A stretch of 52,834 nucleotides of DNA from Methanothermococcus sp. SCGC AD-155-C09 (lineage in GTDB: Archaea > AGJL01 > Methanococci > Methanococcales > Methanococcaceae), in NCBI GenBank assembly GCA_019561555.1, contig JAHEQB010000032.1, positions 1 to 52,834 of the forward strand, in the 5' to 3' direction. Under the pieces are notes generated by a model. That model was given only the letters and a program-made list of their open reading frames with translations, was not told the DNA's origin and did no database searches. The position numbers and the translations under genes were made by a program. Each line of letters begins with the position of its first letter. Position 1 is the first letter of the stretch. This document shows, piece after piece, positions 1 to 52,834 of the stretch.

Positions 1-250
1 ATCGTGATTACACGCCTATAATTTAGTATTTGTTGTAAATAAGCATTTTCCTTCTGTCCCCTTAATGAGGAAGGTATTTAGATTTAGATTTAATATAAAA
101 GGAGAGTATTTAGAAATTATTTAGATGGGAATATAAAGAAGACCCTATTATCTTTTTATTTTTAAAGAGCATATCCAACATTAATAAAAACTATTAAAAA
201 AATAATAAAAAATAATAATAATAATTATTTAAAAAATTTAAAAAAATAAA

Positions 251-609
251 TATAGTCAAGAACATATATATTATTATAGAGTACATAATACCTTAAAATT
301 ATAATTAGGCACATAATATTTTAAACTTATTATAGTATATTAATCTACTTAAAGAACTTCCTCTGCATTTCCAGTGCTTAGGGATGTAGGAAGAGGTCTT
401 TAAGTATTACATTCTATTTTATTTCTACTTTTTAAGTATTTAATTTTTTGTCTCTTTATGTATCTATTTTTTCTCTTATATTTTTAAATGTTTTTATTTT
501 TCCTTATATTATAAAATTTAGATTAATTTTATTATTTTTAATTTTATCTTATTTTTTTATTTATTTTTATATCATAAATATGGTTTAAGGAAATATGTTC
601 TCGACTATA
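251..609 (-). repeat. Dispersed hairpin element, copy 1 (MITE-like)
   Basis: IS630-like ends are visible: TATAGTCAAGAACATAT at 251 and a second nested end near 299 (TTAGGCACATAATATT), with the opposite end at 588-609 (ATGTTCTCGACTATA). The core at 350-410 is an imperfect hairpin. An ACTTAAAG arm pairs with CTTTAAGT, and the apex reads CCAGTGCTTAGGGATGTAGG. The orientation is the reverse of the copies that read CCTAAGCACTG. The flanks are T-rich arms. No ORF is visible. Confidence 0.6.
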
Positions 610-840
610 CAACTCCTAAACTTAATTGCTTTTTAATATTTCTTCCTCCATAGAATTTCTTATGATGTAAAATTTTTTAAGAACTCTTTTTATCCTATTT
701 TATCCCTTCTTTCTCCGTATATGGTTATATTTATAAATTCCTTTCTAAACTTCTTCTTTTATTAGTTTTTATATTTAATATGATTAACCCTACTTCCCAT
801 CAAAAATAATATAAATAATAACCTATACAAACATTATGAA

Positions 841-1476
841 CCCAGTAGAAAAATATACAAAAGAAATAAAAGAATAAGAGAATTAATAAAACCAGTTATA
901 GATAAACACTATCCCTCTAAGACCAATAGGGAGGCAATATCCCTGCATAATTTTATGACTTTTAATTCTTGCATCTGCACTTTAATGAGGTTATAAAGCA
1001 TTCTTATACTCATTTTATTGAAGAGAAACTATTCCCAAAATTAGATATAATAAGTTGATACCACGGCTACAAGATAACCTGTGTAACAGATAGAAGGTAT
1101 ATTAACCTACTTTACATAAGTACTGGAAAAAAACATATTATCTATTCTCAAGGAAAAAAGGATTTTACTAAAAGGTTAAAAGAAGAAACTATCATAGGTA
1201 TAAAGGATATATTGAGCAGGGAGTTCTCTAAAAAAATGAAGAAAAAGGATGTTACATTCATTACAGTGAAAAGAGAGAACATTATTGAGGGTGATAAGGA
1301 ACAGGAGTATTATAGGTTCCTCTCTAAATTGAAAAAGAAAATTAACATTTTTCTCAGTTGTAGATAACTTCAGATTAATATATACGGGCCGTAAGTAGAA
1401 GGGGTCTATTTGTTAAGATTGTTCTTAGTTTGATAATCTTTTAATTTCTATCCTTAATAGGTGATAGGAACTAAGG
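841..1476 (+). pseudogene. Decayed IS transposase, left copy (possibly IS982 family)
   Basis: This is a degenerate transposase reading frame broken by several stops and frameshifts. Conceptual pieces include EYYRFLSKLKKKINIFLS and, in another frame, FRLIYTGRK. A piece near 1195-1285 (GIKDIL..EFSKKMKKKDVTFITVKREN) resembles the DKGY / ITxKR region of IS982-type transposases, so the family call is tentative. The same sequence recurs inverted at 52256-52834. The left copy holds about 50 bp near 1053-1110 that the right copy lacks. It cannot make a functional protein. Confidence 0.6.
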
Positions 1477-1681
1477 TTTAAAAATATTGATTATTCATTA
1501 TTTTTTAATTATTTTTTATTATAATGCACCATAGTTGCTTTATAAGAACAAGGTTATAAGATATATAAACTATAAAATCTATAAAAATAATTTTTATAGT
1601 CAAGCACATAATTCCTTGAACTCATACTTTATATAATGGCATGAATATATTAAATGTTATAACTTATAACAATGTAATAAC

Positions 1682-2161
1682 ATGAGTGGAAAATGCATTT
1701 ATAAGGTTATAAAACATTTATCAGAAGAAGAACTAAATAGAAAGATTAGAGAGCAGAAGGATGCAGCACTCCTTAAAAAACTTTATTTTATAAAGTATCT
1801 CTACAAAGAAATGAATGTTAAAAAAGCAGCAGAAGCAATAGGAGTTTCTAAGACTACAGGCTATGTATATCTAAAAAAATGGAATTCAGAAGGATATGAT
1901 GGTTTACTTCCAAAATCTAGAGGAGGGAGACCATCCAAACTTACAAAGAATAATAAAGAGGAACTTGAGAATATTCTAAAGGGAAAAGATTCATGGACAA
2001 CAAAAGAAGTACAGAAGTTATTAGAGAAAAAATTTGGAATAAAATACTCATTATATCACATCAGAAGGATTCTAAGATCTTTTGGCATGAGATATACTAA
2101 GCCCTATCAGAAAGATTATAGAAAGCCAGATAATGCTGAGGAGATTTTAAAAAAAACTTGA
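1682..2161 (+). CDS. IS630 transposase, N-terminal part (orfA)
   Basis: This 159-residue protein is the DNA-binding half of an IS630 transposase. A helix-turn-helix lies around residues 45-75 (KKAAEAIGVSKTTGYVYLKKW). It is followed by the glycine/arginine linker GGRPSKL and a second helical domain with KKFGIKYSLYHIRRIL, as usual in IS630 proteins. The frame ends in an 8-A run at 2149-2156 just before its TGA. The catalytic half continues in the -1 frame, so the full enzyme probably needs ribosomal slippage on A AAA AAA. On its own it could bind the termini and act as a regulator (inference). Confidence 0.85.
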   Translation: MSGKCIYKVIKHLSEEELNRKIREQKDAALLKKLYFIKYLYKEMNVKKAAEAIGVSKTTGYVYLKKWNSEGYDGLLPKSRGGRPSKLTKNNKEELENILKGKDSWTTKEVQKLLEKKFGIKYSLYHIRRILRSFGMRYTKPYQKDYRKPDNAEEILKKT

Positions 2162-2703
2162 ATAAAGTAAAAATCAATGATATAATAGTTGGATTCATCG
2201 ATGAGATGGCAGTTGAAGGGAATGTAAACAGAGCAAGATTCTGGAACTTTGGTGGATTTGTTAGAAAAGTTGCTACCTATCTTAAAGTTAAAGTTATAGG
2301 ATTCTATCCTTTAAATGGAAAGAGCGTGGTGGATTTCCCAGATAGTAACAAGATTGAAGACTTTATATCTTTTCTCCGGAGGATAAGGGAGGTTAATCCT
2401 GAGAAGAGAATTGTTGTTATCTTAGATAATTTTAGAACTCATCATGCAAAGAAGGTTAAAGAAGAATCTGAGAAACTGGACATCCAGTTAGTATATCTCC
2501 CCCCTTACTCTCCAGATTTGAATCCTATAGAATATGTTTGGAAAAGTGTTAAAAGATACATTTCTGAGGAATCCCCATTGAATATAAAAAAATTAAAGGA
2601 AATAATTTCTAAATCTTTCAAAATATTAACAGGATCTATATCATTTGCAGGGAGTTGGATTAATAAATTTTTAGGTGATGAGTTCAGAGAATTATGTTCT
2701 TAA
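2158..2703 (+). CDS. IS630 transposase, catalytic part (orfB)
   Basis: This is the DDE catalytic domain of the IS630 transposase. The three acidic positions are visible: D in GFIDEMAVE, D in VVILDNFRTHH and E in PDLNPIEYVWKSVK, with the family signature YLPPYSPDLNPIE. No convincing ribosome binding site precedes the TTG at 2158. Reading in the -1 frame after AAA AAA at 2150-2155 gives a continuous fusion with orfA (EILKKNLNKVKIND) of about 340 residues, the normal size of an IS630 transposase. All catalytic residues are present, so the element may still be active. Confidence 0.85.
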   Translation: MNKVKINDIIVGFIDEMAVEGNVNRARFWNFGGFVRKVATYLKVKVIGFYPLNGKSVVDFPDSNKIEDFISFLRRIREVNPEKRIVVILDNFRTHHAKKVKEESEKLDIQLVYLPPYSPDLNPIEYVWKSVKRYISEESPLNIKKLKEIISKSFKILTGSISFAGSWINKFLGDEFRELCS

Positions 2704-2818
2704 CTATAATTTAAAACAGTTATAAAAAGTATAATTTATTTAAGTTATATCCCTGTTAAATCCAAAAATATAAAAGAGAAAAAATCTAAATTAGAATATA
2801 TTAACTATTACGATATAA

Positions 2819-3574
2819 TTACAATCTATAAAATTCCTTTGGGTTTTTATATAGTATATCTCTTATTTTATCATCCTTTATGTTGTTATTCTTCATAAGT
2901 AGTTTTGTCTTAGGTAGGGCATATATATCAGATTTTAAACTTCCCAGATCGCTACTTAATATAAACTTTTTATTATGGTTTTTTATGATTTTCAATGCCT
3001 CCATTGGACTTATTTTCATAGGATGTACTGTTAATCCCAAATATACATCAATATCTCTTACTAAATCTATTGTGTCTTTATTTATATGGTCTATCATAAC
3101 CAGATCCTCCCTTATATTTACCTCCTTTAATATTTTTAATATTTCCACTAAGGCCTCTCTTTTGTTTTTTTCAGGAGTGTGGATTACTATTGGCATATTG
3201 TAATCAATTGCAACATACAGTTGTTCCTTTAAAAGATCCTTCTCATCTTCATTTAAATGGTGAAGTCCTGTCTCTCCAATGGCCACAACATTTTCATTGT
3301 CTAAGTACTTTGGTAGATTCTTTATTAATGTGGGCCATTCCTTTGGGTATCCCATGGGATGTACCCCCAGGGCTACTTTAACATCTATTCCTGCCAATGA
3401 ACCTCTTTTGGTCTCCATTTTAATCAATCTATCCCAATGATCAAAATAAACCTCAGGAGTACTCATTTTATAGGGATCATGGGCACAGGTAATTATTTTT
3501 TCAATCCCACATAATGCCATTTTTTCCAGGTCTTCAAAACTTCTAACGTCCAAGTGGGTATGGGCATCTATCAT
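2819..3574 (-). CDS. TatD-like metal-dependent hydrolase
   Basis: This 251-residue TIM-barrel hydrolase belongs to the TatD / amidohydrolase superfamily. Metal ligands are visible in order: DAHTHLD at the N-terminus (HxH), GETGLHH near residue 98, VIHTP near 132, IDHIN near 162 and SSDLGS near 208. It resembles the archaeal TatD-related branch rather than bacterial TatD DNase, so a phosphoesterase or nuclease activity is likely but the substrate is unknown. The ATG at 3574 follows GGTGG. It stands alone, convergent with the IS630 element on its 3' side. Confidence 0.8.
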   Translation of the reverse strand: MIDAHTHLDVRSFEDLEKMALCGIEKIITCAHDPYKMSTPEVYFDHWDRLIKMETKRGSLAGIDVKVALGVHPMGYPKEWPTLIKNLPKYLDNENVVAIGETGLHHLNEDEKDLLKEQLYVAIDYNMPIVIHTPEKNKREALVEILKILKEVNIREDLVMIDHINKDTIDLVRDIDVYLGLTVHPMKISPMEALKIIKNHNKKFILSSDLGSLKSDIYALPKTKLLMKNNNIKDDKIRDILYKNPKEFYRL

Positions 3575-3925
3575 AGAACCACCAATTATTTTTTAATATA
3601 TAAGTACATAATATTAATTTATTTCTTAAGAAACTTTAAGACAACTAAAATATATGGACTTATTAATCTTTTAAAGTTATTTTTTCTTGATTTTCTATAC
3701 TAAAAGGGAGGTAGTATCTTATATTTCTTACTATACTATAGGATAGTAATACCTCTTTGTTATTTAGGGTCTTTCTTTTATAATTGTTTTAAATTAAAAA
3801 TTATTTTTATAGATTTTATATTTTTTATTACAATTTATCATAAGAGAATAAGAATAAATTAATAATTATTTATAATTAAATAAATTATACTTTTTATGAT
3901 ATGTCCACATGAAAAATATTATAAT
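3575..3925. other. AT-rich spacer, no gene seen
   Basis: This spacer lies upstream of the TatD-like gene. I see only a weak inverted repeat around 3703-3755 (GAGGTAGTATC facing GATAGTAATACCTC) and A/T runs. There is no supportable ORF or RNA gene. Confidence 0.5.
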
Positions 3926-4331
3926 TAACAAATGAAACTATTGTTAAAGTGGGAAAAAGCGTTATTACATTTATTCCCTGTAGAGTTGAGAATGAATTAA
4001 CTCTAATGAAAGTTTATGCAACAAGAAATTATTTAACTACGAGATCCTTTGTAAGGGAAGTATTAATGTATTGTAGGAATAAAGTAAAATTCCTTATAGA
4101 TCACTTCATGGGTAGTTAGTGTTCTAAAAAGTCTTAATTTAAGGTTTGAGTATAAAACCTTTGGGCAGAGAAGATTAATTGAATCAGTGTTTTCTTCTCT
4201 GAAGAGAGGTAAGGATCTTTCTCTGCTCTATTACTGCTAAGAATTCTGTTAGAAACTGGAATTTCTTTTGTAAGTTTTTTTCTGTACTATAATAAACTGA
4301 TGTGGTGTTTATGTTAAAATGGACAGGTCCA
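3926..4331 (+). pseudogene. Decayed IS6-like transposase fragment
   Basis: One frame reads ETIVKVGKSVITFIP, then TRNYLTTRSFVREVLMYCRNKVKFLIDH. This matches the D...D region of archaeal IS6/IS240-type transposases. Other frames continue with YKTFGQRRLIESVFSSLKR, which resembles the segment around the catalytic glutamate. Frameshifts and stops, for example after the sequence equivalent to LIDHFMG, break the gene, and the N-terminal part is missing. It is a dead remnant; the family assignment rests on motif recall. Confidence 0.55.
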
Positions 4332-4646
4332 TAAATAATTAATTAAATTTATATATGTTCTTATATATAATAAAAAATTTAATTTTTTATATTATATAAT
4401 ATTTTTTTTTAGTTTATTATTTTAAGTTATAATTTTAAAAATTTTAATAATATATAATATAAAAATAGTTAATATCTTATTAATTAAGTAATCTATATCA
4501 CATATTTAATAATATTTATAATAATTAAAACTAATTGAAATAAATTAACAATGAAGTAATTAAAATATTATTTAATAACATAATCAAAATAACGAAAAAC
4601 AATACTTAAGAACTATAATAATTGGGAACTATAATTGAGGGATAAT
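4332..4646. other. AT-rich spacer with the eIF2 gamma promoter region
   Basis: This is almost pure A/T sequence before the eIF2 gamma start. Several TATA-like stretches occur (ATATAATATA near 4390-4460), so no single promoter can be chosen. The ribosome binding site TTGAGGG lies at 4635-4641. Confidence 0.4.
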
Positions 4647-5879
4647 ATGGCGAGAATTAGACAATCAGAGTTAAATATTGGTATGGTTGGACATGTGGAT
4701 CATGGAAAAACAAGTCTAACAAAACAACTTACAGGAGTATGGACTGATACCCATAGTGAAGAATTAAAAAGGGGAATTACCATTAGGTTAGGCTATGCAG
4801 ATTGTGAAATAAGAAAATGCCCAAAATGCCCTGAGCCTGATGCCTATACTGTAAATAGCAAATGTCCAAAGTGTGGTACAAGAACTAAAATATTAAGAAA
4901 GGTATCCTTTGTGGATGCCCCAGGTCATGAGACCCTTATGGCTACAATGCTTTCAGGAGCCTCCCTAATGGATGGAGCAATACTTGTTATTGCAGCAAAT
5001 GAGGAATGCCCTCAACCTCAAACAAAGGAACATCTAATGGCTTTAGATGCCCTTGGTATAAAAAACATAATAATAGTGCAAAATAAAATAGATCTTGTAA
5101 GTGAGGAGAGGGCTAAGGAAAATTATGAACAAATAAAGGAATTTGTAAAGGGTACTGTTGCAGAGAATGCCCCTATTATTCCTGTATCTGCCCATCATGG
5201 AGCAAATATTGATGTACTTTTAAATGCCATCCAGGATCTTATTCCAACTCCTGAGAGGGATCCTAACCTTCCAGCAAGAATGTATGTTGCAAGAAGTTTT
5301 GATATAAATAAACCTGGTTGTGAAATAAAGGACCTTAAAGGGGGGGTAATTGGTGGAAGTATTATTCAGGGAATGTTGGAAGTTGGAAGGGAAATTGAAA
5401 TAAAACCCGGTTTAAAGGTAACTGAGGGGAATAAGACCTATTGGGAACCTATCATAACAAAAATTACCTCCCTTGGAGTTGGAGGTTCAAAGGTAAAAAA
5501 GGCCTTTCCTGGGGGATTAGTAGGAGTTGGAACAGAGTTAGATCCTGCCCTTACAAAGTCAGATGCCCTAAGTGGTAGTGTTGCAGGAGAGCCAGGAACC
5601 CTCCCTGAGACCCTTGATAGATTCACTATGAAAGTTAAACTTCTTGAAAGGGTTGTAGGTACAAAGGAGGAAATAAAAATTGAACCCTTGAGATCAAATG
5701 AGGTATTGATGTTGAATATAGGAACTGCCACAACTGTGGGGATTATTCTTTCTGCAAGGGAGGATATTGCAGATATAAAATTAAAACTTCCAGTGTGTGC
5801 TGATAAGGGAGATAGAGTTGCATTAAGTAGGAGAATAAGTTCAAGATGGAGATTAATTGGATATGGTATAATTCAATAA
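4647..5879 (+). CDS. eif2g: Translation initiation factor 2 subunit gamma
   Basis: This is the GTPase subunit of archaeal IF2, which delivers initiator Met-tRNA to the small ribosomal subunit in the cytoplasm. The G motifs are clear: GHVDHGKT (G1), DAPGH (G3), NKID (G4) and SAHHG (G5). A zinc knuckle with two CPKC pairs lies around residues 60-80, as in archaeal and eukaryotic eIF2 gamma. Domains 2 and 3 follow. I place the start at ATG 4647, because GAGGG at 4637-4641 lies just before it; an in-frame TTG at 4635 overlaps that site. The protein is 410 residues, the usual length. It appears monocistronic. Confidence 0.95.
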
Positions 5880-6087
5880 AATATTTAAAAAAATATAAAA
5901 ATATTAATAAAAATTTAATTAAATAAATGAAATAATAAATAAATTTAAAATTTAAATATAAAATAAATTATCATATATGATCAAAAATTAAAATAACTAA
6001 TTATGATATATAAAATTCCATTATATAATAAAATATAATATAACCATATTAACCTATCGAAGCAAATAGCATAATTAGGGTGTTTTT

Positions 6088-6888
6088 ATGAAAATATTTG
6101 AAAATATTAAGAATATAGGTAAAGTTATTAGATTGGAGAGAGTTTTTAATAAAAATTCAGGGAGAACAGTAATCATCCCAATGGATCATGGAGTTTCATC
6201 AGGGCCAGTAAGGGGATTGGAAAATATGAGGGAGGCCATTAATGCTGTGGCAGATGGTGGAGCAAATGCTGTATTGGTACATAAGGGAATAGTAAGGCAT
6301 GGACATAGAGGATATGGAAAGGATATTGGTTTAATAATACACTTATCTGCTGGAACATCCCTTTCCCAGGATCCAAATAAGAAGGTCATAGTAACTTCAG
6401 TTGAGGAGGCCATAAGGATGGGAGCAGATGCTGTATCTATCCATGTAAATGTTGGGGCAGATAGTGATGACGAAATGTATAAGGATTTAGGTAGTATCTC
6501 TGAGGTTTGTGAGTACTGGGGAATACCATTAATAGCCATGATGTATCCAAGGGGCGAGAAAATAGAGGATGAGAAGGATCCAGAGGTTGTGGCCCATGCT
6601 GCAAGACTTGGTGCCGAGTTGGGAGCCGATATAATAAAAACAAACTACACTGGAGACATAGATTCCTTTAGGGAGGTTGTAAAGGGATGCCCTGCTCCAA
6701 TTATAATTGCAGGGGGACCGGAGTTCTTACAGATGGTTAAAGACGCCATAGAGGCTGGGGCTTTGGGAGTTGCCACTGGAAGAAATGTGTTCCAGCATAG
6801 GGATGTTTCAGGTATTACAAGGGCAATATCCATGGTTGTCCATGAGAATGGAGATGTTGAAGAGGCCTTAAAGTTAATAAAAAAGTAG
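6088..6888 (+). CDS. 2-amino-3,7-dideoxy-D-threo-hept-6-ulosonate synthase (archaeal class I aldolase family)
   Basis: This belongs to the archaeal DhnA-type class I aldolase family. The M. jannaschii relative makes ADH, the first intermediate of the archaeal route to 3-dehydroquinate and aromatic amino acids, by transaldolase chemistry. Motifs seen are [41 protein letters not shown] and the Schiff-base lysine in [10 protein letters not shown]. The protein is 266 residues against about 273 expected. The loop after AGGP runs straight into EFLQM, where relatives have GGPKTxTDxEFLQ, so about six residues are missing there. The start ATG follows GGGTG. A plain fructose-bisphosphate aldolase role is less likely but possible. 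Confidence 0.85.
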
Positions 6889-6890
6889 GT

Positions 6891-7216
6891 TATAGTCATA
6901 AATATAATTACTTATCATAATAAAATTCTGTATTCTAAAATGATCTAATAAAAAAATAATAATTATCAAAAAGCCATTAAAAAATATAAAAAAATTATTA
7001 TTTCTAAAATAAACATTATAAAATCTATAAAAAATAAATAAAAATAAAAAGATAATTAATATAAAATATAAAATAAATATTAATGCCTAAAAAGGAGTAA
7101 AAACATAAAAAAGTAAAATCCTATAATATCCTATTAATACTCTGCACTAGGAGAGCAAGTAAAATCCTTATAGGATAAAAAGGATTATACTTTAAGGGGT
7201 TATGTATTTTTGACTA
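6891..7216 (+). repeat. Dispersed hairpin element, copy 2
   Basis: It begins TATAGTCATAAATATAATT at 6891, two bases after the stop codon of the ADH synthase gene, and ends near 7216 in TTTTTGACTA. The core at 7090-7200 has the AAAAACATAAAAAAGTA lead-in and a degenerate CTGCACTAGGAGAG apex, and closes with GGTTATG. The position directly after a stop codon could let it act as a transcript end (inference). Confidence 0.6.
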
Positions 7217-7224
7217 AATTTAAA

Positions 7225-7552
7225 ATTCATAAACTTACTTATAAAAATAAAAATCCTTAATTAAAAATCTAATAAAAAAATTATTAAAAAATTAATTAAC
7301 ATTGGAAATAAAAAATTAAAAAATTATATTAAAAAAAATAAAAACATAAAAAGTAAAAATCCCATATTATTCTCCCTAATACCCCCAAACACTGGAGAAT
7401 AGATGGAACCCTTTAAAGGATTTATTAAAAGCCCATAATTAACCTAAGTTAGATAATCTTAAAGTATTTCTTTATTAATATACTATCCTCTTTGTTCTCT
7501 TTATTTTACAACATTAGATTTAAGTTTAAATATTATATTTTTTACCATAAAA
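7225..7552 (+). repeat. Dispersed hairpin element, copy 3
   Basis: This copy is in tandem with copy 2. The core at 7340-7425 reads AAAAACATAAAAAGTAAAAATCCC, then CAAACACTGGAGAA and CCCTTTAAAGG. The right arm ends in AAGTTTAAATATTATA near 7521-7540. It reaches to within about 20 bp of the tpiA ribosome binding site, so it must overlap or abut the tpiA promoter. Confidence 0.55.
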
Positions 7553-7564
7553 AAATAATAAGAT

Positions 7565-7570
7565 GGTGAT
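7565..7570 (+). promoter_or_regulatory. tpiA ribosome binding site (GGTGAT)
   Basis: GGTGAT followed by ATT ATA mirrors the arrangement GTGAT-ATT-ATG before gmd at 12028. It decides the tpiA start: the codon in the ATG position is ATA at 7574. Confidence 0.65.
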
Positions 7571-7573
7571 ATT

Positions 7574-8239
7574 ATAAAACCTATAATAATTATAAACTAT
7601 AAAACCTACAAAGAAAGTATAGGTAAGAAAGGATTAGAGATAGCAAAGATCTCTGAAAAAATTTCTAAGGAGAATGGTATAACCATAGGGGTATGCCCAC
7701 AGTTCTTAGATTTGAGAATGATAAGGGAAAATGTAGATATTCCTGTGTATGCCCAGCACTTTGATGCCATATCTCCTGGGAGCAATACTGGAAGTATTCT
7801 TGTAGATAGTCTTCTTGATTGTGGTTTAAAGGGAAGTTTATTAAATCATTCTGAAAAAAGGATGATATTGGCAGATTTGGAGAGGGCCATTGAACTTGCA
7901 AAGAAAAATAATTTAGAAGCAATAGTTTGTACAAATAATATAGGGGTTTCCAAAGCCGTATCTGCTATGGATCCTAATATGTTGGCTATAGAACCCCCTG
8001 AATTAATAGGATCAGGTATTCCAGTGTCCAAGGCCAATCCAGAGATTGTAGAGGGGACTGTAAGGGAAGTTAGAAAAATAAATAAAAATGTAATAATACT
8101 ATGTGGTGCAGGTATCTCTAAAGGAGAGGATGTTGAAGCAGCACTTGAATTAGGAACAGAGGGAGTATTGTTAGCCTCAGGGGTTGTTAAATCCAAGAAT
8201 ATAGAGGAATCCATAAGGGAGTTAATTAGATTTATTTAG
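7574..8239 (+). CDS. tpiA: Triosephosphate isomerase, archaeal short form
   Basis: This enzyme interconverts dihydroxyacetone phosphate and glyceraldehyde 3-phosphate in the cytoplasm. The reading frame is open upstream of the first ATG (7712). The upstream part encodes IIINYKTYKES, which holds the catalytic Asn and Lys of the NYK motif, so the gene must start near 7574. The catalytic His (NHSEKR) and Glu (EPPELIGSG) follow, then the phosphate loop CGAGISKGED and GVLLASGVV. From 7574 the protein is 221 residues, as expected for archaeal TpiA. No ATG, GTG or TTG lies in frame at the right place; the codon placed by the ribosome binding site is ATA (or ATT at 7571). Confidence 0.88.
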   Translation: MKPIIIINYKTYKESIGKKGLEIAKISEKISKENGITIGVCPQFLDLRMIRENVDIPVYAQHFDAISPGSNTGSILVDSLLDCGLKGSLLNHSEKRMILADLERAIELAKKNNLEAIVCTNNIGVSKAVSAMDPNMLAIEPPELIGSGIPVSKANPEIVEGTVREVRKINKNVIILCGAGISKGEDVEAALELGTEGVLLASGVVKSKNIEESIRELIRFI

Positions 8240-8244
8240 ATAAT

Positions 8245-8570
8245 TATAGTAGGGATATAATACCTTAAACTATATTTATAATATAAAAAATGACAAAATA
8301 ATAAAATAATTCAAATTTTAAGATAAAAGGAAATAAAAATATTAAAATAAAATAATAATTTAAAAAAAATAAAAAAATAAAATTAAATATCTAAAAAAAT
8401 AATTAAATCCTAAGATATGGAGAAAAATTAAATATTTAAAGAAATAAAGAAAAGCAAATACTTAAGAAGTAGAAATTCCTACCACTATCCTCCTTTCTCC
8501 CATATCCCTAAGCACTGAAGTGAGAGGAAGTCCTTTAAGTATTAAATTAGAACAAATTCTTAAAGAGAGT
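8245..8570 (+). repeat. Dispersed hairpin element, copy 4
   Basis: A decayed IS630-like end (TATAGTAGGGATATAATACC) starts at 8245, six bases after the tpiA stop codon. The core at 8455-8550 forms a good imperfect stem: AAATACTTAAGAAG pairs with CTTTAAGTATT, and CTCCTTTCTC with GAGAGGAAG. The apex is ATCCCTAAGCACTG. Confidence 0.6.
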
Positions 8571-8669
8571 GTTAAACATTAATAAAAAATCTTAATTAAG
8601 AAATGTAAAAAATAAAATAAATAATTATTAAAAGAATAAAAAATAATTTAAAAAAATATAAAATATAAA

Positions 8670-8780
8670 AAAATAAAATGAGAGTAAAAAATAATAACAT
8701 CAAAAGATTTTTTTCCTTTATATTTTTGAGCATGAAGGATAGAGGGAATTTTTTTAAGGAGTAAAATTATTATCCTTTAT
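8670..8780 (+). repeat. Fragment of the dispersed hairpin element, copy 5
   Basis: This is a strongly decayed core, recognised by an AAAATAATAACATC lead-in, TTTTGAGCATGAAGG at the apex position and TTTTTTAAGGAG at the closing arm. No ends are seen. It lies about 130 bp before the next gene. Confidence 0.35.
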
Positions 8781-8906
8781 TATTTTTATTCATTTATTAT
8801 TCTTTATATTCATAATCTTTTTTTATTATTGATTTTGATTTTAAAGTATCTAACGAGTATGATTATAAATACATTTAAAATACACTTAAAAATAGGGAAA
8901 TTAACT

Positions 8907-9848
8907 ATGTTATTGGATGAACTTTATAAATTATCCAATAAGGAGGACAACACTGGGAACTTTTCCAAGATACTCTATGGGATCTATACTGGTAATGATA
9001 TATCTAAATATAGAAATGAACTTAAAGTACTTGGCATTATTGAGAGAAATGATCTAACACTGTATGGAAAAAACTATCCATTATTTAAATCCCTAAGGTA
9101 CTTCAATGAGGTTCCCATTTTTAGAAAGGAATCTCAATATATTGTATTTTTAAAGAAAAATGGATTTGATCCTTCCAATACCTTGAACTCCCTAAATCAT
9201 AATGAAAAAAGGAAATTAGGTTCTTTAATTATTGAAAAAATGATTGCTAAGGTTCCAAGGGAATATGTGCCCTATCTTCCAAAATTGATATTTGGAAAAT
9301 GTTATTATTTGAAAAAATATAATATTGAAGTAAGGGAGTATATCTCCAAATTAAATGCCCTCTATAAATTAAAGAAGTATAATGAAATTAAAAGATGCCT
9401 ATCCTCTCAAGAGTTGCCCAGTGAGGAATTAATTAAAAAATATCGAAAAAAATTGGCAAAGTCCATAGAGGATTTTAATAAAAAATTAAACAATGGATGC
9501 ATTGAAAAGGGTATTTTACATTATAATAATAAACCCTTTCAATATCAGTATGTATTTATTAAAAGATCCATTTTAAGTAGATTAAGGGATTTAATCTTAG
9601 GAGAAAATACAAAGGGATACTATCCTGCAATAGTAAATATATCCTATTCCAATCCAAACATAAACTATATGGAACCATTTTTTATCTTTGTAGAGGGGAG
9701 GCAGATAGATGTCTTTGCAAGGGTACCTAAATTACTCTATTTTAAAGATAATTTAACATTAAATCACTTAAATTTAAAGGGAAAGCATACGTACTTTGGT
9801 AGTTGGAATAGGGAGAACTTTGAGAAGTTTATTAATGGCAGTTTATGA
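8907..9848 (+). CDS. Protein of unknown function
   Basis: I do not recognise this 313-residue protein. It is soluble, lysine-rich and has no predicted membrane segment. The first 60 residues (LLDELYKLSNKEDNTGNF, then ELKVLGIIERNDLTLYGK) look like a small winged-helix-type domain. A long helical middle follows (residues 130-200), then a C-terminal part with FFIFVEGRQIDVFARVPK, which looks like beta strands of a nuclease-like or sensor domain; that is only an impression. The frame is open back to 8829, but ATG 8907 after AGGGA is the more natural start. It stands alone between repeat-filled spacers. Confidence 0.7.
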   Translation: MLLDELYKLSNKEDNTGNFSKILYGIYTGNDISKYRNELKVLGIIERNDLTLYGKNYPLFKSLRYFNEVPIFRKESQYIVFLKKNGFDPSNTLNSLNHNEKRKLGSLIIEKMIAKVPREYVPYLPKLIFGKCYYLKKYNIEVREYISKLNALYKLKKYNEIKRCLSSQELPSEELIKKYRKKLAKSIEDFNKKLNNGCIEKGILHYNNKPFQYQYVFIKRSILSRLRDLILGENTKGYYPAIVNISYSNPNINYMEPFFIFVEGRQIDVFARVPKLLYFKDNLTLNHLNLKGKHTYFGSWNRENFEKFINGSL

Positions 9849-9865
9849 TTTTTTAATGTTTTAAG

Positions 9866-10530
9866 CAAAAATGTTTATATTAAAACCTTAATTCCAAAAT
9901 CAATAAAAAAAATAAAATAATAATCATTAAATAATTTATTTAAAATTAATAATATAAAAAAATAAAGGATAATTAAAATAAAATATATAATCAAAAATTT
10001 TAAAATACCTAAAGAGGAATAAAAACATAAAAAAATCCTACATTTATCTATTAATCTCAATTTTATATATTTTTATTATTTTTTTATAGTTATAAACATG
10101 CTTATTTTATAATAAACAAAAATTTTAATTTTTATTAGGATTCTATAAAGGATAATAATTATAAAAATTATTAATACAATTATAAAAAAATAAAAAATAT
10201 GGTTAAAAACATAATTTTTTTAAACTATAATCTAAAATATAAAAAAAAATAATTAAAATTAAAAATTAAAAAAAATAAAAAAATAAAATAATCTAAGTCC
10301 TAAAATATAGGAAAAAATTAAACATTTAGAGAAATAAACGAAAGTAAATACTTAAAAAGTAGAAATCCCATAACCTACCCTCCTTTTCCCTACACTCCTA
10401 AGCACTGGATGTCCAGAGGAAACCCTTTTCATATAAAATATATAATAATTTTATTAATTCTCTTTTTCTATTATATTTTTTCATTTTTTCAATAAATTTT
10501 AATTATTTATCATAATTATTATTTTAATTT
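9866..10530 (+). repeat. Two degraded dispersed hairpin elements, copies 6a and 6b
   Basis: The stretch 9866-10070 has the far-arm signature (AAAACCTTAATTCC) and a lead-in AGGAATAAAAACATAAAAAAATCC, but the hairpin core is deleted. The stretch 10100-10530 has a complete core at 10340-10435: AGTAGAAATCCCATAACC, then CTCCTAAGCACTGGATGTCC and AGAGGAAACCC. That core is almost identical to the reverse complement of the core at 28850-28925. No gene is seen in this 717-bp spacer. Confidence 0.6.
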
Positions 10531-10565
10531 TAAGAAAAAGATTATTTTTATATTTATTTTATTCT

Positions 10566-11738
10566 TTACCACAAACTACCCTTTAGATGACTCTTTATTT
10601 TATCATTAGTGGAAGGATATACCCTACCCATTTTAATTCTGTATTTTCCATTTAGTACCTCTCTTTTCTTTACAACATAGGATATATGAAGTTCTTTTAA
10701 ATACCTTAGAAATTCATCCATATCTCCTTCACTATCAAAGTATAACTCAAAATCCTCTGTAATCAATTCTCCCTTTGAAACCATCTTTATGGATTCTACC
10801 ATGGGGTATACTATTGCCTTTCCTATGGATATGGCCCTTTTTTCCAGCTCTTTTTCTCCTTCGTTGAATTCAAAGGATTGATAGCCCTCTCTTATTAGCC
10901 TACTGAACATAAAGTCAATGCCTAAATCAAAGAGATATTTAAATGCCACAGATAAATCATTATATTGAGTATAATGGGTAGTGTATTTTATAGGATCCAC
11001 AAGCATATTGGGATCCTTTAGAACAATTCCCTCTCTTTTTTCATTATTTAACTTCATTACAATATTCTTTATCTCTTCTATATTTTCCTTTTTAAATATA
11101 CCTAAGGGTTTTACATGGGGGATGTTGTATTTTTCAAGTAACCTGTTTTTCTCCTCTATAAGGAGAGGTATATTTGTCTCCCTATTTCTCATATCAAATA
11201 TATAAAAACCTAAGTTCTCTGTAATAGTGGTGTTTTTATCTATATAAATTATATTATCCACTTCTTGGTAGTAATTGGGAACATAGGGATTATTCAATCC
11301 TACCATCTCTCCACAGAGCATTAAATCTGGATAGTCCCTTAATATATCCATATTCAATAACTTCAATACCTTCTTAGTTGTAAAGGGGCAGATTCTCCCT
11401 CCACGGGTGATTGCCAATATATCATTATCTATATTTACTATTCTTATGTTGTACCCATTTAACTTCTCCTCAACTACTACTTTATCAATAAAATACTTTT
11501 TTAAGGTGGGATCAAGTAATAATGCTCGCCTTATTTTTGGATAGCCCATTACAACATCCATTCCATCATTTAAAAATAAAGTTGTTCCCCTTTCTATGTG
11601 CCTAAGTTTCTTTTTAAATGCAATATACTTTTTATTTTTATATTTATTAAGGGAGATTATCCTTTTTTCAAAGGCATTTTTTATAATATTTTCCTCTAAA
11701 TTCAATTTTTTAGATATTTCGGAGATGTTGATATGCAT
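10566..11738 (-). CDS. ATP-dependent RNA ligase, archaeal Rnl3 family
   Basis: This is a homodimeric archaeal RNA ligase related to M. thermautotrophicus and P. abyssi Rnl, which join or circularise RNA by a lysine-AMP intermediate. Nucleotidyl-transferase motif I is EKLNGYNIRI near residue 87, with the nucleophilic Lys. Motif III-like FYIFDMR, motif IV EGIVLKDP and the motif V lysine region SVAFKYL follow. The C-terminal 120 residues form the family's dimer domain. Length is 390 residues. The start is ATG 11738, after GTGAT at 11743-11747; the in-frame GTG at 11747 lies inside that site. An N-terminal helix-turn-helix-like segment (ISEISKKLNLEENIIKNAF) is visible. Confidence 0.88.
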   Translation of the reverse strand: MHINISEISKKLNLEENIIKNAFEKRIISLNKYKNKKYIAFKKKLRHIERGTTLFLNDGMDVVMGYPKIRRALLLDPTLKKYFIDKVVVEEKLNGYNIRIVNIDNDILAITRGGRICPFTTKKVLKLLNMDILRDYPDLMLCGEMVGLNNPYVPNYYQEVDNIIYIDKNTTITENLGFYIFDMRNRETNIPLLIEEKNRLLEKYNIPHVKPLGIFKKENIEEIKNIVMKLNNEKREGIVLKDPNMLVDPIKYTTHYTQYNDLSVAFKYLFDLGIDFMFSRLIREGYQSFEFNEGEKELEKRAISIGKAIVYPMVESIKMVSKGELITEDFELYFDSEGDMDEFLRYLKELHISYVVKKREVLNGKYRIKMGRVYPSTNDKIKSHLKGSLW

Positions 11739-11900
11739 ATAGATCACTTATAAAATTATATTTTTATAAAAAAATAAATAAAAATTAAATAATTAAATTA
11801 AAATAGTATAAAATTATAACTAAATTATATTTATTAAAATTTATAATTAATTTTTAAATTGAAATATATGTTATATAAAAAATAAAAAAACATTTAATAG

Positions 11901-11960
11901 TTATATTTATATAGTGCTTTTTGGCCAATCTAGTTAATATTAATTTTTGGAATATTGGCC
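11901..11960 (+). promoter_or_regulatory. Candidate promoter and operator of gmd
   Basis: A TATA-like stretch TTATATTTATATA (11901-11913) is followed by an inverted repeat: GGCCAAT at 11923-11929 and ATTGGCC at 11954-11960. GGCC is rare in these spacers. The repeat arms sit downstream of the TATA box, a place where archaeal repressors commonly bind. No regulator can be named. Confidence 0.4.
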
Positions 11961-12027
11961 CTAAATAACAATATTTAATTCATGAATAATTACTGTTTAA
12001 TATTTTAAGTAAATTGAGAGTGATATT

Positions 12028-13053
12028 ATGAAAAAAGCATTAATAACTGGAATAACAGGACAGGATGGTTACTACCTAACAAAATTACTATTGGAAAAAG
12101 GATATGAGATTCATGGTATTGTTAGAAGAAATAGTCAGAATTCATTGGGTAATTTAGAATATTTGCCTGAGAAAGATAGAGAGAATATAACTATCCATTG
12201 GGGTGATATTACAGATAATCTATTTATAGACAACGTTATGAAATCTGTACAACCTGATGAAGTATATCATCTGGCTGCCCAAAGTTTTGTTGGATTTTCC
12301 TTTGAGAACCCTAAATTTACATACGATGTTAATATAGGGGGAACTTTGAATATGGTAAATGCTTTAAAGGAGCACTCTCCATCTTCAAGATTCTACTTTG
12401 CTGCAACATCTGAACTCTATGGAAAGGTTCAGGAGATTCCTCAGAAGGAAACTACTCCTTTCTATCCAAGGAGCCCCTATGGAGTCTCTAAGTTAGCAGG
12501 ATTTTGGACAGTTAAGAACTACAGAGAGAGTTATGATCTATTTATGAGCAATGGAATACTCTTTAATCATGAGTCTCCTATGAGGGGCCCTGAATTTGTA
12601 ACAAGAAAGATAACCCTTGCAGTTGCGAGAATATATCACAATTTACAGGAGTCCTTAGAATTAGGGAATTTAAGTGCTAAAAGGGATTGGGGATTTGCAG
12701 GGGATTACGTCTATGGTATGTGGAAGATGTTGCAACATAATAAACCAGATGACTTTGTCCTTGCAACAAATGAAACTCATACAGTTAGAGAGTTTGTTGA
12801 AAGGGCATTTAAAGTAGTTGGAATAGATATAGAGTGGGAAGGAGAAGGAGTAAATGAAATAGGTAGGGATGCCAATAGTGACAAGATACTGGTAAAGGTA
12901 AATCCTAAGTACTTTAGACCCTGTGAAGTGGATTTATTGATAGGAGATTATTCAAAGGCTAAAAGGGAATTAGGATGGGAACCAAAAACTAAATTTAAAG
13001 ATTTAATTAAAATTATGGTTGAGGAAGATTTAAAAAGGGTAATTAATGAATGA
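12028..13053 (+). CDS. gmd: GDP-mannose 4,6-dehydratase
   Basis: This enzyme converts GDP-D-mannose to GDP-4-keto-6-deoxy-D-mannose, the branch point to GDP-fucose, GDP-rhamnose or GDP-perosamine. Seen are the Rossmann motif GITGQDGYYL, HLAAQSFVGFSFENP, the active-site TSELYGK and the YxxxK pair in SPYGVSKLAG, and the family-specific FNHESPMRGPEFVTRK and KRDWGFAGDYV. Length 341 is normal. It heads a run of same-strand glycan genes reaching 19338. No GDP-4-keto-6-deoxymannose reductase, epimerase or aminotransferase partner lies in the window; the GDP-mannose source, ManC, is at 33389. Confidence 0.93.
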   Translation: MKKALITGITGQDGYYLTKLLLEKGYEIHGIVRRNSQNSLGNLEYLPEKDRENITIHWGDITDNLFIDNVMKSVQPDEVYHLAAQSFVGFSFENPKFTYDVNIGGTLNMVNALKEHSPSSRFYFAATSELYGKVQEIPQKETTPFYPRSPYGVSKLAGFWTVKNYRESYDLFMSNGILFNHESPMRGPEFVTRKITLAVARIYHNLQESLELGNLSAKRDWGFAGDYVYGMWKMLQHNKPDDFVLATNETHTVREFVERAFKVVGIDIEWEGEGVNEIGRDANSDKILVKVNPKYFRPCEVDLLIGDYSKAKRELGWEPKTKFKDLIKIMVEEDLKRVINE

Positions 13054-13064
13054 AATGAATTAAA

Positions 13065-13070
13065 AGGTGG
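13065..13070 (+). promoter_or_regulatory. Ribosome binding site of the GT2 gene (AGGTGG)
   Basis: AGGTGG lies 4 bases before an in-frame ATT at 13075 and 19 bases before the first conventional start codon, TTG at 13090. Spacing favours 13075. Confidence 0.5.
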
Positions 13071-13074
13071 GATT

Positions 13075-13764
13075 ATTTCCAATAAAATTTTGGCACTTAT
13101 TCCTGCATACAATGAGGAGAAATCTATTAAAACTGTGATTAGTAACATTAAAGATATTGTTGATGGTATATTGGTTGTAGATGATGGAAGTAATGATAAC
13201 ACTGCCAAATATGCCAAGGAGTGTGAGGTTGAAGTTATAAGATTTGATAAGAATAGGGGAAAAGGTGCTGCCATACGGGAGGGGTATAACTATTTCCTAT
13301 CCTCCAATTATGATATATGTATCATATACGATGCCGATGGACAGTACAGAAAGGAAGATATACTACCAGTTTGCAAACCTATCATGGAGGATGGGGCAGA
13401 TATTGTAGTGGGCTCAAGATTCCTTGGAAGATATACCGATGGAGCCAATATAAATTATAAAACAAGAATACTATGTAATAACATAGCCACCTTAGTTACT
13501 AGGATTATGTCAGGTCTTCCAACTACAGATGCCCAGAGTGGATTAGTTGCCATTAATAGATACGCTGCAAAGGTATTGGATCTGGAGGCCGATAGATGGG
13601 GTATTCACCAGGAGATAATTATAAGGGCTGGAAAGAAAGGATTAAGATATGGGGAAGTACCGATAGTTTTTGAGAAGAGAATGCATGGAGTCTCTCGGTT
13701 AAAGGTTTTGAAGTATCCCTTTGTGGCATTTCCTGTGATGTTGAAAGCCTGGCTTAGGGAGTGA
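13075..13764 (+). CDS. Glycosyltransferase family 2, dolichyl-phosphate sugar synthase type
   Basis: This GT2 enzyme resembles polyprenyl/dolichol-phosphate mannose or glucose synthases, which move a sugar from a nucleotide to a membrane lipid phosphate. Seen are LIPAYNEEKSI, VVDDGSNDNT (nucleotide binding), RGKGAAIREGY, the metal-binding DADGQY and VVGSRF. The C-terminus has no transmembrane pair, so it is the short, peripheral form. The start is uncertain: TTG 13090 gives 224 residues, while ATT 13075 fits the ribosome binding site AGGTGG and adds five residues of the first beta strand. It lies 21 bp after gmd and is probably co-transcribed. Confidence 0.85.
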   Translation: MSNKILALIPAYNEEKSIKTVISNIKDIVDGILVVDDGSNDNTAKYAKECEVEVIRFDKNRGKGAAIREGYNYFLSSNYDICIIYDADGQYRKEDILPVCKPIMEDGADIVVGSRFLGRYTDGANINYKTRILCNNIATLVTRIMSGLPTTDAQSGLVAINRYAAKVLDLEADRWGIHQEIIIRAGKKGLRYGEVPIVFEKRMHGVSRLKVLKYPFVAFPVMLKAWLRE

Positions 13765-13776
13765 TTAGGGATTATT

Positions 13777-14844
13777 ATGATGAAGATATTGTATATATGT
13801 GGAAGGGAACCCACTTATGTAAGGAACTCAGTAATATTAAAAGGCTTAAAATTTCAGAAAGATGTTGAATTATTAGAATACACTAGTAATGCAAAAAACT
13901 ATTTCAAAAGATATATGTCAGTATTTAAAAAGTACCTACTAAATTATAATGGCAATTATGATATTATGTATGTTGGATTTCTTGGGCAGCCTATAGTTCC
14001 AGTAGTGAGGTCATTATCTAATAAACCCATAGTTTTTGATGCATTTATTTCAGTATATGATACATTGTGCTACGATAGGAAAGTATTTAAGCCAAATTCC
14101 ATTATGGGAAAATTATTATATCATTTAGATAGAGTTTCCTGTAATTTATCAGACATTACACTATTAGATACAGATGCCCATATAACCTATTTTGTAGATA
14201 CTTTTGGACTTGATAAAAATAAGTTTAAAAGAGTATTTGTTGGTGCTGACGATAGTATATTTTATCCAAGAGACATTGATAGAGATAATGACAAATTTAC
14301 AGTTTTTTATTATGGAACCTATTTACCTCTACAAGGTATAGAATTTATTATAAAATCAGCGAAAATTTTAGAGAATTATAATGATATAATATTTAAAATA
14401 GTGGGAAGAGGTCCCGAATATAAAAAAATAATTAATTTAGTTAAAAAATTAAATATTAAAAATATAGAGTTTATAGAGTGGATACCTTATGAAAAGTTAC
14501 CTTTAGAAATCGCCAGGGCAGATATTTGCTTAGGTGGGCACTTTTCAGATATTGATAAAGGGAAAAGAGTAATAGCAGGAAAAACTTTTCAATTTATCGC
14601 TATGAAAAAGCCTGTTATTGTTGGAAACAATCCAGCAAATAGGGAATTACTCACAGATAGAAAAAATGCCCTATTTGTTGAACATGCCAATTCAGAAGAC
14701 TTAGCAGAGAAAATCTTAGAGTTAAAAGATAATGAAAAATTAAAGGAAGAAATTGCTAAAGGTGGGTATGGAGTATTCAAAGAAAGATGCACCCCAGAGG
14801 TTATTGGAAAAGAACTTTTAAATATAATGAAAAAGGTTATTTAA
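13777..14844 (+). CDS. Glycosyltransferase, GT4-like
   Basis: This 355-residue GT-B fold enzyme probably adds one sugar during surface glycan assembly. The N-terminal domain starts MKILYICGREPTY. The C-terminal domain has FYYGTYLPLQGIEFIIKSA, FKIVGRGPEYKKI and the donor-binding end GGHFSDIDKGKRVIAGKTFQFIA, followed by KPVIVGN. The acidic E(x7)E motif of classic GT4 enzymes is replaced (KTFQFIAMKKP), so donor chemistry may differ. ATG ATG at 13777 follows GGGATTATT. It is 12 bp after the GT2 gene and ends 11 bp before the next gene. Confidence 0.8.
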   Translation: MMKILYICGREPTYVRNSVILKGLKFQKDVELLEYTSNAKNYFKRYMSVFKKYLLNYNGNYDIMYVGFLGQPIVPVVRSLSNKPIVFDAFISVYDTLCYDRKVFKPNSIMGKLLYHLDRVSCNLSDITLLDTDAHITYFVDTFGLDKNKFKRVFVGADDSIFYPRDIDRDNDKFTVFYYGTYLPLQGIEFIIKSAKILENYNDIIFKIVGRGPEYKKIINLVKKLNIKNIEFIEWIPYEKLPLEIARADICLGGHFSDIDKGKRVIAGKTFQFIAMKKPVIVGNNPANRELLTDRKNALFVEHANSEDLAEKILELKDNEKLKEEIAKGGYGVFKERCTPEVIGKELLNIMKKVI

Positions 14845-14855
14845 GTGATACTGAT

Positions 14856-15995
14856 ATGAAGGTAGGAATTATATCCGATAGATTAAATAGAACATTGACG
14901 GGAGTGGGAACTTATGTCTATAATCTGATAAAGGAGTTGTCAAAAGATAATAATGATAATTTATTTTTAATTAATTATACTGAAAATAATATATTTAATT
15001 TAAATAGTGTAATTATAGATAATCCCTTTAATTTTTTACCAAAGAAATATGCTTATTACTCTTGGCATATTTATTTAAATTATTATTTAAAAAATAAGAA
15101 GTTAGATTTAGATATCATACACAGTCCTGAAAATGTAACATTATTTATTAAGTTAAAAGAAGGTCAAAAGAAAGTTATTACAGTTCATGATATAATGGCC
15201 TTTCGTTTTCCAGATATATCAGATATTATTACACGATATCGCTATAAATTTCTCCTACCAAAAACCCTTAGAACAGCAGATAAAATAATATCAGATTCCT
15301 ACAGTACAAAAAAGGATATTATAAAATACTTTAAAATACCTGAAGATAATGTAAAAGTTATTCACCTTGGAGTTGATGAAGATTACAAACCTCTATCTAA
15401 AGAGGAGATAAACAATATCAAAAGGAAACACAATATAAACTATCCCTTTATTTTATACACTGGTGGTTTAGCACCAAACAAGAATGTTGAAAGATTAATT
15501 TACGCCTTCTATAAATTAAAGAAACAGTTGCCTAAATATAAATTAATAATCACTGGCATAAAAAGATATAAATACAAATCAATATTTGAAACCATAGATA
15601 AACTAAATCTCCAAAAAGATGTTATATTCACAGGATACGTACCTGATGAGGATCTACCCGGTCTATACAATGCTGCAGATCTCTTTGTTTATCCCTCTAT
15701 ATATGAGGGTTTTGGACTTCCACCATTAGAGGCCATGGCCTGTGGTACTCCAGTGATAACTTCCAATACTTCCTCTTTGCCAGAAGTTGTTGGTAATGCT
15801 GGGATAATTATTGATCCCTACGATGTGGATAGGCTAAGTAGGGCCATGTATGAGGTTTTATCTAACGATGGATTAAGGGAAGAATTAAGGAAAAAAGGAT
15901 TAAAGAGAGCTAAGTTATTTAACTGGAGAAAAACTGCTGAGGAAACTCTGAAAGTTTATAGGGAAATATATAATATAAATAATAGGAGAGAGTAA
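14856..15995 (+). CDS. Glycosyltransferase family 4, paralogue 1
   Basis: This is a GT4 retaining glycosyltransferase, mannosyl- or rhamnosyl-transferase-like. Seen are the acceptor-domain glycine loop [27 protein letters not shown], the GT-B hinge [38 protein letters not shown], and the donor-phosphate E(x7)E motif in [19 protein letters not shown]. The true start is ATG 14856 ([10 protein letters not shown]), after GTGAT; the frame is open further upstream over the previous gene's end but that is not used. Length 379. It is a close paralogue of the next gene, sharing nearly identical C-terminal halves and exact DNA tracts. Confidence 0.9.
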
Positions 15996-15996
15996 A

Positions 15997-17124
15997 ATGA
16001 AAATTGGGATAATATCTGAGCCGTTAAATCAACCTTTAACGGGAGTGGGAAATTACCTTTATAATTTAATTAAAGAATTATTAAATAAGAATTTATGTAA
16101 TAATATTGTGTTAATAAATTATAAAAACTGTAATATTTTTCCAACTGTGAATAAGACCCTCATAAACAATCCTCTTAAAAAAATATCAAAAACCTATTTA
16201 TGGTACGCATATATATTTGCACTCAATAGCATAAGAGGATATTTTAATGGACTAGATATTATCCATAATCCTTATCAAGCCCCAACTTTTTTTGATCTAA
16301 AGGGGCAAAAATATATAATTACAGTTCATGATTTAATACAGATTTTATTTCCCAAAGAAGTTAAACCTCTAGTACATTTAGTACAAAAAACTATGCTTCC
16401 AAGGACCATTAGAACAGCAGATAAAATAATATCAGTATCACATAATACAAAGAAAGATGTTATAAAATACTTTAAAATACCTGAAGACAAAATAGAAGTT
16501 ATATACAATGGAGTTAATGAAGAATATAAACCTCTACCGGATAATGAGATCGAAAAAATTAGGCAAAAATATAATTTAGAATATCCCTTTATATTATACG
16601 TTGGAGGATTAGCCCCAAATAAAAACATTCCTACCCTCATTAAAGCATTTTATAAGCTTAAAAAACAGAGATTACTTCATAAATTAGTTATTATAGGAGC
16701 CAAACGTTTAAAGTACAACTCAATATTTGAAACCATAGATAAACTAAATCTCCAAAAAGATGTTATATTCACAGGATATGTTCCAGAGGAAGACCTCCCT
16801 GCCTTATACAACGCTGCAGATCTCTTTGTTTATCCCTCTATATATGAAGGTTTTGGACTACCACCTTTAGAGGCCATGGCCTGTGGAATACCTGTAATAA
16901 CCTCTAATTCATCCTCACTACCTGAGGTAGTTGGTAATGCAGGGATAATGGTTGATCCCTACGATGTGGATGGGCTAAGTAGGGCCATGTATGAGGTTTT
17001 AACTAACGATGGATTAAGGGAGGAACTTAGAAAGAGAGGTCTGGAAAGGGCTAAATTATTTACTTGGAAGAAGTGTGCTGAAGAACATTTAAAGGTTTAT
17101 GAAGAAGTTTATAAGATGAAGTGA
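15997..17124 (+). CDS. Glycosyltransferase family 4, paralogue 2
   Basis: This is a tandem duplicate of the preceding GT4 enzyme (375 residues). It keeps all family motifs: [40 protein letters not shown] and [19 protein letters not shown]. The N-terminal acceptor domains of the pair differ much more than the C-terminal donor domains, so the two probably use the same sugar nucleotide on different acceptors (inference). A 59-bp tract at 16720-16778 is identical to 15579-15637, and a 35-bp tract around 16810-16845 is also shared. The ATG lies two bases after the stop of paralogue 1, with GGAGAG as ribosome binding site. Confidence 0.9.
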
Positions 17125-17133
17125 GGGATAGGT

Positions 17134-19338
17134 GTGAATCTATCAAACCCATTTAAATTACAAAATTGGAAATTTAAAAAGTTTTTAATAAGTATCCTCT
17201 TTTTTCAAATATCATTGTTAGGGTTATTCGCCCTTAACAATTTAGGAGTAGATACTCCTATCATAAGACCACTAATGGGATTTATCTATTTGACAATCAT
17301 ACCAGGATATCTACTACTAAGAATTTTAAAATTACATAATTTAAATAATATAGAGAGTTTTCTGTATGCAATAGGGTTAAGTTTATTTTTAAATATGTTT
17401 GTTGGGTTTTTAATAAATATGTTCTATCCTCTTTTAGGAATAACAGATAAACCAATAGCAGAGGTACCTATAATTTTAACTATGGCCTTAGTTGTAGGTA
17501 TCTTATCCATTGTTGCATATATAAGAGATAGAGATTATGAAGATCCAGACTATCTCCCAATTGGAGATATAATAAATCCACAGGTGTTGTTTTTAAGTTT
17601 AATCCCTTTTATGGCCATATTTGGAACATACTTAGTTAATTACTATAATATCAATATTCTATTAATGGTAATGATCGTTGTCATTGCCTTAGTTAGTTTA
17701 ATCGTTGGATTTACTAATTGGATTAATGAAAAATATTATCCTTATGCTATTTGGGTTATGGCTATTAGTTTAATATTACATATTAGTCTATTTACAAATT
17801 ATATACCTGTTCAAGATGTTTATGGTGAATTTTATTCTGCAAATAGTGTTATATCCAATCATGTTTGGAGATATGATTTACCTTTTAGTTATAATTCTGT
17901 TTTAAGTGCTACATTATTACCGTCATTTATATATTATATTTGCAATATTAAATTAAATTGGATATATAAAATAATATTTCCAGTACTCTGTTCCTTTTTA
18001 CCTGTAGGGTTATATTCTATATATACTAATTTTTTAAATAACAATAAAAAACTATCATTTTTAGCATCTTATCTCTTTACTATAATTATTCCATTCTATA
18101 CGATTATCCCATTTTTAACAAAGCAATTAGTTGCTGAAATATTTCTATTATTGATTTTAATTTTATTATTAGTATTGAAATTAAATAAATTTAAAAAAAT
18201 GATACTATTTACCATTTTTAGTGCCTCTTTAATTGTATCTCATTATGGAACATCATATCTAGTTATGGGTATGTTATTATTTTCAATAATATTTATAAAA
18301 ATACTTGAAGTTTTAAAAAAAGAGAGAATCATAAACCAAATTTCTGGTGAAATAATCAACTTTACATTATTTTACATTATATTTACATTAGGATGGTATA
18401 TGTATATTTCAAAATCAGTGAGTTTTATTTCACTGGTAAATTTAGGGAATACCATAATAAATAGCATATTTACAGAATTTTTAAACCCTGATTATTCAAG
18501 AGGGGCTTATACATTAGTGAAGCCACTACCATTTTTAGGCCAGTTGCTAAAATATATGTATTTAACTATTTCGGGCTTAATATTTATTGGTTATTTGAAA
18601 ACATTTTATGACTTATTTAAATCAAAGTATAAATTTAATATGCTATATTTAGCCTTTTCTGCATACTGGTTAATAATACTTGGAGCGGCTGTAGCAGTTC
18701 CCTTTTTTGCTGTTATGAATCCATATAGGTTATATCATTTGGCATTTTTTACTTTAGCCCCATTTAGTGTAGCAGGTTTTACTTTTATATCCCATATGAT
18801 TAAAAATTTCGAAATAAATATAGGATATAAGAATATAATAAAAATATTAATTATTTTCTTATTAATATTTATGTTTTTAAATACTAAATTTCTAAATGAA
18901 GTAGTAGAACAGCCTCCTTATTCAAGGTATTTAAGTAAATATACCATATTAAATTACGAGTATTCTAATATTAACGAAACAGGGAAATTCTACAGTGGCA
19001 TTATAACAACTTATGACGTTTTTGGTTCTAAATGGCTCTCAATATATGGTAACTCCAACTATAAAATATATTCTGGCTCATGGGCATTTGGAAACGCTCC
19101 ATTACATGCATATGGAAATATACCTTTATCCAGGGTTAAGGACATAACTATTAATATTAAAAAAGGCAGTTATATTTTCTTTATGGAATTACTTGTTAAA
19201 TACAAAATATGGTATTATAATGATCCTTTGGCTGCTAAAACTTTAATATATTATAACGCAACACAACATTACTACAATTTAACAATGAAATGTTCAAGGA
19301 TTTATGACAATGGGGGTAATCAAGTATTAATATGTTAA
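17134..19338 (+). CDS. Large multi-spanning membrane protein, DUF2206-like
   Basis: This 734-residue protein has about 15 membrane segments. It starts with a GTG after GAGGG. The first 200 residues resemble the DUF1616-like N-terminal membrane block (IIPGYLLLRIL, then LYAIGLSLFLNM). The middle part resembles DUF2206, with the soluble loop VQDVYGEFYSANSVI after a membrane helix, placed like the acidic first loop of GT-C glycosyltransferases and oligosaccharyltransferases. A C-terminal extracellular region of about 130 residues follows the last helix near residue 580. A role in transferring or polymerising lipid-linked glycans is plausible from its place at the end of the glycosyltransferase operon, but is inferred. 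Confidence 0.75.
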   Translation: MNLSNPFKLQNWKFKKFLISILFFQISLLGLFALNNLGVDTPIIRPLMGFIYLTIIPGYLLLRILKLHNLNNIESFLYAIGLSLFLNMFVGFLINMFYPLLGITDKPIAEVPIILTMALVVGILSIVAYIRDRDYEDPDYLPIGDIINPQVLFLSLIPFMAIFGTYLVNYYNINILLMVMIVVIALVSLIVGFTNWINEKYYPYAIWVMAISLILHISLFTNYIPVQDVYGEFYSANSVISNHVWRYDLPFSYNSVLSATLLPSFIYYICNIKLNWIYKIIFPVLCSFLPVGLYSIYTNFLNNNKKLSFLASYLFTIIIPFYTIIPFLTKQLVAEIFLLLILILLLVLKLNKFKKMILFTIFSASLIVSHYGTSYLVMGMLLFSIIFIKILEVLKKERIINQISGEIINFTLFYIIFTLGWYMYISKSVSFISLVNLGNTIINSIFTEFLNPDYSRGAYTLVKPLPFLGQLLKYMYLTISGLIFIGYLKTFYDLFKSKYKFNMLYLAFSAYWLIILGAAVAVPFFAVMNPYRLYHLAFFTLAPFSVAGFTFISHMIKNFEINIGYKNIIKILIIFLLIFMFLNTKFLNEVVEQPPYSRYLSKYTILNYEYSNINETGKFYSGIITTYDVFGSKWLSIYGNSNYKIYSGSWAFGNAPLHAYGNIPLSRVKDITINIKKGSYIFFMELLVKYKIWYYNDPLAAKTLIYYNATQHYYNLTMKCSRIYDNGGNQVLIC

Positions 19339-19340
19339 AT

Positions 19341-19470
19341 TATAGTCAAGCACATAATTCCTTGAACTCATCATCTAAGAATCTATAATATTACTTGCGA
19401 ATGATATAAATCCTATAATTTTTTGGAAGTTCTAGTAACTATAGTTCAAAGTATTATGTTCCACACTATA
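19341..19470 (+). repeat. 130-bp IS630-end MITE, copy A
   Basis: This short non-coding element has IS630-type ends: TATAGTCAAGCACATAAT at 19341 and ATTATGTTCCACACTATA at 19453-19470. Its inside reads ATTACTTGCGAATGATAT and GGAAGTTCTAGTAACTATAG. A near-identical second copy lies at 19723-19853. It begins two bases after the stop codon of the membrane-protein gene. Confidence 0.8.
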
Positions 19471-19482
19471 ATTCCAAAATTT

Positions 19483-19592
19483 GGAGGGAGACTCTCTAAA
19501 TTGACAAAAGAGAATAAAGAGGAAATCAAGAATATTCTAAAAGGAAAAGATTCATGAACAACAGAAGTACAGAATTTAATTAGGGAAAAATC
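19483..19592 (+). pseudogene. Fragment of IS630 orfA
   Basis: It matches the linker region of the IS630 orfA at about 1921-2040: GGAGGGAGACT, AATAAAGAGGAA, then GGAAAAGATTCATG. A stop replaces the Trp codon after GKDS. It is a dead fragment lying between two MITE copies. Confidence 0.75.
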
Positions 19593-19722
19593 TATAGTCA
19601 AGAATATAATTTCCCAAACATATCTACAATATAAAAAAATAAAAATAAATAAAAAAATAAATAAAAAAATAATTATAGTCAAGAACATAATTTTTTAAAC
19701 TATATTTATAGTATAAAAAAAT
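19593..19722. repeat. Solo IS630-type ends
   Basis: Two further ends occur, TATAGTCAAGAATATAATTTCCC at 19593 (18 of these bases match the IS630 end pattern) and TATAGTCAAGAACATAAT at 19674, separated by A/T repeats. Confidence 0.6.
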
Positions 19723-19853
19723 TATAGTCAAGCACATAATATCTTGAACTCATCATCTAAAAATTTATACTAATTACTTGCGAATGATATAAATCCTATA
19801 GTTTTTTGGAAGTTCTAGTAACTATAGTTCAAAGTATTATGTTCCACACTATA
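19723..19853 (+). repeat. 131-bp IS630-end MITE, copy B
   Basis: This is nearly identical to copy A at 19341-19470, including both ends and the inner ATTACTTGCGAATGATAT. It ends eight bases before the stop codon of the convergent GT2 gene, so the graveyard exactly fills the gap between two convergent operons. Confidence 0.8.
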
Positions 19854-19861
19854 AATAAATT

Positions 19862-20917
19862 TTACCAATCTTTCTTGTAATACCTTCCAACAACACCATC
19901 CCATATGCCCATATAAAAATACTTTAACAAATAAACATTCTTTTTTAAAACAACAAAATAAACCACTCTTCTAATATGTTTATAACCCAAAAACCATATT
20001 AAAAATATTAAATAATTAAAAAAACTATTATTATGTTTTTTAACAAAATAGATTCTATTTCTAGTACCATAATAAATAGAAACAGGAGACTCCTCCCCTC
20101 CAGAACTTGCAGAAACTTTATGCCATAAAATAGACTTTGTAGCACATAATAATTTATACTCTAACTCTCTACATCTCACAGATAGATCAGTATCCTCATA
20201 ATAACAAAAGAATCTCTCATCAAATCCCTTTAATCTATATAATACCTCCCTTCTAATCAACATAGAACATCCAGTTATATATTCACATTCAATTGCATCA
20301 TAATTTCCCCTATTTTCCATATAGTGCCAGGTCTTTCCCAACCTTACATCAACCCCACCCCCACCTAAGGCCCAAATAACATCATCCCTTCCATTATAAT
20401 CGTAATAGTATATTTTGCTTCCAACTATCCCAATGTTCTCATCACCCTCAGCAACCTTAACAAGTTCTACTAAATAATCCCTATCAACAACGGTATCATT
20501 ATTCAAAAGACATGTGTATTTAGAATTAAGAACATTTAATACAAATCTAATACCGATGTTGTTTCCCCCTGCAAAACCGTAATTATCCTTATTTTTTATT
20601 AATATCAATCTTCTATTTGAAGGTAATTCTTCATATTTCTCCTTATTTTTAAAATACCCTTTTTCTACATCTTCTTCATCAATTTCAAATACATTAATAG
20701 GTTTATTATCCTTTGAATACTTAAAAAATTTAGAATTTACCTCTATCTCACCATTACAGTATTCTTTAATTTTTTCTATTGATCCATCCTGGGAGTTGTT
20801 ATCCAGAAGAATAATATCATAATTGTTATAATTTATCCTGTAAAGGGATTCCAAACACTCAATTGTATCTCTCCATCCATTCCAGTTTAAAATTATTATA
20901 GAAACACGAGGAAACAT
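19862..20917 (-). CDS. Glycosyltransferase family 2, rhamnosyltransferase-like
   Basis: This 351-residue GT2 enzyme is of the WbbL/rhamnosyltransferase type. Seen are IIILNWNGWRDTIECLESL, LLDNNSQDGS, NYGFAGGNNIGIR, LLNNDTVVD (metal-binding DxD equivalent), ITGCSMLIRREVL, and the catalytic FFCYYEDTDLSVR. Residues 305-340 are hydrophobic (FFNYLIFLIWFLGY) and may lie at the membrane. I take ATG 20917, six bases after AGGTG; the in-frame GTG at 20926 lies inside that site. It is convergent with the DUF2206 gene. A dTDP-rhamnose donor is plausible given the rfb operon but not shown. Confidence 0.85.
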   Translation of the reverse strand: MFPRVSIIILNWNGWRDTIECLESLYRINYNNYDIILLDNNSQDGSIEKIKEYCNGEIEVNSKFFKYSKDNKPINVFEIDEEDVEKGYFKNKEKYEELPSNRRLILIKNKDNYGFAGGNNIGIRFVLNVLNSKYTCLLNNDTVVDRDYLVELVKVAEGDENIGIVGSKIYYYDYNGRDDVIWALGGGGVDVRLGKTWHYMENRGNYDAIECEYITGCSMLIRREVLYRLKGFDERFFCYYEDTDLSVRCRELEYKLLCATKSILWHKVSASSGGEESPVSIYYGTRNRIYFVKKHNNSFFNYLIFLIWFLGYKHIRRVVYFVVLKKNVYLLKYFYMGIWDGVVGRYYKKDW

Positions 20918-21146
20918 ATCTTTCACCTTCTAATGACAGTACCCATGTTATATTATTTCAGCCAACACTGAGAATTATTTGAAGTTTATTTTTACTCTTT
21001 TAATGTAATTTTTTTACTTATTATTTTAATTTTACTTCTAATGGGAATTAAGGTAGTAAAATATAAAAGAGTAATTTTATTAATCTTAATTTTTAGACTT
21101 TCAGCCATTGCCTTCAAACATAAGACATAGGCTAAAGTATAAAAAC

Positions 21147-22103
21147 CTAACCCATGCTTTCCAAAAGCTCTCTTGCAGTTCTCTCAACTGCCTGGTAGCT
21201 GTTCATCCCTGGCTTCCAACCTCTGCTTTTGGCCTTCTTAATACTTAAGTACATTAACTTAACATCACCTTTCCATCCCCTCCCCCCATCAACACCACCT
21301 GTAAAATAAAAATCTGGATTTAAGTTCATGGCCCTACTAACTATCTCTCCTATCTCCTTAACTGTAATCCAGTCTTCACTTCCTAAATTATATACATCAT
21401 AAATCCTTTCCTCTTCTTTAAACTTCTCAAAAAGATAAAACATTGCTTCAACTGTATCACCAACGTGGAGATAGCTTTTTCTCTGTGTTCCATCTCCAAG
21501 AATCTCCAATCTTTCAGGAGTCTTTCTGAGTTTATTTATGAAATCATATATCACCCCATGATTCAATCTTTCGCCTATAATGTTGGCCAATCTGAAGATG
21601 AGGGATTTAATATCAAAGGTGTGAGCGTACCCACTTATTAATGCTTCAGATGCTAATTTTACACCACCGTATACACTTATTGGCTCTAAGGGAGCATAAT
21701 CTTCCGGAGTTGGAATAACCTTAGCCTCTCCATAGACAGTTGAGGTAGAGGTAAACACAAGGTATTTCACATCTTCTTTTCTCATGGCTTCTAGAAGGTT
21801 ATAGGTTATCAAAACATTGGTTTCATAGAGAATCTCTGGGCTTTGAGTGCCAATCCTAACTTCTGGATTAGCAGCCAAGTGAAAAACAGTGTCAACACCT
21901 TTTACCCCTTCTAAAGCAACCTTTGGATCTCTCATGTCACCTTTAATAAATTCAAAGTTCTTATTATCCAGCCATTTTTCAATGTTTCTTAAACTTCCAG
22001 CACTTAAATCATCAACAACCCTAACTTCATTGCCTTTTTCCATTAATCTATCAACTAAATGGGAACCTATAAAACCAGCACCACCGGTTACTAAAATCTT
22101 CAT
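21147..22103 (-). CDS. NAD-dependent nucleotide-sugar epimerase/dehydratase (UDP-glucose 4-epimerase-like)
   Basis: This 318-residue extended short-chain dehydrogenase probably interconverts UDP-sugars. Seen are the NAD motif VTGGAGFIGSHL, VVDDLSAG, FHLAANPEVRIG, the catalytic TSTSTVYGEA and YGGVKLASE (Tyr and Lys of YxxxK), RLANIIGERLNHGVIYDF and GDGTQRKSYLHVGDTV. Substrate (UDP-glucose, UDP-GlcNAc or another) cannot be read from this. I choose ATG 22103 because TAGGTG lies just before it; a GTG at 22112 overlaps that site. An upstream spacer separates it from the nucleotidyltransferase gene on the same strand. Confidence 0.85.
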   Translation of the reverse strand: MKILVTGGAGFIGSHLVDRLMEKGNEVRVVDDLSAGSLRNIEKWLDNKNFEFIKGDMRDPKVALEGVKGVDTVFHLAANPEVRIGTQSPEILYETNVLITYNLLEAMRKEDVKYLVFTSTSTVYGEAKVIPTPEDYAPLEPISVYGGVKLASEALISGYAHTFDIKSLIFRLANIIGERLNHGVIYDFINKLRKTPERLEILGDGTQRKSYLHVGDTVEAMFYLFEKFKEEERIYDVYNLGSEDWITVKEIGEIVSRAMNLNPDFYFTGGVDGGRGWKGDVKLMYLSIKKAKSRGWKPGMNSYQAVERTARELLESMG

Positions 22104-22382
22104 AACCTTCACCTATGTGATTATATAATTATATGATATCTAAAATATACATTATTACGATATTTATACTTAATATATATCAACATGTCATTGGAGGGCT
22201 TATCCCACTTTTCTAAATAATATTCCCTCTTTAATTAGTGAATATAAAGTATTCTATATATTCTTTATAGATGCATAAGGATTCCAATATATAATTTATA
22301 AATAATATTTAATTTTATAGTTATTATTTTGACTATATCTATTAAAAATCTAAAATAGATAAAAAAAGGAATAATGAAATGT
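22104..22382. other. Spacer between epimerase and nucleotidyltransferase genes
   Basis: I see no gene or clear repeat. A T/A-rich stretch near 22125-22175 could hold the epimerase promoter. Confidence 0.4.
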
Positions 22383-23378
22383 CTAATCCCCCCTCTGTAT
22401 CTTTGCATGCCCTCCAACGAGGCTCTTCTTAAGTTCCAAATTTCTAATTTCGCATTTCTTATCAATTGTAGAACGCCAAATTGTTGAATTTCTAATTACT
22501 GTGTTCTTAAAGATTATGGAATCACTTATATCTGAGTTTTCAATTATACTTCCCTCACCAATATAGGCATAGGGACCAATTATTGATCTTCCAAGAATTC
22601 TTGCATTTTTCTTTATCACTACAGGATGGATTATTTTTGAATAAGGGCTAATCTGAATCTCTTCAATATGACTTTCCTTTAAAAGGGTTTTCATGGCCTC
22701 CAGATAGCTGTCAGATGATCCAACATCATACCAATAATCATCAAAACGATAGGCATAGATCTCAATTCCTTTAGAGAGAAGCCATTGCACAAAATATCCA
22801 GGAGAGTCCTTACTGTCCTCATTTAAATATTCTGGGATAAGATCCATAATTTCCTTTGGGAATATATAAACACCTGTACTTGCCCAAGTTGACTTTGGCT
22901 TCACTGGTTTTTCCTCAAAGTCTACAATCCTCTCATCCTCTAAGAGCACAACACCATAACGTTTGGCTAGCTCAAAATCACCAACGTCATAAACGGCTAT
23001 TAGGGTTTTTCCATTGTATTTATTCAAAAAGTCTTTTAGATTAAAAGAAAACAGATTATCCCCTGCTATAATAATGTAATCATCTAATCCGAGTTTTTTA
23101 ACAACTTCATCCAGAGCCCCAATTGTACCAAGCTTTTCCCCCTCATGTAAGGTTTCTTCAACTAAAATAGTGATATTTTTATCTCTTGCCCATTCTTTAA
23201 AGTGGGAGGCAAAAAACCTATTTGTTGAGATATAAATCTCCAAATCTAACTCCTTCATCTTTTCAAGGATATAATCAATGATTAACTTATCCCCAACAGG
23301 GAGCAATGGTTTAGGATTGTCCTTTGTTAGGGGCCATAGACGAGTAGCATAACCTCCAGCCATAATTATAACTTTCAT
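22383..23378 (-). CDS. Sugar-1-phosphate nucleotidyltransferase
   Basis: This is a two-domain enzyme that joins a sugar-1-phosphate to a nucleotide. The N-terminal Rossmann-like domain has the pyrophosphorylase signature MAGGYATRLWPLT, the uridyl/thymidyl-site KPLLPVGDKLIIDY, and IIAGDNLF for metal binding, then VDFEEKP and TGVYIF. From about residue 245 a left-handed beta-helix follows (NARILGRSIIGPYAYIGEGSIIENS). No acetyltransferase signature is evident. The substrate is probably glucose-1-phosphate or GlcNAc-1-phosphate. It is 331 residues; ATG 23378 follows AGGTGG. It probably supplies the epimerase next to it. Confidence 0.85.
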   Translation of the reverse strand: MKVIIMAGGYATRLWPLTKDNPKPLLPVGDKLIIDYILEKMKELDLEIYISTNRFFASHFKEWARDKNITILVEETLHEGEKLGTIGALDEVVKKLGLDDYIIIAGDNLFSFNLKDFLNKYNGKTLIAVYDVGDFELAKRYGVVLLEDERIVDFEEKPVKPKSTWASTGVYIFPKEIMDLIPEYLNEDSKDSPGYFVQWLLSKGIEIYAYRFDDYWYDVGSSDSYLEAMKTLLKESHIEEIQISPYSKIIHPVVIKKNARILGRSIIGPYAYIGEGSIIENSDISDSIIFKNTVIRNSTIWRSTIDKKCEIRNLELKKSLVGGHAKIQRGD

Positions 23379-23499
23379 AATACCACCTCATATATGGATG
23401 GTTATAAACCCAAAGGTATTTAAAGATTATGGAGAAGGAATGAGGACCTGTCAAATAATATAAATATTAAGATAAATATTGTATAACAATTAAAAAAAG

Positions 23500-23870
23500 T
23501 ATAGCCAAGTACATAAAAATATCTTAAACTTATAATCTTAAAATAAAAATAATAAGGATAATAAATCAATAAAGGAGAATAAAATATTATAATGATAAAT
23601 GATTAAGTCCCTACCTTGGATTAAGATAACTTTCATAATGCATTCTTTAAATGCTATCTTCCCCCCAGTGTTTATTTTATGTGATTTTCTTTCTTAATAT
23701 TACAAAATCTTTTATTTTTTATCTTTATCTTAATTATCATTATTTTTTTGTTTTTTATTTTATTTTAATTATTTTAAATTATTTTTTAATCTTTATATTT
23801 ATTTTTTTAATAATTTTATAATATTTTTTTGTAGGGATTTTTTGGAATTAGGATTTTTTTATTAAACCTG
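23500..23870 (-). repeat. Dispersed hairpin element, copy 7
   Basis: The end TATAGCCAAGTACATAAAA at 23500 and the arm AATATCTTAAACTTATAATC are clear. The core at 23610-23690 is decayed: TAAGTCCC, then TTTCATAATGCATTC, CCCCCCAGTGTTTATTTTATG. A long T-rich arm follows to GGAATTAGG near 23850. The spacer 23379-23997 holds no gene that I can support. Confidence 0.5.
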
Positions 23871-23997
23871 GTTAGAGTTTTCTTTTTCCTTAGACTTAGT
23901 TTTATCCTAATTCCAAGTTTGAAATAGGTAGAGTTGGGCTAATATTAATAATCCCATCCTCTACCAATCACCATAGTATTAGCAGTAAACGTTAAAA

Positions 23998-24948
23998 TTA
24001 AATATCTTTCACAAATTCCAGACATTTGTTGATTAGATCACTTTTTAACTTTCTTAATTCTTCCTGTGATGGATTTTGGGGTGGATTTTCCCAGTCAATC
24101 TCATTTACTTGTTTTTTGAATTCAGAGATGTTGTAATGATTTATATACTTTAGAAGTCCTGTGAATCTTGGATCGTTGAGATTCTCATGAACAAAAATGA
24201 CAGGAGTCCCAAAAGATATGGCTGGTAAAGCTGCGTGAAGTCGAGAGGTTATAACCATTTGGGCATTTGCCAATTTCTGAAGTTGTATTTCAGCCAACTT
24301 AAGCCTTTTTTCAAAAGACAATTCTATACTGGATAAGATTTTATCATTTATAGGGAATATACTCCGTAAAGCTTTCCTAAATGTATGAGGGAGAATTTTT
24401 TGGATAAGTTTTACAGAACGCTTGGAATGTGTATGGGATGCAAACATAGATCTTCTGAGGATATGTTGAGGTAAGTGTTTTGTGGTATAATCGTCAAGAT
24501 CTACTATAAGTATATATTCTTTCTGCTTTTTATGATTCTTAAGATGATTGTATCCATAATCGAGCGTTAATGTGAGACATCCTGAAAAGTATGCGTTGAT
24601 TCCTCTACTTTCAAGGAGATCTCTCGTGTATTCATCCCTACAACCTATTGGTTCATATTTTTTGAGGTATTCAAGTGTTTTTCTACTCAATAATTTATCT
24701 GCTATGTGTGGAGATATATGAAAAGATAGAAAGAGTGGTTCAATGTTGGATGATGGGGGCCAATTATCTGGACGATGAGTGAACCACCCATTCATAATAG
24801 TTTTGATGGTATCTTTTGAATTAACCTGATTAAGAAATTCTCTGTTGAGAATAACATCAGCTCTTGGCAAAAATTGTTTAGCAGCTAACGCTTGAATATC
24901 ATCTCCAAGGTTTTCAGTTAAAGCCATTATAAAACCATATTTTTTCAT
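23998..24948 (-). CDS. Polysaccharide pyruvyl transferase family protein
   Basis: This 316-residue protein of the polysaccharide pyruvyl transferase family (CsaB/WcaK-like, GT-B fold) would add a ketal-linked pyruvate to a sugar, or act as a related transferase. Seen are NLGDDIQALAAKQFL near the start, PIGCRDEYTRDLLESRG (the RDxxS-like strand), GCLTLTL, and the C-terminal signature ITSRLHAALPAISFGTPVIF. ATG 24948 follows GGTGAT. Arginine codons of the CGN type are frequent here (for example in KALRSIF and HSKRSVK), unlike the AGA/AGG of most neighbours, which points to transfer from another lineage. It is paired with the next GT4 gene. Confidence 0.88.
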   Translation of the reverse strand: MKKYGFIMALTENLGDDIQALAAKQFLPRADVILNREFLNQVNSKDTIKTIMNGWFTHRPDNWPPSSNIEPLFLSFHISPHIADKLLSRKTLEYLKKYEPIGCRDEYTRDLLESRGINAYFSGCLTLTLDYGYNHLKNHKKQKEYILIVDLDDYTTKHLPQHILRRSMFASHTHSKRSVKLIQKILPHTFRKALRSIFPINDKILSSIELSFEKRLKLAEIQLQKLANAQMVITSRLHAALPAISFGTPVIFVHENLNDPRFTGLLKYINHYNISEFKKQVNEIDWENPPQNPSQEELRKLKSDLINKCLEFVKDI

Positions 24949-24980
24949 CAATTATCACCTTACACAATTAAATTATTAAA

Positions 24981-26183
24981 CTATCTTATCCCATTATAAA
25001 TAGCATTCTCAAATTTTATTGTTGCGATTTCCCAAGTAAATTGCTTTATATGGTTGTATCCTCTTTCAGCTATCCTTTTGGCTTCGTCCCAATTATCAAG
25101 TAAATAACTTATTCCTTTAGCAAGTTTTTCTGAATTTCGTGGTGGAACAACAATTGTGGTCTCATTAGGAATTGCATAATCGGGAACTCCTCCGACATTT
25201 GTAGCAACTACAGCACATTTACAGGCCATGCCCTCCATTGGAGGAAGTTGACATCCTTCAACCCAACTAGGAATTACGAGGATGTGAGCTTTGCAATATA
25301 AACGTCTTAGTTCTTCATCGCTTAATCCCTCAAAAAATTTAACCCAACTTGATAAATTGTTAGGTTTTTTTGGGCCATAAAGCCATATTTCTACTTTGTT
25401 ACCATATTTCCTATAAATTTTCTCAAGAGCCTTTAATCCATCTAAATCTCCTTTCCAAGGGATTCCACGATAAGGCATTAAAATAATCCTCTTCTCAGCA
25501 TCCCAATTTTTCTCATTATCACAATAAAAAATATCGAAATTTACTCCATTTATTATCATTCCATAAATCTCTTGTTTAAAACGCTTTTCCAGGAGCTCTT
25601 TGAGCCATGAAGAAATTGTAATCTTTTTTAAAGGCATTGTATATGTTGCATCTACTACTTCCTTTAACCTTTTAAGATATTGATCTTCAGGGGTAATGTA
25701 TGACATTGTTATTGGTAGTTTCCCCGTATCTTTTTCCAATTTTTCTATCTTTTTCCAACATTTTAAATTATTCCAAATGTCCCATATCTCATAATGTTGG
25801 ACAAAGTAAAATTTTTCTCCTTTTTCTTTTGGCAATGCATTAACAAAATATGCAGTTTCCCATGATGTTGCAATTATTGCATCAGAATTGGGGATCCATT
25901 TTTTCACAATACTCACAAACTTCGGATTTAAAGTTGGTACTCTAATTAACTTGGCCTTTACATCAAACCACTCAACTTTATTACCCTGCTTCAAATTCTT
26001 TAAAGATCCTATAATTTTTCTACCGAATAATTTTACTTTAGACCTTGAGATAATTATCGGTGGAATAATTGGATATACAATATAAACATCATGCCCTCTT
26101 TCAATTAATAAGTTTGCATATTCAAAAACAACTCTGACACCGCCCCCAACCCCTATTCCTGGAAGTACGAATGTAATTTTCAT
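24981..26183 (-). CDS. Glycosyltransferase family 4
   Basis: This is a 400-residue GT4 enzyme. Seen are VLPGIGVGGGVRVVFEYANLL at the N-terminus, the hinge around IILMPYRGIPWKGDLDGLKAL, IWLYGPKKP, and GLSDEELRRLYCKAHILVIPS, then the donor motif WVEGCQLPPMEGMACKCAVVATNVGGVPD. A strong site GGAGGAGTG lies before ATG 26183. CGT and CGC codons occur (YRG, RRLY, KRF), as in the downstream pyruvyl transferase and unlike the gmd-side genes. The two were probably acquired together. The role is one transfer step in surface glycan assembly; sugar and acceptor are unknown. Confidence 0.88.
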   Translation of the reverse strand: MKITFVLPGIGVGGGVRVVFEYANLLIERGHDVYIVYPIIPPIIISRSKVKLFGRKIIGSLKNLKQGNKVEWFDVKAKLIRVPTLNPKFVSIVKKWIPNSDAIIATSWETAYFVNALPKEKGEKFYFVQHYEIWDIWNNLKCWKKIEKLEKDTGKLPITMSYITPEDQYLKRLKEVVDATYTMPLKKITISSWLKELLEKRFKQEIYGMIINGVNFDIFYCDNEKNWDAEKRIILMPYRGIPWKGDLDGLKALEKIYRKYGNKVEIWLYGPKKPNNLSSWVKFFEGLSDEELRRLYCKAHILVIPSWVEGCQLPPMEGMACKCAVVATNVGGVPDYAIPNETTIVVPPRNSEKLAKGISYLLDNWDEAKRIAERGYNHIKQFTWEIATIKFENAIYNGIR

Positions 26184-26389
26184 TTTTCACTCCTCCTTCT
26201 TTTTAGTATATTCATGATTTTTTGCATGATGGATATGAATAATTAAAGCATATAAATTAGATACATCATTAATCAGAGTGCTTATCAAATGATAAAATTT
26301 TTTTGCTCTCTATTTATCGGTTGGAATAATATAGTATTTTCATAAATATTTCCGCCTTGATTTCAGCATATAACTTTCGATTAAAGAAT

Positions 26390-27103
26390 CATATAATTAG
26401 AAAATGTATTCATTATTTATTCATAACTCTAAATACTATATCCGGAGTACATTTGATCCTAGGGTTGAATATTCACTCCCACTAACAATTTACTATTCTT
26501 AAGTCTCTTTATCTAATTTATTGTCACTAATTTTACTTTTTTTCTAAAGAAATTGTAGGGGTTAATGTGATCACAAGATCTGAAGCATTATAAATATTAG
26601 GTTTTGTTATTTCAAGTCTTCAAGTCATTGTCTAGATTTCTCATCCATCACACTTATCACATCTACATAGTTTAATAATAATTTAGTAATAAAACGAATA
26701 ATAGTAGAAATTGGATAAATTGCTCCTATACCAACTGAAATTACAGGCAATCCAAAAAATTTTGCCAATCCAAGCAAAGTCATGCTGGGAATATTACCAT
26801 TAGTTAAATTCTTCCCTCCATATATAAAAAGATTACTTTTTGTAAGGAAATTTATAGTTTTTAAGATATTAGTTAACTTATAAAATTCAAAAATACGAAT
26901 TGCATCAATGATATTATAATTATTTATATGCCTTTTTTCATAATTGAAAAATCATTGTCAGCTAATACAAAAAGTTCAACATCCTCCAATTGAAGTTTAT
27001 TGGCTGATTTTTGAATTAAGTTTCCCAAAGCTTCGAATATGACATCATCTCCAGTATTTACACCTGCCCAATTTGCAATAGTAATAACAGCTTTGTGCTT
27101 CAT
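26390..27103 (-). pseudogene. Broken polysaccharide pyruvyl transferase gene
   Basis: ATG 27103 overlaps the flippase stop codon (ATGA), with GGAGGAA upstream, so this was the next operon gene. The first frame encodes ITIANWAGVNTGDDVIFEALGN and ends at a stop at 26924-26926. A shifted frame then continues with NLFIYGGKNLTNGNIPSM, LLGLAKFFGLPVISVGIGAIYP and YVDVISVMDEKSRQ, the family's GGGN, vGxGiGP and visvRDexS segments. It hits another stop near 26633, and a third frame resumes with NASDLVITLTPTI. At least two disabling shifts are present, and the C-terminal SRxHxxi signature is gone. Confidence 0.75.
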
Positions 27104-28407
27104 TTAGTATTCCTCCTTATTTGTTTAATTACTTTAATAGCTTCATATACATCCTTTTTTTCTGGAATACACTTTTCAATTAATTTCTTGCGCCTTACAA
27201 TTAAATATCTCGCTATTAAAAAGACTGTTCTCGTAATTAACGTTGCAATTGCCGCTCCAACTACTCCGTAGAAGTTAATAAAAATATAATTTAAAAAAAT
27301 ATTTAAAACTATGCTAAAGAACATTATATTCATGTTAATTTTTTGATAATTAGAAGCATCCAATATTAAACCCAATGGATAAGTAAAATAAGATAGTCCA
27401 ATAGATAATATAAGAATTTTAAAAACTTCAATTGATAAAATGTATTCGTTACCATAAACAAGAAGTATTAAAAATGGAGCTATCAAATACCCAATAATAC
27501 TTATGAGAATACCCAGAGATCCTATGGTCCAGGTATAAAATAGAGAAATTAACCTAAACTTTTCTAAATCTTTAATGTACTTTTTTGATAATGTAGGAAA
27601 AATAACAAGAGAATAAATCTGAGGTACTAGTAAGAAAATGCTTGATAGTCTGTATGCTGCATTGTAAATTCCTACATCAAAATTTCCTTTAATAAACCCT
27701 ACCATAACAGAGTCTGTATAATAATACATACCAACAAAAACCGATGATAATGCAAAAGGCCATGCTTCCTTTACAACACTTTTCCAAAATCCAAAATCAA
27801 CTTCAATCTTAGGTATTAAGAATTTCCAGAGTGTTACGATAATGTTATAACATAAGACTATAAGATTTACAGCAAGATAAATTAAAGCAAAATAGATCAC
27901 ATCAAAACCAAATTTTATCCCAACTATTGCAAAAGCCAAAAGTAGAATGCTCTGTAAAATCTGGCCAATGGATATGAATTCCATTCTTTCAAATGCTTGA
28001 TAGATATTATTAAACAGGTTACTTATTCCTGAGATGATTGTGAAAGCTGTTATTATGTATATAACCTTTTTTGTGATTTCTGGGTAACCTAAAATATTTA
28101 CAACTACAAATATAATTAAAAAGGTTAAACACCCAAAAAGCACTTTTAAAACTATCCCATTCACCAAATACTTGTCAGCCAAATTTTTATCTCTTGCAAC
28201 TTCTCTGACAGTTAGTGGATCTAAACCAAAGTTAGCAATAACTCCAACTATGCTATTTAAAGCCAGTGCAAATGCCAAAATACCATAGTTGGCCGGCCCC
28301 AGATATCTCGCAGTATACATTACATAGAAAAAACTAAATAACATACTGACTATTCTGGCCAATGAGAGTACGGATATGTTCTTTAATATTTTCTGAATTT
28401 CATTCAC
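27100..28407 (-). CDS. Oligosaccharide flippase (Wzx-like, MOP superfamily)
   Basis: This membrane protein of 435 residues with about 12-14 helices probably flips a lipid-linked oligosaccharide across the cytoplasmic membrane. The N-terminus has the polysaccharide-synthesis-family pattern: LARIVSMLFSFFYVMYTARYLGP, then ILAFALALNSI and DPLTVREVARDK. Later parts (YRLSSIFLLVPQIYSLVIFP and YLIVRRKK near the C-terminus) are typical. The start is GTG 28407 with GAGGAG upstream. Its stop overlaps the ATG of the broken pyruvyl transferase gene, so the two formed an operon. Native-looking arginine codons (AGA) set it apart from the genes at 23998-26183. Confidence 0.9.
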   Translation of the reverse strand: MNEIQKILKNISVLSLARIVSMLFSFFYVMYTARYLGPANYGILAFALALNSIVGVIANFGLDPLTVREVARDKNLADKYLVNGIVLKVLFGCLTFLIIFVVVNILGYPEITKKVIYIITAFTIISGISNLFNNIYQAFERMEFISIGQILQSILLLAFAIVGIKFGFDVIYFALIYLAVNLIVLCYNIIVTLWKFLIPKIEVDFGFWKSVVKEAWPFALSSVFVGMYYYTDSVMVGFIKGNFDVGIYNAAYRLSSIFLLVPQIYSLVIFPTLSKKYIKDLEKFRLISLFYTWTIGSLGILISIIGYLIAPFLILLVYGNEYILSIEVFKILILSIGLSYFTYPLGLILDASNYQKINMNIMFFSIVLNIFLNYIFINFYGVVGAAIATLITRTVFLIARYLIVRRKKLIEKCIPEKKDVYEAIKVIKQIRRNTK

Positions 28408-28525
28408 ATTACATCTCCTCTCTGAAAGTTGCCATGTTCTTAAATAAATAACTTTTTAAACTTCACAGACTTTGTAAAGGGCAATTACCCCCATCAAGAT
28501 ATTTTGTAAGCCGAGTGTTGCAAGT

Positions 28526-28786
28526 TATAGTTAAGTGCATAACACTATCTTTGACCCATAACCATAAAATAAATAATATAATAAAAGGAAAATATATTAA
28601 TAAAGAGGAATACTTTAAGTCCCCATCTTAGATTAATATGAAATTTTCATAGTAAATCCTGTAAAGAGTACTTTTCTTCAGTATTCAAGAGTATTGAGGA
28701 TAATAATAAAGGATTTGTAATTTTTAGATATTTATTCCCCTTTAAATTTATTAAAATCTTTTTTATTTTTCCATTTTATTTTTTTA
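28526..28786 (-). repeat. Dispersed hairpin element, copy 8
   Basis: The end TATAGTTAAGTGCATAACAC lies at 28526. The core at 28615-28720 is TAAGTCCCCATCTTAG, then ATTTTCATAGTAAATCC and CTTCAGTATTCAAGAGTATT. The far arm is truncated where copy 9 begins, so the two are in tandem. Confidence 0.55.
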
Positions 28787-28788
28787 AT

Positions 28789-29077
28789 TATAGTCAAGCA
28801 CATAATAATTTAAACTATTATGGATATAGGATCGCATACTTAAAGGGTTTCCTCTGGACATTCAGTGCTTAGGGATGTAGGGGGAAGGGGGTAGGTTATG
28901 GGATTTCTACTTTTTAGGTATTTACTTTTCTTTATTTCTTTAAAAATTTAATTTTTTCCTATGTTTTAAGATTTATATTATTTTAATTTTATTTTTTTAA
29001 TTTTTAATTTATTTTTAATTATTTTTTTGAAACTAAGGTTTTTGTTATATTAATAAATAGTTTTGTTCATAGATATA
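28789..29077 (-). repeat. Dispersed hairpin element, copy 9 (best preserved)
   Basis: It is complete at 289 bp. The left end is TATAGTCAAGCACATAAT. The core at 28840-28925 reads AAAGGGTTTCCTCTGGACAT, then TCAGTGCTTAGGGATGTAGG and GGGATTTCTACTTTTTAGG. A T-rich arm follows, then GAAACTAAGGTTTTTG and the right end AATAGTTTTGTTCATAGATATA. It gives the reference structure for the family. Confidence 0.7.
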
Positions 29078-29101
29078 ATATAAAAAAACTATAATAAATA
29101 A

Positions 29102-29662
29102 CTATTTAAAAACCTCTCCCCTCTCACCCAACTCCTTCAAAGTAGGCCATTTTTTATCCCTCTCAGAAAGGATAGGATCATCTATGGGCCATTCTATGGA
29201 AATATCCTCATCCTTCCAAATTAACCCTCCCTCGTACTCTGGAGCGTAAATGTTATCTACTTTGTAGGTTACCTCTGCTAAATCACTTAAAACTAAGAAT
29301 CCATGGGCAAAGCCCCTTGGGATATATAGCATATACTTATTATATTCAGATAAAATTACTCCCACATACTTACCAAAGGTTGGAGAATCTTTCCTTAAAT
29401 CAACTGCAACATCGTAGATAACTCCCCTTATACATCTAACTATCTTGGCCTGGGCATAGGGTTCCCTTTGAAAGTGTAATCCCCTTAAAACCCCATAACT
29501 TGATCTTGAATGATTGTCCTGAAGGAACTCCCCCTTTATGCCTGCCTCTTCAAAATCCTTCTTTTTATAGGTTTCCACAAAAAATCCCCTTTCATCTCCA
29601 AATACCTTTGGTTTTATGAGCATTACATCTGGTATTTTCATCCTCTTAAATTCAAAGGGCAT
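29102..29662 (-). CDS. rfbC: dTDP-4-dehydrorhamnose 3,5-epimerase
   Basis: This is the third enzyme of dTDP-L-rhamnose synthesis, a cupin that epimerises C3 and C5 of dTDP-4-keto-6-deoxyglucose. Seen are KVFGDERGFFVETY, LQDNHSRSSYGVLRGLHFQ (substrate and catalytic His), VRCIRGVIYDVAVDLRK (catalytic Asp), IPRGFAHGFLVLSD and YKVDNIYAPEYEGGLIWKD. Length 186 is normal. Its ATG overlaps the rfbD stop by one base (TAATG), so translation is coupled. It is the last gene of the rfbA-B-D-C operon. Confidence 0.95.
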   Translation of the reverse strand: MPFEFKRMKIPDVMLIKPKVFGDERGFFVETYKKKDFEEAGIKGEFLQDNHSRSSYGVLRGLHFQREPYAQAKIVRCIRGVIYDVAVDLRKDSPTFGKYVGVILSEYNKYMLYIPRGFAHGFLVLSDLAEVTYKVDNIYAPEYEGGLIWKDEDISIEWPIDDPILSERDKKWPTLKELGERGEVFK

Positions 29663-30549
29663 TATATCACCATTTCCTTTAGATCCTTTAGGGATTCTTC
29701 AAGGCTTTTTAATTTTATATTTAATTTTTCCTGTATCTTGGTATTATTGAGAGAGGTATCCTTTGGTCTTTTAGCCTTCCATCCTAAATCACTACTTTTT
29801 ATGGGATTTATCAATTCCCTATCAAATCCAAATATTTTAGCAACCTTGAGGGCAAATTCATATCTACTAACCTTCTCCCCTCCCCCAAAATGGTATAACC
29901 CCCTTATGTCCTTTTCATAGATTTTAAATATGCCCTCTGTAAGTTCATGTACGTAGGTTGGAGTATTCCATTGATCAATAACAGCGTTTATCTCTTTACC
30001 CCCCTTCAAACCCTTCAACACCCATGTAAAGAAGTTGTCCTTTACTGGACTGAAGCAGTAGGGAACAGATATTCTAAGAATGGTTATATCCTCGTAATTT
30101 AAATTATTTAGAATAATCTCTCCCTGGGCCTTGGCCCATCCGTAATAATTTATGGGATTTATACTATCTTCCTCAGTATAGTTTCCCTTTTCACCATCAA
30201 AAACATAATCTGTTGATATATGGCATAGGGGAATGTTTAAATCCCTACATACTTCTCCAAGGTATCCTGGAGCAAGGGCATTGGTTTTATAGGCCAACTC
30301 CCTTTTATCCTCACATAGATCCACATTTGTTATTGCTGCAGTATTTACAACGAAGTCGGGAGATATTTTATTGACAGTTTCAAACAACCTCTCCCTGTTG
30401 GTAATATCTAAGAGATATTTGGGAATATTTTTAAAATAACCCTTATCACTTCTTGTGATAATATGAACATCATAGTTTAAGTTCTGAAACTTATTAATAA
30501 GTTCATATCCTATCATACCTAAACCGATTATTAAAATCCTCTCAGGCAT
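29662..30549 (-). CDS. rfbD: dTDP-4-dehydrorhamnose reductase
   Basis: This is the last enzyme of dTDP-L-rhamnose synthesis, an NAD(P)H-dependent reductase. Seen are the nucleotide motif ILIIGLGMIGYEL (GxGxxG form in place of the usual GxxGQLG), VVNTAAITNVDLCE, the catalytic HISTDYVFDGEKGNYTEED and YYGWAKAQGE (Tyr and Lys), and LRISVPYCFS. It is 295 residues. It follows rfbB by six bases and overlaps rfbC by one. The altered first glycine motif is seen in many archaeal members and need not affect function. Confidence 0.93.
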   Translation of the reverse strand: MPERILIIGLGMIGYELINKFQNLNYDVHIITRSDKGYFKNIPKYLLDITNRERLFETVNKISPDFVVNTAAITNVDLCEDKRELAYKTNALAPGYLGEVCRDLNIPLCHISTDYVFDGEKGNYTEEDSINPINYYGWAKAQGEIILNNLNYEDITILRISVPYCFSPVKDNFFTWVLKGLKGGKEINAVIDQWNTPTYVHELTEGIFKIYEKDIRGLYHFGGGEKVSRYEFALKVAKIFGFDRELINPIKSSDLGWKAKRPKDTSLNNTKIQEKLNIKLKSLEESLKDLKEMVI

Positions 30550-30555
30550 AAATAT

Positions 30556-31551
30556 TCACCACCTTAGTTTCCAGGGAGTTGGATGAAGGACTCTCTCATC
30601 AACAAGGGGTTCCCACCACCATTTATTGTCTAGATACCATTGGACAGTGTTTTTTATGCCCTCTTCAAAGGAGTACCTTGCTTTCCATCCCAACTCCCCT
30701 ATCTTTGAGGAATCCAAACTGTACCTAACATCATGGCCAGGCCTATCCTCAACGTACTCTATCAAATCTAAAGGTTTATCCAACAGTTTCAATATTAATT
30801 TTACAACTTCAATATTCTTTTTTTCACAGTTTGATGAGATGTTGTATATCTCCCTACTAGCCCCCTTATTTATAACAACATCTATACCTCTACAGTGATC
30901 TAAAACATATAACCAATCCCTTACATTATCTCCCCTACCATAGATTGGAATACTTAAATTCTTCATTGCCCTTATAATGGTCTTTGGTATTAACTTCTCA
31001 GGAAATTGATAGGGACCATAGTTATTTGTACATCTTGTTATCTTTACATCTAAGTTATAGGTTCTACCATATCCTAAAACTAACATATCCCCTCCAGCCT
31101 TACTTGCAGAGTAGGGGGAGGATGGTATTAATCTATCATTCTCTTTAAAGGAGCCCTCCTCAATATCCCCATATACCTCATCTGTACTTATATGGATAAA
31201 ATTAACCTCTGGGTTATACTTTCTTATGGACTCCAATAGGGTATATACACCAATTATATTACTCTCTATAAAGGTATATGGGTTGGATATACTTCTATCT
31301 ACGTGGGTCTCTGCTGCAAAATTTACAAGGATATCTATACCTTTAACAACTTCTGAAAGTAATTCAAAATCTGTAATATCCCCTTTAATAAATGAATACC
31401 TATCACTATCAACGTTCCTCAGGTTTTCCAGGTTGGATCCATATCCTAATTTATCTAAATTGATTATCTCTAAATCCCCATACTTCTCTAACATATACCT
31501 TATAAAATTACTCCCTATAAATCCTGCTCCTCCAGTAACTAACACCTTCAT
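30556..31551 (-). CDS. rfbB: dTDP-glucose 4,6-dehydratase
   Basis: This is the second enzyme of the pathway: NAD-dependent conversion of dTDP-glucose to dTDP-4-keto-6-deoxyglucose. Seen are VTGGAGFIGSNFIRYML, NFAAETHVDRSI, the catalytic ISTDEVYGDIEEG (Thr-Asp-Glu), SPYSASKAGGDMLV (YxxxK), TRCTNNYGPYQFPEKLIP and RDWLYVLDHC. The start ATG 31551 follows TTGGTGAAAA; upstream in-frame TTG and GTG codons lie in the ribosome binding site. Length is 331 residues. It is separated by about 90 bp from rfbA on the same strand. Confidence 0.95.
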   Translation of the reverse strand: MKVLVTGGAGFIGSNFIRYMLEKYGDLEIINLDKLGYGSNLENLRNVDSDRYSFIKGDITDFELLSEVVKGIDILVNFAAETHVDRSISNPYTFIESNIIGVYTLLESIRKYNPEVNFIHISTDEVYGDIEEGSFKENDRLIPSSPYSASKAGGDMLVLGYGRTYNLDVKITRCTNNYGPYQFPEKLIPKTIIRAMKNLSIPIYGRGDNVRDWLYVLDHCRGIDVVINKGASREIYNISSNCEKKNIEVVKLILKLLDKPLDLIEYVEDRPGHDVRYSLDSSKIGELGWKARYSFEEGIKNTVQWYLDNKWWWEPLVDERVLHPTPWKLRW

Positions 31552-31643
31552 ATTTTTCACCAAAAATTAAAAAATTTCGAATAAATAATTAATATTAAAT
31601 AGTCAATACTTTATAAAAATAATAAAAGTATAAAAATAAATAA

Positions 31644-32522
31644 TTAAAACTCCTCCCCTATCCTTTTTAGGTATCTTCCATACTCTGTTTTCATCAGGGA
31701 TTTAGCGAGTTTTAATAGATCCCCTTTACTTATCCACCCGTTTCTATATGCAATCTCCTCAATACACCCTACCATCAATCCCATTCTGTTCTCAATAGCC
31801 TCAATGAAATTACTTGTTTCCAAAAGACTCTCATGGGTACCAGCATCAAACCATGCCGTGCCCCTAGGTAGTAGTTTCACTTTTAATTTCTTTCTCCTTA
31901 GATACTCGTTATTAACATCTGTAATTTCCAATTCCCCTCTCCAAGAGGGCTTTACATTCTTGGCTATCTCCACTACATGGTTATCGTAGAAATAAAGTCC
32001 TATCACTGCGTAATTAGATGGAGGATCCTTTGGTTTCTCTATTATCCCTTTTACATTCCTATCCTTGTCAAACTCAACCACCCCGTATCTCTCAGGATCC
32101 TTTACATACTGTCCAAATACCACGGCCCCTCCCTCCTTATATACCACTTCCTTTGCCTTCAGAAGAAACTCTGTTAAACCACTGCCGTAGAGAATGTTAT
32201 CCCCAAGTATTAAACATACACTATCCTCCCCAATGAAATCCTCACCTATAATAAAGGCCTCAGCAAGCCCCCTTGGTTCTGCCTGCTCTCTGTATTCTAT
32301 ATTTATCCCAATGTGCCTACCATCCCCTAAAAGTTTTTTATACCTATGTAAATCCTCAGGGGTGGTTATTATTAGAATATCCCTTATTTTTGAGAGTATC
32401 AATATGGATAGGGAATAGTATATCATAGGTTTATTATATATGGGCATTAGATGTTTATTACCTGCATAGGTTATGGGATATAGCCTTGTTCCAGAACCTC
32501 CTGCCAAAATAATACCTTTCAC
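31644..32522 (-). CDS. rfbA: Glucose-1-phosphate thymidylyltransferase
   Basis: This is the first enzyme of dTDP-L-rhamnose synthesis, joining glucose-1-phosphate to dTTP. Seen are the signature [41 protein letters not shown] (metal-binding Asp), [32 protein letters not shown] and [16 protein letters not shown], all typical of RmlA. The start is taken as GTG 32522, giving the classic MKGIILAGG beginning, with GGTGAT at 32527-32532 upstream; another GTG at 32531 is inside that site. Length 292. It heads the rfb operon and faces ManC across an 860-bp spacer full of repeats. Confidence 0.95.
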
Positions 32523-32725
32523 TAATATCACCTGTAATAATATATTTTTTATAGAATAAATTTTTATATAAATGTAGTATATAAATAATAACTAAATATA
32601 TAAACAATATATACCTATATTTGTATATAAAAATTAATAAGATATACCTTTAAAATTTTTATTTATATTTTTAATTTATAATTTTTATTTTATTATTTTT
32701 CCATTATTATATACTCCTTGTAATT

Positions 32726-33023
32726 TATAATTACGAACAAAACTATCTATAGTAAATAAAAAGCCTTAGTTCCAAAAATAATTAAAAAAATTATAAAAAT
32801 ATTAAAATTATAAAAATAAAATAATAATTTAAAAATAATTAAAAAAATAAAATGGAAAATAAAGGATAATCTATAGATGATTTAAGATTTTAAAATATTT
32901 AAGAGGAAGTAATTTATAATAATCTAAGATAGGGATTTAAAGTATTTATATTGTTAATACTTAATTCCCCTATATTTCTATTATGTTTAGATTACAAGTT
33001 TAAAATATTTGTGCATAACTATA
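32726..33023 (+). repeat. Dispersed hairpin element, copy 10 (core deleted)
   Basis: It has the left end AATTACGAACAAAACTAT, the arm mark AAGCCTTAGTTCC and the right end AAAATATTTGTGCATAACTATA at about 33002-33023. The hairpin core is absent: the arms join near 32910 at AAGAGGAAGT, followed by AATCTAAGATAGGGAT. It is useful for separating core from arms. Confidence 0.6.
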
Positions 33024-33044
33024 ATTAAAATAAAATTATTATAA

Positions 33045-33348
33045 AATTTTCTATAATATAAAAATAATAGTAATTAAAAATAGAAAAAAACCTTAAGAAT
33101 AATAAAAAATAAATTAAAATATCTAAAAAGGGAGAATCACATAAAAAGTAAATCCTGTAATCTATTCTCCACGAATGCTCCTAAGAACTGAGAGAGCAGG
33201 GAGAATTTCTTTACAGAATAAATTAATAATTTAATAGGTTAAAGTAGGAAATTAAAGTATTTCTCTTTAATTGTTCTATATTTTTAATTATTTTTATTAT
33301 ATTATTTTTTTATAGATTATTAGTTTAAAATAATGACTTTGACTATAA
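33045..33348 (+). repeat. Dispersed hairpin element, copy 11
   Basis: It follows copy 10 directly. The core at 33125-33220 reads CACATAAAAAGTAAATCCTG, then ATGCTCCTAAGAACTGAGAG and AGGGAGAATTTC. The right end at 33318-33348 is TTTAAAATAATGACTTTGACTATA shortened by decay (18 or more matching bases). It ends 40 bp before manC, so the manC promoter lies in or at the element's edge. Confidence 0.6.
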
Positions 33349-33388
33349 TTTATAATAAAACTTTAAATCATATAAAACTGGTGAAACT

Positions 33389-34780
33389 ATGAAATCCATA
33401 ATACTGGCAGGGGGAGTAGGAAGTAGATTGTGGCCCCTAAGTAGGAAGTACTTCCCAAAGCAATTTATAAAATTCGATACCTTTAATAGATCCCTCTTCC
33501 AAATGACCTTTGAAAGATGTTTAAAACTAAGTGAGGATTTAAATGATATCTATGTAGTTACCAATGAATTACATAAGTTCCATGTTATGGGGCAAGTTGA
33601 AGAACTTGGATATATTGATTTCAACGAGGAAAATATATTAATAGAACCTGAGGGCAAAAATACCCTTCCAGCAATATATTATGGAGTAAAAAGTATAAAG
33701 GAAAAAGAAGGGAGTGATTGTACAGTTGGAGTGTTTCCCTCTGATCATCTAATAGATAGGGAGAATGAAGGGGAATTTATAAATACCATAAATAAAGGGG
33801 CAGACATAGTAGAGGATTACCTGATAACCTTTGGTATAACCCCTACAAAACCCCATACAGGATACGGTTATATAAAACCCTCAAAGGAACTTAAAGACAT
33901 AGGATATGTTGTAGAAGAGTTTAAAGAAAAGCCAGATTTAGAAACTGCAAAAAAATATGTAAATAATGGCTACTTATGGAATAGTGGAATGTTTTTATTC
34001 AATACTGATCTATTTGAAGAGGAGTTAAAAAAACACTGCCCCCAGGTATATGATGCCTTTAAATTGAAGGATATAAAGGAAATATATTCCAAGGTACCTG
34101 ATATATCCATAGATTATGGCATTATGGAGAAGTCAGATAGGGTAGGGGTTATTCCCCTTAATATAAAATGGAATGACTTAGGTAGTTTTGATGCCTTCTA
34201 TGATGAATTTAAAGGAGATAATAATGGAAACATTCTATTCAATGAGAGTATAGCATTAAATTCAAAGAATAATCTTGTAAAATCTAATAAAGACAAATTA
34301 ATTTCCTTAATAGATGTGGATAATCTCATTGTGGTGGATACAAAGGATGCCCTAATGATATGTAAGAGGGAAAGTTCCCAGAGAATAAAGGAAGTATTCA
34401 ATAAATTAAAGGGAAAAAATGACGAGAGGGTACTTTACCACAAGACAGTTTATAGGCCATGGGGATCCTATACAGTACTAGAGGAGAATATGTTTTATAA
34501 GATAAAGAGGATAAAGGTACTCCCTGGAAAAAAATTAAGTTATCAACTTCACCACCATAGAAGTGAGCATTGGATAGTGGTTAAGGGTATGGCAAAGGTT
34601 GTAGTAGAGGGTAAGGAGTACTTCCTTAGAAATGGAGAGAGTACCTTTGTTAAAAGTGGATTAAAGCATAGGTTGGAAAATCCTGGTATAATACCCTTGG
34701 AGGTTATTGAGGTTCAGATCGGTGAGTACTTAGGAGAGGATGATATAGTTAGAATAGAGGATGAATGGGGTAGAAATTAG
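33389..34780 (+). CDS. manC: Bifunctional mannose-1-phosphate guanylyltransferase / mannose-6-phosphate isomerase
   Basis: This makes GDP-mannose from mannose-1-phosphate and GTP, and the C-terminal cupin interconverts fructose-6-phosphate and mannose-6-phosphate. The N-terminal domain has SIILAGGVGSRLWPLSRKYFPKQF, GVFPSDHLI and EEFKEKPD. The type II PMI cupin from about residue 345 has VYRPWGSYTVLEE, YQLHHHRSEHWIVVKG (metal ligands) and HRLENPG. It is 463 residues, normal for AlgA/ManC. GGTGAAACT precedes the ATG. It feeds Gmd at 12028 and probably mannosyl transferases. The next gene follows eight bases later. Confidence 0.94.
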   Translation: MKSIILAGGVGSRLWPLSRKYFPKQFIKFDTFNRSLFQMTFERCLKLSEDLNDIYVVTNELHKFHVMGQVEELGYIDFNEENILIEPEGKNTLPAIYYGVKSIKEKEGSDCTVGVFPSDHLIDRENEGEFINTINKGADIVEDYLITFGITPTKPHTGYGYIKPSKELKDIGYVVEEFKEKPDLETAKKYVNNGYLWNSGMFLFNTDLFEEELKKHCPQVYDAFKLKDIKEIYSKVPDISIDYGIMEKSDRVGVIPLNIKWNDLGSFDAFYDEFKGDNNGNILFNESIALNSKNNLVKSNKDKLISLIDVDNLIVVDTKDALMICKRESSQRIKEVFNKLKGKNDERVLYHKTVYRPWGSYTVLEENMFYKIKRIKVLPGKKLSYQLHHHRSEHWIVVKGMAKVVVEGKEYFLRNGESTFVKSGLKHRLENPGIIPLEVIEVQIGEYLGEDDIVRIEDEWGRN

Positions 34781-34788
34781 GTGAATAG

Positions 34789-35319
34789 ATGGTCAATAAG
34801 ATAAATAAAAAATCCTTGGAATACATATTAACTGTTTTATTGGGAATACTACTTATATCCTCAATTTTTTTAACTGTATATCTAATCTACACTCCAAAGG
34901 TTGGAGCGAGATTCACTGAATTCTATATATTAAATGAAGATTATAAGGCATACGATTACCCAGCAAACCCCTATGTAAATAAATCAAATATTCTAATAAT
35001 AGGAGTTAGAAACTATGAATACAAGCCCCAAAACTATAGAGTTTGGGTATTTCTATCTAATAAAACCTATGATTATAACTATAGCCTTAATATAACTCCA
35101 GAGGATAGATGGAATGGTACTTTAAGTTATAATACTTCACTTACAAGGGAGATATTCCTAAGACATAATGAAACAATATTCATTCCCTTAAATTTTACAG
35201 TGGATTCCATAGGAAAACATAAAATTGTATTCGTTCTAAGTATTAACAATAGCAATAAAGTATATAGAAGTCTTCACCTTTGGGTAAATGTATCAGAGCC
35301 CCCTAAGGATTTAATATAA
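34789..35319 (+). CDS. Membrane-anchored protein with a DUF1616-type outer domain
   Basis: This 176-residue protein has one N-terminal membrane helix (YILTVLLGILLISSIFLTVYL) and a beta-rich outer domain that begins GARFTEFYILNEDYKAYDYP, the start typical of the soluble C-terminal part of DUF1616 proteins. That domain holds several N-glycosylation sequons (NKT, NYS, NGT, NTS, NET, NFT, NVS), consistent with a cell-surface location. It lacks the four-helix membrane block of full DUF1616 proteins. The start ATG follows AGGTGAA, and it is probably co-transcribed with manC. Function is unknown. Confidence 0.75.
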   Translation: MVNKINKKSLEYILTVLLGILLISSIFLTVYLIYTPKVGARFTEFYILNEDYKAYDYPANPYVNKSNILIIGVRNYEYKPQNYRVWVFLSNKTYDYNYSLNITPEDRWNGTLSYNTSLTREIFLRHNETIFIPLNFTVDSIGKHKIVFVLSINNSNKVYRSLHLWVNVSEPPKDLI

Positions 35320-35504
35320 ATAATAGATGGATAAATAAAAAATAAAATAATTAATATAAAAAATAAAAAAAATAATAAGAATTTAAAAAAATTAAATATA
35401 GGTATAATACAAATTATTTCTTAAAAAAATATTATAAAGAATAAAAATGAATAAAGAATAAAAAATAAATAGAAAAATAAAGGAGTTTAAAAAGGAATTT
35501 ATAA

Positions 35505-35700
35505 AATAATAAAACATCTAAGAAGAAGGAATAGGGAGATAGAAACCTCAAAAAAGAAAAGAGCACTTAAAAGACTTATTTATATGGCACCCCATAGAGA
35601 GATGAGTATTAAAAAGTAGCAGACTCAATAGATGTTAAAAATGAGGCCAATTAACCTAAGAAGTATGTAAAAAGATTATAAGATTTATTAAATAGCATAA
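35505..35700 (+). pseudogene. Decayed IS630-type orfA N-terminus
   Basis: A frame reads IIKHLRRRNREIETSKKKRA, then LKRLIYMAPHREMSIKK, a stop, and in a shifted frame ADSIDVKNEA. This parallels VIKHLSEEELNRKIREQKDA and the helix-turn-helix of the intact orfA at 1682, but is divergent, so it comes from a different IS630 relative. No catalytic half remains. Confidence 0.6.
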
Positions 35701-35714
35701 AATAATTTATAAAA

Positions 35715-36056
35715 ATTTATGAACAAAACTATTTATAATAAATAAAAAACCTTTTCAAAAAATAATTAAAAAAATAATATAAAATTAAAAATAAAAAATA
35801 ACTAAGATAAAAATAGATAATTCAAAATTTAAAAGTACCTAAAAAGAAGTAAAAACATAAAAGGTAGAAATACTACCATTTTCCCCTATGTTCTCTAAGC
35901 AATAGGAAAAGTGTACTTCTTAATAGTACTAGCATTATGAACCTTGTCTAAGGAAGATAAATATATATTTACAGTAAAATTCTTTTTATTAATGTTTTAT
36001 CTTTTTATCATATTAATTATATTAAGATTATAAGTATAAATATCATATGCATGACT
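35715..36056 (+). repeat. Dispersed hairpin element, copy 12
   Basis: The left end is TTTATGAACAAAACTATTTA, the core at 35845-35925 is AAAAACATAAAAGGTAGAAA, then GTTCTCTAAGCAATAGG and TACTTCTTAATAG. The stretch AGCATTATGAAC follows, and the right end is AATATCATATGCATGACTA near 36040-36056. Confidence 0.6.
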
Positions 36057-36084
36057 AAAATAAAAATATAAAAAATTATTATAA

Positions 36085-36240
36085 AAAATAAAAATATAGG
36101 AGTAATATAAAAATTATTTTTTAAAATTTTAGGAGAAAGACTCTAAATTACAGAGAGGGGCACTGTCATCATTTTTATAGTAAGATACAGGATTCTACTT
36201 TCCTACTTTGAATATAGGGGTATTATGCACCTAACTATAT
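36085..36240 (-). repeat. Decayed element, copy 13
   Basis: A decayed core (AGAGAGGGGCACTGTCATC, then GGATTCTACTTTCCTAC) is followed by an IS630-type end, GTATTATGCACCTAACTATA. It lies about 35 bp before the next gene. Confidence 0.4.
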
Positions 36241-36275
36241 TTTATTAGAATATAACTTATGTAGAGAGGAATTCC

Positions 36276-37130
36276 ATGGCAGAGGGCAATAATAACCATA
36301 GTAATTACAGTACTGCTAAAAATCCACTGAAAAAAAAGGTAGAAATAGTTTCAAATCTGTCCCTTCAAAAGAAAATAACTGGTATTTTGTTAGCAATTTT
36401 TGGAGTAATACTTCTAATTAATGGATACTTTAACAATACTGTGTATTTTATAAATTTAGGGATAGGATTGATAGTTATAGGATGGATTTTGTTAATATTC
36501 TCCTATGAAAGGTATATAAAATATGACATTACTTCCAATGTACTCAATGACTATATGGACATAATTAAAAAATTAATAAAGGAATTAAACATAGAAACAG
36601 ATGGAATAGTTATACCTCCAAAGGAAAATTTAAAGGATGGTTGTATATATTTGCCACTACATAGGGATTTTAAAATAAATTTTAGTTTAATAGATGATAG
36701 TACGCTATTTGTAAATTCTGATAATAGGGATGAAATGGGTATTATATTACCCCCCTTGGGTAAGGGATTAATAAAGTTGTTAAAAAAATATAGGGGAGAA
36801 TATAACGTCCCTTTGAAAGAAAAAAACGATATAGAGGAATTATTAGAATACTTAGATTACTTTTTAACTCTATTTCAAGTGGGAAATAATATTGAGGTAA
36901 AAATTCACAATAAAGATATTGTGATCATATCCTATAGAATAGTGGATAATTCCCTATGTAAAAAACTTCAAAGAGAGGAATTATGTAATAAATGCCCATG
37001 TCCTATATGTGGGGCCATAGTATTAATTATTGCAGAATTTTTAAATGAGGCATTAAAAATAGAGAGTATAGTGGAAAAAAATAAAATAGTAACTATAAAA
37101 TTAAAAATTATAAGGAATATTTTAAAATAA
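36276..37130 (+). CDS. Membrane protein of unknown function
   Basis: I do not recognise this 284-residue protein with confidence. A basic N-terminus (about 40 residues) leads to two membrane helices (ITGILLAIFGVILLINGYF and FINLGIGLIVIGWILLIFSY). A cytoplasmic domain of about 190 residues follows, with IVIPPKENLKDGCIYLPL and GIILPPLGKGLIKLLKKYRG, and near the C-terminus CNKCPCPICGAIVLIIAE, a CxxCxCxxC cluster that could bind metal. Similar two-helix plus soluble-domain proteins occur beside MoxR/DUF58 genes in other archaea. The ATG follows GAGAGG. The next small membrane gene starts 32 bp later. Confidence 0.7.
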   Translation: MAEGNNNHSNYSTAKNPLKKKVEIVSNLSLQKKITGILLAIFGVILLINGYFNNTVYFINLGIGLIVIGWILLIFSYERYIKYDITSNVLNDYMDIIKKLIKELNIETDGIVIPPKENLKDGCIYLPLHRDFKINFSLIDDSTLFVNSDNRDEMGIILPPLGKGLIKLLKKYRGEYNVPLKEKNDIEELLEYLDYFLTLFQVGNNIEVKIHNKDIVIISYRIVDNSLCKKLQREELCNKCPCPICGAIVLIIAEFLNEALKIESIVEKNKIVTIKLKIIRNILK

Positions 37131-37162
37131 AATAAATTATATTCCCTATTCCCGGTGGAAAT

Positions 37163-37405
37163 ATGAATCATAAATTAATATTTTTAATAGTTTTAACATT
37201 GTTTATAGCATTTATCTCCATCTTTGTTAATGAAGTCAAACTCTTTTTAATTTTACTGTTGATATGTTTTCTACTGTTGTACTCACTAATGGGTCATTAC
37301 TTTAATAGAAGAATCCAAAATAATTTAAATATAATACTTTACTTAGGTATTGGGGTATTTATGGTTATTGTATTTCAAAAGGCCATGGAAATTCTTAATG
37401 GTTGA
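37163..37405 (+). CDS. Small membrane protein of unknown function
   Basis: This 80-residue protein is almost entirely hydrophobic, with three helices: FLIVLTLFIAFISIFV, FLILLLICFLLLYSLM and ILYLGIGVFMVIVFQ. The ATG follows CGGTGG. It probably forms an operon with the preceding gene. Its last codons overlap the convergent gene by about 10 bp. No family is recognised. Confidence 0.65.
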   Translation: MNHKLIFLIVLTLFIAFISIFVNEVKLFLILLLICFLLLYSLMGHYFNRRIQNNLNIILYLGIGVFMVIVFQKAMEILNG

Positions 37406-38000
37406 TATTTTTAACTTTATACAGTAATATAAACAATCCCACAAAACCTAATAATATCGAGATCTGAGACCTTGGATAGGACAAAATATCTGGAAAATTT
37501 ATATAAAGTAAATATATAATACCTAAGGGAATTAAAACCCCCATTGCAATTTTTATTAATAAATTTTTGTTTATATTGGGAATATCCCCTTTAAAGTTTA
37601 AGTAGGTTCCATAAATTAAAATGAGTATATATGTTAGGGTTAATATTATATCACTTTTTTCTATATTGAGTATGGCAAGTAAAATATATACCAACAAAGG
37701 GATTAAAAATACTCCAAGTACTCTAATATCCCATATAACATCTCTTTTAAATAGGGCCTCCAAATAGAGAATTGATGGAAATAGGGCATATACTATTACA
37801 TAGAACATATTTAAGGAAAAAATATTTTTAATTATTATTAGATTAGATAACCACAGTAGTGTAATTAAATAAGCCATAAAACCCCAAAATTTTTTAAAAT
37901 GGGACAATATATAGGATAATAGGATACCTATTAATATATAATTTTTATAGGGAATATTAATAAACATTATTCCCTCTAAGAGTAGTATTAATCTGTACAT
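37395..38000 (-). CDS. Multi-spanning membrane protein of unknown function
   Basis: This 201-residue protein has about six or seven predicted helices and almost no loops longer than ten residues. Segments include MAYLITLLWLSNLIII, FYVIVYALFPSILYLEAL, VLGVFLIPLLVYILLAI and QISILLGFVGLFILLY. No catalytic motif is visible. ATG 38000 follows GGATGTG. It is transcribed in the same direction as the DUF58 / MoxR / DUF4350 genes, but a 1-kb repeat array lies between them. Confidence 0.65.
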   Translation of the reverse strand: MYRLILLLEGIMFINIPYKNYILIGILLSYILSHFKKFWGFMAYLITLLWLSNLIIIKNIFSLNMFYVIVYALFPSILYLEALFKRDVIWDIRVLGVFLIPLLVYILLAILNIEKSDIILTLTYILILIYGTYLNFKGDIPNINKNLLIKIAMGVLIPLGIIYLLYINFPDILSYPRSQISILLGFVGLFILLYKVKNINH

Positions 38001-38039
38001 AATAACACATCCTGTAATAATTTATAGTCTAACATATAA

Positions 38040-38500
38040 TATCTTAAACTTAAATCTAAATATAAATAATATAATAAAAAAGATAAAAAAAGATAGAATA
38101 TATAAAGAGAAATATTTTAAGTCCCACTCATTAAGTATAACTTTCATAATAAATCCTTAGGGAGGAGTACCCTTTCTCCAAAGTGCTTAGGAGCACTTAA
38201 GGGAATAATACTAAGATTTTACTTTTTATGTGATCTCTCTTAGGTATATTAAAATCTTATGATCTTAAATACTTTTATTTTTTATTAATAATTTTAATTA
38301 TTCTTTATTTTTTTAATTTAAAATTTTTAATTTTTTTATCTATATTACGTTATATTTTTATTAGTATTAAATTTTTATTTTTTCTATTTATTTTTTGTTC
38401 TTTATAATAATCTTTATTTTTTTAAAAAATAAATTTTATAGATCCTTTATTTTTATAATAATTATTTTTTGGGTTTTTAATAAGAATTAGATTTTTTTAT
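38040..38500 (-). repeat. Dispersed hairpin element, copy 14
   Basis: The end TATAGTCTAACATATAAT lies at 38040. The core at 38115-38230 reads TTAAGTCCCACTC, then CTTTCATAATAAATCC, TCCAAAGTGCTTAGGAGCAC and GATTTTACTTTTTATGTG. The far arm ends in GGGTTTTTAATAAGAATTAG at 38469-38488, a segment that recurs exactly at 38941-38960. Confidence 0.6.
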
Positions 38501-38504
38501 TTTA

Positions 38505-38817
38505 ATATAAATAAAATACTTTAAGTCCATCTACTTTGGCCTAATTATAAACTTTCATAATATCATCTTGTCAAAAGATTACCTCGTTCTCCAGTGCTTA
38601 GGAATATAAGGAGAATAATGGGAGAATTTCTACTTTTTATTATTTCCCTCTTAGATATTTTAAAATCTTAAATTATTCTATTTTGTTTTTTATATCCTTT
38701 ATTTTTTATTAATTTTTTGTTTTTATATTAGTAATTTTTTAATTATTATTTTAGGATCTCTAATGAGAATTAAGGCATTTGTTTTTTACTATAAGGGTTT
38801 TATTTAAGACTATAACT
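38505..38817 (-). repeat. Dispersed hairpin element, copy 15
   Basis: The left end is missing because copy 14 abuts it. The core at 38520-38650 is TTTAAGTCCATCTAC, then AACTTTCATAATATCATC, TCTCCAGTGCTTAGGAATAT and AGAATTTCTACTTTTTA. The far arm has GAGAATTAAGGCATTTG and ends TTTAAGACTATA near 38817. Confidence 0.6.
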
Positions 38818-38998
38818 ATTTTATTATAAATATTTAATTTTTTATATTTGTTTTATATTTTTATTATTTTTTTAATTTTCTATTTTTTATTGAATATGCT
38901 ATAATTATTCTTTTTTTTATTTTTATAATAATTATTTTTTGGGTTTTTAATAAGAATTAGATTTTATTTACTGTAAATAGTTTTGTCCATGACTACAA
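38818..38998 (-). repeat. Dispersed hairpin element, far arm only, copy 16
   Basis: Only the distal arm remains: T/A-rich sequence with TTTTGGGTTTTTAATAAGAA and the end AATAGTTTTGTCCATGACTA at 38976-38995. About 48 bp are identical to the end of copy 14, so it arose by local duplication or recombination. Confidence 0.55.
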
Positions 38999-39011
38999 TA
39001 TCCTTTCTATT

Positions 39012-40364
39012 TTACCTATTTTTCATTTTATTTATAATGTCATTAATATTATCCTTATGGGCCACATCTACAACAATAACCCCTCTTTTTTTCAGATCCC
39101 TTATAATTTTTGTCCTATTTTCATAGTGCTTATATAATTTTATTGATAAATCCTCATTAAATAATTCTTTTTTATCCAAATTAAAAGAGGGAGTATAAAG
39201 GGCATATATTATTACCTTAAACCCTCTCCTAATTAAAATATTTATACTTTTGAAAAGGGGTATTATATTTGATTCCAAATCTGTAAATATTACTACAGTT
39301 CCAATCTTCATCTTTATTAAAAGTTTTGCACATTCAAAGATACCAAAACTTCCCCTGCCCTTTTTTGAGAGGTAGGAATGCAATATACAACTGTCCTCTG
39401 TATCTTCTTTGTTGTAGGTACTATTACTTCTATAAATATTTTCAACATTGGGGATGTATTTTTCCAACATAATTGGTTTAATACTTAAGAGATCATTAAC
39501 AATCTCCCCCCCTTTAAGTGTGTTTTTGGATAGATACTTCCTATTAACCCCTTTAATTAGATGGGTCTTTAAAATTCTATAATCGTCATAAATAATAACA
39601 TTTAAATCATTACCCTTATTGCCCTTTATAATGTTTAAAAGTAGTGTTGTGGCATAGTTAATTTTATTCCTATCCTCTCTGGTGGATTTCCTCATACTAC
39701 TTCCAATATCCAGTAGGCAGTAGATAACTCTATCCTCCAGATGGGTAAGTTTTCTAACAATCAACCTACCCACTGTAAAGGATTTTTTCCAATCTATTCT
39801 TTTAAAATCCTCTCCTATCTCATAATGTTTTAACTCATCAATTTCTGGTTCTATTATACCCTTGGACAATAGGGCCATCTGGCTTTCTTTACCTATATTA
39901 TACTTCAATCCTTCAATTGAAGGTTCAACATAAAGTTTAAATGATTTATTATATTCTATACTAATTAATTCCCTTAAATCATACACTTTGCCTGTTATAT
40001 TTAATATAAACTCTCCCTTTTTATGGGGTATTGTATTTATTAGGTACTGCAGAATATCTCCATTATTTAACTTCTTTAATAAATTGTAGGATAATATCCC
40101 ATGGGGCGAGGAAAAATTTAAAGAGGGAATATTATCTTTTTTATGAACATTAACTATTATCTTTGAATAATTACGCTCCTTTAGGGTAATATCCTCCAAT
40201 TCAACATCTATTTTTAAATTGGCAATATTCTCTATATAATAAATATATAAAAAAATAAAAATTCCAAGGAACGTTATATATAAATTATTCAATAGATATC
40301 CACAGGCAAAAGAAATTACCCCAAACCTGGAAAGTATTGTTAAGTATGCTGTTGCCCTATCCAT
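39012..40364 (-). CDS. DUF58 / von Willebrand A-like domain protein
   Basis: This 450-residue protein is the usual partner of MoxR ATPases. Two N-terminal membrane helices (residues 10-50) are followed by a beta-rich domain. The DUF58 signature lies near residues 178-215 (LKHYEIGEDFKRIDWKKSFTVGRL), then a VWA-like fold with CLLDIGSSMRKSTREDRNK, whose DxGxS resembles the metal-ion site DxSxS with one change. The C-terminal third (TVVIFTDLESNI, then VIIYALYTP) completes the fold. ATG 40364 follows GGGGATT. It lies 43 bp downstream of moxR in the same operon. It may help assemble or insert a membrane complex (family inference). Confidence 0.88.
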   Translation of the reverse strand: MDRATAYLTILSRFGVISFACGYLLNNLYITFLGIFIFLYIYYIENIANLKIDVELEDITLKERNYSKIIVNVHKKDNIPSLNFSSPHGILSYNLLKKLNNGDILQYLINTIPHKKGEFILNITGKVYDLRELISIEYNKSFKLYVEPSIEGLKYNIGKESQMALLSKGIIEPEIDELKHYEIGEDFKRIDWKKSFTVGRLIVRKLTHLEDRVIYCLLDIGSSMRKSTREDRNKINYATTLLLNIIKGNKGNDLNVIIYDDYRILKTHLIKGVNRKYLSKNTLKGGEIVNDLLSIKPIMLEKYIPNVENIYRSNSTYNKEDTEDSCILHSYLSKKGRGSFGIFECAKLLIKMKIGTVVIFTDLESNIIPLFKSINILIRRGFKVIIYALYTPSFNLDKKELFNEDLSIKLYKHYENRTKIIRDLKKRGVIVVDVAHKDNINDIINKMKNR

Positions 40365-40407
40365 TAAATCCCCTTTATCTTTAAGAATGGTTAAATATTA
40401 TCATTAA

Positions 40408-41352
40408 TTAATCATATCTAAAATCTCCCTTTGGTACCTCTACCCTATTAAGTATCTCCCTTAGAACCTCCTCTACAGGGGCCTCTACATCATAATCCAA
40501 TATTATTCTATGACTTAAAACTTTAAATACGTTGTTTTTAACATCATCGGGAATTACATAGGTCCTATCCTGGAGATAGGCATTGGCTTTTGCTACCTTT
40601 AGTAGTTGCACTGCAGCCCTTGTACTGGCTCCCAATGCAATTCTACTATCCTTCCTAGTATGTACTACAATATCTCTAATATATTTTAATATGGCTCTGG
40701 AAACATAAATATTATCTACATTGTTAAAAACTTCCTTTAGGGTATTGGTATCCAAAATGGTGTTTATTTTATTGCCTTCACCGTTACTATTGCATTTTAA
40801 AATCAATGCTTTTAATTCTTCCTCATCACTTAAATAACCGATATTTGATTTTATCATGAATCTATCCAACTGTGCAGTGGGCAGTGAATATACTCCCTCA
40901 AATTCAATAGGGTTTTGAGTTGCAATAACTATAAAGGGTTTTGGTAAGGGATAGGTTTTTCCCCCAACAGATACACTATTTTCCTCCATAGCCTCCAATA
41001 GTGCAGATTGGGTTTTTGGAGACATCCTGTTCATTTCATCTACAAGTAAAATGTTGGAAAATATTGGACCTGGGATATATTGAAATTTTCCTGAATGTAT
41101 ATTGTATACCTCACCACCAGTTATATCTGAGGGTATTAAATCAGGAGTACCCTGTATTCTTGAGAATTTCAACCCCATACATTGGGAAAAGGATTTAGCA
41201 AGGGTGGTCTTTGCAAGCCCCGGAACACCCTCAAGTAGAATATGGCCTCCGCATATAAAACTTAAAAATAGATCTTTGATAATTTCATCCATTCCAATGA
41301 TCTCTTTCTTTATTTCACTGATTAATGTTTTAAAAACCATGATTTCATCCAT
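40408..41352 (-). CDS. MoxR-family AAA+ ATPase
   Basis: This 314-residue AAA+ chaperone-like ATPase has Walker A in EGVPGLAKTTLAKSF, Walker B in NILLVDEMNRMSPKTQSALLEAMEE, sensor 1 in FIVIATQNPIEFEG, the arginine-finger region AQLDRFMIK and a C-terminal lid with GASTRAAVQLLKVAKA. MoxR proteins act with a DUF58/VWA partner, present next door. ATG 41352 has no clear ribosome binding site and a second in-frame ATG at 41340 is possible. The upstream 560-bp spacer holds a repeat, and the DUF4350 gene lies beyond it on the same strand. Confidence 0.92.
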   Translation of the reverse strand: MDEIMVFKTLISEIKKEIIGMDEIIKDLFLSFICGGHILLEGVPGLAKTTLAKSFSQCMGLKFSRIQGTPDLIPSDITGGEVYNIHSGKFQYIPGPIFSNILLVDEMNRMSPKTQSALLEAMEENSVSVGGKTYPLPKPFIVIATQNPIEFEGVYSLPTAQLDRFMIKSNIGYLSDEEELKALILKCNSNGEGNKINTILDTNTLKEVFNNVDNIYVSRAILKYIRDIVVHTRKDSRIALGASTRAAVQLLKVAKANAYLQDRTYVIPDDVKNNVFKVLSHRIILDYDVEAPVEEVLREILNRVEVPKGDFRYD

Positions 41353-41454
41353 TTGTTAATTTTATATCAAGTCAAACAAGTGATAATTTATAATCTAAAT
41401 ATAAATAATAAATAATTAATAATGAAAATAAGATAGGGAATTAAAATATTAATA

Positions 41455-41840
41455 AAGAGAAATACTTTAATTTTCTATTTTAACATATAGGTTAATAACT
41501 TTTCTTGTAAAGAAGAATTTTAATATAAATACATTATTTTATTTGAATGTATCTCTACATTGCCTTAAACTAAGATTTATAATGCATTATCATTAAGAAT
41601 TACTTTTTTCTTAGTACTTAGGAGTACCTAAAGGGGTAATGCTAAGATTTCTACTTTTTATGTATTTATTCTTTATAAGTATTTAAAGCCTTAAGTTATC
41701 TATTATTGTTTTAATTTACTGTTCTTTATTTTTTATTTTTAATATTAATTAATTTTTTAATTATTTTATTAATTTAATTTCTATATATTATTTTTTATTT
41801 TCTTTTAAAATTAAGATTTTTTATTATTAGATAATATTTA
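41455..41840 (-). repeat. Dispersed hairpin element, copy 17
   Basis: The start is decayed (TAATTTATAATCTAAATATA near 41390 may be its end). The core at 41575-41675 reads TAATGCATTATCATTAAG, then TTCTTAGTACTTAGGAGTAC and AGATTTCTACTTTTTATG. A T-rich arm follows. It separates the moxR operon from the DUF4350 gene; no ORF is seen in the spacer. Confidence 0.5.
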
Positions 41841-41909
41841 AACTAATATTTTATATTCCCAAATATAAATACAATAATATAAATTTATCTTAAAAATCCA
41901 CAATATGAT

Positions 41910-42899
41910 TTACATTATTTTATTTATAATCTTATAAAGTATAGATTTGTTTAGGCCATATTTTTTACCAATATTCTCTATAAATATATCAATATGTGAA
42001 TTAACATCCTGTTTAGAATTATTATCTTTAATATTAAAATTTCCAAATTTTTTTATTAAATTTTTAAATAACACACCTATACCCTTTGATACCACCATAA
42101 TTATTAAAATTGTGGTAAATAAATAACTTATAAATTCAGAAGTTATATTGTTATTATCAACAGTTATTGTAACAATATTTTGAGGATTTACATCGGAATG
42201 ATGATATTCATCAAAGTATATGGCATTCTTATCTGAATAATTAAAGTAATCCTTTAAAAATTCTTTGTTATAGTTAAAGAGTTTATTTTTAAATAGGGTT
42301 GGATCGGAGATTAATATTATTTTACCCCCACCATAATTTTTTTCTAATATAAGAGGATAGCGAGATTCATCCCTTGGTCTTGGATAATTGCCTATATTAC
42401 TGGAATCACTGGAATACATTATAACAGTGCCATTGCCCTTACCCATTATTGTGGAGGGATTTTCCAATATAATATATCCATTGCTATAAAATTCTACAGG
42501 CTTTATTACATCATACAGTGGCCTTTCAGAGAACCTATAGGATAGGTTCATATACTTTAAAATACTATTACCACTGTTGAAATTATCTGCAATAACAAGG
42601 ATATTTCCAGAGGATAGATAATCTTTTAAATTCTCTACCTCTTCCTCTGTAAATTCAACATCTGGAGATATTATAAACAGAACAGAATTTTCCCTTAAAT
42701 CCTCTCTATTGTAGGGATATATTAAAGGCCTTGTTTTATCATTTGAATCATACATTAATTTAAAAAAACTGGAGCAACCCTCTTCATTTTTATTAAATAC
42801 ACTGTAGGGTTGAGTGGTTTTAATTGTTGGTATGGCCATAGGCATGATTATAAATCCTACCAACAACACTGTAAGTAAAATGAAGTATTCCATTTTCAT
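41910..42899 (-). CDS. DUF4350-type membrane protein
   Basis: This 329-residue protein of the DUF4350 type is often encoded with MoxR and DUF58. An N-terminal helix (FILLTVLLVGFIIMPMAI) leads to an outer, GATase1-like sandwich: CSSFFKLMYDS, NSVLFIISPDVEFTEEEV, LKDYLSSGNILVIADNF, GGGKIILISDPTLFKN and YFDEYHHSD, then a second helix near residue 260 (FISYLFTTILIIMVVSKGIG) and a cytoplasmic tail of 60 residues. ATG 42899 follows AGGTGCC. The set moxR-DUF58-DUF4350 normally has a transglutaminase-like partner; none is seen here. Confidence 0.82.
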   Translation of the reverse strand: MKMEYFILLTVLLVGFIIMPMAIPTIKTTQPYSVFNKNEEGCSSFFKLMYDSNDKTRPLIYPYNREDLRENSVLFIISPDVEFTEEEVENLKDYLSSGNILVIADNFNSGNSILKYMNLSYRFSERPLYDVIKPVEFYSNGYIILENPSTIMGKGNGTVIMYSSDSSNIGNYPRPRDESRYPLILEKNYGGGKIILISDPTLFKNKLFNYNKEFLKDYFNYSDKNAIYFDEYHHSDVNPQNIVTITVDNNNITSEFISYLFTTILIIMVVSKGIGVLFKNLIKKFGNFNIKDNNSKQDVNSHIDIFIENIGKKYGLNKSILYKIINKIM

Positions 42900-43019
42900 A
42901 GAATGGCACCTAAGTTTTAATAACTTCTAAATTTAATTAACAATAACCATTAAAAATAATAAATTTAATAAAAATTAATATTATATAAATACTATTAAAT
43001 GTATTAAATTATTACTATT

Positions 43020-43280
43020 ATTTAGATATATTAATATAATGATTAAATAATAGTATGGAGATATATTTTCAAGTCCCTCCAACTTGAATTAATATATGTT
43101 TTATAATACTATCTTTAGGGAGAATTGTTCTTTTTCTCAGTGCTTAGAAGTATCTAACGGAGATAATATAGGATTTCTGTTTTTTATTATTTACTCCTCT
43201 TTGATATTTAAAACCTTATTCTATATTTCATTTTAATTATATTTTTATTTTATTATTTTTTTATAATATTTATATTTTAA
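43020..43280 (-). repeat. Dispersed hairpin element, copy 18
   Basis: The core at 43065-43205 is TTTTCAAGTCCCTCCAAC, then GTTTTATAATACTATC, TTTCTCAGTGCTTAGAAG and GGATTTCTGTTTTTTATT. No clean ends are visible. It lies between the DUF4350 gene and arfB, which converge on neither side: both genes run on the minus strand. Confidence 0.5.
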
Positions 43281-43289
43281 AATAAATTT

Positions 43290-43961
43290 TTAAGAATCAA
43301 TTAAAGAATTAATACATTCTATACATTCATCAATGGCTCTTTTTAATATTCTCTCTCCAAGTTTTTTATCTATTTTAACCCCATGCCTCTCAACAATTTT
43401 GGCATCCCTGTCAATTAATTTATTTTTTTTCCTTGCCTCCTTTAATCCCACCATACCTATTTCAGGGTATTTTTTAAAATCATGATATTTTAATTTTTCT
43501 TCCTTTGCAATGCCTATAACACTTCCAAGGGATAATTCCTCAGTTCCTGCATGTATAAAGGTGATATTTTTTAAAATTATTTTTAAGTCATACTCCCTTT
43601 CTAAATCACTTAAATATTTAGATATAGGCACATTACCCCCATGGCAGTTTATTATTAATACCTTCTTAATACCTAATTTTTTACTCCAAGAGAGTATAAA
43701 CCTTAAATAATCCACAACATCCTCAGGTTTATTGTGTATTCCATGCCTTACATAGGAATACTCCATTGAGGGAAGAACTACCCCTAAGAATTTGGCACCT
43801 GTTAGTATGGACACCCTTAGGGAGAGATAGGAGGCAATTTTAGCATCAGTATCTATTGGCAGTGCAGTGCCATGGTTCTCTAAAAAGGAACCTAAGGCAA
43901 TAATTCCAACTTCATGGATCTTTTTATTTAATATATTTCCTGAATCTAATCTTAATTCCAA
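43290..43961 (-). CDS. arfB: FAPy deformylase of the creatininase family (riboflavin / F420 pathway)
   Basis: This enzyme removes the formyl group from 2-amino-5-formylamino-6-ribosylaminopyrimidinone 5'-phosphate, the second step of archaeal riboflavin and F420 synthesis. It is a metal enzyme of the creatininase fold: [25 protein letters not shown] (Glu, His, Asp ligands), [14 protein letters not shown] and [10 protein letters not shown], with [12 protein letters not shown] near the C-terminus. Length 223 fits the M. jannaschii protein. The start is TTG 43961 with GGGAG about 8 bases upstream; there is no in-frame ATG at the right place. It stands alone between repeat-bearing spacers. Confidence 0.85.
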
Positions 43962-44144
43962 TTTACTCCCTCTCTTTATATGTTTTAAATTAAAAATATA
44001 TATTTAAATATCATTATAAAATAATAGGACGAGTTCAGATAAGATATATATTAATAATAAATTATAAAAAAATATTATATATTCATATCATATAAAAATT
44101 ATAAAAATAAAATAATAATAAAAAATATAAATTTTCCATTATGC

Positions 44145-44190
44145 GTATTTCTCCTAATACTTCTAAGTATTGTAGAATAGTATTTATAAT
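44145..44190 (+). repeat. Fragment of the dispersed hairpin element, copy 19a
   Basis: A decayed apex, TTTCTCCTAATACTTCTAAG then TATTGTAGAATAG, is in the plus orientation. It is directly followed by a better copy in the other orientation, giving a head-to-head pair. Confidence 0.35.
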
Positions 44191-44408
44191 TAATTTCTTA
44201 TCTTTACACTTCCAGTACTTAGGGATGTAGAGGAGAGGGTAGGAATAGGAAATTTTTGTATTTTAAGTATTTACTTTTCTTTACTTTTTTAAATATTTAC
44301 TCTCTTTTTAGGAATTTAAATTATTAGATTATTTTAATTTAATTTTTTTATTTTTTTATTATTTTTTATTTTTATTCTTAATTTTTTTTAAATTTATGTT
44401 CTGACTAT
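44190..44408 (-). repeat. Dispersed hairpin element, copy 19b
   Basis: The core at 44195-44275 reads TCTTTACACTTCCAGTACTT, AGGGATGTAGAGGAGAGG and GGAAATTTTTGTATTTTAAG. The right end at 44390-44408 is AATTTATGTTCTGACTATA, a clear IS630-type terminus. Confidence 0.6.
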
Positions 44409-44561
44409 AATTTTTATTTATTTTTTAAATAATTTGTGGAGAAAACCCTCAATATCATAGAAGACATTGCACCCTATTATAGCAAAATAAAGGATTCTAC
44501 TCTCCCCTAAAATATAAAAAATTAACTTAAAGATTAATAAAATATATTTTTAATCTGTTAA

Positions 44562-46682
44562 TTATTTTTTATTATTTGTAATTATTAATGCATCTCCTAC
44601 ACATCCCCCTTTGCCCTCTTCCCTTACAAAAAGTGGATTTATATCTATCTCCTTTATTTCAGGGTACATCTCCATAATCAACCCAAGTTTAATCATAACA
44701 TCCAATATATAATTAATATCCCTCTTGGGACGCCCTCTTATTCCCTCCAATATCCTATAGGATTTTAATTCCTTTAAAGTATCAAGGGCATATTCCTTGG
44801 TAATTGGATGTATGGCAAAGGAGACATCCTTCAATACCTCCACAAACACTCCTCCCAATCCCACCATAATTACTGGACCAAATACCTCATCCCTCTTTCC
44901 CCCCACAATAAGTTCCAATCCTTTAATATATTCCTCAATTAGCACCCCATCAATATTACCCTCAATGTTGTTCCTTTTTAAGTAGTCCTCCCCATTACTT
45001 ATGATTTTATGGAATGCCTCCTCAATATTGTCGGGCTTTACAATAACACAGCCAGCATCAGATTTATGAACTATATGTTTAGAGGAGATTTTCATCACAA
45101 CCTTCCCTAAGATATTGGCATAGTGTTTGGCCTCTTCAGGAGTTTTTACCAAATATTTCTCTGGAACATTTATGCCATGTATTTTTAAAAACTCCTTTGA
45201 ATTGTATTCATTGGGATTATTGAGGAGATCCTTTATAGTATCCAAGTTTTTTTCCTTAATCTCCATTAATTGGGATTTTATATTCCATAGGTATTCACAG
45301 TTATCCTCCTGTATCTTCATAATATTATACCTATAGGAACGGGATAGTACTTCAACCCCACTTTCAGGAGATATATAGGCAGGTATTCCATTCTTTCTTA
45401 AATAACTTTTTGCTCCCTTTATAGATTTCCCTCCAACAAATGATGCCACTATTGCCTTGGATATTTCCTTATTTTCCATGTCTTTTTTTATATTAACTAT
45501 GGTCTCTGCAACCTCTAAGGGTTTTGTCATCTCCTGAGGAGTTAGTATTACAATTATTCCATCAATATTTTTATCTTCTTTAATAATCTCCAAGGCATGC
45601 CTATACCTGGAGGTATCTGCATCCCCTATTAAATCCAAGGGATTGGATATGGAGGAGGTTTGTGGAAGGTATTTTTTTAATTTTTCCCTTGTGGAGGGTT
45701 GGAAATCTCCAAGGGTTAGGTTGTATTTTTTGCAACTATCTGCAGCCATTACCCCAAAGCCCCCTGCATTTGTTATAATTGCTATTTTATTACCCCTCAT
45801 AATAGGTTGAGTAGAGAATACATGCATTAGATTAACTAACTCCTCAAAGGTATCTACCACAAGGATCTTTCCCTTTTTAAAGGCTGCATTGTATATCTGG
45901 GCATCTCCAGCCAAACTTCCAGTATGGGATGAAATGGCTTTGGCCCCCTCTTCAGATCTCCCACCCTTTAGGACAATTATTGGTTTAACTTTGGCTAATC
46001 TTTTTGCAGAGTCTATAAATTTTTTATCCTTTAAACCCTCAATATAAAATACTACCACCTTAGTGGTATCATCATTTATTAAGTAATCCATTAAATCGCT
46101 CTCTTGAATATCCACCTTATTTCCCAAACTTATGATCTTAGAAAACCCAAGATTTAAAAGGGGGGCAATATCCAATATGGCAGTTAATAGGGCTCCACTT
46201 TGGGATATAAATGTAATATTACCCTCTGCAAAGTATTCTTTACTGAAGGAGGCATTTAATCTGTTATACATATTTATAATTCCAAGACAATTTGGACCTA
46301 TTATTTTTATGTTGTATTTTTCCCCTATGGATTTTATTTCCTCCTCAAGGTTATGATTGCCCACCTCTGAGAACCCTGCAGAGATTATAATGGCTCCCTT
46401 TACATTTTTCCTCCCACACTCCTCCAATGCCTTAGGCACGTATTTTGCAGGTATGGTTATAATGGCCAAGTCTATACTTTCCTCTGGAACATCCAATATG
46501 GATTTATAACATTTTAAACCTAATATCTCATTGTATTTTGGATTTATTGGATATAGTTTATTATTTGGATTATGCTCTATAAAGGCCAGTAGGTTTTTCA
46601 TTATGGAATAACCTACCTTTCCCTTAGTATTGGATGCACCAATTACTCCAATAGATTTTGGATTAAAAATACTATCAAGCAT
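44562..46682 (-). CDS. Acetate-CoA ligase (ADP-forming), fused alpha and beta subunits
   Basis: This reversibly makes ATP and an acid from acyl-CoA, ADP and phosphate; in archaea it serves acetyl-CoA or branched acyl-CoA conversion. The alpha part (residues 1 to about 455) has the CoA-binding domain MLDSIFNPKSIGVIGAS, IIGPNCLGIIN, FISQSGALLTAIL and the phospho-histidine loop ISSHTGSLAGDAQIYNAAF. The beta part is an ATP-grasp domain (NVPEKYLVKTPEEAKHYA, KISSKHIVHKSDAGCVIV, GVLIEEYIKGLELIVG, MVGLGGVFVEVLKDVSF, EIDINPLFV). The 706-residue fusion matches the Methanococcales form. ATG 46682 follows GGGGGTAA. It is not in an operon. Confidence 0.92.
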   Translation of the reverse strand: MLDSIFNPKSIGVIGASNTKGKVGYSIMKNLLAFIEHNPNNKLYPINPKYNEILGLKCYKSILDVPEESIDLAIITIPAKYVPKALEECGRKNVKGAIIISAGFSEVGNHNLEEEIKSIGEKYNIKIIGPNCLGIINMYNRLNASFSKEYFAEGNITFISQSGALLTAILDIAPLLNLGFSKIISLGNKVDIQESDLMDYLINDDTTKVVVFYIEGLKDKKFIDSAKRLAKVKPIIVLKGGRSEEGAKAISSHTGSLAGDAQIYNAAFKKGKILVVDTFEELVNLMHVFSTQPIMRGNKIAIITNAGGFGVMAADSCKKYNLTLGDFQPSTREKLKKYLPQTSSISNPLDLIGDADTSRYRHALEIIKEDKNIDGIIVILTPQEMTKPLEVAETIVNIKKDMENKEISKAIVASFVGGKSIKGAKSYLRKNGIPAYISPESGVEVLSRSYRYNIMKIQEDNCEYLWNIKSQLMEIKEKNLDTIKDLLNNPNEYNSKEFLKIHGINVPEKYLVKTPEEAKHYANILGKVVMKISSKHIVHKSDAGCVIVKPDNIEEAFHKIISNGEDYLKRNNIEGNIDGVLIEEYIKGLELIVGGKRDEVFGPVIMVGLGGVFVEVLKDVSFAIHPITKEYALDTLKELKSYRILEGIRGRPKRDINYILDVMIKLGLIMEMYPEIKEIDINPLFVREEGKGGCVGDALIITNNKK

Positions 46683-46998
46683 ATTTTACCCCCAATTGAA
46701 ATATTTTTAAAATTTTTTATATTTTAATTTATTATTGTTTATTTACTATAATTTTTATTTTATATTTTTATTCGTTAAAATATTATTTAAATTTATTTTT
46801 AAATAGTATATTTTTTCAAATTTTAATTTTTTTATAATTAGAACAATATAAAATAAATAAGGATCTAAAATAATATTTAGTAATTATGTTAAATAGTAAT
46901 AAAAAATAAAATAAAAAAATATTTTATAAATAAAAATAATTTAAAAATTATAAAATTTTAATAAAAAAATTAAAATTTAAATAAAATTTATTTACTAA
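46683..46998. other. AT-rich spacer, no feature seen
   Basis: This spacer of about 315 bp is nearly pure A/T, with no repeat core, hairpin or ORF that I can support. It must hold the acetyl-CoA synthetase promoter, but TATA-like sequence is everywhere. Confidence 0.5.
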
Positions 46999-47613
46999 TC
47001 AAACAACAAAATTTTTTAAAATACCTATTCCTTCAATTTCACATTCTACAATATCTCCTTTATTCAATTTTCCAACTCCTGGAGGGGTTCCCGTAGAAAT
47101 AATATCATCAGGATAAATGGTCATAACACTGGATATAAATTCCACTAATTCCTCCACTGTAAATATCATATTTTTTGTGCGGGATTTTTGTTTTATTTTA
47201 TTATTTACCTTCAATTGGATATCTAAATTCTCTGTATTAATATCTTTAACTATTTTTGGACCTATTGGGCAGAAGGTATCAAATGATTTGGCCCTGGTCC
47301 ATTGGCCATCCTTTTTTTGTAGATCCCTGGCAGTAATATCATTTAATATTGTATATCCTTTGATATAATCCTTTGCATCCTCTTTTTTTACATTCTTACA
47401 TTTTTTACCTATCACTATGGCTAATTCTACCTCATAATCTACTCTTTTTGATTGCTTGGGAATAATTATATTTTCTTTGTTATATATAATGGAGGAGGTA
47501 GGTTTTAAAAAGAGGATTGGCTCCTCTGGAATCTCCATATTAAGTTCCCTTGCATGATCTATATAATTTAAACCCACACATACTATTTTTGTTGGATTTA
47601 TATTTAGTGACAT
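46999..47613 (-). CDS. Fumarylacetoacetate hydrolase family protein (acylpyruvase-like)
   Basis: This 204-residue metal-dependent hydrolase of the FAH family cleaves or decarboxylates acylpyruvates or related 2-oxo acids. Seen are IVCVGLNYIDHARELN, EEPILFLKPTSSI, the metal ligands DYEVELAIVIGKK (E.E), GYTILNDITARDLQKKDGQW (D), RAKSFDTFCPIGP and STGTPPGVGKLNKGDIVE. The short length, with only the catalytic domain, is typical of archaeal members. The substrate is unknown; a metabolite-repair oxaloacetate decarboxylase role is possible. ATG 47613 follows AGGAGAT. Confidence 0.88.
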   Translation of the reverse strand: MSLNINPTKIVCVGLNYIDHARELNMEIPEEPILFLKPTSSIIYNKENIIIPKQSKRVDYEVELAIVIGKKCKNVKKEDAKDYIKGYTILNDITARDLQKKDGQWTRAKSFDTFCPIGPKIVKDINTENLDIQLKVNNKIKQKSRTKNMIFTVEELVEFISSVMTIYPDDIISTGTPPGVGKLNKGDIVECEIEGIGILKNFVV

Positions 47614-47654
47614 GATATCTCCTATTGTAGTAGGTATCTCAATTAATTTTAATA

Positions 47655-48026
47655 TTAATCCATACTAACAAAAATCCCTGAGGTGTATTTAACAATACGT
47701 TTTTTTAGTACTTTATCAATTTCATACTTTACTGTTGAAATATCTATGTTCTCAGATATAATCCCTAATAGTTTTTTTCTACTTATTTTTATCTCCCCCT
47801 CTATATGGTATAGGCCCTTATTCCAACTTAATTCCAAACTTAATTCAACATTTTTAATACCTTTAATATTTTTAAGTTTTTTAGTAATTTCCTGTTCAAT
47901 TTCTTTTTTTAGATGAAGTATCTCTTCAAAACTTGGCTTAGTTGCATTTTCTATTACCTTTTCTACCCATTCCTCATCAGGATCCTTTAACCCAAGTTTT
48001 TTTAACAATTCCTCCCTTGAGGGCAT
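47655..48026 (-). CDS. Protein of unknown function, probably the C-terminal part of a split gene
   Basis: This 123-residue protein starts MPSREELLKKLGLKDPDEEW, a helical region, and continues with an alpha-beta domain (IKGIKNVELSLELSWNKGLYHIEGEIKI). The reading frame is open well upstream of this ATG, through GEYATEELN and NNKDLSQSGKSP, overlapping the end of the gene at 48071-48892. There is no good ribosome binding site before the ATG. The simplest reading is that it was the C-terminal domain of one protein that includes the upstream gene, separated by a one-base shift near 48090-48100. It is weakly reminiscent of DUF2226. Confidence 0.55.
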   Translation of the reverse strand: MPSREELLKKLGLKDPDEEWVEKVIENATKPSFEEILHLKKEIEQEITKKLKNIKGIKNVELSLELSWNKGLYHIEGEIKISRKKLLGIISENIDISTVKYEIDKVLKKRIVKYTSGIFVSMD

Positions 48027-48070
48027 AGGAGATTTCCCACTTTGAGATAAATCCTTATTATTGGAAATAT

Positions 48071-48892
48071 TTAATTCCTCTGTGGCATATTCACCGTAGT
48101 ATTTGCTCCTACAGTATCTTTTATAGTCTCCTCCACTATTTTACTTATATTATTTACATCAACTCTCATTTCTGGATACCTATCCAATAACAAATTTACA
48201 AAATCATCACTATATTCGTATATTTCTACAGTGGAAATATTACCCTTTAATAGTTTTTTTATTTTATTGCAGGATATTTTTCCAAATAAAACACCGTAAT
48301 TATCTTCGTAAGCGGCCATTACTGGAGTTTTTCCCTTATATACTACATATCCATTTCTACTTATTTTTAAAACAGACTGATGAATATTTACAAGATAATA
48401 TCTATCCTCCTCCAAATATTTTTTAAATTCCCTTATTTTATCTTTTGTAAGTCTAATTACATGTTTGATTTTCTTTTGGGAATCATTACTGTCAACTTCA
48501 GAACAATAATCTAATATAATACCTTTATTCTTGTTTAAAATATCATAGGTTTTCTTGGTATCGCCACTTACCTTTATGGAATCTTTGCTTATACACAATT
48601 GGCCAATAATTTTCTCATTTTTTATAATATAGATCAGTGTTTTTTTATTATCATCTTGTAATGTGTCATAGGCCACTTCAGTATCTCCATAAACCCCCCA
48701 TAATTCACCATCAGTATAGATATTACTAATAATATCCCCATCCTTAATAATAAATATATGAACATCTTTAATATTATCATTATAATCATATATAAAATAA
48801 ATGCATCCATAATATAATTTTTTTAGAATATCCTTTAAATCAATATCTGATATATTTCTTTTATAGGGTTTATTTTTTAAGATTTCTGCCAT
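48071..48892 (-). CDS. Protein of unknown function, probably the N-terminal part of a split gene (DUF2226-like?)
   Basis: This 273-residue protein has two similar halves of beta-rich sequence. The first has GCIYFIYDYNDNIKDVHIFI and GELWGVYGDTEVAYDTL. The second has YYLVNIHQSVLKISRNGYVV, then YKGKTPVMAAYEDNYGVLFG. Such repeats suggest sensor or roadblock-like domains, and the whole resembles DUF2226 proteins of methanogens, a tentative call. The last residues (GANTTVNMPQRN) look out of frame, while the alternative frame runs on into the gene at 47655-48026. ATG 48892 follows AGGTGA. Confidence 0.6.
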   Translation of the reverse strand: MAEILKNKPYKRNISDIDLKDILKKLYYGCIYFIYDYNDNIKDVHIFIIKDGDIISNIYTDGELWGVYGDTEVAYDTLQDDNKKTLIYIIKNEKIIGQLCISKDSIKVSGDTKKTYDILNKNKGIILDYCSEVDSNDSQKKIKHVIRLTKDKIREFKKYLEEDRYYLVNIHQSVLKISRNGYVVYKGKTPVMAAYEDNYGVLFGKISCNKIKKLLKGNISTVEIYEYSDDFVNLLLDRYPEMRVDVNNISKIVEETIKDTVGANTTVNMPQRN

Positions 48893-48906
48893 ATCTTCAC
48901 CTAATA

Positions 48907-48975
48907 TTATATTGCATTATTTTCAAATTTTACAATAACGCCATTTTTATAGTAATATTTTATTTTATATGCTAT
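48907..48975 (-). CDS. Possible 22-residue microprotein with an ATA start
   Basis: A perfect ribosome binding site, AGGAGGT (48979-48985), is followed after ACC by an open frame starting ATA and reading AYKIKYYYKNGVIVKFENNA, then Ile and a stop at 48907. The strongest ribosome binding site near this spacer thus leads into a frame with ATA where ATG is expected. It ends 14 bp before the start of the next gene, so a leader or translationally coupled role is possible. It may also be chance or a decayed start. Confidence 0.3.
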   Translation of the reverse strand: MAYKIKYYYKNGVIVKFENNAI

Positions 48976-48978
48976 GGT

Positions 48979-48985
48979 ACCTCCT
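48979..48985 (-). promoter_or_regulatory. Strong ribosome binding site without a conventional start codon
   Basis: AGGAGGT (minus strand) is the full complement of the archaeal 16S 3' end. The codon three bases downstream is ATA at 48975. Confidence 0.5.
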
Positions 48986-49181
48986 TTTTAATTTTTGATT
49001 AAATAATTTTATTGTTTTATATAATTCCTTTTATACATTATCATATTAATTCCTAATTATTTCATATTTATGTAACTAATATTTATATATTTTGAAAATA
49101 TTCCTAAAAAAATAAAAAATATTTTTAATAAACTTTAAATATATTGTAATTTTAAACAAAATAAAAAATAAAAGAATTTAA

Positions 49182-50009
49182 GAGAGTGTCTAACATATAA
49201 CTTCAATACTTATTAATAGTAAAATATATATTTAAAATATTGCTAATAATAATAGTATGTTAAAGAGATGGGATACTAGAAATTACGACATAAAATTAAT
49301 TTTAGAGGTATTCGACTGGATTAATGTACCTTTTGAATCCATAAGCATAATAAAAGAAGGTTCACGATATAAAGGTATTAATAAAGGCATTGATTATAAA
49401 AGAATTGGAAAAATTATCCCTGAGATCTCCAGAGATAAGAGTAAATAAATTCTCGGAGTGAGAATTATCACTCTGTCCTACACTTCTGGGAGAAAAAACT
49501 ATCTCCTTATATGGAAAAAATAATTAATAGGGTTCTGAAAAAACTCCATAAATGACATATTCTAAAAGTTTTATAGATTCTACAATCATTACGAATAGAA
49601 AAAAAAGAAGGGATTGAAATACATGTAATATCTAGATATAATAAAGAACTTAGAACCCCTTTCTGATTGCTCTCTCCATAATGCTTCTGAGACTAAAGTT
49701 TAAAAAACTGCCAAAAGGAAAGGGATACTTCTACGCTGACAGAGGTTACGATAGTAAAAAAGTTTTAAACACTATTGTATTAAAGGATATTTATTCAGGT
49801 TAAACCTAGAAAAAACAGAGCAAGGGGATGGGAGGGGAATTAGAAAGATCTTCGATAAAAATGAATATAAAAAAAGAGGAATTTGTGAGGGGTTCTTCGG
49901 AGGTATAAGAACCCTTTGGGATAGAATCCTTGTTTTTTAATGGAACCTTATATATGCACTAAGGATTTTAACAAGGATTTATATATGAGATGGCATGTTA
50001 GACACACTC
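49182..50009 (+). mobile_element. Decayed IS5-like insertion sequence
   Basis: Terminal inverted repeats of 15 bp bound it: GAGAGTGTCTAACAT at 49182 and ATGTTAGACACACTC ending at 50009. Inside is a decayed transposase. The element appears to sit inside a copy of the dispersed hairpin repeat, because AAAGAATTTAA ends the left flank and GGTACTTAAAAAGGGAATAA resumes the repeat lead-in on the right. Confidence 0.65.
49257..49950 (+). pseudogene. Broken IS5-like transposase
   Basis: The first 63 residues are open (MLKRWDTRNYDIKLILEVF, ending DKSK at 49448). After several stops, a later frame reads KLPKGKGYFYADRGYDSKKVLNTI, the IS5-type second catalytic Asp region, then in a shifted frame KPRKNRARGWGRKIRKIFDKNE and EGFFGGIRTLWD, where E is the likely third catalytic residue. 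At least three frame changes are needed, so it is inactive. Confidence 0.6.
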
Positions 50010-50190
50010 GGTACTTAAAAAGGGAATAAAAACATAAAAAGTAGAACCTCAATACTCCTAAGCACCGGGAGAAAGGTAATTCCCCTTAAGGATGACATTA
50101 TGGAAATTTCATAATAATCTAAGGTAGGGACTTAAATTATTTTTATTAATATATTATCCCATATTATTTTTATTTTCATATTATTCTTTA
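50010..50190 (+). repeat. Dispersed hairpin element, copy 20 (interrupted)
   Basis: The lead-in AAAAACATAAAAAGTAGAAC is followed by CAATACTCCTAAGCACCGGGAG, here shortened to the key CCTAAGCACCG, then GGTAATTCCCCTTAAGG and ATTATGGAAATTTC. The left part was split off by the IS5-like element. The copy runs up to about 20 bp before argD. Confidence 0.55.
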
Positions 50191-50207
50191 ATTATTCAGG
50201 TGATACT

Positions 50208-51431
50208 GTGGAAAACATCTTAAAGGAAATATATCAAAATATAGGCGAAAAAACCATTATGGAGGAGGATAAAAGGTATATTATGAATACATATAGTAGA
50301 CTTCCCATTGTTCCCATAAGGGGCCAGGGTGTCTATATAGAGGATATCAATGGAAAAAAATATTTAGATTTTCTCTCAGGAATTGGGGTAAATAATATAG
50401 GCCATTGCAATCCAAAGTTAATAGAGGTTATAAAGGAACAGATGGAAAACTTTCTAATACATACCTCAAACCTATACTATATAATCCCCCAGATAAAATT
50501 GGCAAATAAACTCACCAAATTATCAGGTTTAGATAAGGTTTTTTTCTCAAATAGTGGAGCCGAGGCCAATGAGACCGCAATAAAACTTGCAAGGAAATAT
50601 GGTAAAGATAATAACATAGGCCAGGGGGAAATAATTACCATGGAAAATGGATTCCATGGAAGAACCCTTACAACAATAACTGCCACTCCAAAGGTAGATT
50701 ATCAAAGGGGATTTGAACCCCTTCCAAGTGGGTTTAAGTATGTGTCCTTTAATGATCTAAATAAATTAATGGAAAGTATCTCCCCTAAAACCACGGCAAT
50801 AATGATTGAACCTATCCAGGGAGAGGGGGGTATAAATATTGCAGATAGGAATTATCTAAGGGGAGTTAGGGAGTTATGTGATGATAGGAACCTACTCCTC
50901 ATATTTGATGAGGTACAGTGTGGCATGGGAAGAACTGGAAAAATGTTTGCCTATGAGCACTACAACATTAAACCAGATATACTTACCCTTGCAAAGGCCC
51001 TTGGAGGGGGCTTTCCAATAGGGGCCACCTTAGCAAAGGAGGAGGTTGCCAATGCCTTTGGGCCTGGAAGTCATGGCTCCACATTTGGAGGGAACCATAT
51101 TGCCACAGTAAGTGCTTATGTTACTCTAAGTATAATCGAAGATCTCCTGAAAAATACCCAGGAAATGGGAGAGTATTTCATTAAAAAATTAAAAAGCCTC
51201 CAAAGGAAGTATTCCTTTATAAGGGATGTAAGGGGCATGGGTTTAATGATAGGAATGGAACTTTCCTTTAATGGGGGAGAAATTGTTAAAAAAATGCTTG
51301 AAAAGGGATATTTAATAAATTGTACATCAAATACTGTATTAAGGTTCCTCCCTCCACTTATAGTAGAAAAAAAGCATATTGATGCCCTTGTTGATTCCTT
51401 GGATGATGTATTTTCAGAGATTGATGTTTAA
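50208..51431 (+). CDS. argD: Acetylornithine aminotransferase
   Basis: This class III PLP aminotransferase makes N-acetylornithine from its semialdehyde in arginine synthesis, and may serve in lysine-type or N-succinyl routes in archaea. Seen are the substrate region FLSGIGVNNIGHCNPK, PLP phosphate site SNSGAEANETAIKLAR, NGFHGRTLTT, EPIQGEGGI, LIFDEVQCGMGRTGK (cofactor Asp) and the Schiff-base Lys of ILTLAKALGGGFPIGA at about residue 263, with GSHGSTFGGNHIA. Length 407. The start is GTG 50208, placed by AGGTGAT. It ends 14 bp before the convergent DUF655 gene. Confidence 0.93.
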   Translation: MENILKEIYQNIGEKTIMEEDKRYIMNTYSRLPIVPIRGQGVYIEDINGKKYLDFLSGIGVNNIGHCNPKLIEVIKEQMENFLIHTSNLYYIIPQIKLANKLTKLSGLDKVFFSNSGAEANETAIKLARKYGKDNNIGQGEIITMENGFHGRTLTTITATPKVDYQRGFEPLPSGFKYVSFNDLNKLMESISPKTTAIMIEPIQGEGGINIADRNYLRGVRELCDDRNLLLIFDEVQCGMGRTGKMFAYEHYNIKPDILTLAKALGGGFPIGATLAKEEVANAFGPGSHGSTFGGNHIATVSAYVTLSIIEDLLKNTQEMGEYFIKKLKSLQRKYSFIRDVRGMGLMIGMELSFNGGEIVKKMLEKGYLINCTSNTVLRFLPPLIVEKKHIDALVDSLDDVFSEIDV

Positions 51432-51445
51432 TAATTTTTCTACTT

Positions 51446-52033
51446 TTATTGCTCTTGATGGGCCTTCCATTTAACAAATAAATAATACTTCTGAGGTTCC
51501 TTTAATTCCTCCTCTATTCTTTTTGCAATGGAATTCAAGAGATCCCTATGTATTCTCTTTTCAATATCCTCAAAACTTTCAAAGGGCTTTAACTCCCTTT
51601 CCTCTATTATTTTCCACATAACGGCCTTACCTATTCCAGGCAATAGTTGAAGGGAATGTAGTCTTGTAGTTATTGGCTCACACTTGTTTATAAAGTTAAT
51701 AAACCTCTTTTCATTTTTCATAATGGCCTCCTTTATAACATAAAACAACTCTGTCTTTGCAGTAGGGGTTAATTCATCATACTTCAACATTTTTATTATG
51801 TGATCTATCTTATCTCTCTTGCCCTTTCCAATATATACCCTCTCGGCTAATTCAACTGTTTTATTGTCCTTTAGGGCCATCTCCATTAACACAAACTGTT
51901 CCTCTCCAAAGGCCTGTGCAATTGCCTTTCTTTGATGTAGGGGTATGTTGTCATCAGTATGGCCATATTCGAGAAAATCTAGAATATAGGCGTAGTTTTC
52001 AAATTTTCTTTTTTTATGTCCATGTTTTTTCAT
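51446..52033 (-). CDS. DUF655 family protein, predicted nucleic-acid binding
   Basis: This 195-residue archaeal DUF655 protein has an N-terminal OB-like/S1-like part (FENYAYILDFLEYG, then HQRKAIAQAFGEEQFVLMEMAL and VELAERVYIGKGKRDKIDHI). The C-terminal part has helix-hairpin-helix character (LHSLQLLPGIGKAVMWKIIEE and PFESFEDIEKRI), so it likely binds RNA or DNA. In many archaea it lies near ribosomal-RNA methyltransferase or RNA polymerase genes, which are not seen here. ATG 52033 follows TAGGTGT. Confidence 0.85.
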   Translation of the reverse strand: MKKHGHKKRKFENYAYILDFLEYGHTDDNIPLHQRKAIAQAFGEEQFVLMEMALKDNKTVELAERVYIGKGKRDKIDHIIKMLKYDELTPTAKTELFYVIKEAIMKNEKRFINFINKCEPITTRLHSLQLLPGIGKAVMWKIIEERELKPFESFEDIEKRIHRDLLNSIAKRIEEELKEPQKYYLFVKWKAHQEQ

Positions 52034-52255
52034 TATTACACCTAAGAATATTTATTTATAAAATTAATGAAATATAAAATTGTAAATTATGGATTTTATA
52101 AAATAAAAGAAATAAAAGAATATCTATAATAGTATTATATTGGAATAATAATATTTTAAAAATATATAATATTAAATATCATAAAACATTCTAATTGTAT
52201 TAAATTATAATAAATATTAAATAAAAAAATTAATTTTTATATTAAGTTTATTATA
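52034..52255. other. AT-rich spacer
   Basis: It contains only A/T runs upstream of the DUF655 gene, plausibly its promoter. No hairpin element is seen. Confidence 0.4.
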
Positions 52256-52834
52256 CCTTAGTTCCCATCACCTATTAAGGATAGAAATTAAAAGATTATC
52301 AAACTAAGAATAATCTTAACAAATAGACCCCTTCTACTTACGGCCTGTATATATATCAATCTGAAATTATCTACATCTGAGAAAAATGTTAATTTTCTTT
52401 CTCAGTTTAGAAAGAAACCTGTAGTACTCCTGTTCCTTATAACCCTCAATAATGTTCTCTCTTTTCACTGTAATGAATGTAACATCCTATTTCTTCATTT
52501 TTTTAGAGGACTCCCTGCTCAATGTATCCCTTATCTCCTATGACAGTTCCTTCTTTTAACCTTTTAGTAAAATCCTTTTTTCCTTGAGAATAGTTAATAT
52601 GTTTTTTTTCCAGTACTTATGTAAGGTAATTTATTATATCTAATCTTAGGAAACAGTTTTCCTTCAATAAAGTGGGTATAAGAATGCTTTATAACTCCTT
52701 GAAGTGCAGATGCAAGAATTAAAAGTCATAAGGTTATGCAGGGATATTGTCTCCCTATTGGCCTTAGAGGGATAGTGTTCATCTATAACTGGTTTTATTA
52801 ATTCTCTTATTCTTTTATTTCTTTTGTGTATTTT
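52256..52834 (-). pseudogene. Decayed IS transposase, right copy, inverted and cut by the window end
   Basis: This is the reverse complement of the left copy at 841-1476, starting with CCTTAGTTCCCATCACC (the left copy ends GGTGATAGGAACTAAGG). It shares most bases over about 580 bp, including GTTACATTCATTACAGTGAA of the left copy read in reverse, but lacks about 50 bp that the left copy has near 1053-1110 and has its own shifts. It is inactive. The element continues beyond the window only slightly, judging from the left copy. Confidence 0.65.

Follow-up and report, generated by a model that had tools for sequence, protein, structure and literature searches.

The tpiA gene of Methanothermococcus sp. 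SCGC AD-155-C09 raises the question of where translation of a core glycolytic enzyme begins when its reading frame offers no standard start codon ahead of the N-Y-K motif of triosephosphate isomerase (TIM). The gene lies in contig JAHEQB010000032.1, the whole 52,834-nucleotide stretch of which forms the window analysed here. The initial annotation had proposed that tpiA starts at ATA or ATT or, failing that, that the sequence contains an error.

The tpiA frame and its 5′ end

The tpiA frame (7562–8239, plus strand) is open from 7562 up to the TAG at 8237–8239, with the following features.

7559–7561, plus strand: in-frame stop TAA, the upstream bound of the tpiA frame
7563–7565, plus strand: out-of-frame ATG overlapping the Shine-Dalgarno (SD) sequence (ATG GTG ATA TTA TAA); not conserved and not the tpiA start
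7565–7570, plus strand: SD sequence GGTGAT, complementary to the 16S rRNA 3′ end of two relatives; GGTG[A/G]T in 16/16 aligned tpiA genes
7574–7576, plus strand: ATA, the putative tpiA start codon; ATA, ATC or ATT in relatives, ATG in g4
7574–8239, plus strand: tpiA coding sequence, archaeal triosephosphate isomerase, 221 aa, the first residue predicted to be Met from AUA
7595–7603, plus strand: N-Y-K motif of TIM strand 1, whose translation is required; N and K invariant in 16/16 relatives
7712–7720, plus strand: first canonical in-frame candidates, TTG 7712 and ATG 7718, giving a TIM without the first 47 of 245 profile positions

That no standard start precedes N-Y-K, as initially reported, was confirmed for the window copy, in which neither ATG, GTG, TTG nor CTG occurs in frame between the upstream stop and the motif and the 5′ codons read GAT GGT GAT ATT ATA AAA CCT ATA ATA ATT ATA AAC TAT AAA. 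The first in-frame ATG had been placed at 7712, a position that is in fact TTG with the first ATG at 7718–7720, but both codons lie approximately 40 codons beyond N-Y-K and a start at either one removes the motif, as had been argued. The GGTGAT element is a perfect six-base SD sequence followed by three nucleotides (ATT) and then ATA 7574, which places this codon at the commonest spacing of ATG starts (GGTGA plus 4 nt; 503/711 tallied in the relative G011). The likeness that had been drawn to the arrangement before gmd also stood, with GTGATATTATG occurring once in the window, at 12020–12030, before the frame 12013–13050 that had been annotated as gmd.

Read from 7574, the product is a full-length archaeal TIM, matching profile PRK04302 over residues 2–219 (profile positions 3–220 of 223; E 5.7e-94; 314 bits against a cutoff of 132), PF00121 over residues 3–214 (E 9.1e-44) and the Methanocaldococcus jannaschii TIM structure (PDB 2h6r; E 1.9e-101, alignment 4–221). 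The match includes strand 1 with N-Y-K, and alignment to 2h6r locates the catalytic His (N-H-S-E) and Glu (E-P-P-E) in NHSEKRM and IEPPELIG. As such the protein is an ordinary full-length member of the family typified by the M. jannaschii enzyme and PRK04302, the start codon alone being unusual, whereas in M. jannaschii-type tpiA genes an ATG two codons further in serves as the start, replaced by TTG in one relative.

Upstream, window 6889–7562 comprises approximately 670 bp of very AT-rich intergenic DNA that separates the ADTH synthase gene from tpiA and contains weak direct repeats of 43 and 64 nt (70–79% identity). A special upstream RNA element for tpiA was rejected, no Rfam match being found at 6800–8900. 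The gap between the two genes, approximately 690 bp in the window, closes in two relatives (G010 and G006) in which they are adjacent, with the stop codon 12 nt before ATH. Because of the gap in the window, translational coupling to the ADTH synthase gene was rejected as what permits an AUH (AUA, AUU or AUC) start. An unusually unstructured start region was likewise unsupported, with a mean fold of −5.6 against −3.9 kcal/mol (229 SD-ATG starts).

The tpiA start codon across Methanococcales

The gene was found in 20 of 22 Methanococcaceae genomes, the nearest relatives of the window being records named Methanothermococcus okinawensis, with Methanocaldococcus in the sister family. The comparison of start codons in relatives that had been proposed as a check was run and showed that 16 of the 20 copies have ATH where the window has ATA 7574, within the pattern GGTG[A/G]T-ANN-ATH (7 ATC, 7 ATT and 2 ATA) and with A at −3 in all 16. 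After ATH the residues are conserved (K in 15/16, P in 15/16, then hydrophobic residues and I-N-[YF]-K, giving K-P-x-[IV]-[IV]-I-N-[YF]-K), while codon −1 and the sequence 5′ of the SD vary across the same 16 aligned copies, indicating that the protein starts at ATH. In 15 of the 16 there is no ATG, GTG, TTG or CTG from the upstream stop to N-Y-K, the exception being an incidental GTG at codon −3 in G013, such that an ATH at SD-optimal spacing and conserved in relatives stands where no usable canonical start exists. The non-standard start at ATA 7574 is thus strongly supported.

The other four copies comprise both g4 genomes (one of 1,854,197 bp), which carry ATG at the homologous codon (GGTGAAATGATGAAACC), and G003 and G009, where the site is shifted (GGTGATTATTATT...) and contains runs of ATT and the SD is overlapped by an in-frame GTG or ATG, so that these 2/20 are ambiguous and a canonical start is possible in them. 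In the readable Methanocaldococcaceae tpiA genes the start is ATG, except for one TTG, and in nearly all of them it lies two codons further in. The third base changed among A, C and T approximately five to six times by eye on the tpiA tree, with ATG only in g4. Since G makes up 9% of four-fold sites, the absence of G would arise by chance approximately 60% of the time on this tree, which by itself is weak statistical evidence for selection against G, with too few changes to prove it. The pattern is best explained by an AUH codon that was ancestral or near-ancestral in Methanococcaceae and would have moved among AUA, AUC and AUU, with AUG regained only in g4.

The same comparison bears on four other accounts of the site. 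A frameshift that would carry ribosomes starting at the upstream ATG 7563 (ATGGTGATATTATAA) over to the tpiA frame has a negligible probability, for while this ATG overlaps the SD here and in a few other genomes it is missing in most relatives with an intact gene (e.g., TTAGGTGATAACATC and AAAGGTGATAACATC), lies too near its own SD and is accompanied by no visible slippery heptamer. Hardly any weight attaches either to a short TIM initiated at TTG 7712 or ATG 7718, the first canonical codons in frame, as such a protein would lack N-Y-K and strand 1, invariant in the family, together with 47 of 245 profile positions. Among relatives, the nearest canonical codon downstream ranges from codon +5 to +67. 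A sequencing or assembly error masking a true ATG could be entertained for a window taken from a 115-contig genome, with ATA a single transition away from ATG, but ATA, ATC or ATT stands at the site in another 15 members of the family, among them apparently complete genomes in one contig (1,662,525 and 1,720,048 bp), and the nearest relative (L031; 93% protein identity, different assembly) also has ATA. That relatives assembled independently, several as a single contig, share a non-AUG site whose third base is A, C or T refutes the error that had been suspected.

Initiation at another nearby AUH codon is very unlikely, if less so than these three. ATT 7571 and ATA 7583 and 7586 are all present in the window copy, yet codon −1 varies (ACT/AAC/ATT/AGT/AAT), as do codons +4 and +5 (TTT, AAT, GTT, ATA and others), whereas the 7574 position is ATH in 16/16 aligned copies and ATG in g4. 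The ATT at 7571, which had been offered as an alternative to ATA, also abuts GGTGAT and is an unlikely start.

AUH starts in other genes and their possible role

A second gene with the same property encodes the PRK03839 P-loop kinase, for which pattern searches identified a start of the form GGTG-N5-ATA/ATT in 21/21 Methanococcaceae read (14 ATA and 7 ATT), the start being ATG in 13/13 Methanocaldococcaceae read. The SD is slightly shifted in G003, G011, G014 and G016, and a canonical codon at codon 2 or 3 makes the case less clean in six genomes (ATG in G017 and G021; TTG in G000, G002, G006 and G010). G018, G019, G020 and G009 have no canonical codon at these positions, and in G018 the first one lies beyond the P loop.

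The frequency of such starts was assessed by an SD-aware scan of G011 in full (a contig of 1,662,525 bp) and of the initial 1.109 Mb (64%) of G018 (1,720,048 bp). It took 5′ open segments in which 10 or more further codons passed before any canonical start, and read the codon exactly 4 nt after GGTG[A/G]. This codon was ATH in 5/8 segments in G011 and 5/5 in partial G018, where 18% and 13% were expected (p = 0.006 and 3e-5, binomial test), or 10/13 pooled against an expected fraction of approximately 0.15. The three exceptions were on inspection unconvincing as genes or starts, and other near-cognate codons (CTG, ACG, AAG and AGG) did not occur at the SD-placed position in the regions scanned. 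Canonical starts in the same strict SD class numbered 442 in G011 and 205 in partial G018. ATH at 10/13 SD-optimal positions, together with its conservation in tpiA and the kinase, argues that AUH is a rare but genuine start class in these genomes, probably accounting for approximately 1–2% of SD-led genes.

A one-sided, SD-aware test for protein conserved ahead of the first canonical start returned ATH starts in both genomes for the PRK03839 kinase, an EamA-like protein and a substrate-binding protein. It also returned them in G011 for a RimK-family ligase and for proteins resembling dCTP deaminase and PK_C, and in G018 for a HAD-like protein and Cas1. The ATH start is less certain for the EamA-like protein and the kinase of G011, in which a canonical codon overlaps the SD, and the ATT of the dCTP-deaminase-like gene is local to G011, several relatives having ATG (loose pattern). 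The Cas1 gene (PF01867, E 1e-74), minus-strand frame B_-_836560 of G018:C1 (loci L131–L186), has an apparent ATA start after GGAGGGGATACT (IKLIINTPGTYISKSG). Within the window no ATH-start gene besides tpiA was found among frames with orthologues.

The best explanation of the tpiA site, to which we assign a probability of about 0.85 on comparative sequence evidence, is that the gene is translated by normal initiator Met-tRNA from the SD-placed AUA at 7574, most likely as a weak start. The strong SD GGUGAU, three nucleotides upstream, would position the ribosome on this codon, and the initiator tRNA (anticodon CAU) would pair at codon positions 1 and 2 with a mismatch at the third. An altered anticodon was rejected, since the initiator tRNA identified in G011 carries the usual CAT, and the 16S 3′ end is GGATCACCTCCT in both G011 and G018, making standard Met-tRNAi with a third-base mismatch the simplest mechanism. 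The gene would belong to a small AUH-started set in which the kinase appears to be AUH-started in every member read, and a deliberately weak start may serve to keep the tpiA translation rate low.

The main rival to a selected weak start is near-neutral drift, in which a strong SD renders AUN almost as good as AUG and start codons wander with no role in low expression, and this we regard as unlikely though far from negligible. In its favour, the dCTP-deaminase-like, HAD-like, PK_C-like and RimK-like genes have ATH in one relative and ATG or TTG in another, and GTG and TTG starts are also frequent. Against this, AUG is favoured generally, the strict SD class of G011 containing 358 ATG and 5 ATH, and tpiA and the kinase have kept ATH in nearly the whole family although one third-base change restores ATG.

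In bacteria, infC has an AUU start under IF3 discrimination. The tpiA start resembles such AUH starts in being SD-led, conserved within a lineage and mismatched to the initiator tRNA at the third position, but differs in using archaeal initiation (aIF1, no IF3) and in the alternation of all three AUH codons across species. Nor would infC-type autoregulation be expected, the product being a metabolic enzyme, TIM, for which regulation at its own start is not anticipated. AUU, AUC and AUA are bacterial starts discriminated by IF3 (PMC4611024), and archaeal aIF1 disfavours non-canonical starts (PMC6237735; PMC8211752). By analogy, initiation at AUH here should be weak and its level dependent on aIF1, perhaps as bacterial AUU starts are sensitive to IF3. 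The same aIF1 studies, from which aIF1 emerges as a plausible candidate for setting the level of AUH initiation, describe rejection of such codons in vitro, whereas the genomes considered here retain them at fixed genes.

A tentative extension, for which the odds fall somewhat short of even, is that recognition of the third position is relaxed in Methanococcaceae and that AUA, AUU and AUC form a regular, selected class for fixed genes (tpiA, the PRK03839 kinase and others), providing translational tuning across the lineage. If true, the AUH class would be an archaeal lineage-wide tuning device overlooked by gene finders. In genetically tractable methanogens, gene finders limited to ATG, GTG and TTG will truncate or miss AUH proteins, one of them a core metabolic enzyme. 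The pairing of a conserved AUH set in one family of archaea with homologues that start at AUG in its sister family also offers a natural experiment on third-base reading by aIF1, the initiator tRNA and the SD, and on whether weak starts are retained for metabolic tuning. Searches of open-access literature turned up neither AUH starts in Methanococcus nor a metabolic gene of archaea with a conserved AUH start, which is not proof of absence, and individual public annotations with AUA, AUU or AUC starts may exist since a comparative study admitted such annotated starts in its prokaryote gene set (PMC5397173).

Other frames in these genomes

A two-sided scan for protein conservation ahead of the first canonical start was dominated by rRNA and antisense frames. 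Once these had been filtered out it returned selenocysteine (TGA) genes alone, used as positive controls, and the score of tpiA in this test was 196. The UGA genes conserved upstream of any start in G011:C2 and G018:C1 were by eye SelD-, VhuD-, HdrA-, hydrogenase- and formate-dehydrogenase-like, with examples in G011 at 431607–432594 and 837881–845312. At approximately 935354–935876 (plus strand) of G011:C2 (L094–L095) a coiled-coil protein is out of frame with its ATG, and the break lies within a nine-A run, so that slippage, a pseudogene or an indel in the homopolymer would account for it; the G018 orthologue is in one frame. In the window, a tandem duplication is suggested by the neighbouring long frames 14760–15992 and 15979–17121, whose best match in G011 is one and the same.
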